A stretch of DNA of 64,000 bases from positions 1 to 64,000 of the forward strand of contig WQYA01000008.1 in the NCBI GenBank assembly GCA_009781495.1, given 5' to 3'. The notes under the pieces are model-generated. The model saw only the letters and a list, made by a program, of their open reading frames with translations. It made no database searches and had not been told where the DNA came from. The stretch comes from Cystobacterineae bacterium (lineage in GTDB: Bacteria; Myxococcota; Myxococcia; Myxococcales; Myxococcaceae). Numbering within the stretch: the first letter of the stretch is position 1; every line of letters begins with the position of its first letter. Positions 1 through 64,000 of this stretch are shown one piece after another. A program made the translations under genes and the position numbers.

Positions 1-344
1 AGGGGGTCGCGAGTGCTGCAGGAGCCCCGCAGGGCCCCAGAGGGTGTTTTTTTGGTTACTTTTTTGTCACACAAAAAAGTGACTCGCCGGTAGGCGAAAC
101 CTACGGCAGCCGCGCAGCGGAAACAGCCCGGGCCGCAGGCCCAGCACCAATAACCCCGCCCGGGAGGGCAGAAGAATTGTTTTAAAAAACAGCCGGGCCG
201 CAGGCCCAGCAATAACCCCCCCCCGGGGGGGCAGAATAAATATTTCTACCTCCTACAGCCCTGAGCTTTTAACAACTACCCCCCTACCCCCCTGGAGGGA
301 AATTTTTTATATAAGCCCGCCGCAGGCGAAAAATAACCCCCACC
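1..344. repeat. Gene-free region downstream of ftsZ with repeated GC-rich blocks
   Basis: No convincing gene is visible. Two near-identical direct blocks lie at about 124-173 and 190-237. Each has the palindrome GGGCCGCAGGCCC, then AATAACCCC, then a CCCGGG..GGG stretch ending in GCAGAA. A partial third copy (CGCCGCAGGCG followed by AATAACCCCC) lies at about 318-342, just past the ftsZ stop. An A/T-stem inverted repeat sits at 55-83. The region may hold the end of the cell-division transcript, but no GC stem with a U-tract was recognised. Confidence 0.5.
55..83. repeat. Inverted repeat with A/T stem
   Basis: ACTTTTTTGT (58-67) is the exact reverse complement of ACAAAAAAGT (71-80), with a 3-nt loop and a further 3 bp of stem including one wobble. 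Because the stem is symmetrical it presents a T-run on either strand. It could act as a weak bidirectional terminator or be a dispersed intergenic motif. Confidence 0.5.
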
Positions 345-1580
345 TCATGGCAAGTCGTTGTGGCCTTGCCTTCTCAAAAAGGTGGGAATGTCATATTGGT
401 CTTCATCCAAGGGCAAAGCTTCCCTTGAGGTATAAAGACGCGGGGCCACACTGCGGTGCTCTCCCGTAATGGAGCGGGCAGGCGTCTTCGAGGGGACGAG
501 GCTTACCAACTCCTCGTGTACCAGCGGAATGGGCGTCGCAGTGGCGCTCGCAGCCATCGGCATTCTCAGGTTTCCCGTCACCGGGCGCTGCTCTGCCTGC
601 GGCGGGCGCAAAACCTTGTTGTCGCGCCCGACAAAGCCCGTCGCAATAATGGTTATTTTCACATCGTCCTTCACACTCTCGTCAATGAGCGAGCCGAAAA
701 TAATGTTGGCCTCGGGGTCTGCCGAGTCGTGCGCCAGAGAAATGGCCTCGTTCACCTCTTGCAGCGTAATGTCGCGCCCACCGGTTATGTTAATCAACAT
801 GCCGCGCGCGCCGTCAATGCTGACGTCCTCCAGCAGAGGGCTGGAAATGGCTTGCTCCATGGCGCGCAGCGCACGCTTTTCTCCACTGGCGCGCCCCGTC
901 CCCATCAACGCCAGCCCCTGCTCATTCATAATGGTTTTAACGTCGGCAAAGTCTACATTAATATAGCCGTGGTATTGGATAAGGTCGCTGATGCCTTGCA
1001 CCGCGTGCAAAAGCACCTCGTCCGCCCGACGAAAAGTCTCCAGCAAAGGCATGGGCTCATTGGACAAAGTCAACAGACGCTGGTTCGGAATGGTAATCAA
1101 CGTGTCGACGGCGGCCTTCAACTCTTGAATGCCTTGCTCAGCGGCCTTTCTGCGCCTGTTGCCTTCAAACAAGAAGGGTTTGGTTACCACACCCACCGTG
1201 AGGCAGCCCAGGGACTTGGCAATGTCGGCAATGACGGGGGCTGCGCCCGTGCCCGTTCCACCCCCCATGCCGGCCGTAATAAACACCATGTCGGCCCCCT
1301 CCAAATAGTGCGCAATCTCCTCCTTGGACTCCGTCGCAGACTGACGCCCTACCTCCGGGTTCGCTCCCGCCCCCAAACCCCTCGTCAAATTCTGCCCCAT
1401 CTGTATGCGTATGGGCGCCTCGCTAAACTGCAAAGCCTGTATGTCCGTGTTGCAGGCAATGAAGTCTACACGGTCCAAGTTGTTGGCAATCATTGTGTTG
1501 ACCGCGTTGCACCCTGCACCCCCCACCCCTACCACTCGAATTTTGGCCGTCTGCTTGTCGCTGTCCATGTGCACTTCCAT
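345..1580 (-). CDS. ftsZ: Cell division GTPase FtsZ
   Basis: Tubulin-like GTPase that polymerises into the cytoplasmic Z-ring and recruits the division machinery. The 411-residue protein has the tubulin signature GGGTGTG at about 106-112 and the T7 synergy motif [11 protein letters not shown] at about 208-218, which supplies the catalytic acidic residues. It ends in the conserved C-terminal peptide DIPTFLRRQ, the docking site for FtsA and ZipA-type partners. The ATG at 1580 has GAGAGGAAG upstream; a second ATG four codons in is possible. It is the last gene of the dcw cluster. The 126 bp separating it from ftsA is the largest gap between mraZ and ftsZ, and a TAGAAT hexamer there could be part of a private promoter (weak). 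Confidence 0.98.
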
Positions 1581-1706
1581 CTTCGACTTCCTCTCACGCT
1601 AAAACGGAATATTCTCCAGCGGACACATTCTAGTGGGGCTGGGCAATAAAAAAAGTTTTTGACTGCTCTTTTTCGTAACTTCCACAAAAAACCCTCCCCG
1701 CCCTCC

Positions 1707-2939
1707 TTAAAACACTTCTTGTAGCCAATCCCTCATACGCCCCTTTACCTTTTTGAAAACATTCTCCTCGCGTATCCTGAAAAGCCGCCTGTCCATATGC
1801 CGCGCGCCATAGACAACCAGGCCTACGCCTGTGGCATAAATGGGGCTGCGTACCACGTCTACCAGGCCACCTATTCCTGTGGGGGTTCCTCGACGTACGG
1901 GTACGCCCATAATCTCCTCCGCTAACTCATTCATCCCCGGCAATAAGGTGGAGCCGCCCGTTATAACCACGCCCGAAGTCAACATCTCCGCAAAACCGTT
2001 GCGCTCCACTTCGCTTTGCACCAGTTGGAAAATTTCCTCCACACGCGGCTCTAATATTTCACACAAAATTTGTCGGCCCATTACCCGCGGCTGACGGCCC
2101 CCCACCGAGGGCACCTCTATCATCTCCTGCTTGTCAACCATGGAGGCCAGGGCGCAACCATATTTCTGCTTTATCTTCTCAGCCTCGTGTATGGGCGTCC
2201 GCAAACCCACCGCAATGTCATTCGTCAGGTTGTGTCCACCCAAGGCTATAACTGCGGTGTGCGCAATTGCCCCTCCGGAAAAAATGGCGATGTCCGTCGT
2301 GCCCCCGCCTATGTCCACCAGACAAATCCCCAAGTCCCTCTCCTCCTCCGTCAACACGGACTCGCTGGAGGCCAAGGGCTGCAACACAATGTCGGCCACA
2401 TTCAGCCCCGTACGGTTGGCGCACTTCACAATGTTTTGCGCGGAGGCCACCGCCCCCGTCACAATGTGCACTTTGGCTTCCAGGCGCACGCCGGCCATGC
2501 CCAAGGGCTCCTTTATGCCGCCTTGGTCGTCCACAATAAATTCCTGGGGCAACACGTGGATGACTTCGCGGTCCACGGGAATATTGACTGTTTTGGCTTG
2601 ATCGATAACGCGCGCAATGTCGGCCTCGCGCACTTCCTTGTCCTTGAGGGCCACCACGCCGCGGCTTCCAAAACCCTTTATATGGCCGCCTGCAATGCCG
2701 GTGTATACCGTCGAAATTTCCGTGCCCGCCATGGCTTCGGCTTCTTCAATGGCGCGACGAATGGAAGACACCGTGCTTTCAATGTTCACCACCACACCCT
2801 TGCGAAGGCCTGTGGAGGGGTGCATGCCGATGCCTATAATGTCGATGCCATCGTCCGTCACCTCGCCCACTATCGCGCATATTTTTGTCGTGCCTATGTC
2901 CAACCCAACAATAATCTCTCCGGCTTTCTGCTTTGCCAT
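1707..2939 (-). CDS. ftsA: Cell division actin-like ATPase FtsA
   Basis: Actin-fold ATPase that tethers FtsZ to the membrane and links it to later division proteins. Phosphate-binding motifs VGLDIGTTKICAIVGE near the N-terminus and VDIGGGTTDIAIF in the middle, with the adenosine motif VVITGGSTLLPGMNEL, identify the family. The C-terminus VKGRMRDWLQEVF is the expected amphipathic membrane-targeting helix. The reading frame extends to a TTG at 2981 overlapping the ftsQ stop, but the ATG at 2939 (MAKQKAGEIIVG) has a GGGAG ribosome site and gives the usual length of about 410 residues, so it is preferred. ftsQ lies 38 bp upstream. Confidence 0.97.
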   Translation of the reverse strand: MAKQKAGEIIVGLDIGTTKICAIVGEVTDDGIDIIGIGMHPSTGLRKGVVVNIESTVSSIRRAIEEAEAMAGTEISTVYTGIAGGHIKGFGSRGVVALKDKEVREADIARVIDQAKTVNIPVDREVIHVLPQEFIVDDQGGIKEPLGMAGVRLEAKVHIVTGAVASAQNIVKCANRTGLNVADIVLQPLASSESVLTEEERDLGICLVDIGGGTTDIAIFSGGAIAHTAVIALGGHNLTNDIAVGLRTPIHEAEKIKQKYGCALASMVDKQEMIEVPSVGGRQPRVMGRQILCEILEPRVEEIFQLVQSEVERNGFAEMLTSGVVITGGSTLLPGMNELAEEIMGVPVRRGTPTGIGGLVDVVRSPIYATGVGLVVYGARHMDRRLFRIREENVFKKVKGRMRDWLQEVF

Positions 2940-2977
2940 GTCTGCTCCCGGTTTCCTCTTTCGAGAAAAACCCGCTT

Positions 2978-3826
2978 TCAACGAATGCCTTCCTTTTCAG
3001 GAGCGGCCTTCGCCATTTGTAGGGTAACCCTTTCGGGCCTTACTCTGTTGTTTAAACGGATAACTTGCGCCACCACCTGCCTGCGCTCCAACTCTTCCTC
3101 TATGCGTTTTAGCCTGCGCAGCTTCTTCTCAAAACCCGCCTCGCCTAATAAAACTTCCTGGCCTGAACCTAATAATAAAACCACCTCCCTGCCTTCCATA
3201 CGCAACTCCCAAAGCCCCTCTGTCGTCCCCTTGTGCTCCGCCTTATAGGCACGCAAGGCAGCCAACGCTGTTTTCAATACTTCTTGGCTTTGCTCGGGTT
3301 TGTCTAAAAAGGCCTCTCTATCAACTCCCGTAATCAAAGCTAAGTCAATCTGCTCTCCCGGCTGTATTCTTTTGAAGGGCTTGCCGCCCTCGTCCAGCAA
3401 ATATAAGTCGCCCAAAGCCAACACCGCCACTTCGCGGTATTCCGTCAGGTGAATTTTGAGGGTTTTGGGGTAGCGTTTCTCCAGGGTGGCGGACTTTATC
3501 CACGGGTGCGCCAGCATGGCTTGTTGCGCTTTGGCCTCGTCCAACTGCAAAAGGTTTTCCCCTTTGCGCAAACCCGAAAGCCTCACCAACTCCTCCTTCG
3601 TCGCCCGCTGGTTTCCTTCTATTTCTATTTCATTCAACGCAAAAAAGGGACTTTCCAAAGCCCAATGCCAGGCCTTCCACCCGCCCCATATGCCCAGTGT
3701 GCTCAGCAGCGCAAAACCCGACAAAAGCCCCGCCCAAAAACGCCATTTTTGGCGACGGACCAGCCTTCGCTCAATTTGCTTGGCGCTGCTTTTCTTCCAG
3801 CGGTTTTTTTTCGTCGAGGACCACAT
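2978..3826 (-). CDS. ftsQ: Cell division protein FtsQ
   Basis: Bitopic inner-membrane divisome protein that, with FtsL and FtsB, controls septal peptidoglycan synthesis. The 282 residues comprise a basic cytoplasmic N-terminus (1-29), one membrane segment at about 30-50 (FWAGLLSGFALLSTLGIWGG), a POTRA domain starting FFALNEIEIEGNQ at about 60, and a C-terminal FtsQ domain. The ATG at 3826 follows a weak AGGTTAG site. About 100 bp separates it from ddl. The position between ddl and ftsA is the classical dcw order and supports the call, since FtsQ sequences diverge strongly. Confidence 0.92.
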   Translation of the reverse strand: MWSSTKKNRWKKSSAKQIERRLVRRQKWRFWAGLLSGFALLSTLGIWGGWKAWHWALESPFFALNEIEIEGNQRATKEELVRLSGLRKGENLLQLDEAKAQQAMLAHPWIKSATLEKRYPKTLKIHLTEYREVAVLALGDLYLLDEGGKPFKRIQPGEQIDLALITGVDREAFLDKPEQSQEVLKTALAALRAYKAEHKGTTEGLWELRMEGREVVLLLGSGQEVLLGEAGFEKKLRRLKRIEEELERRQVVAQVIRLNNRVRPERVTLQMAKAAPEKEGIR

Positions 3827-3928
3827 GCGGCTAACCTAATTCTCCGGCCCAATCCTTGCCTTGCTTGGCTTGGGACGCAAATTTTTTGCCACAACAACGT
3901 TGCTGTAGCAGCTTGTTGTCAACCCACC

Positions 3929-4867
3929 CTAGGCCTTCAGGCCGGCCCCCAACAGCAATTTCTCGCACAAAGCCGCAAATTCCAGCCCCCTGCCCGCCGC
4001 TATTTTGGGCAGAAGACTTGTGGCCGTCATGCCGGGCAAGGTGTTGACTTCCAAGAGGAAAACCTCACCCTCGGGCGTCAGCAAGGTGTCTGAGCGCGTT
4101 GCTCCCTGGCAGCCCAGGGCCCGGTTGGCTTGGAGGCAAGTGTCGAAAATACGTTGTTGGGCGGGGGGGGGCAACGGGGCGGGGAAAATATAGCGGGTGC
4201 CGCTGTCGGCGGCATATTTGGCTTGGTAGTCATAAAAAGCGCGTGCGGCCACCACCTCTATGGCGCCCAATATTTCCCCGTCCAAAAAGCCCACTTGTAT
4301 TTCACGCCCCTTCACAAATTGCTCCACGAGAATTTGCCCCTCAAAACCTGCCGCCAACTTCAGCGCCGCTTGGTATTCCGCTGCGTCCTTGCAAATGCTG
4401 ATTCCAATGGAGGAGCCTTCGCGGGAGGGTTTCACTACAAGGGGAAAACCGAAGGGCAAGGCGGCGCAGGCGGCTTCTTCATAGCTGTCAAAGGCCACCC
4501 ACGGCGGCGTTGAAATGTGGAAGGCGTCAAAAATACGCTTGGAGAAAACTTTGTCCATGCCTGCGGCGGAGGCCAATACGCCGGAGCCGGTATAGGGAAT
4601 GCGCAGGCTCTCCAGCAGGCCTTGTATGCAGCCGTCTTCGCCCCAACGTCCGTGCAAAGCAATAAAGGCCACCTCCACCCTCTCCTCCCTCAAACGCGCC
4701 GCCACCTCTGTCCCTACGTCCAACTCCACCACTTCATAACCCAGGCCGCGCAAAGCGCTTGCAATGGCGGCTCCTGTTTTCAGGCTGACTTCTCGCTCCT
4801 GCGAGAGGCCTCCCTTCAGCACGGCGATGCGCTTTTGCTTGGCTTCTTCCCTCTGCATTCGCTTCAT
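3929..4867 (-). CDS. ddl: D-alanine--D-alanine ligase
   Basis: ATP-grasp enzyme joining two D-alanines for the peptidoglycan stem peptide, in the cytoplasm. Family features are VLKGGLSQEREVSLKTG at the N-terminus, ALHGRWGEDGCIQG, the ATP-grasp segment LVVKPSREGSSIGI, and FLLEVNTLPGMTATSLLPK near the C-terminus with Mg-binding E and N. Length 312 is typical. Its ATG overlaps the murB stop as ATGA, implying translational coupling. A nine-G run (4163-4171, plus strand) encodes three in-frame prolines, showing that long homopolymers are kept even in essential genes here. Confidence 0.97.
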   Translation of the reverse strand: MKRMQREEAKQKRIAVLKGGLSQEREVSLKTGAAIASALRGLGYEVVELDVGTEVAARLREERVEVAFIALHGRWGEDGCIQGLLESLRIPYTGSGVLASAAGMDKVFSKRIFDAFHISTPPWVAFDSYEEAACAALPFGFPLVVKPSREGSSIGISICKDAAEYQAALKLAAGFEGQILVEQFVKGREIQVGFLDGEILGAIEVVAARAFYDYQAKYAADSGTRYIFPAPLPPPAQQRIFDTCLQANRALGCQGATRSDTLLTPEGEVFLLEVNTLPGMTATSLLPKIAAGRGLEFAALCEKLLLGAGLKA

Positions 4868-5793
4868 TCAAAAACTCCCTTTCTTTGGACTTCGGGCACA
4901 AGCTTTATGCCGTGCCGGGCTTCTGTGCGTACAATGGCCATGTCCATCAACGTGACAATGTCTCGTGCCGTCGCCGTCCCGAGGTTGACTATCCAATTGG
5001 CGTGCTTGGTTGAAATTTGTGCCCCGCCGCAAGTGGCGCCCTTCAGCCCCGCTTCGTCCAACAATTGGCCCGCAGCGTGGCCGGGCGGGTTTCTAAACAC
5101 ACTGCCGAAGCTGGGCCACTCCAAAGGCTGCGTCTGTTTTCTATATTCCAAGTCCCTGCGCATTTTTTCTTTGGAGAGGGCGGTGTCTCCCTTGGGCAGC
5201 ACAAAACGAAGGCCCAACACCACACTGTGGGGGGGAAGTTGGGTGTGGCGGTAGGCGTGGGGCACTTGGCTTGCTTCCACCCAGCCTGCCCCTTCTGCTG
5301 TGGCCAACTCCAGGGAGGAAACCAGGGACATGCACGCGCCTTGACGTGTGCCGGCATTCATGGCGCAAGCCCCGCCCAAGGTGCCGGGCACCCCGGACAA
5401 AAACTCCGCCCCCACCAAACCCTGCTCCAGGGCCAACTTCAACAACTGGGAAATGGACTGCCCTGCAGAAAGCTGCAATGCGCCGCTGTCCTCACTCAAC
5501 TGCACCTGCATCTCTGCGGGCATGTCGCCCAGGCTTACAACCACGCCCTCAAAACCTTTGTCGCCCACCAGGAGGTTGGCGCCTTTGCCCAGCACGAAAA
5601 ACGCCACCTGCTCCTTGTGCAAAAAACGCAGCAGGCAAAGCAAGGAGGCGCGGCTGCGCGGTTTGCTGAGCAGCCGGGCTTTTCCCCCTGCGCGAATGGT
5701 GCAGAGGGGGGACATGGGGACGTCCTCCAACACCTCCCCTTCCTCCATGCACTCCCAAACCCCACGCACCCAATGGCAGGCGCCCTTCTTCAC
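4864..5793 (-). CDS. murB: UDP-N-acetylenolpyruvoylglucosamine reductase MurB
   Basis: FAD/NADPH enzyme reducing UDP-GlcNAc-enolpyruvate to UDP-MurNAc. FAD-binding segments are [17 protein letters not shown] and [19 protein letters not shown]. The catalytic-serine region is [12 protein letters not shown], followed by [21 protein letters not shown]. The open frame extends upstream, but the GTG at 5793 overlaps the murC stop as GTGA, the junction type used throughout this cluster, and gives 309 residues, the family norm. An ATG at 5748 is an alternative. Confidence 0.95.
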
Positions 5794-7190
5794 CCCATGC
5801 TCCGCAGGCGCTCCAGCAGGAGGGGGCCCAGCTGGGTAATGTTGCCGGCGCCCAAAGTCAACACCATGTCGCCGGGCTGCGTGTGTTTGCACAAATGCTC
5901 CGCGGCTTCTTCTGCGTTGCTCGCAAGGGCCACTTCCTTGTGGCCGTGCTGGGTGATGAGGTGTCTCAAAGCTTCGCTGCTGATGCCCGCAATGGCTTCC
6001 TCGCCCGCAGCATAAATGGGCAGCAACACCAAAGCGTCGCTGTCGTTGAAGGCGCAGGCAAACTCCAAAAGCAAGTCCCGGGTACGGGTGTAGCGGTGGG
6101 GTTGGAAGGCCACAACCAGGCGGCGGTTGAAGGCTTGTTGGGCGCCGCGCAGGGTGGCTTTAATTTCTTCGGGGTGGTGGCCATAGTCGTCGACTACCAA
6201 CACGCCCCTCTCCTCTCCTCGTACCGTAAACCGCCTTTGTACCCCTTCAAATTCCCGCAAAGCTTCGCGTACCGTCTCAAGCGGAATGTGCAACTCGTCC
6301 GCAATGGCGATGACGGCCATGGCGTTGAGTGCGTTGTGGGCGCCTACCATTTTCACACTAAACTCCCCCAGGGAGTCGTTGCGCCGGGAGGCTTTGAAGT
6401 GCGTCAAAAAACCGTCGAGGCGAATGTCCGAGAGGCGGTAGTCGGCGCTTTGGGCTGTGCCATAAGTCACGACGCGCTTCTCCATTCTGGGCAGAAGGCT
6501 TTGCACGTTGGGGTGGTCCAGGCACAAAACATTGAGGCCATAAAACGGAATGTTGTTGCAAAAGGTGACAAAGGCCTCCTTGAGGGCGTCGAGGGAGTGG
6601 TAGTGCTCCATGTGCTCTGCGTCAATGTTCGTCACCACCGCCAGCGAAGGGTAGAGGCGCAAGAAGGAGCCGTCGGACTCGTCGGCCTCCGCCACCATCA
6701 ACGCGCTGCTGCCCAACTTGGCGTTGGCGCCCAACACATTCACCTTGCCGCCCACCACCACCGTTGGGTCCACGCCTGCCGCATTCATGACGGTGGCCAC
6801 CATGGAGGTGGTGGTGGTTTTTCCGTGGGAGCCGGCAATGGCCACGGCATATTTGAGGCGCATCAACTCCGCCAACATTTCCGCTCGGGGAATGACGGGA
6901 ATTTTGGCAGCCTTGGCCGCAAGCACCTCGGGGTTGTCTTTTTTGATGGCCGAGGAAATCACCACCACGTCGGCCTCTTTCAAATTCTCCTTGCGGTGTC
7001 CATAGTGCAGACGGGCGCCGAGGGTTTCCAGGCGCTGCGTTATGTCCGTGGACTTCAAGTCGGAGCCTGAAACCACATAACCCAAATTCACCAACACCTC
7101 AGCAATGCCGCACATGCCCACGCCGCCAATGCCTACAAAATGTACACGGGCCGAATGCCGCGTCTTAAACCGACTTGAAATGGGACTCAT
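5790..7190 (-). CDS. murC: UDP-N-acetylmuramate--L-alanine ligase MurC
   Basis: First amino-acid-adding Mur ligase; ATP-dependent addition of L-Ala to UDP-MurNAc. The N-terminal Rossmann motif is [18 protein letters not shown], the P-loop GSHGKTTTT lies at about residue 120, and the central-domain EADESDGSF and C-terminal [10 protein letters not shown] motifs are intact. The ATG at 7190 overlaps the murG stop as ATGA and is preferred over upstream starts, giving 466 residues. Confidence 0.97.
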
Positions 7191-8299
7191 GGGGCCTTTC
7201 CTGCGGGGAGCCATTTTTTCTTCGAATAGGTCAACCCTATGCACATATCCACCAACTCCTTGGCCGCCTCGGGCCTCCCCATCAACCCCGCGTTGCGCTC
7301 CATTTTCAAACGCCGCTCCGGGTCCTTCAACAAGGCGCGAATTTCCGTGGCCAAACGCTCGCCCGTCAACTCGGACTCCAAAAAAACAACGGCGGCGCCC
7401 GCCTCTTCCATGGCCCTCGCATTCTTGGTTTGGTGGTCATCCGCAGCATAGGGGAAGGGAATGAGGATGGAGGGTTTCTTGCACACCGTCAACTCCGCCA
7501 AAGTCACCGCCCCTGCCCTGCATACAATCAATTCGGAGCGCGCATATACGGCGGACATGTCGTCAATGAAGGGCAACACCTCGGCAGAAAACCGGTGCTC
7601 CACATAGGCCGCTTGCACCTTCTCCAAGTCGTTTTTTCCTGTCTGGTGCACAAAGTGGAGTTCCCCCTTCAAGTCCTCCAAAAAAGCCAGGGCCTCCCGC
7701 ATCCCCAAGTTAATCCCCCGGGCCCCCATGCTTCCCCCAAATACCAACACATTAAACCCGGGGTGGGGAGAGGTGGAGCGCAAATAGTTGTCAAACAACT
7801 TGCGGCGCACGGGGTTTCCCACCACATGCACTTTGTGCGAAGGAAAATCCTTGCTCGCTTGCTCAAACGCCAAAAAAACCGCCTTCACAAAACGCCCCAA
7901 AATGCGGTTCGTCACCCCCGCCGCCGCATTCTGCTCCTGAATGGCCGCGGGTATTCTCAACAACACCGCCGTCAACACCAGAGGGCCGGAGGAATAGCCG
8001 CCTACGCCCAGCACAAAGTCCGGCTTCTCTTTGCGCAACACCCTTAATGCCGCCAAAAACGAGAAGGGCAACAAAAAAAGCCCCCACAGCTTCTTCCAAA
8101 AACCCACGCGCTTGAGGCCCCGCGAGGGAATGGTGCACAACCTAAACCCGGCCTGCGGCACCACCTTGGCTTCAATGCCGTGCTGCGTGCCTACAAAAAC
8201 AACTTCATTGTTGGGTGCGCGTGTCGTCAACTCCTCGGCCACCGCAATGCCCGGAAAAATGTGGCCGCCTGTCCCCCCACCTGCAACGAGAAGTTTCAT
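7187..8299 (-). CDS. murG: Lipid II synthase MurG (GlcNAc transferase)
   Basis: Membrane-associated GT28 glycosyltransferase adding GlcNAc to lipid I on the cytoplasmic face to form lipid II. The N-terminal glycine loop [11 protein letters not shown] (residues 7-17), the second loop [11 protein letters not shown], and the UDP-binding region [10 protein letters not shown] with [11 protein letters not shown] are all present. Length 370 is standard. ATGA overlaps join it to both ftsW and murC. Confidence 0.97.
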
Positions 8300-9471
8300 A
8301 ATGGCGCCTCAACAGCTTGTGCTGAATGTTTGGAAGGGCGAATTTCAACGCCGCCCCTTTGCGTTTGTTTGCGTGGAATAACGGAAACGGACAGCAACAA
8401 CCCCGTCGCGGCCAAACACACCAGCAACGAGGAGCCGCCATAGGAAATGAAGGGCAGCGTCAAACCCTTGGTGGGCAACAACCCCAAAACCACGGACATG
8501 TTCACCACTGCGTGGAAGGCAAACAAGGTGGTAATCCCCAGGGCCAAATAGCAGCCGAAAGGCTCCGAGGCGCGCAGGGCAATGTGGATGCCGCGCCAAA
8601 TAACAATGGCGTATAACACCACCACCAAAGTCACCCCCAAAAGGCCCAACTCCTCCCCTAAAATGGCGAAGACAAAATCCGAATGCGCCTCCGGGAGGAA
8701 AAACAATTTTTGCCGGCCCTCCCCCAGGCCCAAACCCCATAGGCCGCCGGAGCCTATGGACATGAGGGACTCGGCCACTTGGTAGCCGGCCCCCTGACGG
8801 TTGGCCCATGGGTCCAAAAAGGACATCATCCTCTGGTAGCGGTAGGGCGAGGAGGTGATGGCGTGGTAGGCAAAGGGGATGGCCAACAACACGGAGCCTA
8901 CCAAATAGGAAAGTTTGGCCCCCGCCGCAAACAGCATGACAAACATGACAAACAACAATGCAACGGAGCTGCCGAAGTCGGGCTCCAACATGCACAGGCC
9001 TACCAGGAGGCCTGAAATGAGAAGGTGCGGCAAAAAACCAATGGAGAAGGAGCGCATTTTCTCGCGCTTCTTCGCCAGAGAATAGGCGAGGTAAATCACC
9101 CAAACCAGCTTGGCAAACTCAGAGGGCTGAAAAGAAAACCCGCCCAAACGCATCCAGCGGTAGGCCCCCCCCACCTTCACACCTATGCCGGGAATGAGTA
9201 CCAATACCATGAAGGCGATGGCCAACAACAAAAGCGGGTAGGCCAGGCGCGCCAGTTTGCGGTAGCCCAACCTCAAACACAATACCAAAGCCAACCAGCC
9301 AAAGCCTGCGGCCAAAACCTGCTTCTTCAAAAAATAAAAACTGTCGCCGGCCGTGCGCTCGTGGGCCAAAATGGCGCTGGAGGAATACACCATAATGAGG
9401 CCTATGGCCGACAACATCAACACCGCACCCAAAAGCCACCCGTCAAAAGTTGTCGACTTGCCCTCGCTCAC
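8296..9471 (-). CDS. ftsW: Septal peptidoglycan polymerase FtsW (SEDS family)
   Basis: Multi-pass SEDS glycosyltransferase that polymerises lipid II at the septum with FtsI. About nine to ten hydrophobic segments are visible. Conserved stretches are WGLGLGEGRQKLFFLPEAHS followed by DFVFAILGEELG, and ISYGGSSLL near the C-terminus. The frame reaches a GTG at 9486, but the GTG at 9471 overlaps the murD stop as GTGA and follows GGAGG, so it is preferred (391 residues). The neighbours murD and murG fit ftsW rather than rodA. Confidence 0.96.
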   Translation of the reverse strand: MSEGKSTTFDGWLLGAVLMLSAIGLIMVYSSSAILAHERTAGDSFYFLKKQVLAAGFGWLALVLCLRLGYRKLARLAYPLLLLAIAFMVLVLIPGIGVKVGGAYRWMRLGGFSFQPSEFAKLVWVIYLAYSLAKKREKMRSFSIGFLPHLLISGLLVGLCMLEPDFGSSVALLFVMFVMLFAAGAKLSYLVGSVLLAIPFAYHAITSSPYRYQRMMSFLDPWANRQGAGYQVAESLMSIGSGGLWGLGLGEGRQKLFFLPEAHSDFVFAILGEELGLLGVTLVVVLYAIVIWRGIHIALRASEPFGCYLALGITTLFAFHAVVNMSVVLGLLPTKGLTLPFISYGGSSLLVCLAATGLLLSVSVIPRKQTQRGGVEIRPSKHSAQAVEAPL

Positions 9472-10817
9472 AAAGCCTCCACCCACCGGCGAAACAAATT
9501 GCCGCGCTCTTCAAAATTTGCAAATTGGTCCTGCGAGGCGCAGGCCGGAGACAACAACACCACTTCGCCCGGCTTGGCCAATTGCCTGGCCTTCAAAACC
9601 GCTTCTTTCACATTTCCACAATCCAACACTTCTGTCTCTCCGGCAAAAGCCTGCGCCAACAAGACAGCATCTTCGCCCACTGTCAGCACGCCCAACACTT
9701 TTTTGCGCGAAGCATTTATAAGGGGTTGATATGAGGCGCCTTTGCCTCGGCCGCCCGCAATCAGCCAAACGGGGGAAGTCATGGCTTCCAGCGCGACGAG
9801 GGTGGCGTCGACGTTGGTGGCTTTGGAGTCGTTTATCCACTCTACGCCGTCCAACTCGCGCACAAACTCCAGGCGGTGCGCCAAACCCTCAAAGCTGCCC
9901 AGGCCCCGCGCCAAAGCCGACACGGGGATGCCGTGGGCATGGGCCATGCACAGGGCGGCCATGGCGTTGGAGAGGTTGTGGCGGCCGCGCAGGGAGCGGT
10001 TGGCCAGGGGCAAAAAGTGGGCGCCTTGGGGGGTGTATAACTCTATTCCGCCTTCCCCCCCTTTGGCCCAACCCTCTACCCCCTCGGGCCTGTCCTTCTC
10101 CAAAGAAAAACCCCACAACCCCCTCCCCTGCTCCCGCAGCGGGACGGCGTGCTTCCATAGGCGTGCTTCGTCCGCATTCAAAACGGCATAGGCCCCCGGG
10201 GGGGGACGCTCAAAAATGTGCAGCTTGGCCGCTTCATAGGCCTCCATGGTGCCGTAGCGCGCCAAATGGTCCTCCGTGAGGTTCAGCCAACACGCGCCGA
10301 GGAAACAGGCCTTGTGCAAACTCTCCAGTTGGTAGCTGGAAAGCTCCACCGCGTGCACGGCAAAAGCCTGTGCGCAAGCTTCCGTCAGCGGGCGTCCCAG
10401 GTTGCCGCCCACAAAGACGGGGGCGCGGGTTGGGGAGAGGAGGTGGCCCAGCAGGGCGGTGGTGGTGCTTTTGCCGTTGGTGCCCGTAATGCCCAGCAGA
10501 GGGCCCGCACCCTCGGGCAAACAGCGGAAGGCCAACTCTATTTCACCCCAGAGGGCAATGCCGCGTTGCAGGGCTTCTTGGCAGGCGGGGGAGTGGGGGC
10601 TCCACCCGGGGCTGAGTATGGCCACCTCCACACCCTCCCATAAAGCGGGGGACATGGGGCCCAAATGCAGCTTCGCGCCCAAAGCCAAAAGGCCCTCTGC
10701 TTGGAGGGTCGGGTTCTCATCCACCGCCAACACCTCCACCCCCTTGCGACACAAAAGCTGCGCCGCAGACTGTCCACTTTTTCCCAAGCCCAATATGAGG
10801 GCTTTTGAAGGAAACAT
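9468..10817 (-). CDS. murD: UDP-N-acetylmuramoylalanine--D-glutamate ligase MurD
   Basis: Second Mur ligase, adding D-Glu to UDP-MurNAc-L-Ala. The N-terminal nucleotide-binding motif is ALILGLGKSGQSAAQLL, the P-loop GTNGKSTTT lies at 112-120, and VEWINDSKATNVDAT with LIAGGRGKGASY marks the C-terminal domain. The ATG at 10817 lies 5 nt after the mraY stop, with GAGG at the right distance and overlapping that stop; this beats the longer upstream frame. 449 residues. Confidence 0.96.
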   Translation of the reverse strand: MFPSKALILGLGKSGQSAAQLLCRKGVEVLAVDENPTLQAEGLLALGAKLHLGPMSPALWEGVEVAILSPGWSPHSPACQEALQRGIALWGEIELAFRCLPEGAGPLLGITGTNGKSTTTALLGHLLSPTRAPVFVGGNLGRPLTEACAQAFAVHAVELSSYQLESLHKACFLGACWLNLTEDHLARYGTMEAYEAAKLHIFERPPPGAYAVLNADEARLWKHAVPLREQGRGLWGFSLEKDRPEGVEGWAKGGEGGIELYTPQGAHFLPLANRSLRGRHNLSNAMAALCMAHAHGIPVSALARGLGSFEGLAHRLEFVRELDGVEWINDSKATNVDATLVALEAMTSPVWLIAGGRGKGASYQPLINASRKKVLGVLTVGEDAVLLAQAFAGETEVLDCGNVKEAVLKARQLAKPGEVVLLSPACASQDQFANFEERGNLFRRWVEAL

Positions 10818-10822
10818 GAAGG

Positions 10823-11989
10823 CTACCTCAGTTTCAATGCAAGCAACGCCACCCCTCCACACATCACCGACATAATCCAAAACCGCACAATAATTTTGGG
10901 CTCCGCCCAGCCCTTCAACTCAAAATGGTGGTGTACGGGGGCCATGCGGAAAATACGGCGGCCCGTCGTTTTGAAGGAGGCCACTTGCAGCACCACGGAC
11001 AAGGCCTCTACCAAAAATACGCCGTGGATGATGGCGGACACCAACTCGTTTTTGCTGAGTATGGCCAACCCCCCCAACGCCCCCCCCAAAGCCAGGGAGC
11101 CTACGTCCCCCATAAAAATAGAAGCGGGGTAGGTGTTAAACCAGAGGAAGGAAATGCCGGCGCCCACCATGGCGGCGCACACCACGGCCAACTCCGCGCC
11201 GTCGGAAATGGGGGCGATGCCGAGGTATTGGTGGATGGGTATGCCCACGAGGCGCTGCCCCTCCGCGCCGGGGGCCCAGTCCGCAATGGCCACCGTGCTT
11301 CCACCCAAATAACACAGCACCGCAAACACCAAGCCGGAAACCACCGTGGGGGCAATGGCCAGGCCGTCGAGGCCGTCGGTGAGGTTGACGGCGTTGGAGG
11401 TGCCTACCAACAATACCCAACCCAAAAGCAGATAAAACCACCCCAAGTCAGGGTTAAAATAACGCGTGGGCACAAAGGGCATCACCAGCTTGGTGTCAAT
11501 GAGCAGCTGCGGCGCGCCGCCCTTCCAGGAGCAGAGGATGAAGCACACGGCCAACAAATAAAACAAGGTTTGCAAAAGCAGTTTGTAGCGCCCCGGCAGG
11601 CCCTTGGAGTTGCGTTTGGACAGCTTCAAATAGTCGTCCAAAAAACCAATGCCGCCGAAGCTGCCGGTTATCCACAGCATGGCCCATACGGGGCGGGAGG
11701 TGAGGTCCGCAAACAACAAGGTGGCCATGAAAAAACACAGCAGCATGAGGGCGCCTCCCATGGTGGGGGTGCCTTTCTTCTTCTGGTGCGTCTCGGGGGT
11801 GTCCTCGCGCACGTTGTCCTGCCCGTGTTGGGCGAAACGCAGCCTTTTAATCAAACTGGGGCCCAGCCACATGCCCAGGGCAAGCGCGGTGACGCCGGCG
11901 GCCACAATGCGAAACGTGGGGTAGCGCAAAAAATTCATCCAGCGGGCCCACTCCGTGCCTTCTAGGAGGGTATAGAGGGCATAAAGCAT
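10823..11989 (-). CDS. mraY: Phospho-MurNAc-pentapeptide transferase MraY
   Basis: Polytopic membrane enzyme moving phospho-MurNAc-pentapeptide onto undecaprenyl phosphate to make lipid I. Family motifs are the KKGTPTMGG segment, the Asp pair in FLDDYLK (118-119), NAVNLTDGLDGLAI, and the VHHHFELKGW motif near the C-terminus. About ten membrane segments. The ATG at 11989 lies 28 nt inside the 3' end of murF; N-terminal spacing relative to the conserved FLRYPTFR region supports this start. Confidence 0.97.
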   Translation of the reverse strand: MLYALYTLLEGTEWARWMNFLRYPTFRIVAAGVTALALGMWLGPSLIKRLRFAQHGQDNVREDTPETHQKKKGTPTMGGALMLLCFFMATLLFADLTSRPVWAMLWITGSFGGIGFLDDYLKLSKRNSKGLPGRYKLLLQTLFYLLAVCFILCSWKGGAPQLLIDTKLVMPFVPTRYFNPDLGWFYLLLGWVLLVGTSNAVNLTDGLDGLAIAPTVVSGLVFAVLCYLGGSTVAIADWAPGAEGQRLVGIPIHQYLGIAPISDGAELAVVCAAMVGAGISFLWFNTYPASIFMGDVGSLALGGALGGLAILSKNELVSAIIHGVFLVEALSVVLQVASFKTTGRRIFRMAPVHHHFELKGWAEPKIIVRFWIMSVMCGGVALLALKLR

Positions 11990-13410
11990 GCTTCGTCTCC
12001 TTCATTTATGCAAAGCGCATCCGCAATGCGCTCCAGGCGCATGCCTCGGCTTGCCTTCACCAACACCACGTCCCCTGGGCGCAACCACAAACGCAGAGGC
12101 TCCAAAGCCTCCGGCGCGTCCTCAAACCACAAGGCCGCCTCTCCCATGTACGCATGCGCCTTCTCCCAGGCCAAGTGCATGCGCTTGCCTATAAATATAA
12201 CCCCCCGCGCGTGCTGCGCAGCCCATTGCCCCACCTGCGCGTGGGCCTCGGCCTCGCTTTCACCCAACTCCAACATGTCGCCCAGGGCCAAGAGGGGGCG
12301 CTGGGGGGAAGCCAGTTGGGCAGCCGTGTGGAGAGCGGCCTGCATGGAGGCAGGGTTGGCGTTATAGCAGTCGTCGAGGATGCGTGTGCCCAAAGGCCCT
12401 GCGCGCAAACTCAAACGGCGCGGCACGGCTTTGGCCGCTTCAAGCCCGCGCACGCAATGGGCCAAATTGCAACCCAACACAAGGCCCATGGCCAAAGCGG
12501 CTGTGGCATTGAGTGCGTTGTGTTCTCCCAGCAGACGCAGGTGCGCTTCCACCCCCTGCCCCTGCCACTCCCAACGCAAACGCTGCCCCTCCGCCCCCAG
12601 GGAAAATATTTCCATAAGCCTCAAGTCCGCCCCGGGGCTTTTGCCATAGAGGAGTTGCTTGGCCACGCAACGTTGCGCTTGCGCCACAATTCTCGGCTCA
12701 TCCATGCATACGAGGGCTGTTGCTGTGGAGGGCAAGGCTTCAAACAACTCGCCCTTGGCTTTGGCCACCGCTTCTATGCTGCCCAAACCATAAAGGTGCG
12801 CCGCGTGGATGGCGCTGATGAGTCCCGCGTCGGGCATGGCCATGGCAGCCAGCCGCGAAATTTCGCCGGGGTTGCTCATGCCCATTTCAACCACACCGGC
12901 CCAATGCGTGGAGGACAGGCCCAGCAAAGTCAGCGGGAGGCCTATTTCATTGTTGAGGTTGCCTTGGGTTGCCAGGGCTTCGCCGCGCTGCCTCAAAATG
13001 GAGGCCACCAACTCTTTGGTGGTGGTTTTCCCGCTGGAGCCCGTAACAGCGCCCAAGGGGAGGGGGGTACGTTTGCGGTGGAAGTGGGCCAGTTGGCCTA
13101 GGGCTTTGAGGGTGTCGTTTACCTCTAATAGAATAAAACTTTCCGGCAATAAAACTTGCGGGCTAAAACCTTTTAATACCAAGGCCCCCCCTGCCCCTTT
13201 TTGGGCCGCTTGTGCAACAAAAGCTTGCCCGTCATATTTCTCCCCTTGGAGGGCGACAAAGAGGGCGCCGGGGGCCAAAGTCCTCGTGTCGGTGGACACG
13301 CTTGAAAACGAAACCTCTTGGAGGGCGCTTGGAGAAGGGGCCTTGTTGCGCAAAGGCAGGGGCGTCGCCTGGGCAGCCAAAACCACTTCTGCAAGAGAAA
13401 AGCAGGCCAT
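11962..13410 (-). CDS. murF: UDP-MurNAc-tripeptide--D-Ala-D-Ala ligase MurF
   Basis: Last Mur ligase, attaching D-Ala-D-Ala to finish the UDP-MurNAc-pentapeptide. An N-terminal MurE/F-type domain with DTRTLAPGALFVAL is followed by the P-loop GSSGKTTT at about 124, the central VVEMGMSNPGEI motif and the MurF-specific LDDCYNANPASMQAAL. The ATG at 13410 is 2 nt after the murE stop. The last 28 nt overlap the start of mraY. Confidence 0.96.
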   Translation of the reverse strand: MACFSLAEVVLAAQATPLPLRNKAPSPSALQEVSFSSVSTDTRTLAPGALFVALQGEKYDGQAFVAQAAQKGAGGALVLKGFSPQVLLPESFILLEVNDTLKALGQLAHFHRKRTPLPLGAVTGSSGKTTTKELVASILRQRGEALATQGNLNNEIGLPLTLLGLSSTHWAGVVEMGMSNPGEISRLAAMAMPDAGLISAIHAAHLYGLGSIEAVAKAKGELFEALPSTATALVCMDEPRIVAQAQRCVAKQLLYGKSPGADLRLMEIFSLGAEGQRLRWEWQGQGVEAHLRLLGEHNALNATAALAMGLVLGCNLAHCVRGLEAAKAVPRRLSLRAGPLGTRILDDCYNANPASMQAALHTAAQLASPQRPLLALGDMLELGESEAEAHAQVGQWAAQHARGVIFIGKRMHLAWEKAHAYMGEAALWFEDAPEALEPLRLWLRPGDVVLVKASRGMRLERIADALCINEGDEACFMPSIPS

Positions 13411-13412
13411 GC

Positions 13413-14915
13413 CTAGTTTCCCTGGAGGGCTTTTTGTACCTCTTCTAAGTCGCTGAAAGGCTCGCGTGTGCCGTCCTGCTCTTGGTAGCGCTCGTGGCCT
13501 TTGCCTGCAATGAGAATGACGTCGCCCGGCTTTGCCAGAGAAACGGCCGTTTGAATGGCTTGGGTGCGGTCCAACTCAATGACATAGCCGCGCTCGCCGG
13601 AGCGGACTTTGGCCACACTCAGCCTGCGCAGGTTATGGCTTTCAAGCCCGGGGACCATTTCTGCGACAATGTCTTCGGGGTCTTCCCCGCGGGAGTTGTC
13701 GCTTGTCAAAATGGGCAAGTCCGCAACCTCTGCGGCAGCCTCTCCCATGCAAGGCCGCTTTCCGGTGTCGCGCTCCCCGCCACAGCCAAACACCACCAGC
13801 AATTTGCCTGTGCATATTTTTCGAGCGGACAGCAAGGCGCAACGCAAGGCCGCCTCGGTATGGGCAAAATCCACCAGGGCCGTCACTCCGTTGGCCGCCA
13901 CCTTCTCCATGCGGCCGGGAATGTGCTTCATGTTTTCTATGCCGGCTTGCACATCCTTGCGTGAAAAGCCCAGCGACAATGTCAAACCCGCTGCGGCCAT
14001 AATGTTCTCCAGGTTGTGGGCGCCCAGGAGGTGGCTTTTTATGGGAATGTCGCCCGCCGGTGTTTTGAGTGTGGCCACAATGCCTTCTGCGCTGAAGCTG
14101 GTATTCGCAGCAAACAACTCGGCGCTGTCCTCACCGGAAAATTTCCAAGCCGTGCGGCGCCCCACGCGAAACTCGTTATAAATGCGCAAGGCATAGCTGT
14201 CTTCAGCAGAAACAATGGCCACGCCGCCTGGCGACAGGCCTTCTGTGAAGAGTTTACGTTTAGCTTGGAAATAGTCCTCCATATCCTTGTGGTAGTCCAA
14301 ATGGTCTCTGGACAAATTCATGAAGGCGGCGGAGCGGAAAGTCAGCCCGTGCACGCGCTCCTGCGTGAGGGCATGGCTGCTGACTTCCATCACCACCGTT
14401 TCCACGTCGGCGTCCACCATTTTGCGCAAATAGCCTTGCAACTCAACAGGCTCCGGCGTCGTGTGGCTGGGCTCGAAGGACTTGCCCGCATAGCGGTTGA
14501 CAATGGTGCTGAGCAGCCCCGTGGAGGAGCCGCCTGCCGCACAAATGGACTCCACCAGCCATGCCACCGTCGTTTTGCCGTTGGTGCCTGTCACCCCAAT
14601 CATATCCAAAGAGTCTGCGGGACGCCCATAGTAGTTGGCGGCGATAACGGCCAATACTTTGCGCGCCGAAGAAACCATAAACGCAGGAATTTTCGTTTCT
14701 CCCAACCCTTTTTCGCTGACGACAGCCGCCGCGCCACGGTTGATGGCTTCGGCTATATAAGTGGCGCCATCCGCATATACGCCGGGGAGCGCGATGAAGA
14801 GGTCTCCCTCTTTCACCTTGCGCGAGTCGGTGCAAAGCCCTTGAATTTCAGCTTTGACTTTCGAACTTAGGGCAGAGTCAACACCTGTGCCTGCCAAGAG
14901 ATCTTTAAGCTTCAT
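13413..14915 (-). CDS. murE: UDP-MurNAc-L-Ala-D-Glu ligase MurE, probably meso-DAP adding
   Basis: Third Mur ligase, adding the diamino acid. P-loop GTNGKTT at 110-116, substrate motif SHTTPEP, EVSSHAL and the lysine-rich AKRKLF segment are present. The diamino-acid selectivity motif is DNSR (406-409) where DNPR is usual for meso-diaminopimelate enzymes; the arginine that reads the extra carboxylate is kept, so meso-DAP is inferred. The C-terminal entry VDFAHTEAAL is also unusual (VDYAHTP is common). ATG at 14915, 20 nt after ftsI. Confidence 0.95.
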   Translation of the reverse strand: MKLKDLLAGTGVDSALSSKVKAEIQGLCTDSRKVKEGDLFIALPGVYADGATYIAEAINRGAAAVVSEKGLGETKIPAFMVSSARKVLAVIAANYYGRPADSLDMIGVTGTNGKTTVAWLVESICAAGGSSTGLLSTIVNRYAGKSFEPSHTTPEPVELQGYLRKMVDADVETVVMEVSSHALTQERVHGLTFRSAAFMNLSRDHLDYHKDMEDYFQAKRKLFTEGLSPGGVAIVSAEDSYALRIYNEFRVGRRTAWKFSGEDSAELFAANTSFSAEGIVATLKTPAGDIPIKSHLLGAHNLENIMAAAGLTLSLGFSRKDVQAGIENMKHIPGRMEKVAANGVTALVDFAHTEAALRCALLSARKICTGKLLVVFGCGGERDTGKRPCMGEAAAEVADLPILTSDNSRGEDPEDIVAEMVPGLESHNLRRLSVAKVRSGERGYVIELDRTQAIQTAVSLAKPGDVILIAGKGHERYQEQDGTREPFSDLEEVQKALQGN

Positions 14916-14935
14916 CTATCATTTCTTTCAACGCT

Positions 14936-16975
14936 TCAACGCGAAACTGTGGAAACAAGGGGCGTTAATTCCAATAAAACCTGTGTGCCCCTAGGGGCCA
15001 AAACCCCCGCAGGTGGTTTTTGCATTGCAACTCTTCCACTCCCATAAATTTGTGGCGTTAACGCCGATGTCAATACTTTTTGAATGGCCTGCCGCCCCCA
15101 AAGCCCTCCAACGTCGGGGACTCTTGTCCACCCTTCTTCTTCACCCTCCTCTGTTATTGCCTGCATATGCTTAATGGCCTCAACAACCATGGACTTCACC
15201 TCGGGAGCATCCGCTAACACTGCCACAGCAGAGGCCGCTTGTGGCATTTTTATCGGCGAAACCCCCAAATAAGGCAACACTTCTGCAGCAATCTCCCGAA
15301 ATGCCGGAGCGGCTACCTTACCGCCGAATACCTCTGTCTTCGGCTCATCTATGACGACCGCTATAACCAAACGGGAGGCGTCGGCCGGCGCCAGCCCTAT
15401 GAAGGAAGCAATGCGCTTGTCCGAATAGCCCCGGGCTACCAAATCTGCCTTCTGCGCGGTCCCCGTTTTGCCCGCAAGACGGTATTCCTCTAGTTTGGCT
15501 TGAGTGCCTGTTCCTCCTTTCTCAACCACACTTTCCAGCATGGAAACAACGGACTTCGCTGTGGACTCTGATATAACACGCCGCAGCGCCTGGGGATGAT
15601 TTTCGAACAGGACATTTCCTTCAGAGTCCACTACTTTTGACACCACATAGGGCTGCATCAATAGCCCCCCGTTCCCTAAAACACCATAGGCTGCCGCCAT
15701 TTGTATGGCGGATACGCTCAGGCCCTGCCCAAAAGCCTGGTTCACCAGGGCTATCTCCGCCTGCGGGTAGGGCAATAGCCCCCTCCCCTCCCCCGGTAGC
15801 CCCGTCTGCGGCTTCTCCCCAAAACCAAACTTTTTTGCATATTCATGTAATTTTTCACGCCCTAAAACTTGGCCTATTTTACCGATGCCTATGTTGGAGG
15901 ATACTTGTAAAACCTGGTGGGTGGTTAATTGCTTATGGGGGTGGGTGTCGTGAATGACTTTTTTCCCTACCAGCCAACGGCCTTTCTCACAGTCCCAGAG
16001 GGTATCGGCCTTTATTTGCGCCCCCTCCATGGCCGCGGCAACCACAAAAGGCTTGAAGGTGGAGCCCGGCTCAAACAAGTCCACCAAAGCGCGGTTGCGC
16101 AAGGTGGCCTTCGAAACACCCGTCGCCAGGTTGGGGTTAAAGGGGGGGTGGTTGGCAATGGCCAACAGCTCCCCTGTCTTGGCATCCATCACCACAGCCA
16201 TTCCAGCAACAGCTTGGTTTTCGGAAACGGCTCTCAAAAGCGCCTTCTCAGCAATGCGCTGAATGTTTCTGTCAATGCTTAAAAAAACTTTGGCGCCCTC
16301 CAGCGCATTCCAGTTTTCAAGGGGGTTGGTGGCCAGCTTTCGGCCCTTCGCGTCGCGAATGTTTTCACGCTTAATGTTTTCGCCTGAAAGCTCCCTCTCA
16401 TAAACCCATTCAATGCCTTCCAGGCCATGCCCGTCTATGCCTACGACGCCTATAAGGTGGGCCGCTAATTCCCTATGCGGGTAATAACGCCGGGGCTCCT
16501 TGGCAAAATGTACCCCCGGCAGGCCCAGCGCTTGGACTTTGGCCACTTCGCTTTGGGTGGCCTGGCGCTTTATCCACGCAAACCTGCGCGCACGCGAAAG
16601 ACGCGCCGACAACTCCTTCTCATCCAACTTCAAATTTTTCGCCAAAAGCTTCGCCGCCTGAGGCACGGAAGGCAACAAGTGGGGGTCCACCCAAATGGAA
16701 TCCACATCCACGCTTTGGGCCAAGGCGGAGCCATGCCTGTCGACAATGAGGCCCCTCCTGGCCGGTAACTCAATGGCGCGCAGGTATTGCTCTTCGGCCA
16801 TGCTCTTCAAATTGTCGTTTTGCTCCGTCTGCAAAAAAGCGGCACGCACCCAAACGCCCAAAAGCGCCAACAAAAAAAAGCTGCCTGCCAAAAACACACG
16901 AAAGCGCATCCATTTTTGAGGCGACTTTTCCACCATGGAATGGGCAGAAATGCGTTTGGCGTCGCGCAAACTCAT
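14936..16975 (-). CDS. ftsI: Septal transpeptidase FtsI (PBP3 / PbpB) with C-terminal PASTA domain
   Basis: Class B penicillin-binding protein crosslinking septal peptidoglycan, partner of FtsW. Order: basic cytoplasmic tail, one membrane segment at about 24-46, PBP dimerisation domain (RRGLIVDRHGSALAQS at about 73-88), transpeptidase domain with STFK (305-308), SSN (359-361) and KTGT (503-506), and a PASTA domain at about 615-675 (RVPDVGGLWGRQAIQ, then PPAGVLAPRGTQV). The PASTA domain makes it longer than the E. coli protein; PASTA-tailed PBPs occur in several phyla. The ATG overlaps the ftsL stop as ATGA. Confidence 0.96.
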   Translation of the reverse strand: MSLRDAKRISAHSMVEKSPQKWMRFRVFLAGSFFLLALLGVWVRAAFLQTEQNDNLKSMAEEQYLRAIELPARRGLIVDRHGSALAQSVDVDSIWVDPHLLPSVPQAAKLLAKNLKLDEKELSARLSRARRFAWIKRQATQSEVAKVQALGLPGVHFAKEPRRYYPHRELAAHLIGVVGIDGHGLEGIEWVYERELSGENIKRENIRDAKGRKLATNPLENWNALEGAKVFLSIDRNIQRIAEKALLRAVSENQAVAGMAVVMDAKTGELLAIANHPPFNPNLATGVSKATLRNRALVDLFEPGSTFKPFVVAAAMEGAQIKADTLWDCEKGRWLVGKKVIHDTHPHKQLTTHQVLQVSSNIGIGKIGQVLGREKLHEYAKKFGFGEKPQTGLPGEGRGLLPYPQAEIALVNQAFGQGLSVSAIQMAAAYGVLGNGGLLMQPYVVSKVVDSEGNVLFENHPQALRRVISESTAKSVVSMLESVVEKGGTGTQAKLEEYRLAGKTGTAQKADLVARGYSDKRIASFIGLAPADASRLVIAVVIDEPKTEVFGGKVAAPAFREIAAEVLPYLGVSPIKMPQAASAVAVLADAPEVKSMVVEAIKHMQAITEEGEEEGWTRVPDVGGLWGRQAIQKVLTSALTPQIYGSGRVAMQKPPAGVLAPRGTQVLLELTPLVSTVSR

Positions 16976-17289
16976 AGCGGCTCCAGGCGAATAACGCTGC
17001 CTGGCGTGGGAATCCCCATCCCCCCTTGCTCCTTCGCCAACTTCTCAAGCCGCGTGGGAGACTTCAGCGTCGTCAATTCCAGTTTCAACATGGCATGCTC
17101 GCGCTCAAGCTTCTGGTTCTGCTGCTCTAAGGCGGAAAGCTCATAGCCCATCTTCACCGCCATAACGTGAGAGGAGACATAAACCACCCCTAGGGCTACC
17201 AGCGCCCCCCATAACAGGAGACTTGGCAATATTTCCCAAACAATACCGCTTAGCGTTGTTCCATAACGTTTGGAAATAACCAGCGCCAT
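16972..17289 (-). CDS. ftsL: Cell division protein FtsL
   Basis: Small bitopic divisome protein that pairs with FtsB and FtsQ and helps activate FtsWI. About 105 residues: short cytoplasmic tail, membrane segment at about 18-42, then a heptad-patterned coiled coil (LSALEQQNQKLEREHAML) and the closing motif LEKLAKEQGGMG. The frame could begin with the TTG at 17295, which overlaps the rsmH stop as TTGA, but the ATG two codons later (17289) is more likely. The position between rsmH and ftsI confirms identity, as sequence alone is weakly conserved. Confidence 0.88.
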   Translation of the reverse strand: MALVISKRYGTTLSGIVWEILPSLLLWGALVALGVVYVSSHVMAVKMGYELSALEQQNQKLEREHAMLKLELTTLKSPTRLEKLAKEQGGMGIPTPGSVIRLEPL

Positions 17290-17291
17290 AT

Positions 17292-18239
17292 TCAAACCAA
17301 CCTTTGAAGGGCACGCAGCTTCGCACTGCGCGCACGCGGGTTTTGGGCCACCTCTTCCTCCGTGGGACGAATGGCTTTGGGCGTCAACAACGCAAAGGCA
17401 GCACCCTCTGAGGCTTCACCCCTGAGGGGCAAACGGGCTTGCTCTGCCAAAAGCGGCGCCCTTCCGCTGTAGGCCAGAAAACTCTGCTTCACCCGCCTGT
17501 CTTCCAGGGAGTGGAAAGAAATAATGGCGACAACCCCTCCCACTTTGAGACATTTGGGAAGGCTTTTCAGCGCGCTCTCCAAGGCTTCCAACTCCCTGTT
17601 CACCGCTATGCGCAAAGCTTGAAAGGACTTCGTCGCTACGTGAATTTTTCGCGGCCAATGGGCACGGGGCACCGCACGCTCAATGCAGGCTACGGCCTCC
17701 GAGGTTGTTTGAGGAAGCCCTTGTTTCAACCGGCGGGCAATGGCAGGGGCAAAACGCTCCTCGCCCAACTCCCTCAAAACAGCAGCCAAATGCTTTTCGT
17801 CCCAAAGGGCAATCAGCTCGGCAGCCGTTGCCCCCTTCTGGGACATACGCATGTCCAGGGGGCCCTCCACTTGGAATGAAAAACCCCGCCCCCCCGCGTC
17901 TAATTGCCTCGAAGAAATCCCTAAATCCATCAATAACCCGTCACAGGGCTCTAACCCCGACTCCAATACCTCGGCGAAATTTCCACATATGGCTTGAAAC
18001 TGGGCGCCAAAACTTTGAAGGCGCTGCGCACAAAACCGCAGGGCCTCCTCGTCTTGCTCTATGCCCGTCACTTGGGCGCCGCGGCGCAACAGCGCCTCCG
18101 TATGCCCACCCGCTCCTAAAGTGGCATCTATCAACTTTTTCCCCGGCTTCGGGCTCAGCAACTTCAGCGTCTCCTCCAATAATACACTTTTATGCCCGCT
18201 GTAGCCCACGCCACCCCCCTCTGGCCCCCCGCTGCTCAC
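17292..18239 (-). CDS. rsmH: 16S rRNA m4C1402 methyltransferase RsmH (MraW)
   Basis: SAM-dependent enzyme methylating N4 of C1402 in 16S rRNA. Recognised by GHKSVLLEETLKLLSP at the N-terminus, the SAM loop DATLGAGGHTEALL, GLLMDLGISSRQLD with GRGFSFQ, and IISFHSLEDRRVKQ. 315 residues. The start is GTG at 18239, overlapping the upstream STAS gene stop as GTGA. In most dcw clusters rsmH follows mraZ directly; here one gene is interposed. Confidence 0.97.
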   Translation of the reverse strand: MSSGGPEGGGVGYSGHKSVLLEETLKLLSPKPGKKLIDATLGAGGHTEALLRRGAQVTGIEQDEEALRFCAQRLQSFGAQFQAICGNFAEVLESGLEPCDGLLMDLGISSRQLDAGGRGFSFQVEGPLDMRMSQKGATAAELIALWDEKHLAAVLRELGEERFAPAIARRLKQGLPQTTSEAVACIERAVPRAHWPRKIHVATKSFQALRIAVNRELEALESALKSLPKCLKVGGVVAIISFHSLEDRRVKQSFLAYSGRAPLLAEQARLPLRGEASEGAAFALLTPKAIRPTEEEVAQNPRARSAKLRALQRLV

Positions 18240-18655
18240 AGGGCCTTCTCAAGACGAAACCCTTGCCCCCGCCCCGCCCCCACGTCGTGGCCAAACGGCC
18301 TCACCGCTATGCCGCCAAAAGCCGCATGCGCAGGCCATATGCCTTCATAATAGTCAAAGGCCTCCTGCACCCCCGCGGAACAAAAAATAGCATAAATATA
18401 GGGGGTTAAACCGCAAACCTTTATTTCCCCGCCTTGTTTTTTAAGGGAATTGGCAAAGCTGAGCCAGCTGTGCAGGCCACGGTAGTCCACATGGGTGACT
18501 TCTGAAAAGTCCACCACAAACTCGAAAATGCCCCGCGCAACCAAACGCGCAAAAGCCTCCTTCATCCCCCCCATCTCCTCTCGGCCCATCTCCCCCTCTA
18601 AACGCGCAATGGCGACACCGTCTGCTTCAATGGAAAATACCCAGGGCACGCGCAC
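18236..18655 (-). CDS. STAS-domain protein between mraZ and rsmH
   Basis: About 139 residues resembling an anti-sigma-factor-antagonist (STAS) domain: alternating strands and helices such as GVAIARLEGEM, FEFVVDFSEVTHVDYRGLHS, then LKKQGGEIKVCGLTP. The loop that normally carries the phosphorylated serine (DSSG-like) reads DYRG, so classical phospho-switching is unlikely. The frame stays open upstream inside mraZ, but a strong AAAGGAG (18661-18667) sits 5 nt before GTG 18655; a second GTG at 18649 is possible. It is coupled to rsmH by a GTGA overlap. Target unknown; a link to division or envelope control is inferred from location only. Confidence 0.75.
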   Translation of the reverse strand: MRVPWVFSIEADGVAIARLEGEMGREEMGGMKEAFARLVARGIFEFVVDFSEVTHVDYRGLHSWLSFANSLKKQGGEIKVCGLTPYIYAIFCSAGVQEAFDYYEGIWPAHAAFGGIAVRPFGHDVGAGRGQGFRLEKAL

Positions 18656-18666
18656 AAACACTCCTT

Positions 18667-19119
18667 TCAACTGCGACGCAATTCCGCCAAAACGTTGAGT
18701 ACGGAGGCCGAATCCACCGCCTCCCGCGCTTCCTTCTGCGCCTTCTCCCAACCCTCCTTGGACCAAAGCTCCACCACCTTCACCATGCCTACCCAAAGCA
18801 CCTCCTTCTCCAACTGCGCATGGCAACGCAAAGCCTGTGGAAGCAACACCCGTCCCAGTCTGTCGAGCGGACACTCCTGCGCATTGGCGACATAGAGACG
18901 CATCAGCGTTTTCACCCCTACCTCCATGGGGTTGCGCCGGCCCAATGCCTGCTCCAATTGCTCCCACTCCTTGAGAGGGTAGGCGTGCAGACAAGCATCC
19001 AAGGCCGTCGTTACAATGAGTTTGTCCTCACTGGAGGCCAACAGAATTTCCCGCATTTTCGAGGGAAAACTCGTGCGCCCCTTGGCGTCTATTTGGTGCT
19101 CGTATACCCCTCTAAACAC
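18667..19119 (-). CDS. mraZ: Transcriptional regulator MraZ
   Basis: DNA-binding protein of the AbrB-like swapped-hairpin fold that autoregulates the dcw operon. Two tandem SpoVT/AbrB-like repeats carry the signature Dxxx[15 protein letters not shown] near residue 11 and DRLGRVLLP near residue 86. 150 residues, starting with GTG at 19119 after AAAGGG. It is the first gene of the 17-gene minus-strand cluster. GTGGA boxes spaced 10 bp lie 74-98 bp upstream and match the known style of MraZ operators. Confidence 0.95.
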
Positions 19120-19192
19120 AAACAGCCCTTTCTTCTTTCTCCTTAGTTTTGCCCTTTTGCCTTCCTCTTCTTCCCTTCTCCTGGGTTATTTA

Positions 19193-19217
19193 TCCACTAT
19201 TTTCCACTTTTTTCCAC
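19193..19217 (-). promoter_or_regulatory. Probable MraZ operator (three GTGGA boxes, 10-bp period)
   Basis: On the minus strand GTGGA occurs at 19213-19217, 19203-19207 and 19193-19197, each separated by a 5-bp A/T spacer, so all boxes face the same side of the helix. Characterised MraZ proteins bind directly repeated GTGG-type boxes in their own promoters. A fourth box lies at 19254-19258, 41 bp (about four turns) further upstream and within the carD side of the 214-bp divergent spacer. The core promoter hexamers were not confidently placed. Confidence 0.7.
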
Positions 19218-19275
19218 TTTTCATCTGCTGCCCACCCAAACCCCAACCCTTTTTCCACTTTTTTTCTTCAACTCC

Positions 19276-19281
19276 TAAAAT
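19276..19281 (+). promoter_or_regulatory. Candidate -10 element for carD
   Basis: TAAAAT matches the sigma-70 -10 consensus at five of six bases, 53 bp before the carD start codon. The position 17 bp upstream overlaps the fourth GTGGA box and has no good -35, so a classical promoter is only tentative. Confidence 0.3.
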
Positions 19282-19333
19282 AAGAATGTGAAAAAATAGC
19301 CCCCCTCTGTCTTGCCCCCCAGGAAAGGCCCCT

Positions 19334-20278
19334 ATGTCCGAAGACACTTCACTTCCCTTCTCCATTGGAGAGGCCGTCGTCTATCCCAACCAGGGCCTGT
19401 GCAATATCAGCGGCATTGAAGAGAAAGAAGTCGCCGGCCAAAAATTGCTCTTCATCCACCTCGTCCGCCAAATGGACGGGGCCAAAGTCATGGTGCCCAC
19501 CAGCAAAGCCGCCAGCGTCGGCCTGCGCAAAGTGGCCGCACGCAGCGAAGTGCTCGCTGTGCTCGAATTCCTCAAGTCCAACAGCGACAAAGCCTCGTTG
19601 GACTGGAAAACCCGCGCACGTACCAATACGGAGCATATGGCGCGCGGAAGCCTCATGAGTTTGGCCGAAGTCGTCAAAGCACTCCAAGTCCTCTCCGAGT
19701 TGCGCCCGCTGCCTTCCAAAGAAAGAGAGCTTTATAACAACGCACGCAGCATGCTCGTCGAGGAAATGGCCATCTCCCTCGGGGTAGAGCCCTGCGACGC
19801 GGAAGACAGCATCGACGCCGTCTTGTTCCCCGTCGGCAAAGCCCGCCCCCGCCGTACCCCTGAGGAGTTTCAGATGGAACTTGAAACACCTTTGGAAAGG
19901 GACTTGCTCGCTCTGGACGAAGACGCGCTCCTCGAAGAGCCTGAAGATGAAAATAGCCCGGAAATAACCGAAGAGGGGGGGGAGGAGATGGAGGAGCTTA
20001 GGGCCATAGAGGAGGTGGTTTTGCCGCCCCCTGGCCTCACGGCTAAAATAAAGAATAAAAATAAAATAACCCCCCAAAGCCACCCTAAAACCCCTAAGCG
20101 CGGCCCTAGCCAAAAACGCGCTTCGCCTAAACCGCCTTCAAACAAAACTAAAAAAACGGCCCAAACCAAAACCCAACAGGCTAAAACCCGCCCCGCTAAA
20201 ACCCAACAGGCTAAAGCTGCTAAAAAAACTAAAAAAGCCGCCCTACGCCCCGCTGCAAAGAAAAAAACGACGACATGA
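19334..20278 (+). CDS. carD: CarD-type transcription factor with acidic linker and histone H1-like tail
   Basis: Residues 1-70 form a CarD/CdnL RNA-polymerase-interacting domain (FSIGEAVVYPNQGLCNISGI). Residues 85-150 are the helical partner domain (GSLMSLAEVVKALQVLSEL, then LYNNARSMLVEEMA). Residues 176-228 are strongly acidic. Residues 235-314 are rich in Lys, Pro, Ala and Thr like the tail of linker histone H1. This is the architecture of myxobacterial CarD, where the C-terminus is an HMGA AT-hook region in Myxococcus; no RGRP AT-hook is visible here. Known CarD acts with CarG in light and developmental gene control. The start has AGGAAAGG upstream, and carG overlaps the stop as ATGA. Confidence 0.88.
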   Translation: MSEDTSLPFSIGEAVVYPNQGLCNISGIEEKEVAGQKLLFIHLVRQMDGAKVMVPTSKAASVGLRKVAARSEVLAVLEFLKSNSDKASLDWKTRARTNTEHMARGSLMSLAEVVKALQVLSELRPLPSKERELYNNARSMLVEEMAISLGVEPCDAEDSIDAVLFPVGKARPRRTPEEFQMELETPLERDLLALDEDALLEEPEDENSPEITEEGGEEMEELRAIEEVVLPPPGLTAKIKNKNKITPQSHPKTPKRGPSQKRASPKPPSNKTKKTAQTKTQQAKTRPAKTQQAKAAKKTKKAALRPAAKKKTTT

Positions 20279-20787
20279 TCCGCATTGCCTACTTCGAAGA
20301 ATATGAACCCAAATTCCTCAAGGCGCTCCAACGCCATTTGTATGCTTCCTTCGGCATAGGCTGCGAGTTGGCAGGACAAGTCCCGTGGCCCCTGGGAGAC
20401 GAGGAGCCTGTGGACGGTCACCTGCTGCTCGCTTCGGCGCCCAAAGTCCACGGCTTGCCCAATGACCGAACGCTCTATTTGACACAACGAAAACTGCAAA
20501 CACGCAAACTCTTGACAGGAGAGCTGCCTACGCTGGGACTGAGCCACTATAAAAGTATGCGTGCCCTGCTGAACCTTCCCCCTCATGAAGAAATAGAGCC
20601 TTCCCAAAAAAGAATTTTCCGCCTCGCTATTGCCGAGTTGGGACATAACTTCGGACTCCACCACTGCTTGGACCCACGCTGCGCTATGTACCCCCCGTGG
20701 ACCCTACCCCAAGCCAGCGCCGAGGCCACCTTCTGCACCTTCTGCCGCGCTTTGAGTGAACGGCATATACGTATGCAGAAAGCTTAG
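20275..20787 (+). CDS. carG: CarG-like degenerate archaemetzincin-family zinc protein
   Basis: A 170-residue protein of the archaemetzincin fold. The active motif HExxHxxGxxHC reads AELGHNFGLHHC at 120-131: the first zinc-binding His is Ala while Glu121, His124 and His130 remain. The structural zinc site Cys131, Cys136, Cys154 and Cys157 is intact. Loss of a catalytic ligand argues against protease activity. In Myxococcus the partner of CarD, CarG, is also a zinc-bound, protease-dead archaemetzincin relative encoded next to carD, so the ATGA-coupled position here supports the same role. The gene symbol is by context and family. Confidence 0.78.
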   Translation: MIRIAYFEEYEPKFLKALQRHLYASFGIGCELAGQVPWPLGDEEPVDGHLLLASAPKVHGLPNDRTLYLTQRKLQTRKLLTGELPTLGLSHYKSMRALLNLPPHEEIEPSQKRIFRLAIAELGHNFGLHHCLDPRCAMYPPWTLPQASAEATFCTFCRALSERHIRMQKA

Positions 20788-20963
20788 ACCGGTTTCACTT
20801 GAATACTTTCTCTTTGTTGGACGCGTTTTTGTTCAGCTGAAGTCTACAAAATGTGCAACACCACGGGCCTTGTTCATCCCATAGGGCATTCGGCGCGCAT
20901 AAAGACAGAAAGCTTGCACCCTCTGCGACATTTCTTGCTAGGAGTTTCGCTGAGACTTTCGCT

Positions 20964-21998
20964 ATGACAATGTCGATAACACCCCCCCTTAAAACCCCTA
21001 TGCGCTTTTATAGCTTGCCCAATGACTTGTGCTGGTGCAAAAGCGGCCTCAAATACAAACGCTGCCACAAAGAGTCCGACAGCAGAGAATTGCGCGAAGA
21101 GCGAAAACGCAATGAGCCTCACCGCGTTATGCCCGGAAAGCTGAGCCCCAAACGCACCGTCCCGCCCCACATTGCGGCGCCGGACTATGCCCAAAGCGGC
21201 CGCCCCGGAAAAGGCAGCGGCAAAACACTGCTGAATACGGAGGAACTTCAGAGGCTGCGCAAAGCTTGCCAGGCCGCTGCCGAGGTTTTGAAAATCACCA
21301 GCCAGGCCATTCGTCCCGGAATCACCACCGATGCGTTGGACGGCATCGCGCACGAGGCCATGCTTCAACGCGGCGGCTACCCCAGTACGCTGAATTATCG
21401 CGGCTTCCCTAAGTCTATTTGTACCTCCGCTAATGAAATTATCTGCCACGGTATCCCCGACAGCAGGCCCCTCCAGGACGGCGACATCCTCAACATTGAC
21501 GTCACCATTTTCCTTGAAGGCATGCACGGCGACACCAACGCTACTTTCGCGGTGGGCAACATTGATGAAAAGTCCCAAAACCTTATCCGCACTACCCATG
21601 AGGCCCTCTGGAAAGGTATAGGCGCCGTTAAACCCGGCCTACCCCTAAGGGTTATAGGCCAGGCTATCCAAGCCTATGCTACTGCTAAAGGCATGGGGGT
21701 GGTGAGGGACTATTGCGGCCATGGAATCGGCGACGTCTTTCAGACGGGGCTCCAAATCCCCCACCTCGACGACCCCTCCGCCACTACCCTTATAACCCCG
21801 GGAATGACATTCACCATTGAACCGATGATAACCCTCGGTAGCCCCCATGCTGAGCACTGGAACGATGGATGGACCGCCGTCACGGAAGACTTGGCGCGCA
21901 CAGCCCAATTCGAGCACACCATTTTGGTGACAGAACAAGGCGCCGAAGTGTTGACGCTCGGCCCGAATAACTCTGCTGAAGACAAGCCTTCTGTCTGA
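20964..21998 (+). CDS. map: Type I methionine aminopeptidase with N-terminal SEC-C zinc motif
   Basis: Removes the initiator Met from nascent proteins. The N-terminus carries a SEC-C-like motif (NDLCWCKSGLKYKRCHK), which may bind zinc and help ribosome docking. The pita-bread M24A domain has metal ligands in LNIDVTIF and GMHGDTNATF, the His of YCGHGIGDVF, Glu in FTIEPM and Glu in QFEHTILVT. The start is uncertain: the ATG at 20964 gives 344 residues, but the only good ribosome site, AGGAG at 20940-20944, is 19 nt away; ATG 20970 or 21000 are alternatives. SEC-C MAPs occur in myxobacteria among others. Confidence 0.93.
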   Translation: MTMSITPPLKTPMRFYSLPNDLCWCKSGLKYKRCHKESDSRELREERKRNEPHRVMPGKLSPKRTVPPHIAAPDYAQSGRPGKGSGKTLLNTEELQRLRKACQAAAEVLKITSQAIRPGITTDALDGIAHEAMLQRGGYPSTLNYRGFPKSICTSANEIICHGIPDSRPLQDGDILNIDVTIFLEGMHGDTNATFAVGNIDEKSQNLIRTTHEALWKGIGAVKPGLPLRVIGQAIQAYATAKGMGVVRDYCGHGIGDVFQTGLQIPHLDDPSATTLITPGMTFTIEPMITLGSPHAEHWNDGWTAVTEDLARTAQFEHTILVTEQGAEVLTLGPNNSAEDKPSV

Positions 21999-22026
21999 AG
22001 CACACGCTGGAATTGGAACCCCACCT

Positions 22027-23916
22027 ATGCATGCTTCTTCCAAATTGCAACGCAGGCTTGCAAAAGTTTTCACCTATGCCTTGCTGACTTTGTTTCTCGT
22101 TCCTGGGTTGGCTTTTGTCTTTGTTCAACATGCCATGGGGAAAATGAATGTTGAAATTCTCCAGTCTGTTGCGCGGAACATTGAGAAAGACAACAGCTTG
22201 TCGCCCGCTGAAAAACAAGAGGTGCTCCTTGAGTTGAAAGAAGCGCCCTTGCCTTCCTCTGCATGCGGTGCTCCCCCCTCACAAGAAGGCTGGACCGACA
22301 CTGACGTTTGCAAACCCTATTCCGAACTTTGGCAGTTTCATGTCATGGGCCAAGCCGCCCAGTGGACGCTGGCGGGCGGCCTTGCCGTATTGCTGGCCAT
22401 TTTGGGTTTGGGTGCGGCGGCTTTCGTCAACCGACGCATGCAATATATGAGTTTTGTTGTTGGCTGGCGTTTGCTGGTGGCAACTTGTGTCGCTGCCATT
22501 TTCATTCAGGGAGCGATGCTGGTGTGGCTGTCATTTTGGGTGTCGGCCTTTTTTCTGAATCAATATTGGCCACAGTTAATTGCTGTCATCGGCGTTGCGG
22601 TTGGGGGTGGCGCCATTTATGTCACTTCCAAAATATTCAGGCGTGTGCCTGAAAGCGAGGTTGCGGGTGAGCTTTTGCAGCCGGACGATGCGCCGGCACT
22701 CTGGAAACGCATTGAGGTGCTCGCCAAGAAAGTGGGAACAGCGCCGCCTGAGCATATGGTTGCCGGAATTGACACCCAGTTTTTTGTGACTCAAGCACCG
22801 CTTGTTGTGGGTGACAACACATTGAAGGGACGCATTTTGTTTGTCAGCATTCCGTTGCTGAGAATTTTGGACATGACGGAGGCCGACGGCGTGCTGGCGC
22901 ACGAATTGGCGCATTTGCGCGGTGGCGACAGCGAAAACAGTGCTGCTTTGGGCCCCAAGCTGGCACATTATGACTTATATGCCCAAATGATGTATGAGAG
23001 CGAAACGACACGTCCCGTCTATTATGTCTTGGCACTCTATAGAATGATTGTTGAGTTTGCTTTTCAGCGTGAAAGACGTGAGCGTGAGTTTATTGCCGAC
23101 CGCGTGGCAGCGCAAACCGTGTCTGCAAAAGCCATCGGCCACTCCCTCATTAAAATCGTCGCCTATGACGCCTACCGTACGCAAATTGAGCAGCAGTTGT
23201 TTGAATACAAACAAAAACACGGCAAGCATTTGGGGATTGCGCAATTCGTCGCGGCGGGCCTCCATGACTATGCACGCTCCGAGTCCTTCCTCACGCAAAT
23301 ACAAGAAAACCAGGCGCCGCACCCCTATGACTCACACCCGCCGCTGAATGAGCGCATGCAAAATGTGGGTTGCCAGGTTGCTGAAACCGAATATGGGGAA
23401 ATTGTGGCGCAAACGCCCGCGCACAGTTGGGCCGACGAGATTGTGACGGCAGCGGACATTGAGCAGCGCTTGTGGCAAATTTATGAGCAGGAATTTTCCG
23501 AGGCGCATGAGCAATATTTGGCCTCTCGCTATAGGCCGGACAACGCCGAAGAAGAGGCCATTGTGCGCAAATATTTTCCGCCGCTGAATTTTGAGCTCAA
23601 AGGCAACCGGCGTATTGAAGTCAATCATGTCGGCCTTGTGCTTCCCGACGACAACCCGCAAATACCTTGGGAGCGCGTCCATCAAATTCATTTTGAGGAG
23701 AAGACGCTTGGGGGAGAACACATGTTGATTTCCCACCCCGAGAAAAAAGCTTTGGGGCATGCCAAGACTCAAGTCAAACTTGGAAAATTCAAGAAACCTG
23801 GGGGAAGCGAAGAATTTCACCAAGCCGTTTCGCGCTATTGGCAACGCCACCAAGCCATGTGCGCCTACCAGGCGAAAAATGCCGATGAGGATAAAACACC
23901 TACTGGAGAAGAGTGA
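22027..23916 (+). CDS. M48-family membrane zinc metalloprotease
   Basis: 629 residues. Hydrophobic segments at about 15-34, 112-134, 145-172 and 182-200 precede an M48 protease domain with the zinc motif HELAH (292-296, VLAHELAHLRGGDSE) and the third ligand in REREFIADRVAAQ (about residue 354). Relatives such as HtpX degrade misfolded membrane proteins, but the extra segments and a C-terminal extension of about 150 residues beyond the PHPYDSHPPLNERM motif make it a distinct, uncharacterised member. It starts 28 nt after map and is followed closely by the glycosyltransferase gene. Confidence 0.85.
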   Translation: MHASSKLQRRLAKVFTYALLTLFLVPGLAFVFVQHAMGKMNVEILQSVARNIEKDNSLSPAEKQEVLLELKEAPLPSSACGAPPSQEGWTDTDVCKPYSELWQFHVMGQAAQWTLAGGLAVLLAILGLGAAAFVNRRMQYMSFVVGWRLLVATCVAAIFIQGAMLVWLSFWVSAFFLNQYWPQLIAVIGVAVGGGAIYVTSKIFRRVPESEVAGELLQPDDAPALWKRIEVLAKKVGTAPPEHMVAGIDTQFFVTQAPLVVGDNTLKGRILFVSIPLLRILDMTEADGVLAHELAHLRGGDSENSAALGPKLAHYDLYAQMMYESETTRPVYYVLALYRMIVEFAFQRERREREFIADRVAAQTVSAKAIGHSLIKIVAYDAYRTQIEQQLFEYKQKHGKHLGIAQFVAAGLHDYARSESFLTQIQENQAPHPYDSHPPLNERMQNVGCQVAETEYGEIVAQTPAHSWADEIVTAADIEQRLWQIYEQEFSEAHEQYLASRYRPDNAEEEAIVRKYFPPLNFELKGNRRIEVNHVGLVLPDDNPQIPWERVHQIHFEEKTLGGEHMLISHPEKKALGHAKTQVKLGKFKKPGGSEEFHQAVSRYWQRHQAMCAYQAKNADEDKTPTGEE

Positions 23917-23926
23917 ACCGGCCCAT

Positions 23927-25351
23927 ATGCTCAACAACACAGAGCCAGGCAACATCCGCCGCGCCTATATGGTTTTGTTGGGGTTGATATGTCTGTGCAT
24001 TGTGGCGAATTGCTTTTTCAAGCTTTCTGGCGGCCAGTTGAAGGATTGGGATGAAGCCCGCCATGGCCTGAGCGCCTATGAAATGCTTCAGCATGGCAAT
24101 TTTCTGATGAATACCTATGGCGGTGCGCCTGACTATTGGAATGCCAAACCTCCATTGAGTTTTTGGGGTGTTGCACTGGGTTATTCATTGTTTGGAGTGA
24201 ACCCTCTGGGGTTGCGTTTTTTTTCCGCCCTATGTGCCTGTTTCATGTTTTTTTTGACGCTGACATTCTGTTGCAAGAAAATTTCTGCGCGCGCAGCTGT
24301 CTTCTCCGGTCTTATTTTTCTTTCTCTGAATGCGTTTTTTCTGCGGCACCATGCCCGCACTGCGGACCCGGACGCTCTTTTTCTTTTGTTCAACACCGCA
24401 GGACTTCTGGCAGTGCTGGCTTGGCCCAAACGTTATGCGGCCTATTATGTGGCCTCCCTCCTGACTGGCTTGGCTTTTTTGACAAAAAGCTTTCATGTCA
24501 TCCCCATGGCTTTGCTTGTGTCAGGTTTTTTTCTGATGGATTTTTCGCTCTCCCGACAATCCATGAAACAGGCTGCTTTGTGTCTGTTGGCTGCGCTTGC
24601 GCCGGTGGCGCTGTGGGCACTGGCGAGGTTTCAACTAGACGGGACTCTGTTTTTCGAGCGTATGGTTTTCTATGATCTTCTCAACCGGGCAACAGAAACC
24701 ATAGAGGGCCATCGGGGTGGCCCTTTCTATTATTTGGAGTTTGTTGCTCTGAGTTACAAATTTTGGGTTTTGGTTGTGGCCATGGCGGGCACTTTTTGGG
24801 TTTTGCGAACCAGAGCACAACGCAAGACTCCATCTATGGCAGTGCCTTTATACTTCGACGCTAAAACCATCCTCAAACTCGCACTGGCTGCGACACTTCC
24901 CTTGCTTCTTTATTCGTTGTCAGCCTCAAAACTGTTTTGGTACAGCTATCCGGTATTCCCCTTTATATCCATACTGTTGGGACTCTTTCTGGACCGGGAA
25001 TACACGCTTATGGAAACAAAAAATAAGCGGCTTGCCAAAGTTTTCATGTTCTGCATTTTCGGCACAGGCCTCATAGGCGAAGCTTATACACTGAAACGGA
25101 TTCACGGGGACTGCGCCCAACAAAACCCTGTGCATGTTGCTATGAGCCATCTGGGAGAAATTTCGGAAAACCACCATGCCCTATTGTTTTTGGATAAAGG
25201 CGAGTGGAGGCCGGCAGATTTTTTGGCAGCAAAACTGTATGGCGACTTCCAACTGACGGAAGGCGGAGCGCCCGCCTATGAATCCACTGAAAATGTGAGC
25301 ACAAGCTTCTTGCTAAGTCGAACTGAAAAAACACACAACGGGCACAACTAA
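23927..25351 (+). CDS. GT83/ArnT-like polyprenyl-phosphate glycosyltransferase
   Basis: Integral-membrane glycosyltransferase of the PMT/ArnT type using undecaprenyl-phosphate-linked sugars outside the inner membrane. The first periplasmic loop carries the family signature KDWDEARHGLSAYEML, with the acidic catalytic residues, followed by about a dozen hydrophobic segments and a short soluble C-terminus. The ATG at 23927 follows the M48 stop by 10 nt and is preferred; an ATG at 23885 inside the M48 gene is possible. The following gtrB- and gtrA-like genes could supply and flip its lipid-linked sugar donor, suggesting lipid A, O-antigen or protein glycosylation. Confidence 0.85.
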   Translation: MLNNTEPGNIRRAYMVLLGLICLCIVANCFFKLSGGQLKDWDEARHGLSAYEMLQHGNFLMNTYGGAPDYWNAKPPLSFWGVALGYSLFGVNPLGLRFFSALCACFMFFLTLTFCCKKISARAAVFSGLIFLSLNAFFLRHHARTADPDALFLLFNTAGLLAVLAWPKRYAAYYVASLLTGLAFLTKSFHVIPMALLVSGFFLMDFSLSRQSMKQAALCLLAALAPVALWALARFQLDGTLFFERMVFYDLLNRATETIEGHRGGPFYYLEFVALSYKFWVLVVAMAGTFWVLRTRAQRKTPSMAVPLYFDAKTILKLALAATLPLLLYSLSASKLFWYSYPVFPFISILLGLFLDREYTLMETKNKRLAKVFMFCIFGTGLIGEAYTLKRIHGDCAQQNPVHVAMSHLGEISENHHALLFLDKGEWRPADFLAAKLYGDFQLTEGGAPAYESTENVSTSFLLSRTEKTHNGHN

Positions 25352-25398
25352 AAGCATACCCTATTTTTTATAGCCGAATAAATTTATGGGAGTTTTCT

Positions 25399-26350
25399 AT
25401 GAAGCGCAGTCCCCCCCCGTCTCGCCTTGGTAATTCCCTGCTACAATGAGGAGGCTGGCCTTCCCCATGTCATGCAAACGCTGGATGCGTTTCTTATTTC
25501 ATTGAAACGCGATGGGCTCATTCAGGACAACAGCTTTGTCTTCTATGTGGATGACGGCAGCCGCGACAACACGTGGCAGATGATTGAAAAGCACAGCATC
25601 CAAAATCCTCACAGCAGGGGCCTGAAGTTGGCGGGCAACGTGGGCCACCAGAATGCCTTGCTGGCCGGCATGCTGGAAATACGCGGCGAGGTGGACTGCC
25701 TCATCAGCATGGACGCCGACTTGCAGGATGATATTCAAGCCATACCCGCCATGTTAGGGCGTTATGCCGAAGGTTGTGAGGTTGTTTATGGCATTCGGGG
25801 GGACAGGGCTTCAGACACTTTTTTTAAGCGCCATACGGCGGGACTTTTCTATGGGCTGATGAGGCGGATAGGCGTACGCATGGTGTCGCAGCACGCGGAC
25901 TATCGTCTGGTAAGCCGAATTGCCTTGGACGCGCTGGCGCAATATGGCGAGACGAACCTTTTTCTGCGCGGCATTTTCCCTTCCATAGGCTTTCCCAGCG
26001 CTGCTGTGGCCTATGAGCGCCAAAAACGGCAGCATGGAAAAAGCAAATATCCCCTCAGGCGCATGCTTGCGTTTGCTTGGCAGGGCATCACTTCCTTTAG
26101 CAGCCTACCCTTGCGTTTGGCCGGCTTGTGCAGCCTGCTCGCTTTTCTGGTGGCCCTTGTACAGAGTTTTTTGGCCCTGCTGGTTTGGGTGCGGGGCGAA
26201 ACCGTTTCCGGCTGGACTTCTTTGATGATTGCTGTGTTGTTTTTAGGTTCGGTACAGCTTTTTTGCCTTACCCTTATTGGAGAATATCTCGCTAAAATTT
26301 ATACCGAAGTAAAACGTCGCCCCCGCTATATTGTGGAGAAAAAATGCTAA
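25399..26350 (+). CDS. gtrB: GtrB-like GT2 glycosyltransferase, start interrupted by C8 tract
   Basis: Bactoprenol-phosphate glycosyltransferase (GT2, dolichol-phosphate-mannose-synthase-like). The catalytic domain has LVIPCYNEEAGLPHV, VDDGSRDNTWQMI and the DxD region LISMDADLQDD, followed by two C-terminal membrane segments (LCSLLAFLVALVQSFLALLV and MIAVLFLGSVQLFCLTLIG). The natural start ATG 25399 has GGGAG 6 nt upstream, but the C8 tract at 25411-25418 throws the frame out; seven Cs would read MKRSPPRLALVIPCYNEE. As written, translation must use another start such as TTG 25427. Could be phase variation or a homopolymer sequencing error. Confidence 0.85.
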
Positions 26351-26422
26351 GCGTTCCGCCGAAAAACTTCGGCAGCGGCGCGACACATGTGTGCCACTAA
26401 AAAAAGGATGAGGACACTTTGC

Positions 26423-26827
26423 ATGCTAAAACAATTATGCACATCCGCAAATGTTGGGCGTGTGCTCAGGTTTTGCTGCATAGGCGTGCTAAACACCGCC
26501 ATTGCGTTTTGCCTTTATCTGCTTTTCTCTGCGGTGATGAGTCTCTATTTGGCCAATACCCTTTCTTGGAGCGTGGCTTGTCTGTTCAGCTATTTCATGA
26601 ACAGAGCCTGGACATTTCGCGCCGCGGACACGGGGTTTTCGCCCTTGGCCAAGTTTGTGGTTGTTAACCTGTGCAGTCTTGGACTTGGCCTCATAACCAT
26701 GTATGTTTTCCTCTCGTTGGGTAGCGGCCGAATAGGGAGTTATGTATTTTCTCTGCCCATTACCCTGGCGGCCAGCTATCTCGGCTATCGCTTTTGGAGC
26801 TTTAAAAACGTGAATGGCAGAAATTAA
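26423..26827 (+). CDS. gtrA: GtrA-family membrane protein (candidate flippase)
   Basis: Small four-helix membrane protein of the GtrA/DPMS2 family, thought to flip bactoprenol-linked sugars made by GtrB. About 134 residues with FCCIGVLNTAIAFCLYLLF, LANTLSWSVACLFSYFMN, the conserved RAWTF, then two further hydrophobic segments and LGYRFWSFK at the end, all typical. The ATG at 26423 has GAGG 9 nt upstream; ATGs at 26387 and 26408 lack ribosome sites. It lies 72 bp after gtrB on the same strand. Confidence 0.85.
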   Translation: MLKQLCTSANVGRVLRFCCIGVLNTAIAFCLYLLFSAVMSLYLANTLSWSVACLFSYFMNRAWTFRAADTGFSPLAKFVVVNLCSLGLGLITMYVFLSLGSGRIGSYVFSLPITLAASYLGYRFWSFKNVNGRN

Positions 26828-26877
26828 ACAACTGACGGGTAGGGCCCCCCCGCTAGGGGCCAATAAAACCACTCAAA

Positions 26878-26898
26878 GGGCGGCAAAAGCGGCCGCCC
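26878..26898. terminator. Candidate terminator between convergent gtrA and rho
   Basis: GGGCGGC (26878-26884) and GCCGCCC (26892-26898) form a perfect 7-bp GC stem with a 7-nt loop. On the rho strand it is followed by TTT and, a little later, TTTTATT, so it would better serve the end of rho. A second C/G hairpin at about 26842-26862 precedes it. Confidence 0.4.
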
Positions 26899-26919
26899 GC
26901 AGGGCAAAAAACCAACATT

Positions 26920-28467
26920 TCAGCGATTCATCGAGCCCAAAAACTCCGCATTGGATTTGGTGGGGCGCATGTGCTTCAAAACAAATTCCATCGCATCAAT
27001 GGGCGTAAACGGATGCAAGACTTGTCGCAGCGCCGTTATGCGCACCAAATCCGCTTGCGGCAACAACAACTCCTCTTTGCGCGTCCCGGAGCGGTTGATG
27101 TCCAGACAAGGGAAAATCCGCTTCTCAAATAATTTCCTGTCGAGGACAATTTCAGAGTTTCCTGTCCCCTTGAATTCTTCAAAAATCACCTCGTCCATAC
27201 GGCTCCCCGTATCAATCAACGCCGTCCCAACAATGGTGAGCGAGCCGCCCTCCTCAATGTTGCGCGCTGCACCAAAAAAACGCTTGGGCTTGTGCAAAGC
27301 ATTGGCATCCACACCACCCGAAAGAATTTTCCCCGAGGGAGGCACCACCGTGTTGTAGGCACGCGCAAGCCGCGTAATGGAATCCAACAGAATGCAGACG
27401 TGGTGCTTTTGCTCAACCAGCCTCTTGGCCTTGTCAATCACCATCTCTGCAACCTGCACATGGCGCGTCGCAGGCTCATCAAACGTTGAAGACACCACTT
27501 CCCCGCGCACGCTCCGCTGCATGTCCGTCACTTCTTCAGGACGCTCATCCACCAACAAAACAATCAAAAAAATGTCGGGGTGGTTGTGGGAAATGGCATG
27601 CGCAATGTTTTGCAACAAAACCGTCTTCCCTGCTTTGGGCGGCGCCACAATCAAACAACGCTGGCCCAAGCCAATGGGACAAAACATGTCGATAATGCGC
27701 GTCGTCAACTCGCTGGACTCATGCTCCAAAGTCAGCTTCTGCGTGGGGTATAAAGGCGTCAGGTTGTCAAAGAGAATCCTCTCCTTCACATCCGAAGAGA
27801 GCGGGTCCGCAAAGTTGATGGTGTCCACACGCTGGAGTGCAAAAAAACGCTCCCCTTCGCGCGGCTGACGAATGGGGCCGCTGATGGTGTCGCCCGGGCG
27901 CAAATTGAAACGACGCACCTGCGAAGGCGAAACATAAATGTCATCCGGACTGGGTTGGTAGTCCGAGTCCGCGGAACGCAAAAAACCATAGCCGTCCGAC
28001 AGAAGCTCCATGACGCCTTCGGCGCGCACTTCATAGTGCTTCTCCGCAACATTCGACAAAACAGAAAACAACAACTCCTGCTTCTTCAAACCCTGCGCAT
28101 CCTGGACGCCCAACTCATGAGCCATCTTCGACAGCTCTGTTATTTTCATGTGCTTCAAGTCATTCAGACTCAAAGCCTGCAAGGGTTCCGCAGCGTCTTC
28201 GACTTCTGCCGACTCCAAGGACTCTTCGGCTGCGCCACACAAAGCCATGTCTTGAAACTCTTCATCCCTCACAGGGTGCGTCGTCTCTTCCGGTTGCGTT
28301 GGCTCTTCCAAAGGCAAGGGCTCTTGCTCTTCGACAACAACGGCTTTGGCTTTCGCACGGGACTTTCTGCGAGCCGGTTTCTCTTCGTCAGCCTTTGTGC
28401 GACGTGGAGCATCCTCGTTTGTGCCATTTTCTGTAGACTTGTTTTTTTCGGAACGAACTTTGTTCAT
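26920..28467 (-). CDS. rho: Transcription termination factor Rho with long charged N-terminus
   Basis: Hexameric RNA helicase ending transcription. Start ATG 28467 ([10 protein letters not shown]). Residues 1-98 are a low-complexity extension, first basic then acidic, not found in E. coli Rho. Then the N-terminal helical domain ([20 protein letters not shown]), the RNA-binding cold-shock-like domain ([20 protein letters not shown]), Walker [13 protein letters not shown], Walker B region [15 protein letters not shown] and the closing EFLGSMNR. 515 residues. Charged insertions of this sort are common in high-GC bacteria. Confidence 0.96.
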
Positions 28468-28556
28468 GTTGTGAAAAATTCCTGAAGAGGGAAACGTATG
28501 CGACAGCCGTCTCGGGGAAATCCACCCGGGAATTGTGCCGTGCATTTGGAGGCGCT

Positions 28557-28586
28557 AGGCTAGAAAGAAAGAAAACGACTTGTCAA
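28557..28586 (-). promoter_or_regulatory. Candidate rho promoter
   Basis: A perfect TTGACA (-35) at 28586-28581 on the minus strand is followed after 18 bp by TAGCCT (28562-28557), a weak -10. It sits 90-119 bp before the rho ATG in the divergent rho/ligA spacer. The ligA side shows no comparable pair. Confidence 0.4.
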
Positions 28587-28606
28587 GAATAAGAGTTAAA
28601 AACTGA

Positions 28607-31326
<2,720 letters not shown>

Positions 31327-31701
31327 AAGCAACTCCTTTTTATGAAACGCAGATGACCAGACAACGTCTGTGCCCTGCAACCCTTTATTTAAAACTTTGT
31401 TTGAAACTCGCAATACGTTTTCAAACACAATGCTTCACTTCTCAAAAACAAACTGGTCCCTCGCCTCAACCTCTCCCGTATTCTAAAAACAAATCAGCCT
31501 AAACTGAAATGCCTTAAAGGACATAAATCTTTTCACGCTTCCCCTTCCAGTGCACAGTCAACAGCTGAACCAAAAAGAATATAAAGCCATATTTAAACTA
31601 TGGCCCAAAACCTTCCCTGCCCGCCTAGACTGCTTCGCTAACCCGCAAAACTTTTATTCATGGAATGGACACTCTATGCGCCCAACCTCGCCCCCTTTCT
31701 C
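31327..31701. other. Gene-free spacer upstream of the Pal gene
   Basis: 375 bp with no supported gene. It holds the Pal promoter region; a candidate minus-strand TTGCGA and TAAATA pair (16 bp apart) partly overlaps an inverted repeat at 31399-31426. The half from 31500 to 31700 is A/T-rich and lies beyond the stop of the exporter operon; no clear terminator was found. Confidence 0.45.
31399..31426. promoter_or_regulatory. Inverted repeat upstream of the Pal gene, possible operator
   Basis: GTTTGAAA (31399-31406) and TTTCAAAC (31419-31426) are perfect 8-bp arms with a 12-bp centre, 73 bp or more upstream of the GTG start and overlapping the candidate promoter. Two arms about two helical turns apart suit a dimeric repressor or activator. 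Confidence 0.35.
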
Positions 31702-32496
31702 CTAGCTGCTGGCGGAGGTATAACGACGAATGGAACGCAACCAAACCCAACGCGAAACAACTGCAAAAATAACCGTGCAGACAACAGCTAACCCAAGCTC
31801 TGCCCAACTTAAAACACCCAGCAAGGCTTTTGCAGGAAAAGTCGTCATGAGCGCTGTGGGGATAACAAAAGTGAACACCCATCGAAGGATACCGCGAAAT
31901 ACGCTGCTGGGCCAACGCCCTATATCAAAAACAGAGCTTAGCAGAAAAGTCAGGTTATCCACTTTCACCACAATAAAAGCAGCACTGACAACCCATATCC
32001 ACAAGGAATACAGCAATACAACGGCCAACAACAACAACAAGGCCCCTTGAGCCCAATTCCCCAACGAGGGCCAAAAACCCAGACGAGCAAAAGCCACTGC
32101 GAAAATAACCAACGAAGCCAAAAAACTGCTCGCCTTCCAAGGCTGAAACCGCGCCGTGGAAACCAGAAATTGGGCATCCGCAGGCTTGAGCAAAACAAAG
32201 TCCAATGTCCCTTTGCGAATGTGCTCTACGACGGTTTGCAAACTCGGTTGAATGGCGCCATCCAATACCGTTTGCAAAAATACAAAACAACCCACCACCA
32301 ACATGGCTTCACCTAAACTCCACCCGGGAATTTTCCCCTGCACTTTGTCGCCATAGACAACCCACAAGGGCGCTATGGCCGTCGCTGCCCAAAACAGGGA
32401 AATCACCGCGTCTATAAAAAAGTCCGCCCTGTATTGCATGGACAACAAAAGCGAAGCTTTGAGCTGAATCCCCAGCAGTTTGAAATAACGCCACAT
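31702..32496 (-). CDS. ABC-2 exporter permease (COG3694-like)
   Basis: Membrane subunit of an ABC-2 type exporter. About 264 residues with six hydrophobic segments. The N-terminal FKLLGIQLKASLLLSMQYR and the cytoplasmic HIRKGTLDFVLLKPADAQFL match the permeases that pair with COG4586-type ATPases. ATG 32496 lies 1 nt after the stop of the sister permease and follows GGGGG; the frame continues upstream but would overlap that gene. Substrate unknown; related systems are annotated as viologen exporters. Confidence 0.82.
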   Translation of the reverse strand: MWRYFKLLGIQLKASLLLSMQYRADFFIDAVISLFWAATAIAPLWVVYGDKVQGKIPGWSLGEAMLVVGCFVFLQTVLDGAIQPSLQTVVEHIRKGTLDFVLLKPADAQFLVSTARFQPWKASSFLASLVIFAVAFARLGFWPSLGNWAQGALLLLLAVVLLYSLWIWVVSAAFIVVKVDNLTFLLSSVFDIGRWPSSVFRGILRWVFTFVIPTALMTTFPAKALLGVLSWAELGLAVVCTVIFAVVSRWVWLRSIRRYTSASS

Positions 32497-32497
32497 G

Positions 32498-33307
32498 CTA
32501 GCCCCCAAAAGCCTCAAAACGCCGGACACCCTTCCTCCACAATAGCCCAGTTAAACTGCCTAAGGCCACCACCCATAGCCACTGCTTCCCCAGCAGAATC
32601 AGCGCATCCTCCATCCTCAACGAAAGCGTCAGCAGTTGAACCGGAAACCCCAATTGGTAGCGAAAGGGCAAAACATCCCCAATGGAAGCAAGCCAGTCCG
32701 GAAACAAATCCAAGGGAAATAAATAGCCCGAAAATACAAAAAAGGCCGCCATCCACACTTCCATGATTCGAATGCTGCTGCCCGTAAAAACCGCCAGGCT
32801 GCCTATGGACATGTGAGCAAACAATACAATCAGCCAGCCACCCAACAGTGCTAAGGGTAAGAGAAAAAACAAACGGTATTCCGCACCGTCCCTAAGCCCG
32901 CCTAATAGGAAAAATATCAGGAGTACGGGTAAGGCTACTACCAGACGTAAAGGTAAACCTGTTAGCCCGTTAACGGCATAACTTATCAGCGGCGAAAGGG
33001 GTTTTAAAAGCCGCATGGACAAAGTCCCTTGCCGAATTTCAAAATTCATCTCCCAAGCAGCCCAAGCGCTCACCACTTGGCGTACGACAAAAACAGCCAA
33101 AAAATAGTGCGTCATTTGCAAGGGGCCCAAGGTTTGTCCCATGCCGCCTACAATGGGGAAATGCTCGGCTACCGAGCGCCATAACACCATCATCACAAAA
33201 GGCATGGTGGTCGCCAATACCCAAATCAGCATCTCCGCACGGTAGGCAATGTTCTCGGCAAAACCAACACGAAGCAAACTGGGCAACATTTTGAGAAGAC
33301 GCTTCAT
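32498..33307 (-). CDS. ABC-2 exporter permease (COG4587-like)
   Basis: Second, heterologous permease of the same exporter. 269 residues, six predicted membrane segments, with the coupling segment FEIRQGTLSMRLLKPLSPLISY parallel to RKGTLDFVLLKP in its partner, indicating a common ancestor. The ATG overlaps the ATPase stop as ATGA. Two distinct permeases plus one ATPase on one transcript suggest a heterodimeric channel. Confidence 0.82.
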   Translation of the reverse strand: MKRLLKMLPSLLRVGFAENIAYRAEMLIWVLATTMPFVMMVLWRSVAEHFPIVGGMGQTLGPLQMTHYFLAVFVVRQVVSAWAAWEMNFEIRQGTLSMRLLKPLSPLISYAVNGLTGLPLRLVVALPVLLIFFLLGGLRDGAEYRLFFLLPLALLGGWLIVLFAHMSIGSLAVFTGSSIRIMEVWMAAFFVFSGYLFPLDLFPDWLASIGDVLPFRYQLGFPVQLLTLSLRMEDALILLGKQWLWVVALGSLTGLLWRKGVRRFEAFGG

Positions 33308-34308
33308 GAAAACTCCGCCGCCTCTTCGTTCCTCGTCAATGCGTGCTTCGAAAAAAGTTCGCTCATCACTTCTTCAAGGGGGGGGTTCTCAACCGTTAGG
33401 TCCTTAATCGCAAAACGTGTCAGCAATTGGCCTAAAACTTCACTGACTTCCCCTAGGCCTAATTGCAATATGGCTTCGCCTGCCCCTGCTGAAATAACCC
33501 TCCCGTAGGCCTCTAGGTTTTCAGGTAGACTGCTGCCCTCAAAACGTAGGCCAATACGCTTTTCCGGCTTCACTTGGGCAACCAATTCAGCAACGGAGCC
33601 GTCAAACAACAACCGCCCCTTGTCAATCACCAAAATACGCGGACACAAGGCCTCAACATCATCCATGTTGTGGCTGGTGAGAATTAACGTTGCGCCTTCT
33701 CTTTCATTGTAGCTGCGGATAAACTCCCGAATGGTTTGTTGCATGGAAACATCCAAACCAATGGTGGGCTCATCCAAAAACAAAAGCTTGGGGCCGTGAA
33801 TTAACCCCGCCGCTAACTCACACTTCATCCGCTCCCCTAAAGACAGTTGCCTTGTGGGCGTCCGCAATTGAGGGCCTATGCCCAAAAGCTCTGTCAACTC
33901 TCCCAGGCGCTTGCGAAAAACAGGCATCGGCACTTCATAAATGGCGCGGTTTAACTCCAAAGTTTCCAGCGGCGGCAAGTCCCAAAGCAGTTGCTGCTTT
34001 TGTCCCATGACGAGGATGATTTTTTTCAAGAAGCTGGTTTCGCGCTTGTGAGGCAGGTGTCCATCCACCAGCACTTTTCCGCCGCTTGGATAAAGCAAGC
34101 CCGACAACATTTTGAGTGTCGTCGTCTTGCCTGCACCGTTGGGCCCCAAAAAACCCACGCGCTTGCCCTCTGAAATGTGAAAAGAGAGGCCATCCACCGC
34201 CTTCACCTCGGTTGTATGGCGGCGAAACAACGCCTTGAGGCTGTTTTTCAGCCCCGGCTCACGCCGAAAAACGCTGTAGTATTTTTTCAAATTCTCCACT
34301 TCAATCAT
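33304..34308 (-). CDS. ABC-2 exporter ATP-binding protein (COG4586-like)
   Basis: Cytoplasmic ATPase driving the two downstream permeases. Walker A GPNGAGKT at 55-62, Q-loop VMGQKQQLLWDLP, signature QLSLGERMKCELA, Walker B LLFLDEPTIGLD and H-loop TSHNMDDV. An N-terminal insertion (SVFRREPGLKNSLKALFRRH) between the first strand and Walker A is typical of COG4586. 334 residues. Confidence 0.92.
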   Translation of the reverse strand: MIEVENLKKYYSVFRREPGLKNSLKALFRRHTTEVKAVDGLSFHISEGKRVGFLGPNGAGKTTTLKMLSGLLYPSGGKVLVDGHLPHKRETSFLKKIILVMGQKQQLLWDLPPLETLELNRAIYEVPMPVFRKRLGELTELLGIGPQLRTPTRQLSLGERMKCELAAGLIHGPKLLFLDEPTIGLDVSMQQTIREFIRSYNEREGATLILTSHNMDDVEALCPRILVIDKGRLLFDGSVAELVAQVKPEKRIGLRFEGSSLPENLEAYGRVISAGAGEAILQLGLGEVSEVLGQLLTRFAIKDLTVENPPLEEVMSELFSKHALTRNEEAAEFS

Positions 34309-34370
34309 TTGTCACCTGTACAAACACAAAACCTCCGCCTTGGCACAGCTTCGGCAGCGGCAAGCAAGGG

Positions 34371-34376
34371 AGTATA
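34371..34376 (-). promoter_or_regulatory. Candidate -10 element of the ABC exporter operon
   Basis: TATACT on the minus strand matches the sigma-70 -10 at five of six bases and lies 63 bp before the ATPase ATG, in the 185-bp spacer after the response-regulator gene. No good -35 was found, so support is limited. Confidence 0.3.
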
Positions 34377-34493
34377 GCCAGGTTTCGCAAACAGGAAAGC
34401 ACGCGCTTCCCAAGCATGTGCCGCACTTTGCCTGCCTTGCGTTTTTTATGAGTTTCTTAATGTATTCTCTATTCAAATTGGAAGGAGGTTGCT

Positions 34494-35198
34494 TTAGCGA
34501 CTCTTAGGTAGATTTTCCTGATAGCGGTAGCCTAGGCCATGTACGGTACGGATTAAAACCGGGGTATCGGGATTCACTTCAATCATTTTACGTAATTTTG
34601 AAATGTGCTGATCTAAAGTCCGGCTGTTGGGCATATGCTCATATCCCCAGGCAACATCAAACAGCATATCCCTGGTTACAACCTGATTTTTATGCCGATA
34701 GAGACATTCTATTATTTTAAGTTCGCGCAAAGAGAGTTCCAAACGTTCTGCACCACGTGTCGCGCACAACTCTCTGGGAAAAACGGTCAAGTCTCCAAAT
34801 GAAAAGGCTTCCGTGTCCGCGCCCGCAAGCTTCTGACGCAAACAGCGCTTGGCAATCGTCTTAATGCGGGCCCTAATTTCGTGGACGCCAAACGGCTTGC
34901 TGATGTAGTCGTCCGCCCCCAGCTCCAAGCCAACAACGCGGTCCACTTCTTCCCCTTTGGCCGACAAAAAAACTATCGGAATCTGCTCATCCAATTTGCG
35001 GATTGCACGGCACACCGAATAGCCGTCCAACTCCGGCATCATAATGTCCAGAATGATGAAGTCCGGCTTTTCCTTTTCATAGCACTCCAAAGCTTGTTTG
35101 CCGTTTTCAGCGGCAACCAATGCATAACCTTCGCGAGACAGCGCCTCTATCAATCCCTCGCGGATATGCGCGTCATCTTCCACTACCAAAATTCTCAT
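34494..35198 (-). CDS. OmpR-family response regulator
   Basis: Two-domain regulator of 234 residues. The receiver has acidic pocket EDD (7-9), phospho-acceptor Asp51 (FIILDIMMPELDGY), Ser79 and Lys101 (YISKPFG). The winged-helix DNA-binding domain spans about 130-230 (LSLRELKIIECLYRHKNQVV, LDQHISKLRKMIE and VHGLGYRY). It is coupled to the sensor kinase by an ATGA overlap. Signal and targets are not evident from sequence. Confidence 0.95.
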   Translation of the reverse strand: MRILVVEDDAHIREGLIEALSREGYALVAAENGKQALECYEKEKPDFIILDIMMPELDGYSVCRAIRKLDEQIPIVFLSAKGEEVDRVVGLELGADDYISKPFGVHEIRARIKTIAKRCLRQKLAGADTEAFSFGDLTVFPRELCATRGAERLELSLRELKIIECLYRHKNQVVTRDMLFDVAWGYEHMPNSRTLDQHISKLRKMIEVNPDTPVLIRTVHGLGYRYQENLPKSR

Positions 35199-36730
35199 TT
35201 GAGACCACCTTCTGACGCAAAGGGCTTCCCGCTTTGCTTTAGCCGCAATATAAATTGTACGCCCGGCACAGGATGGCTAACCAGAATTTCTCCGCCTAAA
35301 CTTTCTGCTAATTGGCGGGCAATCGTTAGCCCTATCCCCGTCCCCGCTACCCCTTCCGTAATCGCTGATTTAACGCGATAGAAGGGTTGAAAAATCATTT
35401 TGACTTCCTTTTCCGGAATGCCAACACCATAGTCGCGCACGGCAATGTCCACATGTTCAGCTTGACTGTCCACCGTCAGCTCAACCCGTTTTCCTGCTGC
35501 GGCATATTTCTCGGCATTGCTGAGAAAATTGCTGATGATTTGCGTCAACCTATCCACATCGCTGTGGATGCTGAGTTGTTGGGGCATATTCACGACAATG
35601 GACATTGCCTTCGCCTGAAACGAGGGCATAAAACCATCCGCTATTTTTTGGATGAATGTGTGAAGCTCAATCGGTTGAATGTTCAGCTTCGGCGCGCGCG
35701 TAAACGTCAAAATATTCTGAATCAGCCTCGACAAGCGTTGGCTTTCTCTGACAATCACTTCAGCATAGCGCAGTCCTTCTTCGCTGCTGCCGCTCAAGTC
35801 TTCTTTCAACAACTCAGCATAAAGCCTAATGTTGGTGAGGGGTGTTTTTAATTCGTGCGACACTTGGCTGACGAAACCCACTTGCTGCTGGGCCAGACGC
35901 GCTGTCTGCGTGTATTCGCGATAGAAGCGAAAAACAATTAAACCGGCAATTGTCATTAGCGCCAAAAGAAATAAACCACCCCAACCATAGACGATGAGCG
36001 CATTCGTCGGCCGGCCATAATATTCAATCTGCCATGCTGACAACGGATAAGGCAGATGCAGCGCGCCAAGCTGCTCCATCCGCCCAAGTTGCTCGAATGT
36101 TTTGCTTTGGTAGAGCAAACGACCATTCTCCTTTATTTCCAGCAAGTCATTTCCAAAATCAAAATCCGCGGCGTTGATGATGTCGGACAACAGTTTAATA
36201 TAGGAAACCCGAAAACCAACGCTGTTGCCGCCCTTGTTGCGCCAATAAATCAGCACCGGTTCCTGGGTTTCGTTGACAATAAACCAGCCGGCCGATGGCG
36301 CTTGTTGTTCGTCCTTGATGTTGTGACCATGGAGCAAACTTGGATCATGAACAATCGGCATAATCAGCCGCACCCAATCCTGCTCCTTTTGCGTCAGCAA
36401 CTGCCTTTCGTTTGGATAATGCAATCTGTTCTTCTGCAGCACAAAGACGCTTTCAATGTCATCGTCTTTTTCAATAACGGCTTTCAAGGCTGAATCGTCA
36501 TATGTCGTCAACGCCATCAGCGCGTCAAAACGGACCGCTCTTTGTTCCAGCCAATTCAAAACAAACGTTCCTGCCTGCGCAATGCGCGTCTGCGCCAGAG
36601 TCTGCGCTTGGTAGTGGCGCAGCAAAACTTCATGCTCCAGCGTTCGAAAGCCAAAATAGGCAATCAACCCAACAACGGTGAACATCACCGCCACCGCAAT
36701 CAACAGACTTCTGGGCTTTCGTTTGAGCAT
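35195..36730 (-). CDS. Sensor histidine kinase
   Basis: Partner of the downstream response regulator. From ATG 36730 (511 residues): membrane segment at about 8-28, a periplasmic sensor region of about 220 residues with no recognised motif, a second membrane segment at about 255-275 (YGWGGLFLLALMTIAGLIVF), a HisKA dimer domain with VSQVSHELKTPLTNIRL, and a HATPase domain with N-box NFLSNAEKYA, G1 VRDYGVGIPEKE and G2 GTGIGLTIARQLAE. No HAMP is obvious; a short helix links TM2 to HisKA. Confidence 0.93.
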   Translation of the reverse strand: MLKRKPRSLLIAVAVMFTVVGLIAYFGFRTLEHEVLLRHYQAQTLAQTRIAQAGTFVLNWLEQRAVRFDALMALTTYDDSALKAVIEKDDDIESVFVLQKNRLHYPNERQLLTQKEQDWVRLIMPIVHDPSLLHGHNIKDEQQAPSAGWFIVNETQEPVLIYWRNKGGNSVGFRVSYIKLLSDIINAADFDFGNDLLEIKENGRLLYQSKTFEQLGRMEQLGALHLPYPLSAWQIEYYGRPTNALIVYGWGGLFLLALMTIAGLIVFRFYREYTQTARLAQQQVGFVSQVSHELKTPLTNIRLYAELLKEDLSGSSEEGLRYAEVIVRESQRLSRLIQNILTFTRAPKLNIQPIELHTFIQKIADGFMPSFQAKAMSIVVNMPQQLSIHSDVDRLTQIISNFLSNAEKYAAAGKRVELTVDSQAEHVDIAVRDYGVGIPEKEVKMIFQPFYRVKSAITEGVAGTGIGLTIARQLAESLGGEILVSHPVPGVQFILRLKQSGKPFASEGGLK

Positions 36731-36784
36731 AAGGTTTTGTTTGCCGACGGCCACCGCCGCCGGCAGTGTTCAATAGCACTGTTG

Positions 36785-38113
36785 CTATTTCTTGTTTTGC
36801 ATTTGCGTATTATAGCCTTGTTCCTTGAGCGCTTTGCGCGAAGAAACGGCGTCTTCCTTTCCCATGCGTTCAATCAGTTTGTCATTTTGACTCACATTTT
36901 CCTGAACTTTTTGCTTGGCTGCAGGCGAGCTTATCGGCAATGCCTCCAAGCTTCTGGCGCCCTTGTTGAGGACTTCTTTCGCTTCAACCATTTTGCCTTC
37001 ATCCATCAACCGAATGGCGCGTTCATTTTCCAATGCCATGGACTGGATTGCAGAATCGGCCAACACTTCTTCAACAACCGCACTCTTCACTTCCGCTGCC
37101 GAAGCGGTATAACGAATGGGGAGCGCTTTTTGGTAGGTGTCTTTTTTCTTCGTGCTCAGGTTGTCATAGCTGACGTTGACTTCCACAAAAGGTTTGGTTT
37201 CAGCATGTGTTCCCTTGGCTGGAATCACCTCCAACAATACATATTTTTCCTGATTGGAATAGAGTTGATTCAACCTGACGCTTGCCTTGTTGCCTTTAAT
37301 TTCGCCGTCACGACCGAGCAGGCGCACAAGTTTCACATTGTTGGCCAATTCGATGATGACTTCAACATCTTGGGCGACAACCGACATCACATCACCAAAC
37401 TCTTTGGCAAAAATCTTTTCCAAGTCGGAAGGCTTTTCGACAAAAGCATGGTTGCCATCGCTATAGCCGGCGATGGCTGCCATCAGGTCTTCGTTATAGC
37501 CCTCGCCAATCCCCAAGGTTGTAATGGCAATCCCTTTTTTGGCGGCAATTCGCGCCAACTCAGACAATTCGCTGACGGAAGAGGGGCCAACGTTGGCCTG
37601 GCCATCCGACAATAGGATGATGCGGTTGACCTGCTCCTTGTCGAGATATTTGCTGACCTGATGAATGCCTTTGCTGATGCCGGCAAACAGCGCCGTCGAG
37701 CCGCGTGCATGAACACGCTTCTTAATGGTCTCAATCAGCTTATTCTTGTCTTTTACCTTTGCCGCCGGGACAATAACATCGACTGTGTCGTCATAAATCA
37801 CCACCGACAAGGTGTCGTTGCTGTCCAGCATGTTCACCGCCATAATGGCTGCATCACGCGCCTTTTCAATGCGATCGCCACTCATGGAACCTGAACGATC
37901 TATAACCAACGACAGATTGATGGGACTGCGCTTTTGGGTTTCAAGCGAAAAACCCGTCAGTGAAACTTTTACATAATTTTTGTCTTGTGTGTTCTCCAAG
38001 ATAACCGGCGCCGCAAGCTCCGACTTAATCGTCACCACGGGTGTTGTTCCAGCATTCGCGCTCAACGCGAAAACCAAGGGCGTCAGTGCAGCCAAACAAT
38101 GTCTCATTTGCAT
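36785..38113 (-). CDS. Secreted von Willebrand factor A-domain protein
   Basis: 442 residues. ATG 38113 has AAAGGAG at 5 nt; the longer frame upstream lacks a ribosome site and would overlap the divergent gene. A signal peptide (LAALTPLVFALSANA) is followed by a VWA domain with a complete MIDAS metal site: DRSGSMSG (Asp72, Ser74, Ser76), a Thr in RGSTALFAGI, and LLSDGQANVGP. The C-terminus is predicted helical with no known motif. Such proteins bind ligands in a metal-dependent way. It lies 54 bp upstream of the histidine kinase on the same strand. Confidence 0.88.
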   Translation of the reverse strand: MQMRHCLAALTPLVFALSANAGTTPVVTIKSELAAPVILENTQDKNYVKVSLTGFSLETQKRSPINLSLVIDRSGSMSGDRIEKARDAAIMAVNMLDSNDTLSVVIYDDTVDVIVPAAKVKDKNKLIETIKKRVHARGSTALFAGISKGIHQVSKYLDKEQVNRIILLSDGQANVGPSSVSELSELARIAAKKGIAITTLGIGEGYNEDLMAAIAGYSDGNHAFVEKPSDLEKIFAKEFGDVMSVVAQDVEVIIELANNVKLVRLLGRDGEIKGNKASVRLNQLYSNQEKYVLLEVIPAKGTHAETKPFVEVNVSYDNLSTKKKDTYQKALPIRYTASAAEVKSAVVEEVLADSAIQSMALENERAIRLMDEGKMVEAKEVLNKGARSLEALPISSPAAKQKVQENVSQNDKLIERMGKEDAVSSRKALKEQGYNTQMQNKK

Positions 38114-38218
38114 AAATTCTCCTTTGTCAACATAAGCGACACCATTTTGCGCTGCCAGAGCCGATGAGTTGTTTGATTGCTGTATAAAGTTTGTCAAAAA
38201 ATTGTAAAAGGATGAGCC

Positions 38219-38611
38219 ATGATTGATCACATGAGTTTAGTCGTGAGCGATATAAATGTCAGCGAGGAATTCTATCGATCCACGCTGGCGGCTATCGGCT
38301 ATGAGCTTCTGGTCCAACTTCCGGCTTCTGCGAGTCGGCCTGCAGCCAGCAGGGGCTTCGGAGAAAAAGGAAAGCCGGATTTTTGGCTGAGGGAGGGCGC
38401 CCCTAACCACCCTCCTATTCATATTGCATTCCGCGCCAACAGCAGGGAGCTTGTGGATGCGTTTTATGAGGCTGCCCTCAAGGCAGGCGGGCGCGATAAT
38501 GGGAAGCCCGGGGTGCGGCCGCATTACCATGCGAGCTATTATGGCGCTTTTGTGTTGGACCCGGACGGGCACAACATTGAAGCGGTGTGCCACCAGCCGG
38601 TGACAGGTTAA
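38219..38611 (+). CDS. VOC-superfamily (glyoxalase-like) protein
   Basis: 130-residue vicinal-oxygen-chelate fold protein. The N-terminal IDHMSLVVSDINVSEEFY and C-terminal HYHASYYGAFVLDPDGHNIE are typical of the glyoxalase/bleomycin-resistance family, including His and Glu positions that can bind a metal. Substrate unknown. AAAAGGATG precedes the ATG; it is transcribed divergently from the VWA gene across a 105-bp spacer. Confidence 0.9.
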   Translation: MIDHMSLVVSDINVSEEFYRSTLAAIGYELLVQLPASASRPAASRGFGEKGKPDFWLREGAPNHPPIHIAFRANSRELVDAFYEAALKAGGRDNGKPGVRPHYHASYYGAFVLDPDGHNIEAVCHQPVTG

Positions 38612-38710
38612 AGGGCGCATAACCCAACAGAGTCTTGCCATGCTTCCAAGCATGCTAAGCTGCGCGTCGCTGTTGTCGTTCCACTTCTTTTTCAAAAAGC
38701 AGAATGGTTT

Positions 38711-40810
38711 ATGAAAAAATCTGTCATGACTCCTGGGCATGTTGAGAGGCCTTCCAAGAAAAAGGCAGCGGTGGTCTGCGCCTTGCTGTCCATTTGCCTC
38801 GCCTGCCCTGCCAAGGTAGCGCAGCCGACAAACGAAAACTTGAGCGCCTCCAACGAAAGCTTGAATGCCTCCAACGAAAGCTTGAGCGCCTCCAACAAAA
38901 GTTTGAGCGCCTTCGCTTCGGAAGAAGAATTGAATGCCTGGCTGCAAGAAAAAAAGAGCCTCATTGAAAAAACGCTAAGGCGTCAATCCAAGGACATGGA
39001 TGCAAACAAGATGGATGTATCTTCCTCTGCTGCGTCTCAAAATGGAATAGGGGCCGCGCCCAAAGAGTCTGAGCGCTCAGCGCGAGGCAAATCCATTACC
39101 AACAACCAGACGGTGGGCGTGGATGAAGGCGGCATCGTCAAGCTTCACAAAAACCATCTGGTTGTTTTGCGTCGGGGACGTCTTTTCACCGTGCACATTG
39201 GAGACAAGGCCTTGCAGCCCGTCGACATGAAGGACGCTTTCGCACCGGGTTCCAGCGGCCATGCCTGGTATGACGAGATGCTGATTTCCGGCAATACCCT
39301 TGTGGTCATCGGCTATAGCTACAGCAAGGGCGGCACGGAAGTTGTCCTTTTTGACATGGATGACAGCGGGCATTTGAGCTATCGCGCCACCTATGTCCTG
39401 CGCTCCAATGATTATTATTCCTCGCGCAACTATGCCAGCCGCCTAATCGGCAATACCCTCATCTTCTATACCCCGCTGTATCTCAATTTTTATGGTAACC
39501 CGCTGGACAATTTTCCTGCCGCCTTCCGATGGCAAAAGAATGAAGCCCCCTCCTTCAAGCCAATTGCGCCCGCGACACGAATTTATCGCACGACGGATGA
39601 GCTCAACCCGGCCCTAGAGGGCATCGCCCTGCACACCGTTACAACCTGCGAAATTGCCGCAGACAAACTGGAGTGCTCGGCCTTGGCGGTGTTGGGCCCG
39701 CCCGGTCGCGAATTTTATGTCGCCAAGGATGCGGTATATGTCTGGATTGCACCCTTTCATCCTTATTATGAAGGACCTGCCCAACCGACGCGCGTCTCCT
39801 CTTCCGTCTTCCGTCTGCCTTTGAATGCGCAGGAAGCTCCCACGGCTTTGAAAACTTATGGCAGCCCCGTCGATCAGTTTTCCTTTTTGGAAAGCGCGGA
39901 CGGCTACCTCCATGTGCTGCTCCGCGCCGAAGGCCCTGCCCCCTCCATGTGGGCCTCTGAGAAAGGCAGTCATGAGTTCGCCCTGCTGCGGACCCCCTTG
40001 AGTCATTTTGGCGACGGCTCCACCTCCGCGCTGCCCGAGCACTACCATCCGCTGCCTGCACCTAAAGGTGCATATAGCTTTCAAAACCGCTATGTCGGCG
40101 ATTATCTCGTCTATGGCGCGGGGGAAACCTGGATGCCGACAAAAGAAAAGACGCCCGGCCTGGCCTATCTCCTGAAATGGGACAACCCTCAGCAGGTTGA
40201 AAGCATCCACCTGCCACACCGTGTGGACCGTATTGAAGCTTTGGGGAAAGCGCCGCTGCTGGTGGGCGGAAATGCGGGCCATTTGTATTTCAGCGTTCTT
40301 GACTTCCAACCCCCAAACCCCTCCCCTAACCCAACACCTCCCCCTGCCGATGAAGCGTCGGCATTGAAACAAATGGCGCGCATTGCCGACACCTTCAAAC
40401 TCAGCAATGCCGCGCAAGGCGAAACCCGCAGCCATGGTTTTTTCTATAAACCCGATGCGGAGGATGACGAGAGTGGCTTGCTGGGATTGCCCTATGCGCG
40501 CAGCGGCCGCCCTGGATGGAAACAGTTGAAGGAAACTTCCAACGGCATTCTTTTCCTGAGAAACCATCATTTGCGCTTTTCTGAAGCGGGCGCGTTGACG
40601 GCTTCTCTCAAAGCTCAAAATAAAAACGACCAATGCAAGGCTTCCTGCACGGACTGGTATGGCAACTCGCGTCCGCTTTTTATTGAGGAGCGGATTTTCG
40701 CGCTGATGGGTTATGAGCTTGTTGAAGGGGAAATGGTGAACAGCCGTTTGAAAGAAACCCGCCGCATCCACTTTTTCCAAAATATGGAGCGTAAAGAGAT
40801 AAAACCATAG
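38711..40810 (+). CDS. Beta-propeller-domain lipoprotein with N-terminal heptad repeats
   Basis: 699 residues. The signal peptide ends in the lipobox CLAC (Cys32), so it is probably a lipoprotein. Residues 41-68 are four 7-residue repeats of the type NESLxAS. From about 130 the entry motif NNQTVGVDEGGIVKLHKN and following blade-like strands match the family of secreted proteins with a C-terminal beta-propeller. A Pro-rich linker (FQPPNPSPNPTPPP) at about 535-548 precedes a final region with a CKASC pair. Function unknown. No typical ribosome site precedes the ATG (AAAAAGCAGAATGGTTT). Confidence 0.8.
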   Translation: MKKSVMTPGHVERPSKKKAAVVCALLSICLACPAKVAQPTNENLSASNESLNASNESLSASNKSLSAFASEEELNAWLQEKKSLIEKTLRRQSKDMDANKMDVSSSAASQNGIGAAPKESERSARGKSITNNQTVGVDEGGIVKLHKNHLVVLRRGRLFTVHIGDKALQPVDMKDAFAPGSSGHAWYDEMLISGNTLVVIGYSYSKGGTEVVLFDMDDSGHLSYRATYVLRSNDYYSSRNYASRLIGNTLIFYTPLYLNFYGNPLDNFPAAFRWQKNEAPSFKPIAPATRIYRTTDELNPALEGIALHTVTTCEIAADKLECSALAVLGPPGREFYVAKDAVYVWIAPFHPYYEGPAQPTRVSSSVFRLPLNAQEAPTALKTYGSPVDQFSFLESADGYLHVLLRAEGPAPSMWASEKGSHEFALLRTPLSHFGDGSTSALPEHYHPLPAPKGAYSFQNRYVGDYLVYGAGETWMPTKEKTPGLAYLLKWDNPQQVESIHLPHRVDRIEALGKAPLLVGGNAGHLYFSVLDFQPPNPSPNPTPPPADEASALKQMARIADTFKLSNAAQGETRSHGFFYKPDAEDDESGLLGLPYARSGRPGWKQLKETSNGILFLRNHHLRFSEAGALTASLKAQNKNDQCKASCTDWYGNSRPLFIEERIFALMGYELVEGEMVNSRLKETRRIHFFQNMERKEIKP
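38831..38914 (+). repeat. Four 21-bp in-frame tandem repeats
   Basis: Four 21-bp units beginning AACGAAAACTTGAGCGCC, AACGAAAGCTTGAATGCC, AACGAAAGCTTGAGCGCC and AACAAAAGTTTGAGCGCC encode the heptads of the beta-propeller lipoprotein. Units differ at one to four bases, so copy number could vary by slippage without breaking the frame. Confidence 0.85.
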
Positions 40811-40935
40811 GGGGGCCTTCATCCATCCTGTCCAGACTTGAGAGATGGTGGACATATGTTCGGGAAGAGGGTGAACACTATAAGCGGCATTTTTCTCAAT
40901 AGAGAGACAAGCTGCCGTGGGAAACGAGCTCTGCA

Positions 40936-41207
40936 ATGGAGATAAAGAGAGAATGGATGCATTTCGCTTCAGCTCCTGAGGCGAACATACGCGCGTTGTG
41001 CCAACGTTATGGAGTGTCGCCGACAACGGATTATACGTGGCTTGCCCGCTATTTGAGTGAAGGCGAGGCAGGGCTTGAGGAGTGCTCCCGCCGCCCAAGG
41101 CACTCGCCGTGGCGGATAAAAACCTCCACGGAGAAGTGCATCGTGGAAGCGACGCAGAAGTGGCCATTTGGGGGGCAAGGAAACTCAAAGTATGCCTGTT
41201 GCTTCAA
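40936..41207 (+). pseudogene. N-terminal fragment of IS481 transposase
   Basis: The helix-turn-helix portion is clear: LCQRYGVSPTTDYTWLARYL then GEAGLEECSRRPRHSP, the usual IS481 start. A frameshift follows, since the next conserved piece (IWGARKLKVCLL, about 41166-41201) is in another frame. Homology ends at about 41207, where a CRISPR repeat begins. It cannot encode an active enzyme. Confidence 0.8.
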
Positions 41208-41351
41208 GTGTTCCCTGCCCTACGCGGGGGTGCTCCCATTCCAAGGGTCGGTCAGTCGATGGGTGCAGTCTGTTCCCCGCCCACACGGGGGTGCTCCCAA
41301 TCAAATGCCCTTTGCGAGGGCGACATGAGGCTGTTCCCCGCCCACGCGGGG
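41208..41351 (+). CRISPR. Orphan CRISPR fragment inside the IS481 remnant (inverted)
   Basis: Three repeat copies at 41208-41236 (one extra C and two changes), 41270-41297 and 41331-41351 (truncated after 21 nt) flank two 33-nt spacers, 41237-41269 and 41298-41330. On the plus strand the repeats read CTGTTCCCCGCC first, the opposite orientation to the main array. Repeat length, spacer length and sequence identify the same type I-E system. The repeats have the CCCAC variant also found in the oldest repeats of the main array. There is no leader. Confidence 0.85.
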
Positions 41352-41739
41352 CAAACTGGAGCGTTTGCATACCATGCTGAAATGCGAGTTGCTGCAGGGC
41401 CGCCGCTTTGCCAACCTTGGGCACGCTGCCCGCGCTTTCGAGGCTTGGCGCTACTGCTACAACCAGGAGCGCTCGTACGAGGTGCTGGGAGGGCAGGTGC
41501 CGCCAACGCGCTACCGCCCCTCCAACCGGAGTTATAGCCCTAACCCTCCGCCGCCGGAGTACGACGCTTCCATGCGCGTACGAAAGGTAGAAAAATCAGG
41601 ACGGCTCAGCTTCAAAAACAACTCGCTGCGAGTCGGCAAAGCATTCACTGGGGAATTTTTGGGGATTCGGGAGGAGGTGAAGGCTGGGGTTTATTCACTC
41701 TGGTGGTTTACAGTACCCAAGTGGGCCTCATTGACTTAA
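41352..41739 (+). pseudogene. C-terminal fragment of IS481 transposase
   Basis: After the truncated repeat the frame resumes with LERLHTMLKCELLQGRRF, AFEAWRYCYNQERSYEVLGG, PPTRYRPSNRSYSP and LSFKNNSLRVGKAFTGE, the typical IS481 integrase-core end and C-terminal domain. The final conserved segment (TQVGLIDL) lies in another frame, so a second frameshift exists near 41700. Pseudogene. Confidence 0.8.
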
Positions 41740-41850
41740 AATGCCCCTCCTTCTACCTCAGAAAGCCCTCTTGAAATCCGTCCACCATGTCTCCGAACAT
41801 GTGTCCACTATGTGTCTGGCCTGGACAGACTCAAGAGGCGAGCTGGGGCA

Positions 41851-43098
41851 GAAGCACCCCCGCGTGGGCGGGGAACAGAGGAAGGGAGCTTCGAAGACAA
41901 GCGGGGACGGAGGAGCACCCCCGCGTGGGCGGGGAACAGGGGAAGGAGATTCCAGCAGAGTTGAATAGCGAAGGAGCACCCCCGCGTAGGCGGGGAACAG
42001 GATGGTTCAAAATCCACGGAAACAACGTCAATAGGAGCACCCCCGCGTAGGCGGGGAACAGCTCTGAAACCATGCGGCAAAGCTGCATAAGCTAGGAGCA
42101 CCCCCGCGTAGGCGGGGAACAGGTAGACGGCTTGTCTCCATCCCGCCGAATAGCAGGAGCACCCCCGCGTAGGCGGGGAACAGTGCTCGAAAAAAATGGC
42201 ATCAAGGTCATATCTAGGAGCACCCCCGCGTAGGCGGGGAACAGCAAAACAAAAGTGGGCAGAGTTTGAAAAGCTCAGGAGCACCCCCGCGTAGGCGGGG
42301 AACAGCCTTGGCGCGCGGCTCATTGAGTTGAATTTTTGGGAGCACCCCCGCGTAGGCGGGGAACAGTTCCATTGTTTTTCTCCTCACGCTTGAGGCGGGG
42401 GAGCACCCCCGCGTAGGCGGGGAACAGATTGGAGGAAAGATGAAAATGGAATTTAAATTAGGAGCACCCCCGCGTAGGCGGGGAACAGTCGAAGAAAGTC
42501 TCAGGAAATCTCCAGAGCAAAGGAGCACCCCCGCGTAGGCGGGGAACAGATTCCCGCGGAGAAAATTTTTGGAGAAGTGTGAGGAGCACCCCCGCGTAGG
42601 CGGGGAACAGAATTTCCCCTCACAACAGACGGCGTGAGAAATAGGAGCACCCCCGCGTAGGCGGGGAACAGGTCCTTCTAGGCGCTCCTTCTCTGCTGTG
42701 TTGAGGAGCACCCCCGCGTAGGCGGGGAACAGCAACCATGTTGGCGGCAATTTTTCGCACAGCAGGGAGCACCCCCGCGTAGGCGGGGAACAGCAATGCA
42801 TTGCTTGTCGTCGCCTTCTCCGCTGAGGAGCACCCCCGCGTAGGCGGGGAACAGCGTCCCATCATTTGCAAGTTTGTGTCGAGGGTAGGAGCACCCCCGC
42901 GTAGGCGGGGAACAGGTCGACTCCCAGACGCGGAGGACAGAAGCATCGGGAGCACCCCCGCGTAGGCGGGGAACAGCTTCGATAGGGGCTGGATATTTTT
43001 TAAGGCAGAGGAGCACCCCCGCGTAGGCGGGGAACAGGCGCCCGCCTTTTCCGAGAAGACCCCCGCCGAGGGAGCACCCCCGCGTAGGCGGGGAACAG
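41851..43098 (-). CRISPR. Type I-E CRISPR array, 21 repeats and 20 spacers
   Basis: Twenty-one 28-nt repeats start every 61 bp from 41851 to 43071, with 20 spacers of exactly 33 nt. On the plus strand each begins GGAGCACCCCCGCGT and ends GGCGGGGAACAG; the crRNA strand is minus (CTGTTCCCCGCC..), with a short GC hairpin as usual for I-E. The two repeats at 41851 and 41912 have GTGGGC instead of GTAGGC, and the first also has a G to A change, marking the low-coordinate end as distal and old. New spacers would enter at 43098, next to cas2. The base after each repeat in crRNA sense is always T or C. Confidence 0.98.
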
Positions 43099-43149
43099 AC
43101 TTCTTTTCTCTCGCAAATCCTCAACTTTTTCTAGGTCACTCCACCATTT
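43099..43149 (-). promoter_or_regulatory. CRISPR leader (short)
   Basis: Only 51 bp separates the cas2 stop from the first repeat. It is purine-rich on the crRNA strand (GTTGAGGATTTGCGAGAG, then AAAAGAAGT before the repeat). Any longer leader or promoter must extend into the 3' end of the cas2 fusion gene. Confidence 0.5.
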
Positions 43150-44085
43150 TCATTCACTTTCATCGGTTTCTCCCCTCTCTTCCTCATGAATATCCCCCCT
43201 GCTTCTGCTGCGCAGCTTCTCATACAACGCCTTCGTCGCCTTGCAATCCCCTAGCACCCTATGCGCACCCACCCGTTCTATACCAAAATATTTGAGCAGC
43301 GTTCCCAGCTTGTAGTCCGACGGGGCATCCAAAAGTTTACGCGCCATACGCAAAGTGTCTATGCATGCATGGACGGGCATGGAGAGCGCACACCTTTCAT
43401 AAGCCACGCGCAGAAACCCCATATCAAAAGCAATGTTGTGCGAAACCATAGGCCATCCCTCGACGAATGCGTGAAATTCATGCATCACTTCATCCAATGC
43501 GCGACCCTCCTTCACGAGAGTTTCGTTGGTTATGCCGGTGAGTTCCTCTATGTGCGGCGGCACGGTGCCTTGGATACGTATGAGTGCTTGAAAAACTTCT
43601 CTACACTCGTCTTCAACCACCTTTATCGCCCCTATCTCCATTATCTCATCCGTGTCTGGTGAAAAACCAGTGGTCTCAACATCCACAACAACATAGGTGT
43701 CCACAAGCGCCGGAGCACGCTTTTTCACAGCAGCAACACGCTTTGCTAAAAGGCGCTTTTTCACCTTGGAAAAACCCGGTTTGAGTTGAGTCGCACTGGC
43801 GTGTGCTTTGCCAGGGTGCGGCCGCAGCATTAACTTCAGGCCGTCAAAGTCGATGGGCTCCCATGTCGCGCCCCAAACGCGAAAGTCAAAACCCTGCTCG
43901 TTCTTGTCCGGGTATACCATGACGGCTCGCCCGTTGGTCGCGGTTTTGATGACGCGCTCCCAAATCTTCTCGCGCACACGAGCGGATTGTTTGCCCACAT
44001 AAATATTTGTATCCACTTCAAACAGCCAGCGCGTCAAATCACCACGCAAGGCATGGGGACAGTTGGTCAACGTGAGCACAATCAT
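43150..44085 (-). CDS. cas2: Cas2 fused to a DEDDh (DnaQ-like) exonuclease
   Basis: Residues 1-95 are type I-E Cas2 (MIVLTLTNCPHALRGDLTRW, then VDTNIYVGKQSARVREKIWE), the structural core of the Cas1-Cas2 integrase. Residues 130-290 are a DnaQ exonuclease with a full active site: Asp135 and Glu137 (VVVDVETTGF), Asp221 (SHNIAFDMGFL), His275 and Asp280 (AHRVLGDCKA). Such fusions are known in a minority of I-E systems, where the nuclease trims prespacers. ATGA overlap with cas1. The acidic tail has no known role. Confidence 0.95.
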   Translation of the reverse strand: MIVLTLTNCPHALRGDLTRWLFEVDTNIYVGKQSARVREKIWERVIKTATNGRAVMVYPDKNEQGFDFRVWGATWEPIDFDGLKLMLRPHPGKAHASATQLKPGFSKVKKRLLAKRVAAVKKRAPALVDTYVVVDVETTGFSPDTDEIMEIGAIKVVEDECREVFQALIRIQGTVPPHIEELTGITNETLVKEGRALDEVMHEFHAFVEGWPMVSHNIAFDMGFLRVAYERCALSMPVHACIDTLRMARKLLDAPSDYKLGTLLKYFGIERVGAHRVLGDCKATKALYEKLRSRSRGDIHEEERGETDESE

Positions 44086-45116
44086 GTCTCCTCCACCTCT
44101 TCCTCCTCGCTACCCTCCGCTGATTCAAAAAATAATCTGCCATAACCCTCTCCCGCTTCTTCCTCCACCTCCTCGTCACGCGGGGCATAGGAAACACCGC
44201 TTTTGAGTTCGCCGAGTTTGTTGTCCCATAGATGTACAATACTAGCTGCAAAATCCTCTGAATCGGCTCCGTCCGTGCCCAAAAGCAGGCGACGAATATC
44301 CATTGTGCACCGCTCAAGCATATGGCCGTCAGAAATCAAATCTCGCACAGAGCGACGTGTATCCGCACCAATATCCTCGCGGGGCTTTGAGGCCATTTCA
44401 AAAGCCACGGGGATGATGAGCTCAGCCTTATAGAGGTCGGCAATGTCATAGACAAAAGAACGCTCATGTCCCGTATGAATAAAGCCCAGGCCGGGCGATA
44501 ACCCCAGCGCGACAATGACACTGTGGCATAGGCCATAGAGACAGGCGTTGCCGGCTGAAATCGCTTTGTTTATCTCTGTTCCCGACGCATAGTCGTCCGC
44601 CTCATATTCTCTGCCGGACCACGGCACACCCCATCGTTTGGAATAATGACGGTAGACACCACGCACACGTGCACCTTCCCTTCCGCGCAACTGCTGCATC
44701 GTAAGCTCGGACACGTCTTCGTCGGGGAAACGCATTTTATACATTTCGCGAGCCACCGCAAGGCGGCCGCGTGTGTTGGATACCAGCTCGGCCTGGCGTA
44801 TCAGAAGCGTCGCCGAATGCGTCAATGGCTTGCCATGGGCATAATAGCGTACGCCATGTTCCCCTACCCATACAATGGAGGCCCCGCTGTCGCCAATCAA
44901 CTCCATCGCCCGATGAGATATCTCCGTCCCCGGCCCAAGGAGCAACACCCCTATCTGCGCCGCCGGTACATGCACTGTGCCACGTACATCCGTTATGGTA
45001 ACAGCACCGTCCTGACGGTTTATTTTGCAGCGCTCTAGGTATAGGAAAGACAGCCTGTCGCGCATGACAGGCAAAGCGTGAAGCCCGGGCTTTTCAATGC
45101 CGGGCTTGTCGCTCAA
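44082..45116 (-). CDS. cas1: CRISPR-associated integrase Cas1 (type I-E)
   Basis: Metal-dependent integrase inserting new spacers. Active-site Glu147 (RGREGARVRGVYR), His214 (GFIHTGHERS) and Asp227 (VYDIADLYK) match the E. coli positions. The acidic C-terminus (EEVEEEAGEGYG, then EEEEVEE) is an extension. The start is probably the TTG at 45116, overlapping cas6e as TTGA, because residues before the ATG at 45065 align with the family N-terminus. Confidence 0.95.
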   Translation of the reverse strand: MSDKPGIEKPGLHALPVMRDRLSFLYLERCKINRQDGAVTITDVRGTVHVPAAQIGVLLLGPGTEISHRAMELIGDSGASIVWVGEHGVRYYAHGKPLTHSATLLIRQAELVSNTRGRLAVAREMYKMRFPDEDVSELTMQQLRGREGARVRGVYRHYSKRWGVPWSGREYEADDYASGTEINKAISAGNACLYGLCHSVIVALGLSPGLGFIHTGHERSFVYDIADLYKAELIIPVAFEMASKPREDIGADTRRSVRDLISDGHMLERCTMDIRRLLLGTDGADSEDFAASIVHLWDNKLGELKSGVSYAPRDEEVEEEAGEGYGRLFFESAEGSEEEEVEET

Positions 45117-45712
45117 ACCTGCGTCCTCGCAATGGTGAGCAAGCCACAGCCATATGCCTTGCCGCGTCCAATGCCTTTCATAAGAGCCACACGAAACTTT
45201 TCAGCGTTGTCAACGGCAAGAAGGCCTTCAAAGGTGACAGCACGAATTCGAACAGCATCGAAAACCTTCCACGTGTCACCGGCAACAGAACAACCTTTAA
45301 CATCAAATCCGTGCTCGGCACTTTTCCTGTCAAGCCATTCAAGCTGTTCTGTTACCGAGCGCAAAGCATAAATTTTGCCGCGCTTACCGTTGCGGTTCTG
45401 CTTTTTGTGTTCAACCGGATTCGCGCACAGGCGGAAATTCCAAGTTTGGCCCTGATCAATTCGCCCAAGGAAGGGTTTGTAGTCGAGGGTTTTGTTCCTT
45501 GCATCCAAGACACCTATCTCTCTAACAATCCGCTGCAATTCCGGGGCATTTGGACTCACAATGAGAAGCTCTTTGCTGTTTTCCAAGTCATCAACGCGCC
45601 AGAGGTTTTCGTTGGTTTCTCTGTTGCGTTCGCCGGGGAAGGCGGCAGAGAGGATGCCGTGGATGATGTTGGGCGGCGGCACACGCTTGAGCACAACGCG
45701 CGTCATGTACAT
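45113..45712 (-). CDS. cas6e: crRNA-processing endoribonuclease Cas6e
   Basis: Cleaves the repeat hairpin to make crRNA and stays in Cascade. RAMP fold with a His in the N-terminal helix (PPPNIIHGILSAAFPG) and the glycine-rich C-terminal loop GIGRGKAYGCGLLTI typical of CasE. 199 residues. The ATG at 45712 has GGAGG at 7 nt and overlaps cas5e by 10 nt; the ATG at 45706 makes an ATGA overlap and is also possible. Confidence 0.93.
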   Translation of the reverse strand: MYMTRVVLKRVPPPNIIHGILSAAFPGERNRETNENLWRVDDLENSKELLIVSPNAPELQRIVREIGVLDARNKTLDYKPFLGRIDQGQTWNFRLCANPVEHKKQNRNGKRGKIYALRSVTEQLEWLDRKSAEHGFDVKGCSVAGDTWKVFDAVRIRAVTFEGLLAVDNAEKFRVALMKGIGRGKAYGCGLLTIARTQV

Positions 45713-46449
45713 GGCAGCACCTCCAATTCTTCCAGAGGGTCGTGCTCCCCAATGTCCTGTTCCTTGACAAGATGGGGCAAAGGGAATTCGCAGACGCGAC
45801 GAAAATGATATTTCTTGTGCTCAGGGTTAAAACTGAGGGGAAAGTCGCGCAAAAGATAGCTGTCTTTTTCGGTGTCCTTGTCGGCATCCATAACGATGCG
45901 CAGCTTGTCCTCTTTAAATTTGCTTCGGCGCAGACTGGCAATCAACGGCCATTTTTTCAGCGCTTCTTTGAGGCCATCTTCCACAACCCCCAAAGACACT
46001 CGCCCCTCCGGAGGACAACTCCTCCTCCCGAGATAGAGCGGAAACATCGGCGTACGAATAGCCACGTCTATCTCGTCCAGAAAACCCTTCTCGCCCTCCA
46101 ACCCAACAAGAAATGCCGCGTCGGAAAGATAATAGCGTATGGTCAGATAAGAGCTGCTTGCCTTCTCTCGGTTAATTCGGCTTCTGTCAAAGGAATCCCA
46201 GAACATCTCTTTGTGAGCCATGTGAAAATCTTTGAGCAACCTGCCCGGCTCATCTATGCGCACGCCGAATTTCAAATGAGCAAGTTTTTCAATTCTCTCT
46301 TCCTCATCTCGTCTGACACCCAACGCAGCAGCGCACAGCCCTATCACCCCGGACTTTGACGGCGAGCGTCCAGTGATTCGCCGGTCAAACTTGGAGTCCA
46401 CGCCCCATGATTGCAGAGGAGCAGCCAGTCGCAACAGAAGCGTACTCAT
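45703..46449 (-). CDS. cas5: Cascade subunit Cas5e (CasD)
   Basis: Caps the 5' handle of the crRNA in Cascade. Cas5 N-terminus MSTLLLRLAAPLQSWGV, then RRITGRSPSKSGVIGLCAAALG and the SSSYLTIRYYLSDAAFLVGL core. The frame extends upstream into cas7e, but ATG 46449 forms an ATGA overlap with the cas7e stop and begins at the family motif, giving 248 residues. Confidence 0.95.
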   Translation of the reverse strand: MSTLLLRLAAPLQSWGVDSKFDRRITGRSPSKSGVIGLCAAALGVRRDEEERIEKLAHLKFGVRIDEPGRLLKDFHMAHKEMFWDSFDRSRINREKASSSYLTIRYYLSDAAFLVGLEGEKGFLDEIDVAIRTPMFPLYLGRRSCPPEGRVSLGVVEDGLKEALKKWPLIASLRRSKFKEDKLRIVMDADKDTEKDSYLLRDFPLSFNPEHKKYHFRRVCEFPLPHLVKEQDIGEHDPLEELEVLPCT

Positions 46450-47519
46450 TTGAGCACGTTCTCCACTTCGCTTTCCAGTCGACAAAGAAGAGCAGCGAGT
46501 GTTTCCATCACCTCGACACCGTTGATTCCGCACATGAGTTTTCCAACCGCGAGTGAAGCCAAAGGCTGTGCAATCCACTCCTTTGCTTCATTGGCTTTGC
46601 CAACAAGCTTCTCAGCACTCGCTTCCACATAGCCCTTGTCGCCGGCTTTGATGGGGCATTCAAAGGCTCCGACAAGGTTGAGCGGTTGGTCTTCGCGTAC
46701 CGCGACATATATAGCATTCGGCGAGGTTCGATTTGCGAATGTATTCACTTTGCCGGTGGGCATGGAACGGGCGAAGGCATCGACAAATGCGCGGACAGCT
46801 TTGGCCGCCGCGTCCGTTTTGCCGAGTTGTTTGCGCAAGTCATGAACGGCTATGGTCGCATAGCGATAAAGCGTCGCAGAGTTGTATTCTACAGTGCCCA
46901 TCATTGCTGCGCCCGCGTCGGTTTTATCCTCGGGAGGAAAATCGTCCACAGCCGTAAAATAATCATATTCGTTCAAAACCTTATGCGTAGAAATTGCATG
47001 AGCTACTTGACAGGATGCGTCAATATTGAGAGTCGCCTCGTCGGCTACCATGCGGCCAAAAAGCGCCAAGTCAATGCTGGGTGTAGAAACAAGCGCCTTT
47101 TGCGCAGTTTTTTTGTCGGCCTTCGGGTCACTCATGGCCAATTCTGCCAAGGCTTTGGCCTGAGCAGGAGACATAAAAAACAGCGGCGCGTCCTTGCCAC
47201 CAGCAACCGTCTTTTCTTGCAATCCAGCTGCTGTGAGAATTTTTTTCGCCGCGTCGTTTGCATCCTGAGCATAGCCCAGTTTGTTCAACGCGTCTGTCAC
47301 CATAACTTGTATGCGCTTTGTGCGCACGCCTATATCATCCTCGGCGAACGTGTCTCTAAACATATCCCTCACAGCTTTTTTCCATGCCTGAGAGCTGACA
47401 CGGGCACGAGTAACACCGCCATAAACGGCCGTCTTTGGACTGCCGGTATCGTCACGGTTCACACAGCTTGGCGGCACCGTCTGCAAGATATGAATATCTA
47501 CATAGAGTCTATTGCCCAT
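46446..47519 (-). CDS. cas7: Cascade backbone subunit Cas7e (CasC)
   Basis: Six copies form the crRNA-binding backbone. N-terminus VDIHILQTVPPSCVNRDDTG with KTAVYGGVTRARVSSQAWKK and the central SIDLALFGRMVAD are characteristic, as is GTVEYNSATLYRYATI. 357 residues. It overlaps cse2 by 11 nt and cas5e by 4 nt. Confidence 0.96.
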   Translation of the reverse strand: MGNRLYVDIHILQTVPPSCVNRDDTGSPKTAVYGGVTRARVSSQAWKKAVRDMFRDTFAEDDIGVRTKRIQVMVTDALNKLGYAQDANDAAKKILTAAGLQEKTVAGGKDAPLFFMSPAQAKALAELAMSDPKADKKTAQKALVSTPSIDLALFGRMVADEATLNIDASCQVAHAISTHKVLNEYDYFTAVDDFPPEDKTDAGAAMMGTVEYNSATLYRYATIAVHDLRKQLGKTDAAAKAVRAFVDAFARSMPTGKVNTFANRTSPNAIYVAVREDQPLNLVGAFECPIKAGDKGYVEASAEKLVGKANEAKEWIAQPLASLAVGKLMCGINGVEVMETLAALLCRLESEVENVLK

Positions 47520-48102
47520 CGGTTTCTTTATCCTTTCTTATTTTGTAATAGTCCTGTCCCCATCTGAGCCTGACACTGTCCCGCGACTCCGGTTTTTGAA
47601 ATTGAAACAAATCCTTCGCCAATTGCGGATAATCCAAGGGGATGCCTTCACTCTTCAAAAGCTGAATGAGCCCACGCAGGTGGTGAGCCAACTCCTCCGG
47701 GCTGTCCGAAGTCACCACTGCGTCGAAACGACGTTTTATGGCCTGCTCGGCGGATTCACCACGTCTGATTTTCAACATACGTACTGCGCTTCCCAACGGC
47801 TCTCCCAATACGCTCATGGGATTTTCACGTGGGTTTTTCCCCTGTTGGTGCAATGCAAACAAGGTGATGGCCATATGCGCAGCCCACTCTGCATGTGTTG
47901 GCTCGTCTGTCCTGGAAAAAAATTCTTCCGGCAGATTTTCAAGTGCAAACTCCCAAATATCCGGCAAGCTGCCCGGCTTTTTTCCAATGCCGCGCCTCAG
48001 TTTGGCCAAGGATGCACGGACATAGGATTCATCGCGACTGTTCAATAAATACCCGATTTTCGCGCACACGAAATCATTCAGTGCTTTTGACCGATTTTCC
48101 AC
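47509..48102 (-). CDS. cse2: Cascade small subunit Cse2 (CasB)
   Basis: Helical dimer stabilising the target R-loop. Recognised by YVRASLAKLRRGIGKKPGSL near the N-terminus, THAEWAAHMAITLFALHQQG and the C-terminal LRWGQDYYKIR. 197 residues; the first 29 nt overlap the end of cse1 and the last 11 overlap cas7e. Confidence 0.94.
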   Translation of the reverse strand: MENRSKALNDFVCAKIGYLLNSRDESYVRASLAKLRRGIGKKPGSLPDIWEFALENLPEEFFSRTDEPTHAEWAAHMAITLFALHQQGKNPRENPMSVLGEPLGSAVRMLKIRRGESAEQAIKRRFDAVVTSDSPEELAHHLRGLIQLLKSEGIPLDYPQLAKDLFQFQKPESRDSVRLRWGQDYYKIRKDKETDGQ

Positions 48103-49744
48103 GTTTGGCGCCTTCTTTCTTTTTGAAGGTTAATGTTTCACGGTTTGTCGTATTATAAAGGAACCAATTGTGCGCTTCTGGTGCAGAAAACCCATTGCGC
48201 CCAGTGAGTGCCTGCGGCGAACAGTTTTCAACAATTTCCCGCCCGCATGCACGCACGATGGCTTGCGACGTGCCCCACCACTCATCGCATTTTTTGTCTA
48301 TCTTCTCACCTGTGTTGTCTGCTTCGGGGTCAATGCTTTCAAGCCATCGACGAAACGGCTCATCCAGCCTATAATAAGCCTGTGCTTTTGCCTCGTCACG
48401 AGCAGTTAATCCATCATCTCTTCCGGCATTTTTCCCATCTTTGATTCCAGCCGCTCTGACAACATTCTGTGCAAGTATTCCCACTTCTTTGACAAGGCTG
48501 GCTGTCACATCAAGTTCAGCGATAATGCGAGCAACCCAGTCTTTGTGGAGTTCAGAAAGCAGCCCAGCATTGAAAGAAAGAGAATCGAAGAACACATCTT
48601 CGACAAAGAAATCCTTATCGCCATATTTCACTCCGGATATTTGAAAGCGAAAGACGGAATCTTCCAATTTGTCTTCTTGTTTAAGTTTTCTGAGCCAACC
48701 AACAACACCTGGACAACAATTCCCACCCCCTTGCCCAACAAGAGGAGCAAAGTCACGCCACATCTGCACGGATGGATTGTGTCTTTTGGGCACATATTCG
48801 GGAGGAGCCGATTCTTTTGTTGCGTTATTTCGCCACACAGTCATTTGCTCAACAAAGGCATTTTCTTTTGGAAAAAAATCTCCACCTTGCAAGAAATAAC
48901 CTGTGACAACATCTCCCTCGCGGTTGAGCAGAAGTCTCCTTGATTGCAGCGTAAGCAAAGCAGCCTGACTGTTGGGAGGACTTATCTGAACACGCTCTTT
49001 TGTGCGTGGTGGTTCTTCCCATGTTGCTTTGTCATCGCCCCAAAGAGCATTTCCTAGGCTTGGAAGCAACACGAGATTCAACAACAAGGTTTCAAACAGG
49101 TTGTTTCCGACTGCGGTAATAAGTCCCAGCTTTCCAAGCCATCCGGCTCCGGGACTTGGCATGCCTTGACCTCTTTGAGACGGCTTTGCGGCTGTATCGT
49201 CGAACCCATTCACATGAAGAAGCCAACGGGCAGCTTCTGCGAAAGTGAGATTCGACTTCCCGTTGGCGGTTCTCTGCGGAAAGAGTCTGGGCTTATTGGA
49301 GCTTTCTAAAATTTCGCCGTTGAGTTTCGCAGCCGTATATTCAGTCGCTTTGACCATGCTGACGACTTGATAAAACGGCGTTTTGGGATGAAACAACTCA
49401 AACCGGTCTTCATATTCTTTGAGATAGGCCTCAATGCGCTCCTGTGGAAAACGCTTATGGCTCCAAAGCGCCTTCCATAACTCAAGTGCGCCGTCAATTT
49501 GCTCCTCTTCATCATCAGGAAACGGTTCGCCATCAATGTTTTTGCCACCAAAAACTCTGTGAAGAATAGCCAACAGAAACCGGAGTACAGCTATGTCTTG
49601 TGTCGGCAGCTCTCCCGCCAGAGAGTGCAACTCATGCGCGCGGCGAAAAACATCCAAAAGTGACACCTTATCGCGTTCACCTTCTAACGTCAGTACCGCT
49701 ATCCACTTCTTATGCAGCAGGTTAAATTTAGCTTGCTCTCGCAT
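48074..49744 (-). CDS. cse1: Cascade large subunit Cse1 (CasA, Cas8e)
   Basis: PAM-recognising subunit that recruits Cas3. Family motifs are FNLLHKKWIAVLTLEG at the N-terminus, FELFHPKTPFYQV, the TFAEAARWLLHVNGFD region and LFETLLLNLVLLP. The C-terminal four-helix bundle follows from about residue 390. 556 residues. It is separated from cas3 by 130 bp that holds no gene; GGGGAGAAAAAG precedes the ATG. Confidence 0.95.
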   Translation of the reverse strand: MREQAKFNLLHKKWIAVLTLEGERDKVSLLDVFRRAHELHSLAGELPTQDIAVLRFLLAILHRVFGGKNIDGEPFPDDEEEQIDGALELWKALWSHKRFPQERIEAYLKEYEDRFELFHPKTPFYQVVSMVKATEYTAAKLNGEILESSNKPRLFPQRTANGKSNLTFAEAARWLLHVNGFDDTAAKPSQRGQGMPSPGAGWLGKLGLITAVGNNLFETLLLNLVLLPSLGNALWGDDKATWEEPPRTKERVQISPPNSQAALLTLQSRRLLLNREGDVVTGYFLQGGDFFPKENAFVEQMTVWRNNATKESAPPEYVPKRHNPSVQMWRDFAPLVGQGGGNCCPGVVGWLRKLKQEDKLEDSVFRFQISGVKYGDKDFFVEDVFFDSLSFNAGLLSELHKDWVARIIAELDVTASLVKEVGILAQNVVRAAGIKDGKNAGRDDGLTARDEAKAQAYYRLDEPFRRWLESIDPEADNTGEKIDKKCDEWWGTSQAIVRACGREIVENCSPQALTGRNGFSAPEAHNWFLYNTTNRETLTFKKKEGAKRGKSVKSTE

Positions 49745-49874
49745 TCTTCTTTTTCTCCCCGCTTATTCCGCTCTCTGTTTGCTCAAGCTCTGTCGACGCC
49801 TCTCCTGCAATCTTCTTGTCCCCCCATTTGTCGTCACAGCTCCCCCAACACTTTCACCTTTGTCTCTGCTTTTC

Positions 49875-52586
49875 CTATGTATCTTCCTTGGTGCAGACAA
49901 GACCATCGTCTTGTGTATATGAAATTTTGTATCCACACAAGCTTGCGGAGTTGTTGTTGTCCACAATGAGGAAAAGCTCGCCGCTGAGCCACGGTGATTT
50001 GAGCCATGGCCCCAGGCGTTCATGCGTCTGTGTTTCTAGCTCCTTAACAACTTGGTCGATGATGTAGGGGTAGCAGAGAAGGGCTGGGAGACGGAGACTT
50101 TGCGTGGACAAACGCCTGGCCAACTCGGCAGACAGTTCGCCCAAAGGCAACTTTTCGGAAGAAAGAGGCGTCTGCGTAATAAAGAAAAACCCATCACCCT
50201 TTTCTTGAACAACCAACACCTCAATGGATTCGTCTGTATCTCGAACTGTGGCCTCGCCTTTTTTGCCTGACGCACCATCCTCAACGCCAGTACGAAGCCA
50301 GTTGACGATGGTTTTGTCCGGTTTCCTCATCGGACTGCCTATTCTAAAAGTCTTCGCTTTCTCTTCTTTGTTTCTGATTTTTTTCTCCCATGCCTCTTTC
50401 TCCTGCGTTGACTCAACCTTCTTGTCATAGGCGGCGTTCACAAGGGGCGCAATGTCCTCTGGGAGCGAAACATCGCTGCGGCCATCCAACAAGTCTCTTG
50501 TTCTCAGCAGCAAATGTTTGTCATAGACGCTGTCGATGCCTCTTTCAAAACCGTCTTTGTCAATGCCGGTTAGAAAGCAGCGGGGGGTTTTCAATTTCTC
50601 CGGCCGCCTACGCTCATGGCGATGCAAGCGCCCCATGCGCTGCAGCAGCAAATCCATCGGCGCAATGTCGGTAACCATAACGTCAAAGTCGATGTCCAAA
50701 GACTGCTCAAGTACCTGCGTTCCCACAACAATGCGTTTGTCAGGCCGTTTGCCTTTCTTGCCAAGTGCCTCGCGCAACTCCCCCTCTTTTGCCAGTCTGT
50801 CTGTAGCAATAAAACGCGAATGTATCAGACGCACTTTGTCTGCGCCAAAACGCTCTCTTAACACTCGCGCCATTTCCTGCGAACGAGCTACCGTGTCCAT
50901 AATGACGCCCGCACAACCACCACCGGACAACAAATCCTCAAGTTTGTCTGCCACCACCTCCCGCGCCAAATATTCCACCTGGACAGAGCGTCCCTTCCCT
51001 TCACACCCCACAGCACAACATTTGACTTCGTCACCATCGCTGCAGGTTATCAGTGGATAATGAAGGCTTTTCGTCCATTCTTCGGCAAGGTTCTCTTTGC
51101 CCAAATAGGCGCCTATCACTTCGCGCCGCGTGTCCGCAGGCAGCGTGGCAGACAATACAACAACCGGCACCCCATAAGCTCCGAGCCATCTGAGCGCCAT
51201 CTTGAGGTATTGGTTCATATACGCGTCATAGGCGTGGCACTCGTCGATGATGACCACCTTCCCCGCAAGCCCCAAATGCCTCAACATGACGTGTTTTTGC
51301 TTCAGCGCCACCAACAGAAGCTGATCCACCGTGCCCACGACAAAATCCGCAAGCATGGCTTTCTTGCGTCCGTTGAACCACTGGTGCACAAAAGCCAAGC
51401 GTTCTTCACTGTTGTCGTCGCTGCCTGAAACCTCAGACTTTCCCTCGAAAAGCTTGCAGAAGTCCTTGTTGAACTGCGCCTTTCCATGAACAAGGTTGAT
51501 GCTGTGTTTTTCGTCAAAATCAAAATCCAGGTTCTCTATCCAATTTGTCATCCGGGGAAAAATACCGTCGCTTGTGGCTTGCGTGGGCAACGCGAAAAAT
51601 ATGCCACCGCTGTCTGTCCTGTTTCGAAACACCTCCGCAACCACCAAAGCGGCCTCCGTCTTCCCCAACCCCATCGGCGCCTCAATAACCATGATGCCGG
51701 GCTTGCGAAGGTTTCTCGCCGCTTGCAGTGCGGCTTTTTGCATCTCGTTGGGCTCATAGCCAAAGCGCTCAACATATAAGCCTTCGTCACTGCGGATAAC
51801 ACAGGGGTCCCACTTGTTGGGGAGCTTGAGTTCTTCCCAGCCGAACCGTGCTCGTTCGGCGGAATCCATTTTTAGTGGGCAATCCAAAGAAATGAGTGGA
51901 AACTTATCGGTGTCGCTTGCAATCCAATCGGCCATTATCAACAAACCACTCAGGAGCACTTGGCCCGGCATGCTTGGACAGGGGACTTCTGCAAGCGACT
52001 TGTATCCACCACATTCAAGTGCAAGCGCTATCAATTCACGCTGTGCACAAATCCAAGCTTCCACGCCGCAACCAAAATTGATTTGATATGCACCCAAAAC
52101 CTTTTCATATTCATTATCCGGCGGTTTGCCATGGTGCGAACCGAGAATAACAGCGGCGTTTCTGCACAAATTTTCCTCTGACAAACCTAGGGGTTTTGCT
52201 TTTTCCAAAAGCAACTGCGAGGCGAGGGCATGAGGGGTCTGGGAAGAAAAGCTGTATTTGTCGCTGCTTTCCCTAAGCTTGAAACCGCTCATGAGCAACC
52301 TGTCATATATCGCCTCATCCAAATCCGTTTTCGGGAAGGAACATTTTGCCTGAAAAACCGGTGTGGCCTTGCCAATGTCATGGGCCACCGCAAGAAACAA
52401 AACGAGCCTCTGCGCCTCCTGCTCATCCGCTCCAATGGACTTCGCAACCGTCTGCCGTACAGCCTCCGGCAGCCACTTCTTCCACAACCTCTTCGCCACC
52501 TCCGCCGTATCCTTTAGGTGTACACTCAAAGGAAGCCAATGGGACCCCTCTTTAGACTTCTTCGCCCACAAAGCGGATATGCTCAT
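49875..52586 (-). CDS. cas3: CRISPR effector nuclease-helicase Cas3
   Basis: Degrades target DNA recruited by Cascade. HD nuclease first (HLKDTAEVAKRL, AVAHDIGKATP, GSHHGKPPDN), then a superfamily 2 helicase with Walker A EAPMGLGKTEAAL, DECH box VIIDECHAYD, LSATLP and motif VI LLQRMGRLHRHER, then the C-terminal domain. ATG 52586 has GAGG 6-7 nt upstream and gives 903 residues, a normal single-chain type I-E Cas3; the upstream frame extension is not supported. No lost catalytic residue was seen. Confidence 0.96.
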   Translation of the reverse strand: MSISALWAKKSKEGSHWLPLSVHLKDTAEVAKRLWKKWLPEAVRQTVAKSIGADEQEAQRLVLFLAVAHDIGKATPVFQAKCSFPKTDLDEAIYDRLLMSGFKLRESSDKYSFSSQTPHALASQLLLEKAKPLGLSEENLCRNAAVILGSHHGKPPDNEYEKVLGAYQINFGCGVEAWICAQRELIALALECGGYKSLAEVPCPSMPGQVLLSGLLIMADWIASDTDKFPLISLDCPLKMDSAERARFGWEELKLPNKWDPCVIRSDEGLYVERFGYEPNEMQKAALQAARNLRKPGIMVIEAPMGLGKTEAALVVAEVFRNRTDSGGIFFALPTQATSDGIFPRMTNWIENLDFDFDEKHSINLVHGKAQFNKDFCKLFEGKSEVSGSDDNSEERLAFVHQWFNGRKKAMLADFVVGTVDQLLLVALKQKHVMLRHLGLAGKVVIIDECHAYDAYMNQYLKMALRWLGAYGVPVVVLSATLPADTRREVIGAYLGKENLAEEWTKSLHYPLITCSDGDEVKCCAVGCEGKGRSVQVEYLAREVVADKLEDLLSGGGCAGVIMDTVARSQEMARVLRERFGADKVRLIHSRFIATDRLAKEGELREALGKKGKRPDKRIVVGTQVLEQSLDIDFDVMVTDIAPMDLLLQRMGRLHRHERRRPEKLKTPRCFLTGIDKDGFERGIDSVYDKHLLLRTRDLLDGRSDVSLPEDIAPLVNAAYDKKVESTQEKEAWEKKIRNKEEKAKTFRIGSPMRKPDKTIVNWLRTGVEDGASGKKGEATVRDTDESIEVLVVQEKGDGFFFITQTPLSSEKLPLGELSAELARRLSTQSLRLPALLCYPYIIDQVVKELETQTHERLGPWLKSPWLSGELFLIVDNNNSASLCGYKISYTQDDGLVCTKEDT

Positions 52587-52675
52587 AGAATACCTCGCGA
52601 AAAACGAAAGCGTTTCCCATCCCCCCACGGGGTTTTAAAATCCCCATCTCCGCCCACATAAAAAAACCCACCCTC

Positions 52676-54910
52676 TCACTCCGCTTGCAAGTGCCGCTGA
52701 AAAAAACTTGCGCGCAATTCCCATAGGCGTTGCGCGGTTTCTTTGTCGGCGCCCAGCATGTGTGTGGCGTTGACAAGCGGCAATACCTCGCAGGGCTTGC
52801 CTTGTCGAAACAAAGCGTCCGCAAGTTTCAGCGTGTGAAAAAAATAGACGTTGTCGTCCGCTGTGCCGTGCACCAACAACAAGGGACGCCGGGCTTTGTC
52901 CGTGTGGCTGAGAACAGAATTCTTCTCATACACCTCCGGGTGCTCCGCGGGCATGCCCAAATAGCGCTCCGTATAGGCACTGTCATAGTCCCTCCAGTCT
53001 ACCACCGGGGCCATGGCCAAACCTGCACGAAATATTTCCGGGTAGCGCATCACCAAAATGGCCGTCATATAGCCGCCAAATGAGGCGCCCATGACGCCTA
53101 CTCGGGACAGGTCCATTTGCGGCATCTCCAAAGCCAAAGCCTTCAAGGCTTCCACTTGCTCCTCGGAAACCAACTCCGCAAAGTTGTGGGAAAGGGCGCG
53201 CTCCCACGCGCGGCCACGGCCAGGCGTGCCCCTTGTGTCAAAACTCACAACCATGAAACCTTGGTTGGCCAGCCACTGCAAACCCAAAGCATAGGGCAAA
53301 CTGTGAAGCACCTCTTGCACATGAGGCCCGCCATACACCTCCAGCACCACCGGGTAGCGCTGTTTCACGTCAAAATGACGCGGCTTCACCACGCGCGCCC
53401 ATGGCCGAATTCCCCCCGGGAGTTGACGAATTTCAACCTGCGGCACAAGCTGGGGCGCCTTCGCCACCGACGGCACCTGCACAAGCAAACGGCCACTTTC
53501 ATCCAACAACCATTGCCTCGGCATGGCTTCCAAACTCACCGTGGAAAGCAACATGCGCTGCGTTGTTTCGTCCCAACGCCCCAAAGCCATTTCCCCCGGC
53601 TTTCCATAAAACAACTGCGGCTGACCCCCTTTTGCTACCGCATAGAGTTGGGGTGCGGTGGGGTTATTTCCCCCCGAGAAAAACAAAATTTGACGCTTCT
53701 CGTCCAAACCCGCCCACTGAGAAAAACCTGCCTCGGCCTTCACCCATGTCTGCACGTGACGGCCATCCGCAGAATGAAATGCCACCTCGGGCGCGCCATT
53801 TTTTTCCGTGCGCCAAAAAAAACCGCTGCCGTCTGAAAGCCACACGGGGAAATTTTGGTCCACGTTTATCCAAGCCTCGTCCTGCTCCTCCAAAAGTGTA
53901 CGCAGGCGCTTGCCGGTTTTTCTGTCCATCTCCAACAAGACAAGCTTCGTCTGCGCACGATTCATCAGGGAGAAAACAGGGTTTCCCGCCTTCGTCCAAC
54001 GCAGGTTAACGAGGTAGGGAAAAGCTTGGTTGTCCCATTCAAGCCAAGTGGTGGGGCCACCTCCCAGGGACATCAGCCCCAAGCGCAACTTCGCGTTGGG
54101 TTTGCCGGCCCGGGGGTAGAAAAAGGAAGTCGGCAAGGGTTGGGGGCTATCTACCTGGGGGGGAGGGGTAGGAAGCGTCAAACGCTCCATGCCCCGCTGG
54201 TCCGTCTGCTGAAAAACCATGCTTTGCCCGTTGGGAGAAAACCAATAACCCTGCGCCCGGCCAAACTCCTCCTGCGCTATAAATTCCGCCAAACCATGGC
54301 TGCGCGCTTCTGTCCCTCCCCGCGTCAAACGACGGTGCCGCCGCGTTTGGAGGTTAACAACATAAACGTCAAAATCCTTCACATAGGCAATGTGCTTTGC
54401 GTCGGGAGAAAAACGCGCATTCAAAGCAGCACCCGTCTTGGGGCCCAGGCGCACCACCCGCGCGCTCGGCAACTCCATGACATAGAGGCCTCCGGAGAGG
54501 GCCAGCAGAATGTGTTTGCCCTCTTTGGACAACTCAAAGGCGGCAATGCCCTGCGCCAGGGAGCGGCTGCGCTCACGCTGCGCTTTCTCCTCCACGGAAA
54601 GCTGCTCCTTCGCGCCACCCAAAAGCTGCTGCGCGTTGACAAGCTCTCTCTCCTCCTTTGTCTCCAAATTCAATGCATAGAGAGCAAGCCCCTCCTCCTC
54701 GGGTTTGGCCCTCAAAAAATAGACCGCCTCGCCCTGGGGAGAAAACTGCACCTGGCTTGGACGCCCCAGCATATGGGTGCGCGTTTGGGTGAGTTCCTTC
54801 AACTCTGCTTCGTCCACAAATGTCATTGCGCCTGTCATTGCACACATCGCTAGCCACAAAAGTGTCATAAACCCACCTTTCTTCCCCAACAAAGCTTCAA
54901 CACCCTTCAT
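52676..54910 (-). CDS. Dipeptidyl-peptidase IV-like S9B serine peptidase
   Basis: Secreted or periplasmic prolyl dipeptidase. An N-terminal signal (TLLWLAMCAMTGAMT) is followed by an eight-blade-type beta-propeller (about 45-510) with the substrate-anchoring Glu pair in FIAQEEFGRAQGYWFSPNG, then an alpha/beta hydrolase with Ser in GASFGGYMT, Asp in GTADDNVYF and His in NATHMLG. Starts: ATG 54910 gives a basic n-region (KGVEALLGKKGG) before the hydrophobic stretch; ATG 54868 has the better ribosome site (AAAGGTGG). It lies on the same strand as cas3, 89 bp upstream of it, but has no known role in CRISPR. Confidence 0.9.
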   Translation of the reverse strand: MKGVEALLGKKGGFMTLLWLAMCAMTGAMTFVDEAELKELTQTRTHMLGRPSQVQFSPQGEAVYFLRAKPEEEGLALYALNLETKEERELVNAQQLLGGAKEQLSVEEKAQRERSRSLAQGIAAFELSKEGKHILLALSGGLYVMELPSARVVRLGPKTGAALNARFSPDAKHIAYVKDFDVYVVNLQTRRHRRLTRGGTEARSHGLAEFIAQEEFGRAQGYWFSPNGQSMVFQQTDQRGMERLTLPTPPPQVDSPQPLPTSFFYPRAGKPNAKLRLGLMSLGGGPTTWLEWDNQAFPYLVNLRWTKAGNPVFSLMNRAQTKLVLLEMDRKTGKRLRTLLEEQDEAWINVDQNFPVWLSDGSGFFWRTEKNGAPEVAFHSADGRHVQTWVKAEAGFSQWAGLDEKRQILFFSGGNNPTAPQLYAVAKGGQPQLFYGKPGEMALGRWDETTQRMLLSTVSLEAMPRQWLLDESGRLLVQVPSVAKAPQLVPQVEIRQLPGGIRPWARVVKPRHFDVKQRYPVVLEVYGGPHVQEVLHSLPYALGLQWLANQGFMVVSFDTRGTPGRGRAWERALSHNFAELVSEEQVEALKALALEMPQMDLSRVGVMGASFGGYMTAILVMRYPEIFRAGLAMAPVVDWRDYDSAYTERYLGMPAEHPEVYEKNSVLSHTDKARRPLLLVHGTADDNVYFFHTLKLADALFRQGKPCEVLPLVNATHMLGADKETAQRLWELRASFFQRHLQAE

Positions 54911-54996
54911 TTTTAAGCCTGCAACATGCTTTGTATACACATTTTCTTCAAAGCAACTTCCACCGGTGAAGAAGCATGCTAAAAGCGAGGGCCTCC

Positions 54997-56214
54997 ATGG
55001 CTTATACCGTGCTTGCCAGAAAATATCGCCCGCAGGTTTTTGAGGAAATGGTGGGGCAGGAGCCTGTCGTCAAAACCCTGCGCAATGAGTTGCTGCAAAA
55101 CCGCGTGGCGCATGCTTATCTCTTCTGCGGCTCCCGCGGCGTGGGCAAAACCACCGCCGCACGCCTGTTGGCGCGGGCGCTCAACTGCGCCGACGGCCCC
55201 ACCTGCACTCCCTGCGGCACATGCCGGGCTTGCACGGAAATTCGCGACGGCATTTCCACGGACGTCATTGAAATTGACGGGGCTTCCAACAACGGCGTGG
55301 AGAATGTCAGGGAAATTCGTGAAAACGCGAAATACCTGCCCCAAAGCGCGCGCTATAAAATTTATATTATTGACGAAGTCCATATGCTTTCCACCGCTGC
55401 CTTCAACGCGCTGCTCAAAACTTTGGAGGAGCCGCCTGCGCATGTGAAATTTATTTTTGCAACCACAGAGGCGCAAAAACTGCCCGACACCATTTTGTCG
55501 CGCTGCCAAAGGCATAACTTCAGACACATCCCCACCCAGGCCATGCTGGAAAGGCTCAAAACCATCTGCAGCAACGAGGCCATTGTCCTGAGCGACAAAG
55601 CTTTGCTGGCCATCAACAAACTTTCCAAGGGAGGCATGCGGGATGCGCTCTCTCTTTTGGACCAGTTGATTTCTTCCCACGGCAAACAACCTGCGGACAG
55701 GGAGGTGATGGAGAGTTTGGGGGTGGTGGACAGCGCGCTTGTGCAAAACATGGCCAGCGCCCTCGTGGAGCGCAACGCCCAGGCCCTCTTGCACAACATC
55801 CACACCGCCTATGAGAATGGCGTCGAGTTTAAAAACCTCGTCGAGGAGCTTGCCTTTTTGCTGCGCCACCTGTTTGTCGCCAAAACCGTGGGAAAGCTTC
55901 CCGAGGTTTTGTCCGAGGACGAGCAGACTTTTGTTGCAAGCTTGGCCAAAAACGCGGACGAGGCCCAGTTGGCCTATTTGTTTGACGCCGTGCACAACAC
56001 GCTGTGGGCCATCGGCCGCTCCGCTTTCCCCAAGCTGACTTTGGAAATGCAACTTTTGAAAACCCTTTTCCTCGCGCCCTCGCTCAGCATTCCTGCCCTC
56101 ATGCAGCGCTTGGAAAATTTGGGGCCCTTCACCGCTTCCTCCTCCACCACTGCCGGAGCGCCCGGAGGTCGCTCCGAGGCAAACCCCTTTCGGAACCCTA
56201 CCCCCCGCGCTTGA
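54997..56214 (+). CDS. dnaX: DNA polymerase III subunit gamma (DnaX, frame-0 product)
   Basis: Clamp-loader ATPase. ATG 54997 (MAYTVLARKYRPQVF) follows GAGG at 7 nt. Walker A CGSRGVGKTTAARLL, the C4 zinc site CADGPTCTPCGTCRAC, Walker B IYIIDEVHMLS, sensor 1 KFIFATTEAQKLP, the SRC arginine-finger motif ILSRCQR and the GGMRDALSLLDQ helix are present. This frame ends after about 405 residues, the size of a gamma protein. The tau-specific C-terminus follows in the +1 frame (see next entry). A CCC codon in a C6 run (56201-56206), two codons before the TGA, is a plausible +1 slip site. Confidence 0.92.
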   Translation: MAYTVLARKYRPQVFEEMVGQEPVVKTLRNELLQNRVAHAYLFCGSRGVGKTTAARLLARALNCADGPTCTPCGTCRACTEIRDGISTDVIEIDGASNNGVENVREIRENAKYLPQSARYKIYIIDEVHMLSTAAFNALLKTLEEPPAHVKFIFATTEAQKLPDTILSRCQRHNFRHIPTQAMLERLKTICSNEAIVLSDKALLAINKLSKGGMRDALSLLDQLISSHGKQPADREVMESLGVVDSALVQNMASALVERNAQALLHNIHTAYENGVEFKNLVEELAFLLRHLFVAKTVGKLPEVLSEDEQTFVASLAKNADEAQLAYLFDAVHNTLWAIGRSAFPKLTLEMQLLKTLFLAPSLSIPALMQRLENLGPFTASSSTTAGAPGGRSEANPFRNPTPRA

Positions 56215-56803
56215 GGAAATTCCCCCCCCCCTCTCCCCGTATGAGGGCCTTTCCTCGCTGCCTGTGGGCTTCTCACAGGAGGAGGAGCCTCCTCTTCCTC
56301 CTTCGCCTTCCCCTGGCCCTCCTCCTGGCCAAGGCGCCCCCAAAATTCAGCCTCCAACCCAAAATTGGGCCGCGGCCGTCAGTGCCGTCAGCAAAGCCTC
56401 CAGCCGCTATGGTACGGCTTTGGGCCATGCGCGCCTGGTTCAACTGCAACCCGGCCGTGTGCACCTGGCTTTCGCCCCTCAGGCCGGCTTTCACAAAAAC
56501 AGCGTCTTCAACTCCGGCAAGGAAACCATTGAGAAGGCTTTGAGTGAATTCTTCAACTGCCCTACCCTATTGGTTGAAGACAATACGCCGCAGGCCTATA
56601 ACCAGGCCAAACCCAGCTTCGCGGAGCAGCAAGAGAAACTTCGAGAGTCCAACCATCGGCAACTGGAAACCAAAGCCCATGCACACCCCAAAATCCAATC
56701 CGCCTTGTCCATTTTGGGAGGACACATTGAGTCCGTTCGTGCCATAGAAGCCATACCCACCCCGTTGACTTTTCTTGAAGACGAAGACAACGACAACGAC
56801 TGA
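56207..56803 (+). CDS. dnaX: DnaX tau C-terminal region in the +1 frame
   Basis: Continues dnaX if the ribosome slips +1 at the C6 run: a Pro/Glu-rich linker (ALEEIPPPLSPYEGLS, EEEPPLPPSPSPGPPPGQG) then a folded domain (NWAAAVSAVSKASSRYG, ALGHARLVQLQPGRVHLAF) typical of tau domains that bind the polymerase and helicase. Together they would give about 601 residues. No good independent start or ribosome site precedes it (an internal ATG at 56264 lacks one). Alternatives are transcriptional slippage at the C run or a one-base sequencing error; removing one C fuses the frames. Confidence 0.8.
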   Translation, partial: ALEEIPPPLSPYEGLSSLPVGFSQEEEPPLPPSPSPGPPPGQGAPKIQPPTQNWAAAVSAVSKASSRYGTALGHARLVQLQPGRVHLAFAPQAGFHKNSVFNSGKETIEKALSEFFNCPTLLVEDNTPQAYNQAKPSFAEQQEKLRESNHRQLETKAHAHPKIQSALSILGGHIESVRAIEAIPTPLTFLEDEDNDND

Positions 56804-56833
56804 ATGAGCTGTTTATTTTTTTAAAGGAGTTTT

Positions 56834-57151
56834 ATGCCCGGTTTAGACTTGAATTATTTCGTCCGACAAGCCAACAAAATGACGGAAAAAATTGAGCAGC
56901 GCAAAGAGGAGTTGGCCCAGGAAACCGTTGAAGGCAAGTCCGGCGACAACCTCGTTGTGGTTTTGGCCAACGGCATTCAGGAAATAAAAAGCATCCAAAT
57001 CAGCCCCGAAGCGCTTGCGCTCAACGACACCGGCATGCTGGAGGACTTGCTCGTTGCCGCCGTCAACAGCGCCCTCAACGCCAGCCGCACGCATATGCAA
57101 GCAGAGCTTGGCAAACTCACTGGCGGCATGAAAATCCCCGGACTCATGTGA
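56834..57151 (+). CDS. ybaB: YbaB/EbfC nucleoid-associated protein
   Basis: Small DNA-binding protein of 105 residues commonly found between dnaX and recR. A helical N-terminus (QANKMTEKIEQRKEELAQ) is followed by GKSGDNLVVVLANGIQEIKSIQISP and the helix LLVAAVNSALNASR, with the C-terminal GGMKIPGLM. AAAGGAG lies 4 nt before the ATG. Forms a tweezer-like dimer in relatives. Confidence 0.93.
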   Translation: MPGLDLNYFVRQANKMTEKIEQRKEELAQETVEGKSGDNLVVVLANGIQEIKSIQISPEALALNDTGMLEDLLVAAVNSALNASRTHMQAELGKLTGGMKIPGLM

Positions 57152-57750
57152 CTCCCGAAAGCTTCAACCAACTGGTCGCCTTGCTTGCGCGTTTGCCGTC
57201 TATTGGTGAGAAGACAGCTCAACGCATGGCCTTTTTTCTCCTGCGCTCCCCGCCGGACTATGGCCAGGCTTTGGCCAAAGCCATCCAAAACACCCTCCAA
57301 AAAGTCCAACTGTGCCCATGCTGCTTCAGCCTGACGGAAACCGCTGAGGCGGCATTGTGCAAATTTTGCGAGGATGGCCGCAGAGATGAGCATTTGTTGT
57401 GCATTGTTGAGAGCGTCAGCGATCAGCTCGCCATTGAGAGAACCCGTGAATTTAATGGCCGTTACCACATATTACACGGCGCCCTCTCCCCCCTGGAGGG
57501 CATTGGCCCTGAAAAATTGCGCATAAGGGAGCTGCTGACGCGCCTCAACCATTCGGCTACGAAAGAAGTCATTATCGCAACAAATCCCAATGTTGAGGGC
57601 GATACCACTGCCCTCTATTTGACCAAACTCCTGCGTCCTATGGGGTTTAAGTTGACGCGCCTGGCCCAGGGCTTGCCCATGGGGGGGGACCTCGAATATG
57701 CGGACAAAGCCACCCTGGCACACGCTTTTACAGCCCGAACGAAGCTTTGA
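57148..57750 (+). CDS. recR: Recombination mediator RecR
   Basis: Works with RecO/RecF to load RecA on gapped DNA. Helix-hairpin-helix LLARLPSIGEKTAQRMAFFL at the N-terminus, C4 zinc finger CPCCFS..CKFC, Toprim domain LLCIVESVSDQLAIE to EGDTTALYL and a C-terminal Walker-like region. 200 residues. The GTG start overlaps the ybaB stop as GTGA, so the two are translationally coupled. Confidence 0.96.
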   Translation: MTPESFNQLVALLARLPSIGEKTAQRMAFFLLRSPPDYGQALAKAIQNTLQKVQLCPCCFSLTETAEAALCKFCEDGRRDEHLLCIVESVSDQLAIERTREFNGRYHILHGALSPLEGIGPEKLRIRELLTRLNHSATKEVIIATNPNVEGDTTALYLTKLLRPMGFKLTRLAQGLPMGGDLEYADKATLAHAFTARTKL

Positions 57751-57824
57751 TGACAGCTCACCCAAAATTTCCTATTCTTCGTCTTCTGTGTTTAGATTGC
57801 GTCGTTGGGTTGAACTCATGGCTG

Positions 57825-57889
57825 TTGCGAATTTCTGTTTCCGATTTAAGACATGGACCATTTGAAGTATACGCTTGAAATATTCGCAA
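57825..57889. repeat. Spaced inverted repeat upstream of mglB
   Basis: TTGCGAATTTC (57825-57835) is mirrored by GAAATATTCGCAA (57877-57889), identical except for a 2-bp insertion, with 41 bp between. It lies in the 223-bp spacer after recR, 85 bp before the mglB start, and could be a pair of regulator sites. No confident promoter hexamers were found nearby. Confidence 0.3.
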
Positions 57890-57973
57890 TAAATTTGGAT
57901 ATGGTTTCAGTGGTGAATGCAGTGTTGGATGGGTTAAAATGAAACACTGCAGCAAAGGGAGCGCTCGGCATTC

Positions 57974-58453
57974 ATGGCCAACTCGTTGGTAATGTACGAA
58001 GAAGAATTCAGCCGCATTCACGCAGTCTGTGAGCGGCTCATCAGAGAGACCCACTCGAAGGTGGTGTTTCTCGTGGATAAGAACGGCCAGCTCATTACGG
58101 CAGCGGGCCAGACTCAGAACGTGGACACCACCTCCCTCGCCTCCCTCACCGCAGGTAACGTGGCTGCCATGGGTGGATTAGCCAAACTGATTGGCGAAAG
58201 TGAATTCCCACATCAGTTCCATGAAGGTACCAATGAATCATTGTACATGACAGTGATAGGGGGTCGTGTTGTTCTTGTGGTAATCTTCGACAACAGGACC
58301 TCTTTGGGATTAGTACGTTTGAGAATTAAAAAAGCTTCTGATGAAATGATGCGCATTTTGGAATCCGTCACCATGCGGGCAGAGTACTCTGGGGCGGCGT
58401 CGCCGTTTGCAGAAATATCTGATGCTGATATTGAAAACCTTTTTAGTGAATAA
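57974..58453 (+). CDS. mglB: MglB, roadblock/LC7 GTPase-activating protein
   Basis: GAP and polarity partner of MglA in myxobacterial gliding. The 159 residues read very close to Myxococcus MglB as remembered ([59 protein letters not shown]), ending in [14 protein letters not shown]. The roadblock fold covers about 15-135. mglA follows after 11 nt, as in known mglBA operons. Whether this organism glides cannot be judged from here. Confidence 0.96.
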
Positions 58454-58464
58454 GTCCACGAACC

Positions 58465-59058
58465 ATGTCTTTTATCAACTACTCAAGTCGTGAGATTAAC
58501 TGCAAAATCGTCTACTACGGGCCGGGTTTATGTGGGAAGACGACCAATTTGCATTATATCCACAAAAAAGTGGGCCCTAATATGAAGGGCAAGCTGATTT
58601 CCCTCTCAACCGAAACAGAGCGCACTTTGTTTTTTGACTTTTTGCCGCTCTCGTTGGGAGAAATTCGCGGATTTCGCACACGCTTTCACCTCTATACTGT
58701 GCCGGGCCAGGTTTTTTATGATGCTTCGCGCAAGCTCATTCTGAAGGGCGTGGATGGTGTGGTCTTCGTCGCCGACTCCCAGTTGGAGCGCATGGAGGCC
58801 AACATTGAGTCTCTGGACAACTTGCGCGTCAACCTTGCCGAGCAAGGCTATGACTTGGACCGCATCCCCTTCGTCATCCAATATAACAAGCGCGACTTGC
58901 CCAACGCCGTGCCGGTGGAAGAATTGAGACGCGAACTGAACTATCGCAATGTCCCCGAGTGGAATGCCATTGCGCCCCAGGGCGTCGGCGTCTTTGACAC
59001 CCTCAAATCCGTCGCGCGACTTGTGCTGCGCGAGTTGAAAAAAGGTGGAAGCCGCTAG
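58465..59058 (+). CDS. mglA: MglA, Ras-like polarity GTPase
   Basis: Bacterial small GTPase setting front-rear polarity. P-loop GPGLCGKTT, switch region [15 protein letters not shown], and the MglA-type G3 motif [12 protein letters not shown], in which Thr replaces the usual Asp, as known for this family. The G4 motif is YNKRDLP. 197 residues. Its TAG overlaps the stop codon of the convergent ttcA by 3 nt. Confidence 0.97.
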
Positions 59059-59822
59059 GGCTTTGCCCATGCTTTGAAATGTTGTCTGTCCAGAAGGTGC
59101 TCGGGCTTGAGGTTGCCCATCGCCGCGAGCAGACTCTGACGCAGGTTCGGAATCTCTTGAGCAAGTGTGCCCACCAACGCCTTTGCCCATTTTCGCCGGT
59201 GGTTGTTCTCTTCGCCACAGTCACCGCATGAAACGACAGGAAAACCTTTCTGCCTTGCAAATTCCACAATCAGCGCTTCGGGCACATAGCACAGGGGCCG
59301 AATCACCACGTTGCGGCCATCCTTGGAATGCAAAAACGGAGACATGGTGGCTGCCGTTCCTGCAAAAAACAAATTCATCAGAAAAGTTTCAATGAGGTCA
59401 TCCAAGTGGTGCCCCAAAGCAATTTTGTTAAACCCATTTTCCCTGGCAAAACGGTAGAGAATGCCGCGCCGCAAACGCGCACAGAGGAAACATTGGTTTT
59501 GCTCGGGCCTGAGTTTCTGCTGCACAATCTCGAAGGTGTTTTCACATAAAATGCGGTAGTCATATTTTTCTTTCTGGAGGTATTCTTCCAGTAAGCCCAC
59601 ACACTGGCCCGGTTGGCCCCCATCTAACTTTAGGGCCATAAACTCAAATTTCACGGGCGAGCGTTGCTGTAGTTTTCGCAGCAAATAAAGCAAGGTATGG
59701 GAGTCTTTCCCACCTGAAACACCCACAAGAATTTTGTCCCCCTCAGAAATCAGTTTGAAATCAGCGACGGCTTTACCAATATGCGACAGCAATTCCTTTT
59801 CGAGTTGTTCCGTTTCCGTCAC
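59055..59822 (-). CDS. ttcA: TtcA-family tRNA 2-thiocytidine synthetase
   Basis: ATP-pyrophosphatase that thiolates C32 of some tRNAs using an iron-sulfur cluster. PP-loop [10 protein letters not shown], the CxxC pair in [28 protein letters not shown] and a later CGDCG supply the expected elements. GTG 59822 ([11 protein letters not shown]), with AGGG upstream, is preferred over the TTG at 59873, giving 255 residues. A 37-bp spacer separates it from the divergent RNase D-like gene. Confidence 0.88.
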
Positions 59823-59859
59823 AAAAAGCCCTATAGTCCAGGAGACGCTCAGAGACCAA

Positions 59860-61035
59860 ATGCTTTTGCCCAATTCCTTCTGCCTGGTTCATTCGCAAAC
59901 GGAGCTTGAATATGTTGTGGGCCAACTCGGCTCAGCAAGAGAGTTGGCTGTGGACACAGAGTCCGACAACCTCCACGCCTTCCGCCCTAAACTTTGTCTC
60001 ATCCAAATTGCTACTGATAGTGATATTTTTCTTATAGACGGCCTAAGCCCGGAGCTTAACCTTCAACTCCTCGCGCCTGTTTTTGAAAATCCTCACATTA
60101 CAAAATATTTTCATTCGGCTACGGGGGACTTGTCTTTCCTTTTGTCACAACAACTTCACGTCCTCGGCCTTTTTGATACGCAAAGGGCGGCCATCTATTT
60201 GCAAAAACCGAAGCTGGGACTTGCCCCGCTCACGCAAGACTATTTGGGCATTTCACTCGACAAATCCTGCCAAAAAGCCAACTTCGCCAAACGCCCCCTG
60301 TCAGACGAAATCCTCCTCTATGCCGCCTCGGACGTGCGCTTCCTGCTGCAACTGGGACGCATCTTGAAAAACGAATGCATGCAAAAAAATTTGCTCGAAG
60401 AAGTCTTGCTCGACTGCCTGCGTATTGAAAATGAAGCCAAAATACCTCTGGAGCCTGCTGAAGGTTTTGTCTTCCGCCCCTCCCCCCTCCTCACCCCTAG
60501 GCAACAACACCTCGCCGTTAAAATCGCCCACTGCCTCCATGCCGCCCGTCTGCGCTGGGCCAAAAGAAAAAAACGGCCCTTCGGACAAATCCTCTCCAAC
60601 CAATCGCTCTATGCCGTCGCCTATGCGGCCCCAACAAGCTTGGAGGAGCTTCAAAAACTCCCCGGCATGCAAAAAAATGTTGTCGCCCAGTTCGGCCCGT
60701 GGATTTTGAAACAAATCGACGAAATCCAACAAAGCAAACTCAACCTCTTGGAAAACGCTATCCCCCCTCAAAAAGAAGTCCCTCCGGAAATACAAAAACG
60801 CATCGACGCCTTGCGTAAATTCCGAATGCAAGAGGCTATGGCTCATCAACTTTCACCCCAACAAATCCTCAATAACGCCCTCATTGAGCGCCTGGCCGAA
60901 AACCCACCCCCCAACCTTGAAGCCCTCCTCCGCTTCCCCTATTTCGGAAATAAACGCTTCCACCTCTATGGCCCCCGTATCCTAGAATTCCTGGATGACC
61001 CTAGCCTCGCTTATGGCCCAACACCTCTGCCCTAG
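59860..61035 (+). CDS. rnd: RNase D-like DEDDy 3'-5' exoribonuclease with HRDC domain
   Basis: Trims stable RNAs from the 3' end. DEDD residues appear in LAVDTESDNLH, in FHSATGDLSFL and in YAASDVRFLLQLG (the Tyr/Asp motif). An HRDC domain follows at about 255-330 (RLRWAKRKKRPFGQILSN, then LEELQKLPGM), and a second HRDC-like segment may lie near the C-terminus. 391 residues from ATG 59860; upstream frame codons overlap ttcA and lack a ribosome site. Its TAG stop is inside the left end of a 180-bp palindromic element. Confidence 0.87.
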   Translation: MLLPNSFCLVHSQTELEYVVGQLGSARELAVDTESDNLHAFRPKLCLIQIATDSDIFLIDGLSPELNLQLLAPVFENPHITKYFHSATGDLSFLLSQQLHVLGLFDTQRAAIYLQKPKLGLAPLTQDYLGISLDKSCQKANFAKRPLSDEILLYAASDVRFLLQLGRILKNECMQKNLLEEVLLDCLRIENEAKIPLEPAEGFVFRPSPLLTPRQQHLAVKIAHCLHAARLRWAKRKKRPFGQILSNQSLYAVAYAAPTSLEELQKLPGMQKNVVAQFGPWILKQIDEIQQSKLNLLENAIPPQKEVPPEIQKRIDALRKFRMQEAMAHQLSPQQILNNALIERLAENPPPNLEALLRFPYFGNKRFHLYGPRILEFLDDPSLAYGPTPLP

Positions 61036-61211
61036 GCCGGTTCTAAGTTGAAATGAGTGCAGCCAGACGCCTCCGTGCCCCATTGGACGGGGGTGAGAAG
61101 GTATTTTAAAATGGCACATTTTAAAATGCCTTTGCCCCCAGCTCCCTGGCCTCCACACCTTCTCCTCCAACGGTGCGTCGTCGCACTCACTTCCAGCTAA
61201 AACCGGCCTAG
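61032..61211. mobile_element. 180-bp MITE-like palindromic element between convergent genes
   Basis: Left end 61032-61060 and right end 61183-61211 are 29-bp inverted repeats matching at 24 positions, both beginning CTAGGCCGGTT. A central hairpin (about 61105-61139) has arms GTATTTTAAAATG and CATTTTAAAATGCC. The element's terminal CTAG supplies the TAG stop of both rnd and kup. It could be a non-autonomous transposable element, or a large bidirectional terminator. No second copy lies in this window. Confidence 0.6.
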
Positions 61212-63151
61212 AAGTTGAGCTGCATCCCCAATTCCACGACACGGCCAGGGGGTATGCCGAAATAGGCTGTGGCCGTTTGCGCATTCTTCGAAACAAAGGC
61301 AAACAAAATTTTTCGCCAACGCATCAGCTTGGAAGCGCCATTCGGCAACAAAGTGTCCCGACCCAAATAATAGCTGGTGGTGGAAGGCTCACACACCAAA
61401 CCCTGCTTGCGCGCCTGCAACAACAACGCCGGCACGTTGGGCGTCTGCATAAACCCCAATGAGGCCACTACCCTAAAAAACCCCTTGCCGAATTCCTCCA
61501 CCTTCACCTGCTCGTCTATCGCTACCCAAGGCTCGTCCTCTACGGAAATGGACATTAATACCACTTGACGGTGCAATACCTGGTTGTGCTTGAGGTGGTG
61601 CAACAATACCGGCGGCGTCCCCTCCGCATTGCTGGACATGAATACCGCTGTGCCCCTCACTCGAAGCGGCGCCGTCGCTTCCATGTCCTCAAGAAATTGC
61701 TCCAAAGGAAAAACCAACTTCCCATAAAGCTTCATCAGCTCCGTGCGCCCTCGCTTCCAGGTTGTCATCAGGGTGAATACCATCGCCGCTATCAGCAAAG
61801 GTACCCAACCCCCCTCCCTAAACTTCAATATGTTCGCGCTAAAATAGGATAAGTCGAAAAATAAAAATATGGCTAGCAAAGGTAATGTCTTCCAAAGCTT
61901 CCACTTCCAATTAAACGCAATAACGAAAAAATAAACCATGGAGGTGATGGCCATGGAGCCTGTTACGGCTACCCCATAGGCCGTGGCAAGACGGCCGGAC
62001 TCCCGAAAAACAAATACCAACAGCAGGCAGGCCACCATGAGGGCATGGTTGACGAAGGGTACATAAATCTGCCCCTCGTGCTCCGCAGAGGTGTGTACAA
62101 TTTGGAGACGCGGACAAAAACCCAACTGTATCGCTTGGCGCGTTATGGAAAAAGCACCCGAAATCAACGCCTGCGAGGCAATCACCGCCGCCAACGTCGC
62201 CAACAACACCACCGGCAGCAAAATCCCCGGCGGCACCGTCGCATAAAACGGGCTTACTCCCGGGCGTATCCCCTCCCTTAGCAAATAGGCCCCTTGCCCA
62301 AAATAGTTGCATAACAAGGCCGGCAATACCACCCACAGCCAACCCCGCCGTATGGGCTTGGCCCCAAAATGCCCCATGTCCGCATAAAGCGCTTCACCCC
62401 CCGTAATGCACAACACCACCGCCCCCAGCAAAATAAATGCCCGCGTCTTGTATTCTATAAAGAAAAATATCGCGTATTCAGGGTTCACCGCTCGCAAAAC
62501 ACCCGGCGTCTCCAATAACTGTATCGCCCCTAATACCGCCATGACACCAAACCATAACAACATAATGGGGCCAAATATCCTCCCTATTCCCCCCGTCCCC
62601 CGCTTCTGCACCAAAAACAGCCCCAACAATACGCAGGCCGTCAAAGGCACTACCCAGGGGCCCGCCGCAGGAGAGAGGACTTTTAGCCCCTCCATCGCCG
62701 ACAATACCGAAATGGCCGGGGTTATTACCCCGTCCCCAAAAAGCAAGGCCGCCCCAAACAAGGCCCCCAAAATCACCAACCCCTGTATCCACCCGCTCAA
62801 CCCCTTGGGCACCAATGCCAATAGAGAAAAAATACCCCCTTCCCCCTTGTTGTGCGCCCTCATGATAAATACCATGTATTTGAAACTCACTACCCCCAGC
62901 AGCGACCAAAACATCAGCGACAATACCCCCAATATTACCGGCGCCTCCGTCGAAATCGCCTTCGCCCCCGCAAAACATTCATTCAACGCATAGAGAGGAC
63001 TCGTCCCTATGTCCCCAAATACAATGCCCATCGCCCCTAGGGCCAAACTCCATGCGTTCCCCTTCTTCTGCCTTAAACTGCTGACGAATGCCTGCCCCAG
63101 GGAAGTCGGCGAGGAGGGGGGGGCTAGGGGGGCTTTGTCTTTTTCAGTCAT
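61208..63151 (-). CDS. kup: KUP-family potassium uptake transporter
   Basis: Potassium/proton symporter. About twelve membrane segments begin after residue 30: ALGAMGIVFGDIGTSPLYAL is the family signature, followed by NKGEGGIFSLLALV, FGDGVITPAISVLSA, and GGEALYADMGHFG. The C-terminal soluble domain ends GRVVELGMQLNF, where KUP proteins normally stop. 647 residues. Confidence 0.96.
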   Translation of the reverse strand: MTEKDKAPLAPPSSPTSLGQAFVSSLRQKKGNAWSLALGAMGIVFGDIGTSPLYALNECFAGAKAISTEAPVILGVLSLMFWSLLGVVSFKYMVFIMRAHNKGEGGIFSLLALVPKGLSGWIQGLVILGALFGAALLFGDGVITPAISVLSAMEGLKVLSPAAGPWVVPLTACVLLGLFLVQKRGTGGIGRIFGPIMLLWFGVMAVLGAIQLLETPGVLRAVNPEYAIFFFIEYKTRAFILLGAVVLCITGGEALYADMGHFGAKPIRRGWLWVVLPALLCNYFGQGAYLLREGIRPGVSPFYATVPPGILLPVVLLATLAAVIASQALISGAFSITRQAIQLGFCPRLQIVHTSAEHEGQIYVPFVNHALMVACLLLVFVFRESGRLATAYGVAVTGSMAITSMVYFFVIAFNWKWKLWKTLPLLAIFLFFDLSYFSANILKFREGGWVPLLIAAMVFTLMTTWKRGRTELMKLYGKLVFPLEQFLEDMEATAPLRVRGTAVFMSSNAEGTPPVLLHHLKHNQVLHRQVVLMSISVEDEPWVAIDEQVKVEEFGKGFFRVVASLGFMQTPNVPALLLQARKQGLVCEPSTTSYYLGRDTLLPNGASKLMRWRKILFAFVSKNAQTATAYFGIPPGRVVELGMQLNF

Positions 63152-63645
63152 ATCCTAAAGTCCATATGCAGCCGTCCCATGCAGAAGACAACTGCTTCCT
63201 GGGAAAAGGCTTGGGGGCGTATTTTAGCACACCCCAGGGGGTAATGGGGAAGTACGGCCCCCCCGGGGGGGAACCCTCCTCCTCCTCCCCTAATATAAAT
63301 ATAACACCGTCGGTTTTCCATCCCCCCGGCCCTCGTCAGTGGACCCCACTGGCCCCGTCAGCGGGGCCATACTCAACCGCCTTGCAACGCTGTCGGCTTT
63401 CAAGCCCCCTAACCCCCCCCGTCAGCGGGGCCGCCCCCTACAACACTCAAAGGCCCAGATATTACCGTTACCCCAGCCCCCGTCAGCGGGGCCGCCCCGC
63501 AAGGGGCGTCTCACACCCCCTGGGGTAGGGGGGGAAAATACAGCCCCCCGGGGGGGAAAACCTTTGGCTACCCCCCTCATATAAATATAACACCATTGGT
63601 TTTCCATCCCCCCGGCCCCCCAGGGGGAGTATAGGAAAGGCATAC
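63152..63645. repeat. 494-bp gene-free spacer with duplicated blocks
   Basis: Two homologous blocks, about 63228-63331 and 63510-63617, share a CCCCGGGGGGG core and a 38-bp segment (63294-63331 and 63580-63617) with 36 identical bases, starting TATAAATATAACACC and containing GGTTTTCCATCCCCCC. Between them GTCAGCGGGGCC occurs three times (63357, 63421, 63482). The TATAAC inside each copy could be a -10 element, the second one lying upstream of the metallophosphoesterase gene. No gene was supported. Confidence 0.6.
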
Positions 63646-64000
63646 ATGCGGATTTTACACTGCTCTGACTTTCACGTGCTGACACACTATGCGGCCACAC
63701 CCTGGCGGCAGCTGGGGTGGCGTCGCCTGCCGGCCCTCGCGGAGCTTTATGTGCACAAGCGCGGCGAGCATTTCGCCTATGCCAAACCCAATGTGTCGCG
63801 CCTGACGGCGGAGGCCACGCGCCTCCAGGTGGACCATATGGTGGTTTCAGGGGACTTAACGGGCTATGCCATGGAGGAGGAGTTTGCCGAGGCGGCCCAC
63901 CTGCTGGGGGGGTGGGGGCTTTGCGCCTCGCGCCTGACGGTAGTGCCCGGCAACCATGACTGCTATGCGCGCGACAGCTATGCGCTGTTTGCCAAGCATT
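63646..64000 (+). CDS. Calcineurin-like metallophosphoesterase (partial, runs off window)
   Basis: The first 118 residues are visible. Metal-binding motifs appear in order: SDFH (Asp8, His10), VVSGDLTG at about 68-75 and VVPGNHDCY at about 100, the D-x-H, GD and GNH[DE] signature of binuclear phosphoesterases. ATG 63646 follows GGAAAGG at 5 nt. The C-terminal histidines and full length lie beyond the window, so the substrate (cyclic nucleotide, nuclease-type or other) cannot be judged. Confidence 0.88.
   Translation, partial: MRILHCSDFHVLTHYAATPWRQLGWRRLPALAELYVHKRGEHFAYAKPNVSRLTAEATRLQVDHMVVSGDLTGYAMEEEFAEAAHLLGGWGLCASRLTVVPGNHDCYARDSYALFAKH

What the first reader, a model, noticed from the sequence alone, without database searches (positions are those of the whole stretch)
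40829..41827. CRISPR fragment replaces the core of an IS481 transposase
Terminal inverted repeats and both ends of an IS481 transposase are present, but the middle (about 180 codons) is gone. In its place are 144 bp with three repeats and two 33-nt spacers, in the opposite orientation to the main array that begins 23 bp beyond the IS end. The repeats match the old-end variant of the main array. This suggests recombination or inversion between array and IS, or a second array split by the IS, leaving spacers that lack a leader.
Basis: seen in the sequence. Interest (0 to 1): 0.7.

Follow-up and report, generated by a model that had tools for sequence, protein, structure and literature searches.

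The report
CRISPR scrap inside dead IS481 element
Next to a working-looking CRISPR immune locus sits a dead jumping gene whose middle has been swapped for a small, reversed, leaderless piece of old CRISPR array; it is most likely a fossil of a DNA rearrangement and not a new kind of system.

Summary
An IS481-family element (ISEc19-like) spans 40828-41828 with both terminal inverted repeats and both ends of its transposase gene. The middle, about codons 104-244 by ISEc19 numbering (about 141 codons, not 180), is missing. In its place, 41209-41351 holds three type I-E CRISPR repeats and two 33-nt spacers on the + strand, opposite to the main 21-repeat array (41853-43101, read on the - strand). 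Repeats 2 and 3 carry the "CCCAC" variant otherwise found only in the two oldest main-array repeats. Repeats 1 and 2 carry mutations, no leader is present, and the transposase has lost both catalytic aspartates and gained a frameshift. The element lacks a target-site duplication and is single-copy in this fragmented MAG. I found no relative with the intact locus, so history must be inferred. My best account is a one-off rearrangement: an old piece of the array, later lost from the main array, was captured in inverted orientation while an internal gap in the IS was repaired. A second possibility is two truncated IS copies flanking a remnant of a second array. Misassembly is unlikely but cannot be excluded without reads. 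Low functional promise.

The parts
40828..41208 (+). Left part of IS481-family element: left terminal inverted repeat and 5' part of transposase gene (about codons 1-103 in ISEc19 numbering, frameshifted)
41209..41236 (+). Mini-array repeat 1, degenerate (one inserted base plus substitutions)
41237..41269 (+). Mini-array spacer 1 (33 nt)
   Evidence: no match in IMG/VR
41270..41297 (+). Mini-array repeat 2, old-end variant with one G-to-A change
41298..41330 (+). Mini-array spacer 2 (33 nt)
   Evidence: no match in IMG/VR
41331..41351 (+). Mini-array repeat 3, first 21 nt only, identical to the two oldest main-array repeats
41350..41828 (+). Right part of IS481-family element: 3' part of transposase gene from GKLERLH (keeps catalytic Glu region) and right terminal inverted repeat
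41853..43101 (-). Main type I-E CRISPR array: 21 repeats of 28 nt (29 counting the pyrimidine that always follows), 20 spacers; two oldest repeats carry the C variant, the rest the T variant
43102..43150 (-). Leader side of the main array, next to cas2
43150..52628 (-). Type I-E cas operon: cas2 fused to DnaQ-like exonuclease, cas1e, cas6e, cas5e, cas7e, cse2, cse1, cas3

Best explanation
This is a fossil of a one-off rearrangement. An IS481 element sat beside the old end of a type I-E array. A break or replication gap inside the transposase gene was repaired with loss of about 420 bp, and a nearby piece of the array (2 spacers, about 2.7 repeats) was copied in from the opposite strand by template switching as filler DNA. 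The source spacers were later lost from the main array by ordinary repeat-repeat deletion, and the orphan repeats decayed. Shown: the anatomy, orientation, old repeat variant, absence of leader, decay, and dead transposase. Inferred: the single event, the template switch, and that the source was this array.
For: Both IS halves are in the same orientation, cover complementary parts of one transposase, and end in matching inverted repeats, which fits one element with its middle replaced. The insert begins and ends inside repeats, and its repeats carry the variant of the two oldest main repeats 0.5 kb away. The right junction has a GG overlap between repeat 3 and the expected IS codon (sequence). 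Mutated repeats 1 and 2 and the frameshift show age. No other genome searched in the phylum has an array of this repeat, so a local source is simplest.
Against: The two spacers are not in the present main array or elsewhere in the MAG, so the source must be assumed lost. There is no target-site duplication, which a single simple insertion would normally have left unless erased. No intact relative of the locus was found.
Confidence: 0.5

Rival explanations
1. A second, oppositely oriented array once lay beside the main one. Two IS481 copies inserted at its two ends in the same orientation, and deletions removed the inner half of each IS together with most of the array, leaving N-part, array remnant and C-part.
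For: No target-site duplication around the composite. Several related IS481 ends exist in the genome, so the family was active here. Type I-E loci often have more than one array (general knowledge).
Against: Needs two insertions in the same orientation and two deletions that happen to leave complementary, non-overlapping halves. The two ends of the element match each other about as well as a left and a right end from other copies do (36/48 against 38/48), so the ends do not tell two elements apart from one.
Confidence: 0.3
2. Assembly artefact: a short-read MAG joined unrelated pieces at repeats.
For: The genome is a 102-contig MAG whose other IS481 copies all sit at contig ends. At the right junction 21 nt are identical to main-array repeats.
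Against: The left junction shares no word longer than 10 nt with anything else in the window, and this IS copy is 77-83% identical to the other ends, so no long overlap exists to mis-join. Mutations unique to repeats 1 and 2 would need their own source.
Confidence: 0.07
3. A functional mini-array: the IS ends make a non-autonomous, trans-mobilisable element that carries two working spacers.
For: The inverted repeats persist. Each repeat still folds into the Cas6e-type hairpin, and repeat 3 is kept exactly up to the usual Cas6e cut position, so both crRNAs could be made if transcribed.
Against: Single copy, no leader, no sigma-70-like promoter, repeats mutated and hairpins weaker (-9.9 and -11.1 against -13.1 kcal/mol), and no target in phage or viral collections.
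Confidence: 0.06

Closest known systems
IS481 family, ISEc19 (YagA) group
   Same: IS481 transposase with N-terminal helix-turn-helix part and C-terminal part; C-part 52% identical to ISEc19; terminal inverted repeats
   Different: Catalytic core with both aspartates missing, frameshifted, and no target-site duplication; cannot transpose by itself
Type I-E CRISPR arrays
   Same: 28/29-nt GC-rich hairpin repeat, 61-nt period, 32/33-nt spacers, same repeat as the adjacent array
   Different: Two spacers only, inverted, leaderless, degenerate and embedded in an IS
IS insertion into CRISPR-Cas loci (PMC10359306)
   Same: Shows that IS and CRISPR-Cas loci collide often in nature, including by break-induced transposition
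   Different: There the IS interrupts cas genes; here array DNA interrupts the IS

Membership tests
IS481 insertion sequence | Transposase of the IS481 family | tested here: met
   Both halves match NF033577 and align with ISEc19, though only as fragments far below the full-length cut-off
IS481 insertion sequence | Terminal inverted repeats | tested here: met
   36/48 matching positions, ends CTGTCC shared with other copies in the genome
IS481 insertion sequence | Complete DDE catalytic triad (autonomous element) | tested here: not met
   Region holding both Asp residues absent; only the Glu region remains
IS481 insertion sequence | Target-site duplication | tested here: not met
   No direct repeat of 2-15 nt at the flanks
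Type I-E CRISPR array | Same repeat as a locus with type I-E cas genes, regular spacing | tested here: met
Type I-E CRISPR array | Leader next to first repeat | tested here: not met
   Alignment of main leader with upstream sequence is at shuffle level (score 14.0 against mean 14.6)
Type I-E CRISPR array | Transcribed and processed to crRNAs | not testable with these tools
   No expression data; hairpins still predicted

The most novel reading that the evidence does not exclude
A non-autonomous IS481 derivative that carries a CRISPR mini-array and can move spacers between loci, using transposase from related copies in trans.
Probability: 0.03. Interest if true: 0.75.

Novelty: new variant of a known kind. 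Interest (0 to 1): 0.25.

Why it matters
It shows a rarely reported direction of IS/CRISPR collision, array DNA captured inside an IS, and preserves two spacers probably older than most of the present array. If many such cases exist they would show how arrays lose, flip or disperse spacers. A single decayed case does not change the understanding of CRISPR function.

Tried and rejected
Simple inversion between array and IS: rejected because both IS halves keep one orientation. Fold-back copy of present old-end spacers: rejected because neither mini-array spacer matches any main spacer. Ectopic Cas1-Cas2 integration: rejected because that would duplicate IS sequence, not bring in full CRISPR repeats (reasoning from the known mechanism). 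Multi-copy mobile mini-array: no second copy in the MAG. Self-targeting of the IS by array spacers as the cause of the break: no convincing match in the window (part of the printed output for spacer main14 was cut) or elsewhere in the MAG. Spacer targets: none in phages (chance-level hits only) or IMG/VR exact 24-mers (main-array spacers were not scanned there). Relatives for an empty or intact site: the other two genomes of the genus lack this cas1, the IS DNA is absent from 97 relatives apart from one 30-base match, the best-scoring transposase in the class is 35% identical, and none in IMG/VR. The repeat has no array elsewhere in 194 other genomes of the phylum. Literature searches found IS insertions in cas genes and IS481 near I-E loci, but no array inside an IS.

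Full report
Setting. The window is 64 kb of a 65.3-kb contig (C8) of a 102-contig, 88% complete genome assembly of 2.27 Mb that looks like a MAG. A complete type I-E cas operon runs on the - strand at 43150-52628, with cas2 fused to a DnaQ-like exonuclease. The main array follows cas2, 41853-43101, with 21 repeats and 20 spacers read on the - strand and the leader at 43102-43150, so its oldest end faces the IS. The two repeats nearest the IS read CCCAC in the loop and all others CCTAC.

The IS. Inverted repeats CTGTCC... at 40828 and 41828 match at 36 of 48 positions. The N-part and C-part each match the IS481 transposase model, at positions 2-72 and 230-284 of 284, and align to ISEc19 YagA with residues 104-244 missing once the frame-shifted WGARKLKVCLLLQ stretch is counted. 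Both catalytic Asp residues lie in the missing part; the Glu region GKLERLH is kept (assignment of the triad from general knowledge of IS481). The C-part is 52% identical to ISEc19. There is no target-site duplication. Other ends of the same IS group, 77-83% identical where the match is long, lie at the ends of contigs C65, C44, C36, C4 and C76, which suggests that further copies exist but broke the assembly.

The insert. 41209-41351 contains repeat 1 (with an inserted base and substitutions), spacer 1, repeat 2 (one substitution), spacer 2 and 21 nt of repeat 3, on the + strand. Repeat 3 is identical over 21 nt to the two oldest main repeats; repeat 2 has the same variant. New repeats in type I-E arrays are copied from the leader-side repeat (established knowledge), so the CCCAC variant is the older state and the insert probably stems from the older era of the array. 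The first base after each mini repeat is a pyrimidine (C), as after all 20 main repeats checked (15 T, 5 C), consistent with a 29-nt repeat whose last base comes from the PAM. The left boundary is uncertain by up to about 18 nt, because VCLLLQ is only weakly similar to ISEc19. The right boundary coincides with the usual Cas6e cut position, and GG is shared by the expected IS codon and the repeat; this may be coincidence.

Function. The mini-array spacers match nothing in the rest of the array, the genome, phage records or IMG/VR. No leader and no sigma-70-like promoter precede the insert. Hairpins are predicted but weaker in repeats 1 and 2. A stop codon and a frameshift prevent a fused transposase. 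The element is single-copy in the assembly. I therefore regard it as inert.

History. A plain inversion with one breakpoint in the IS and one in the array would flip one IS half; both are in the same orientation. A single repair event with inverted filler from the nearby array explains anatomy and orientation in one step but requires later loss of the source spacers. Two same-orientation IS copies flanking a remnant of a second array also explain it and fit the missing target duplication, but need more events. Misassembly is unlikely: no word longer than 10 nt crosses the left junction elsewhere in the window, and at the right junction the shared word of 21 nt ends at the junction. No related genome shows the empty or intact site, so the choice between the two histories is a judgement.

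Comparison. IS insertion into cas genes is well documented (PMC10359306), and IS481 transposases have been noted next to I-E loci (PMC9944170). Array DNA inside an IS was not found in the papers searched, but that library is incomplete.

Noticed in passing
43150-44085: Cas2 is fused at its C-terminus to a DnaQ-like (DEDDh) exonuclease, a known I-E variant; the nearest relative found (61% identity) is in a MAG labelled Oscillospiraceae (L034) with a similar but distinct repeat, and the other two genomes of the genus lack this cas1, suggesting horizontal acquisition.
   Followed up: partly
contigs C76, C4, C44 ends (L007, L006, L004): Three IS481 ends in the assembly are flanked by the same repeated sequence (acaccctccgggg next to acaaaaaagtaacc), so the IS may prefer a dispersed repeat as target.
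   Followed up: no
genome G000: The genus has genomes of only 2.1-2.7 Mb while other sampled members of its family have about 4-14 Mb, pointing to genome reduction.
   Followed up: no
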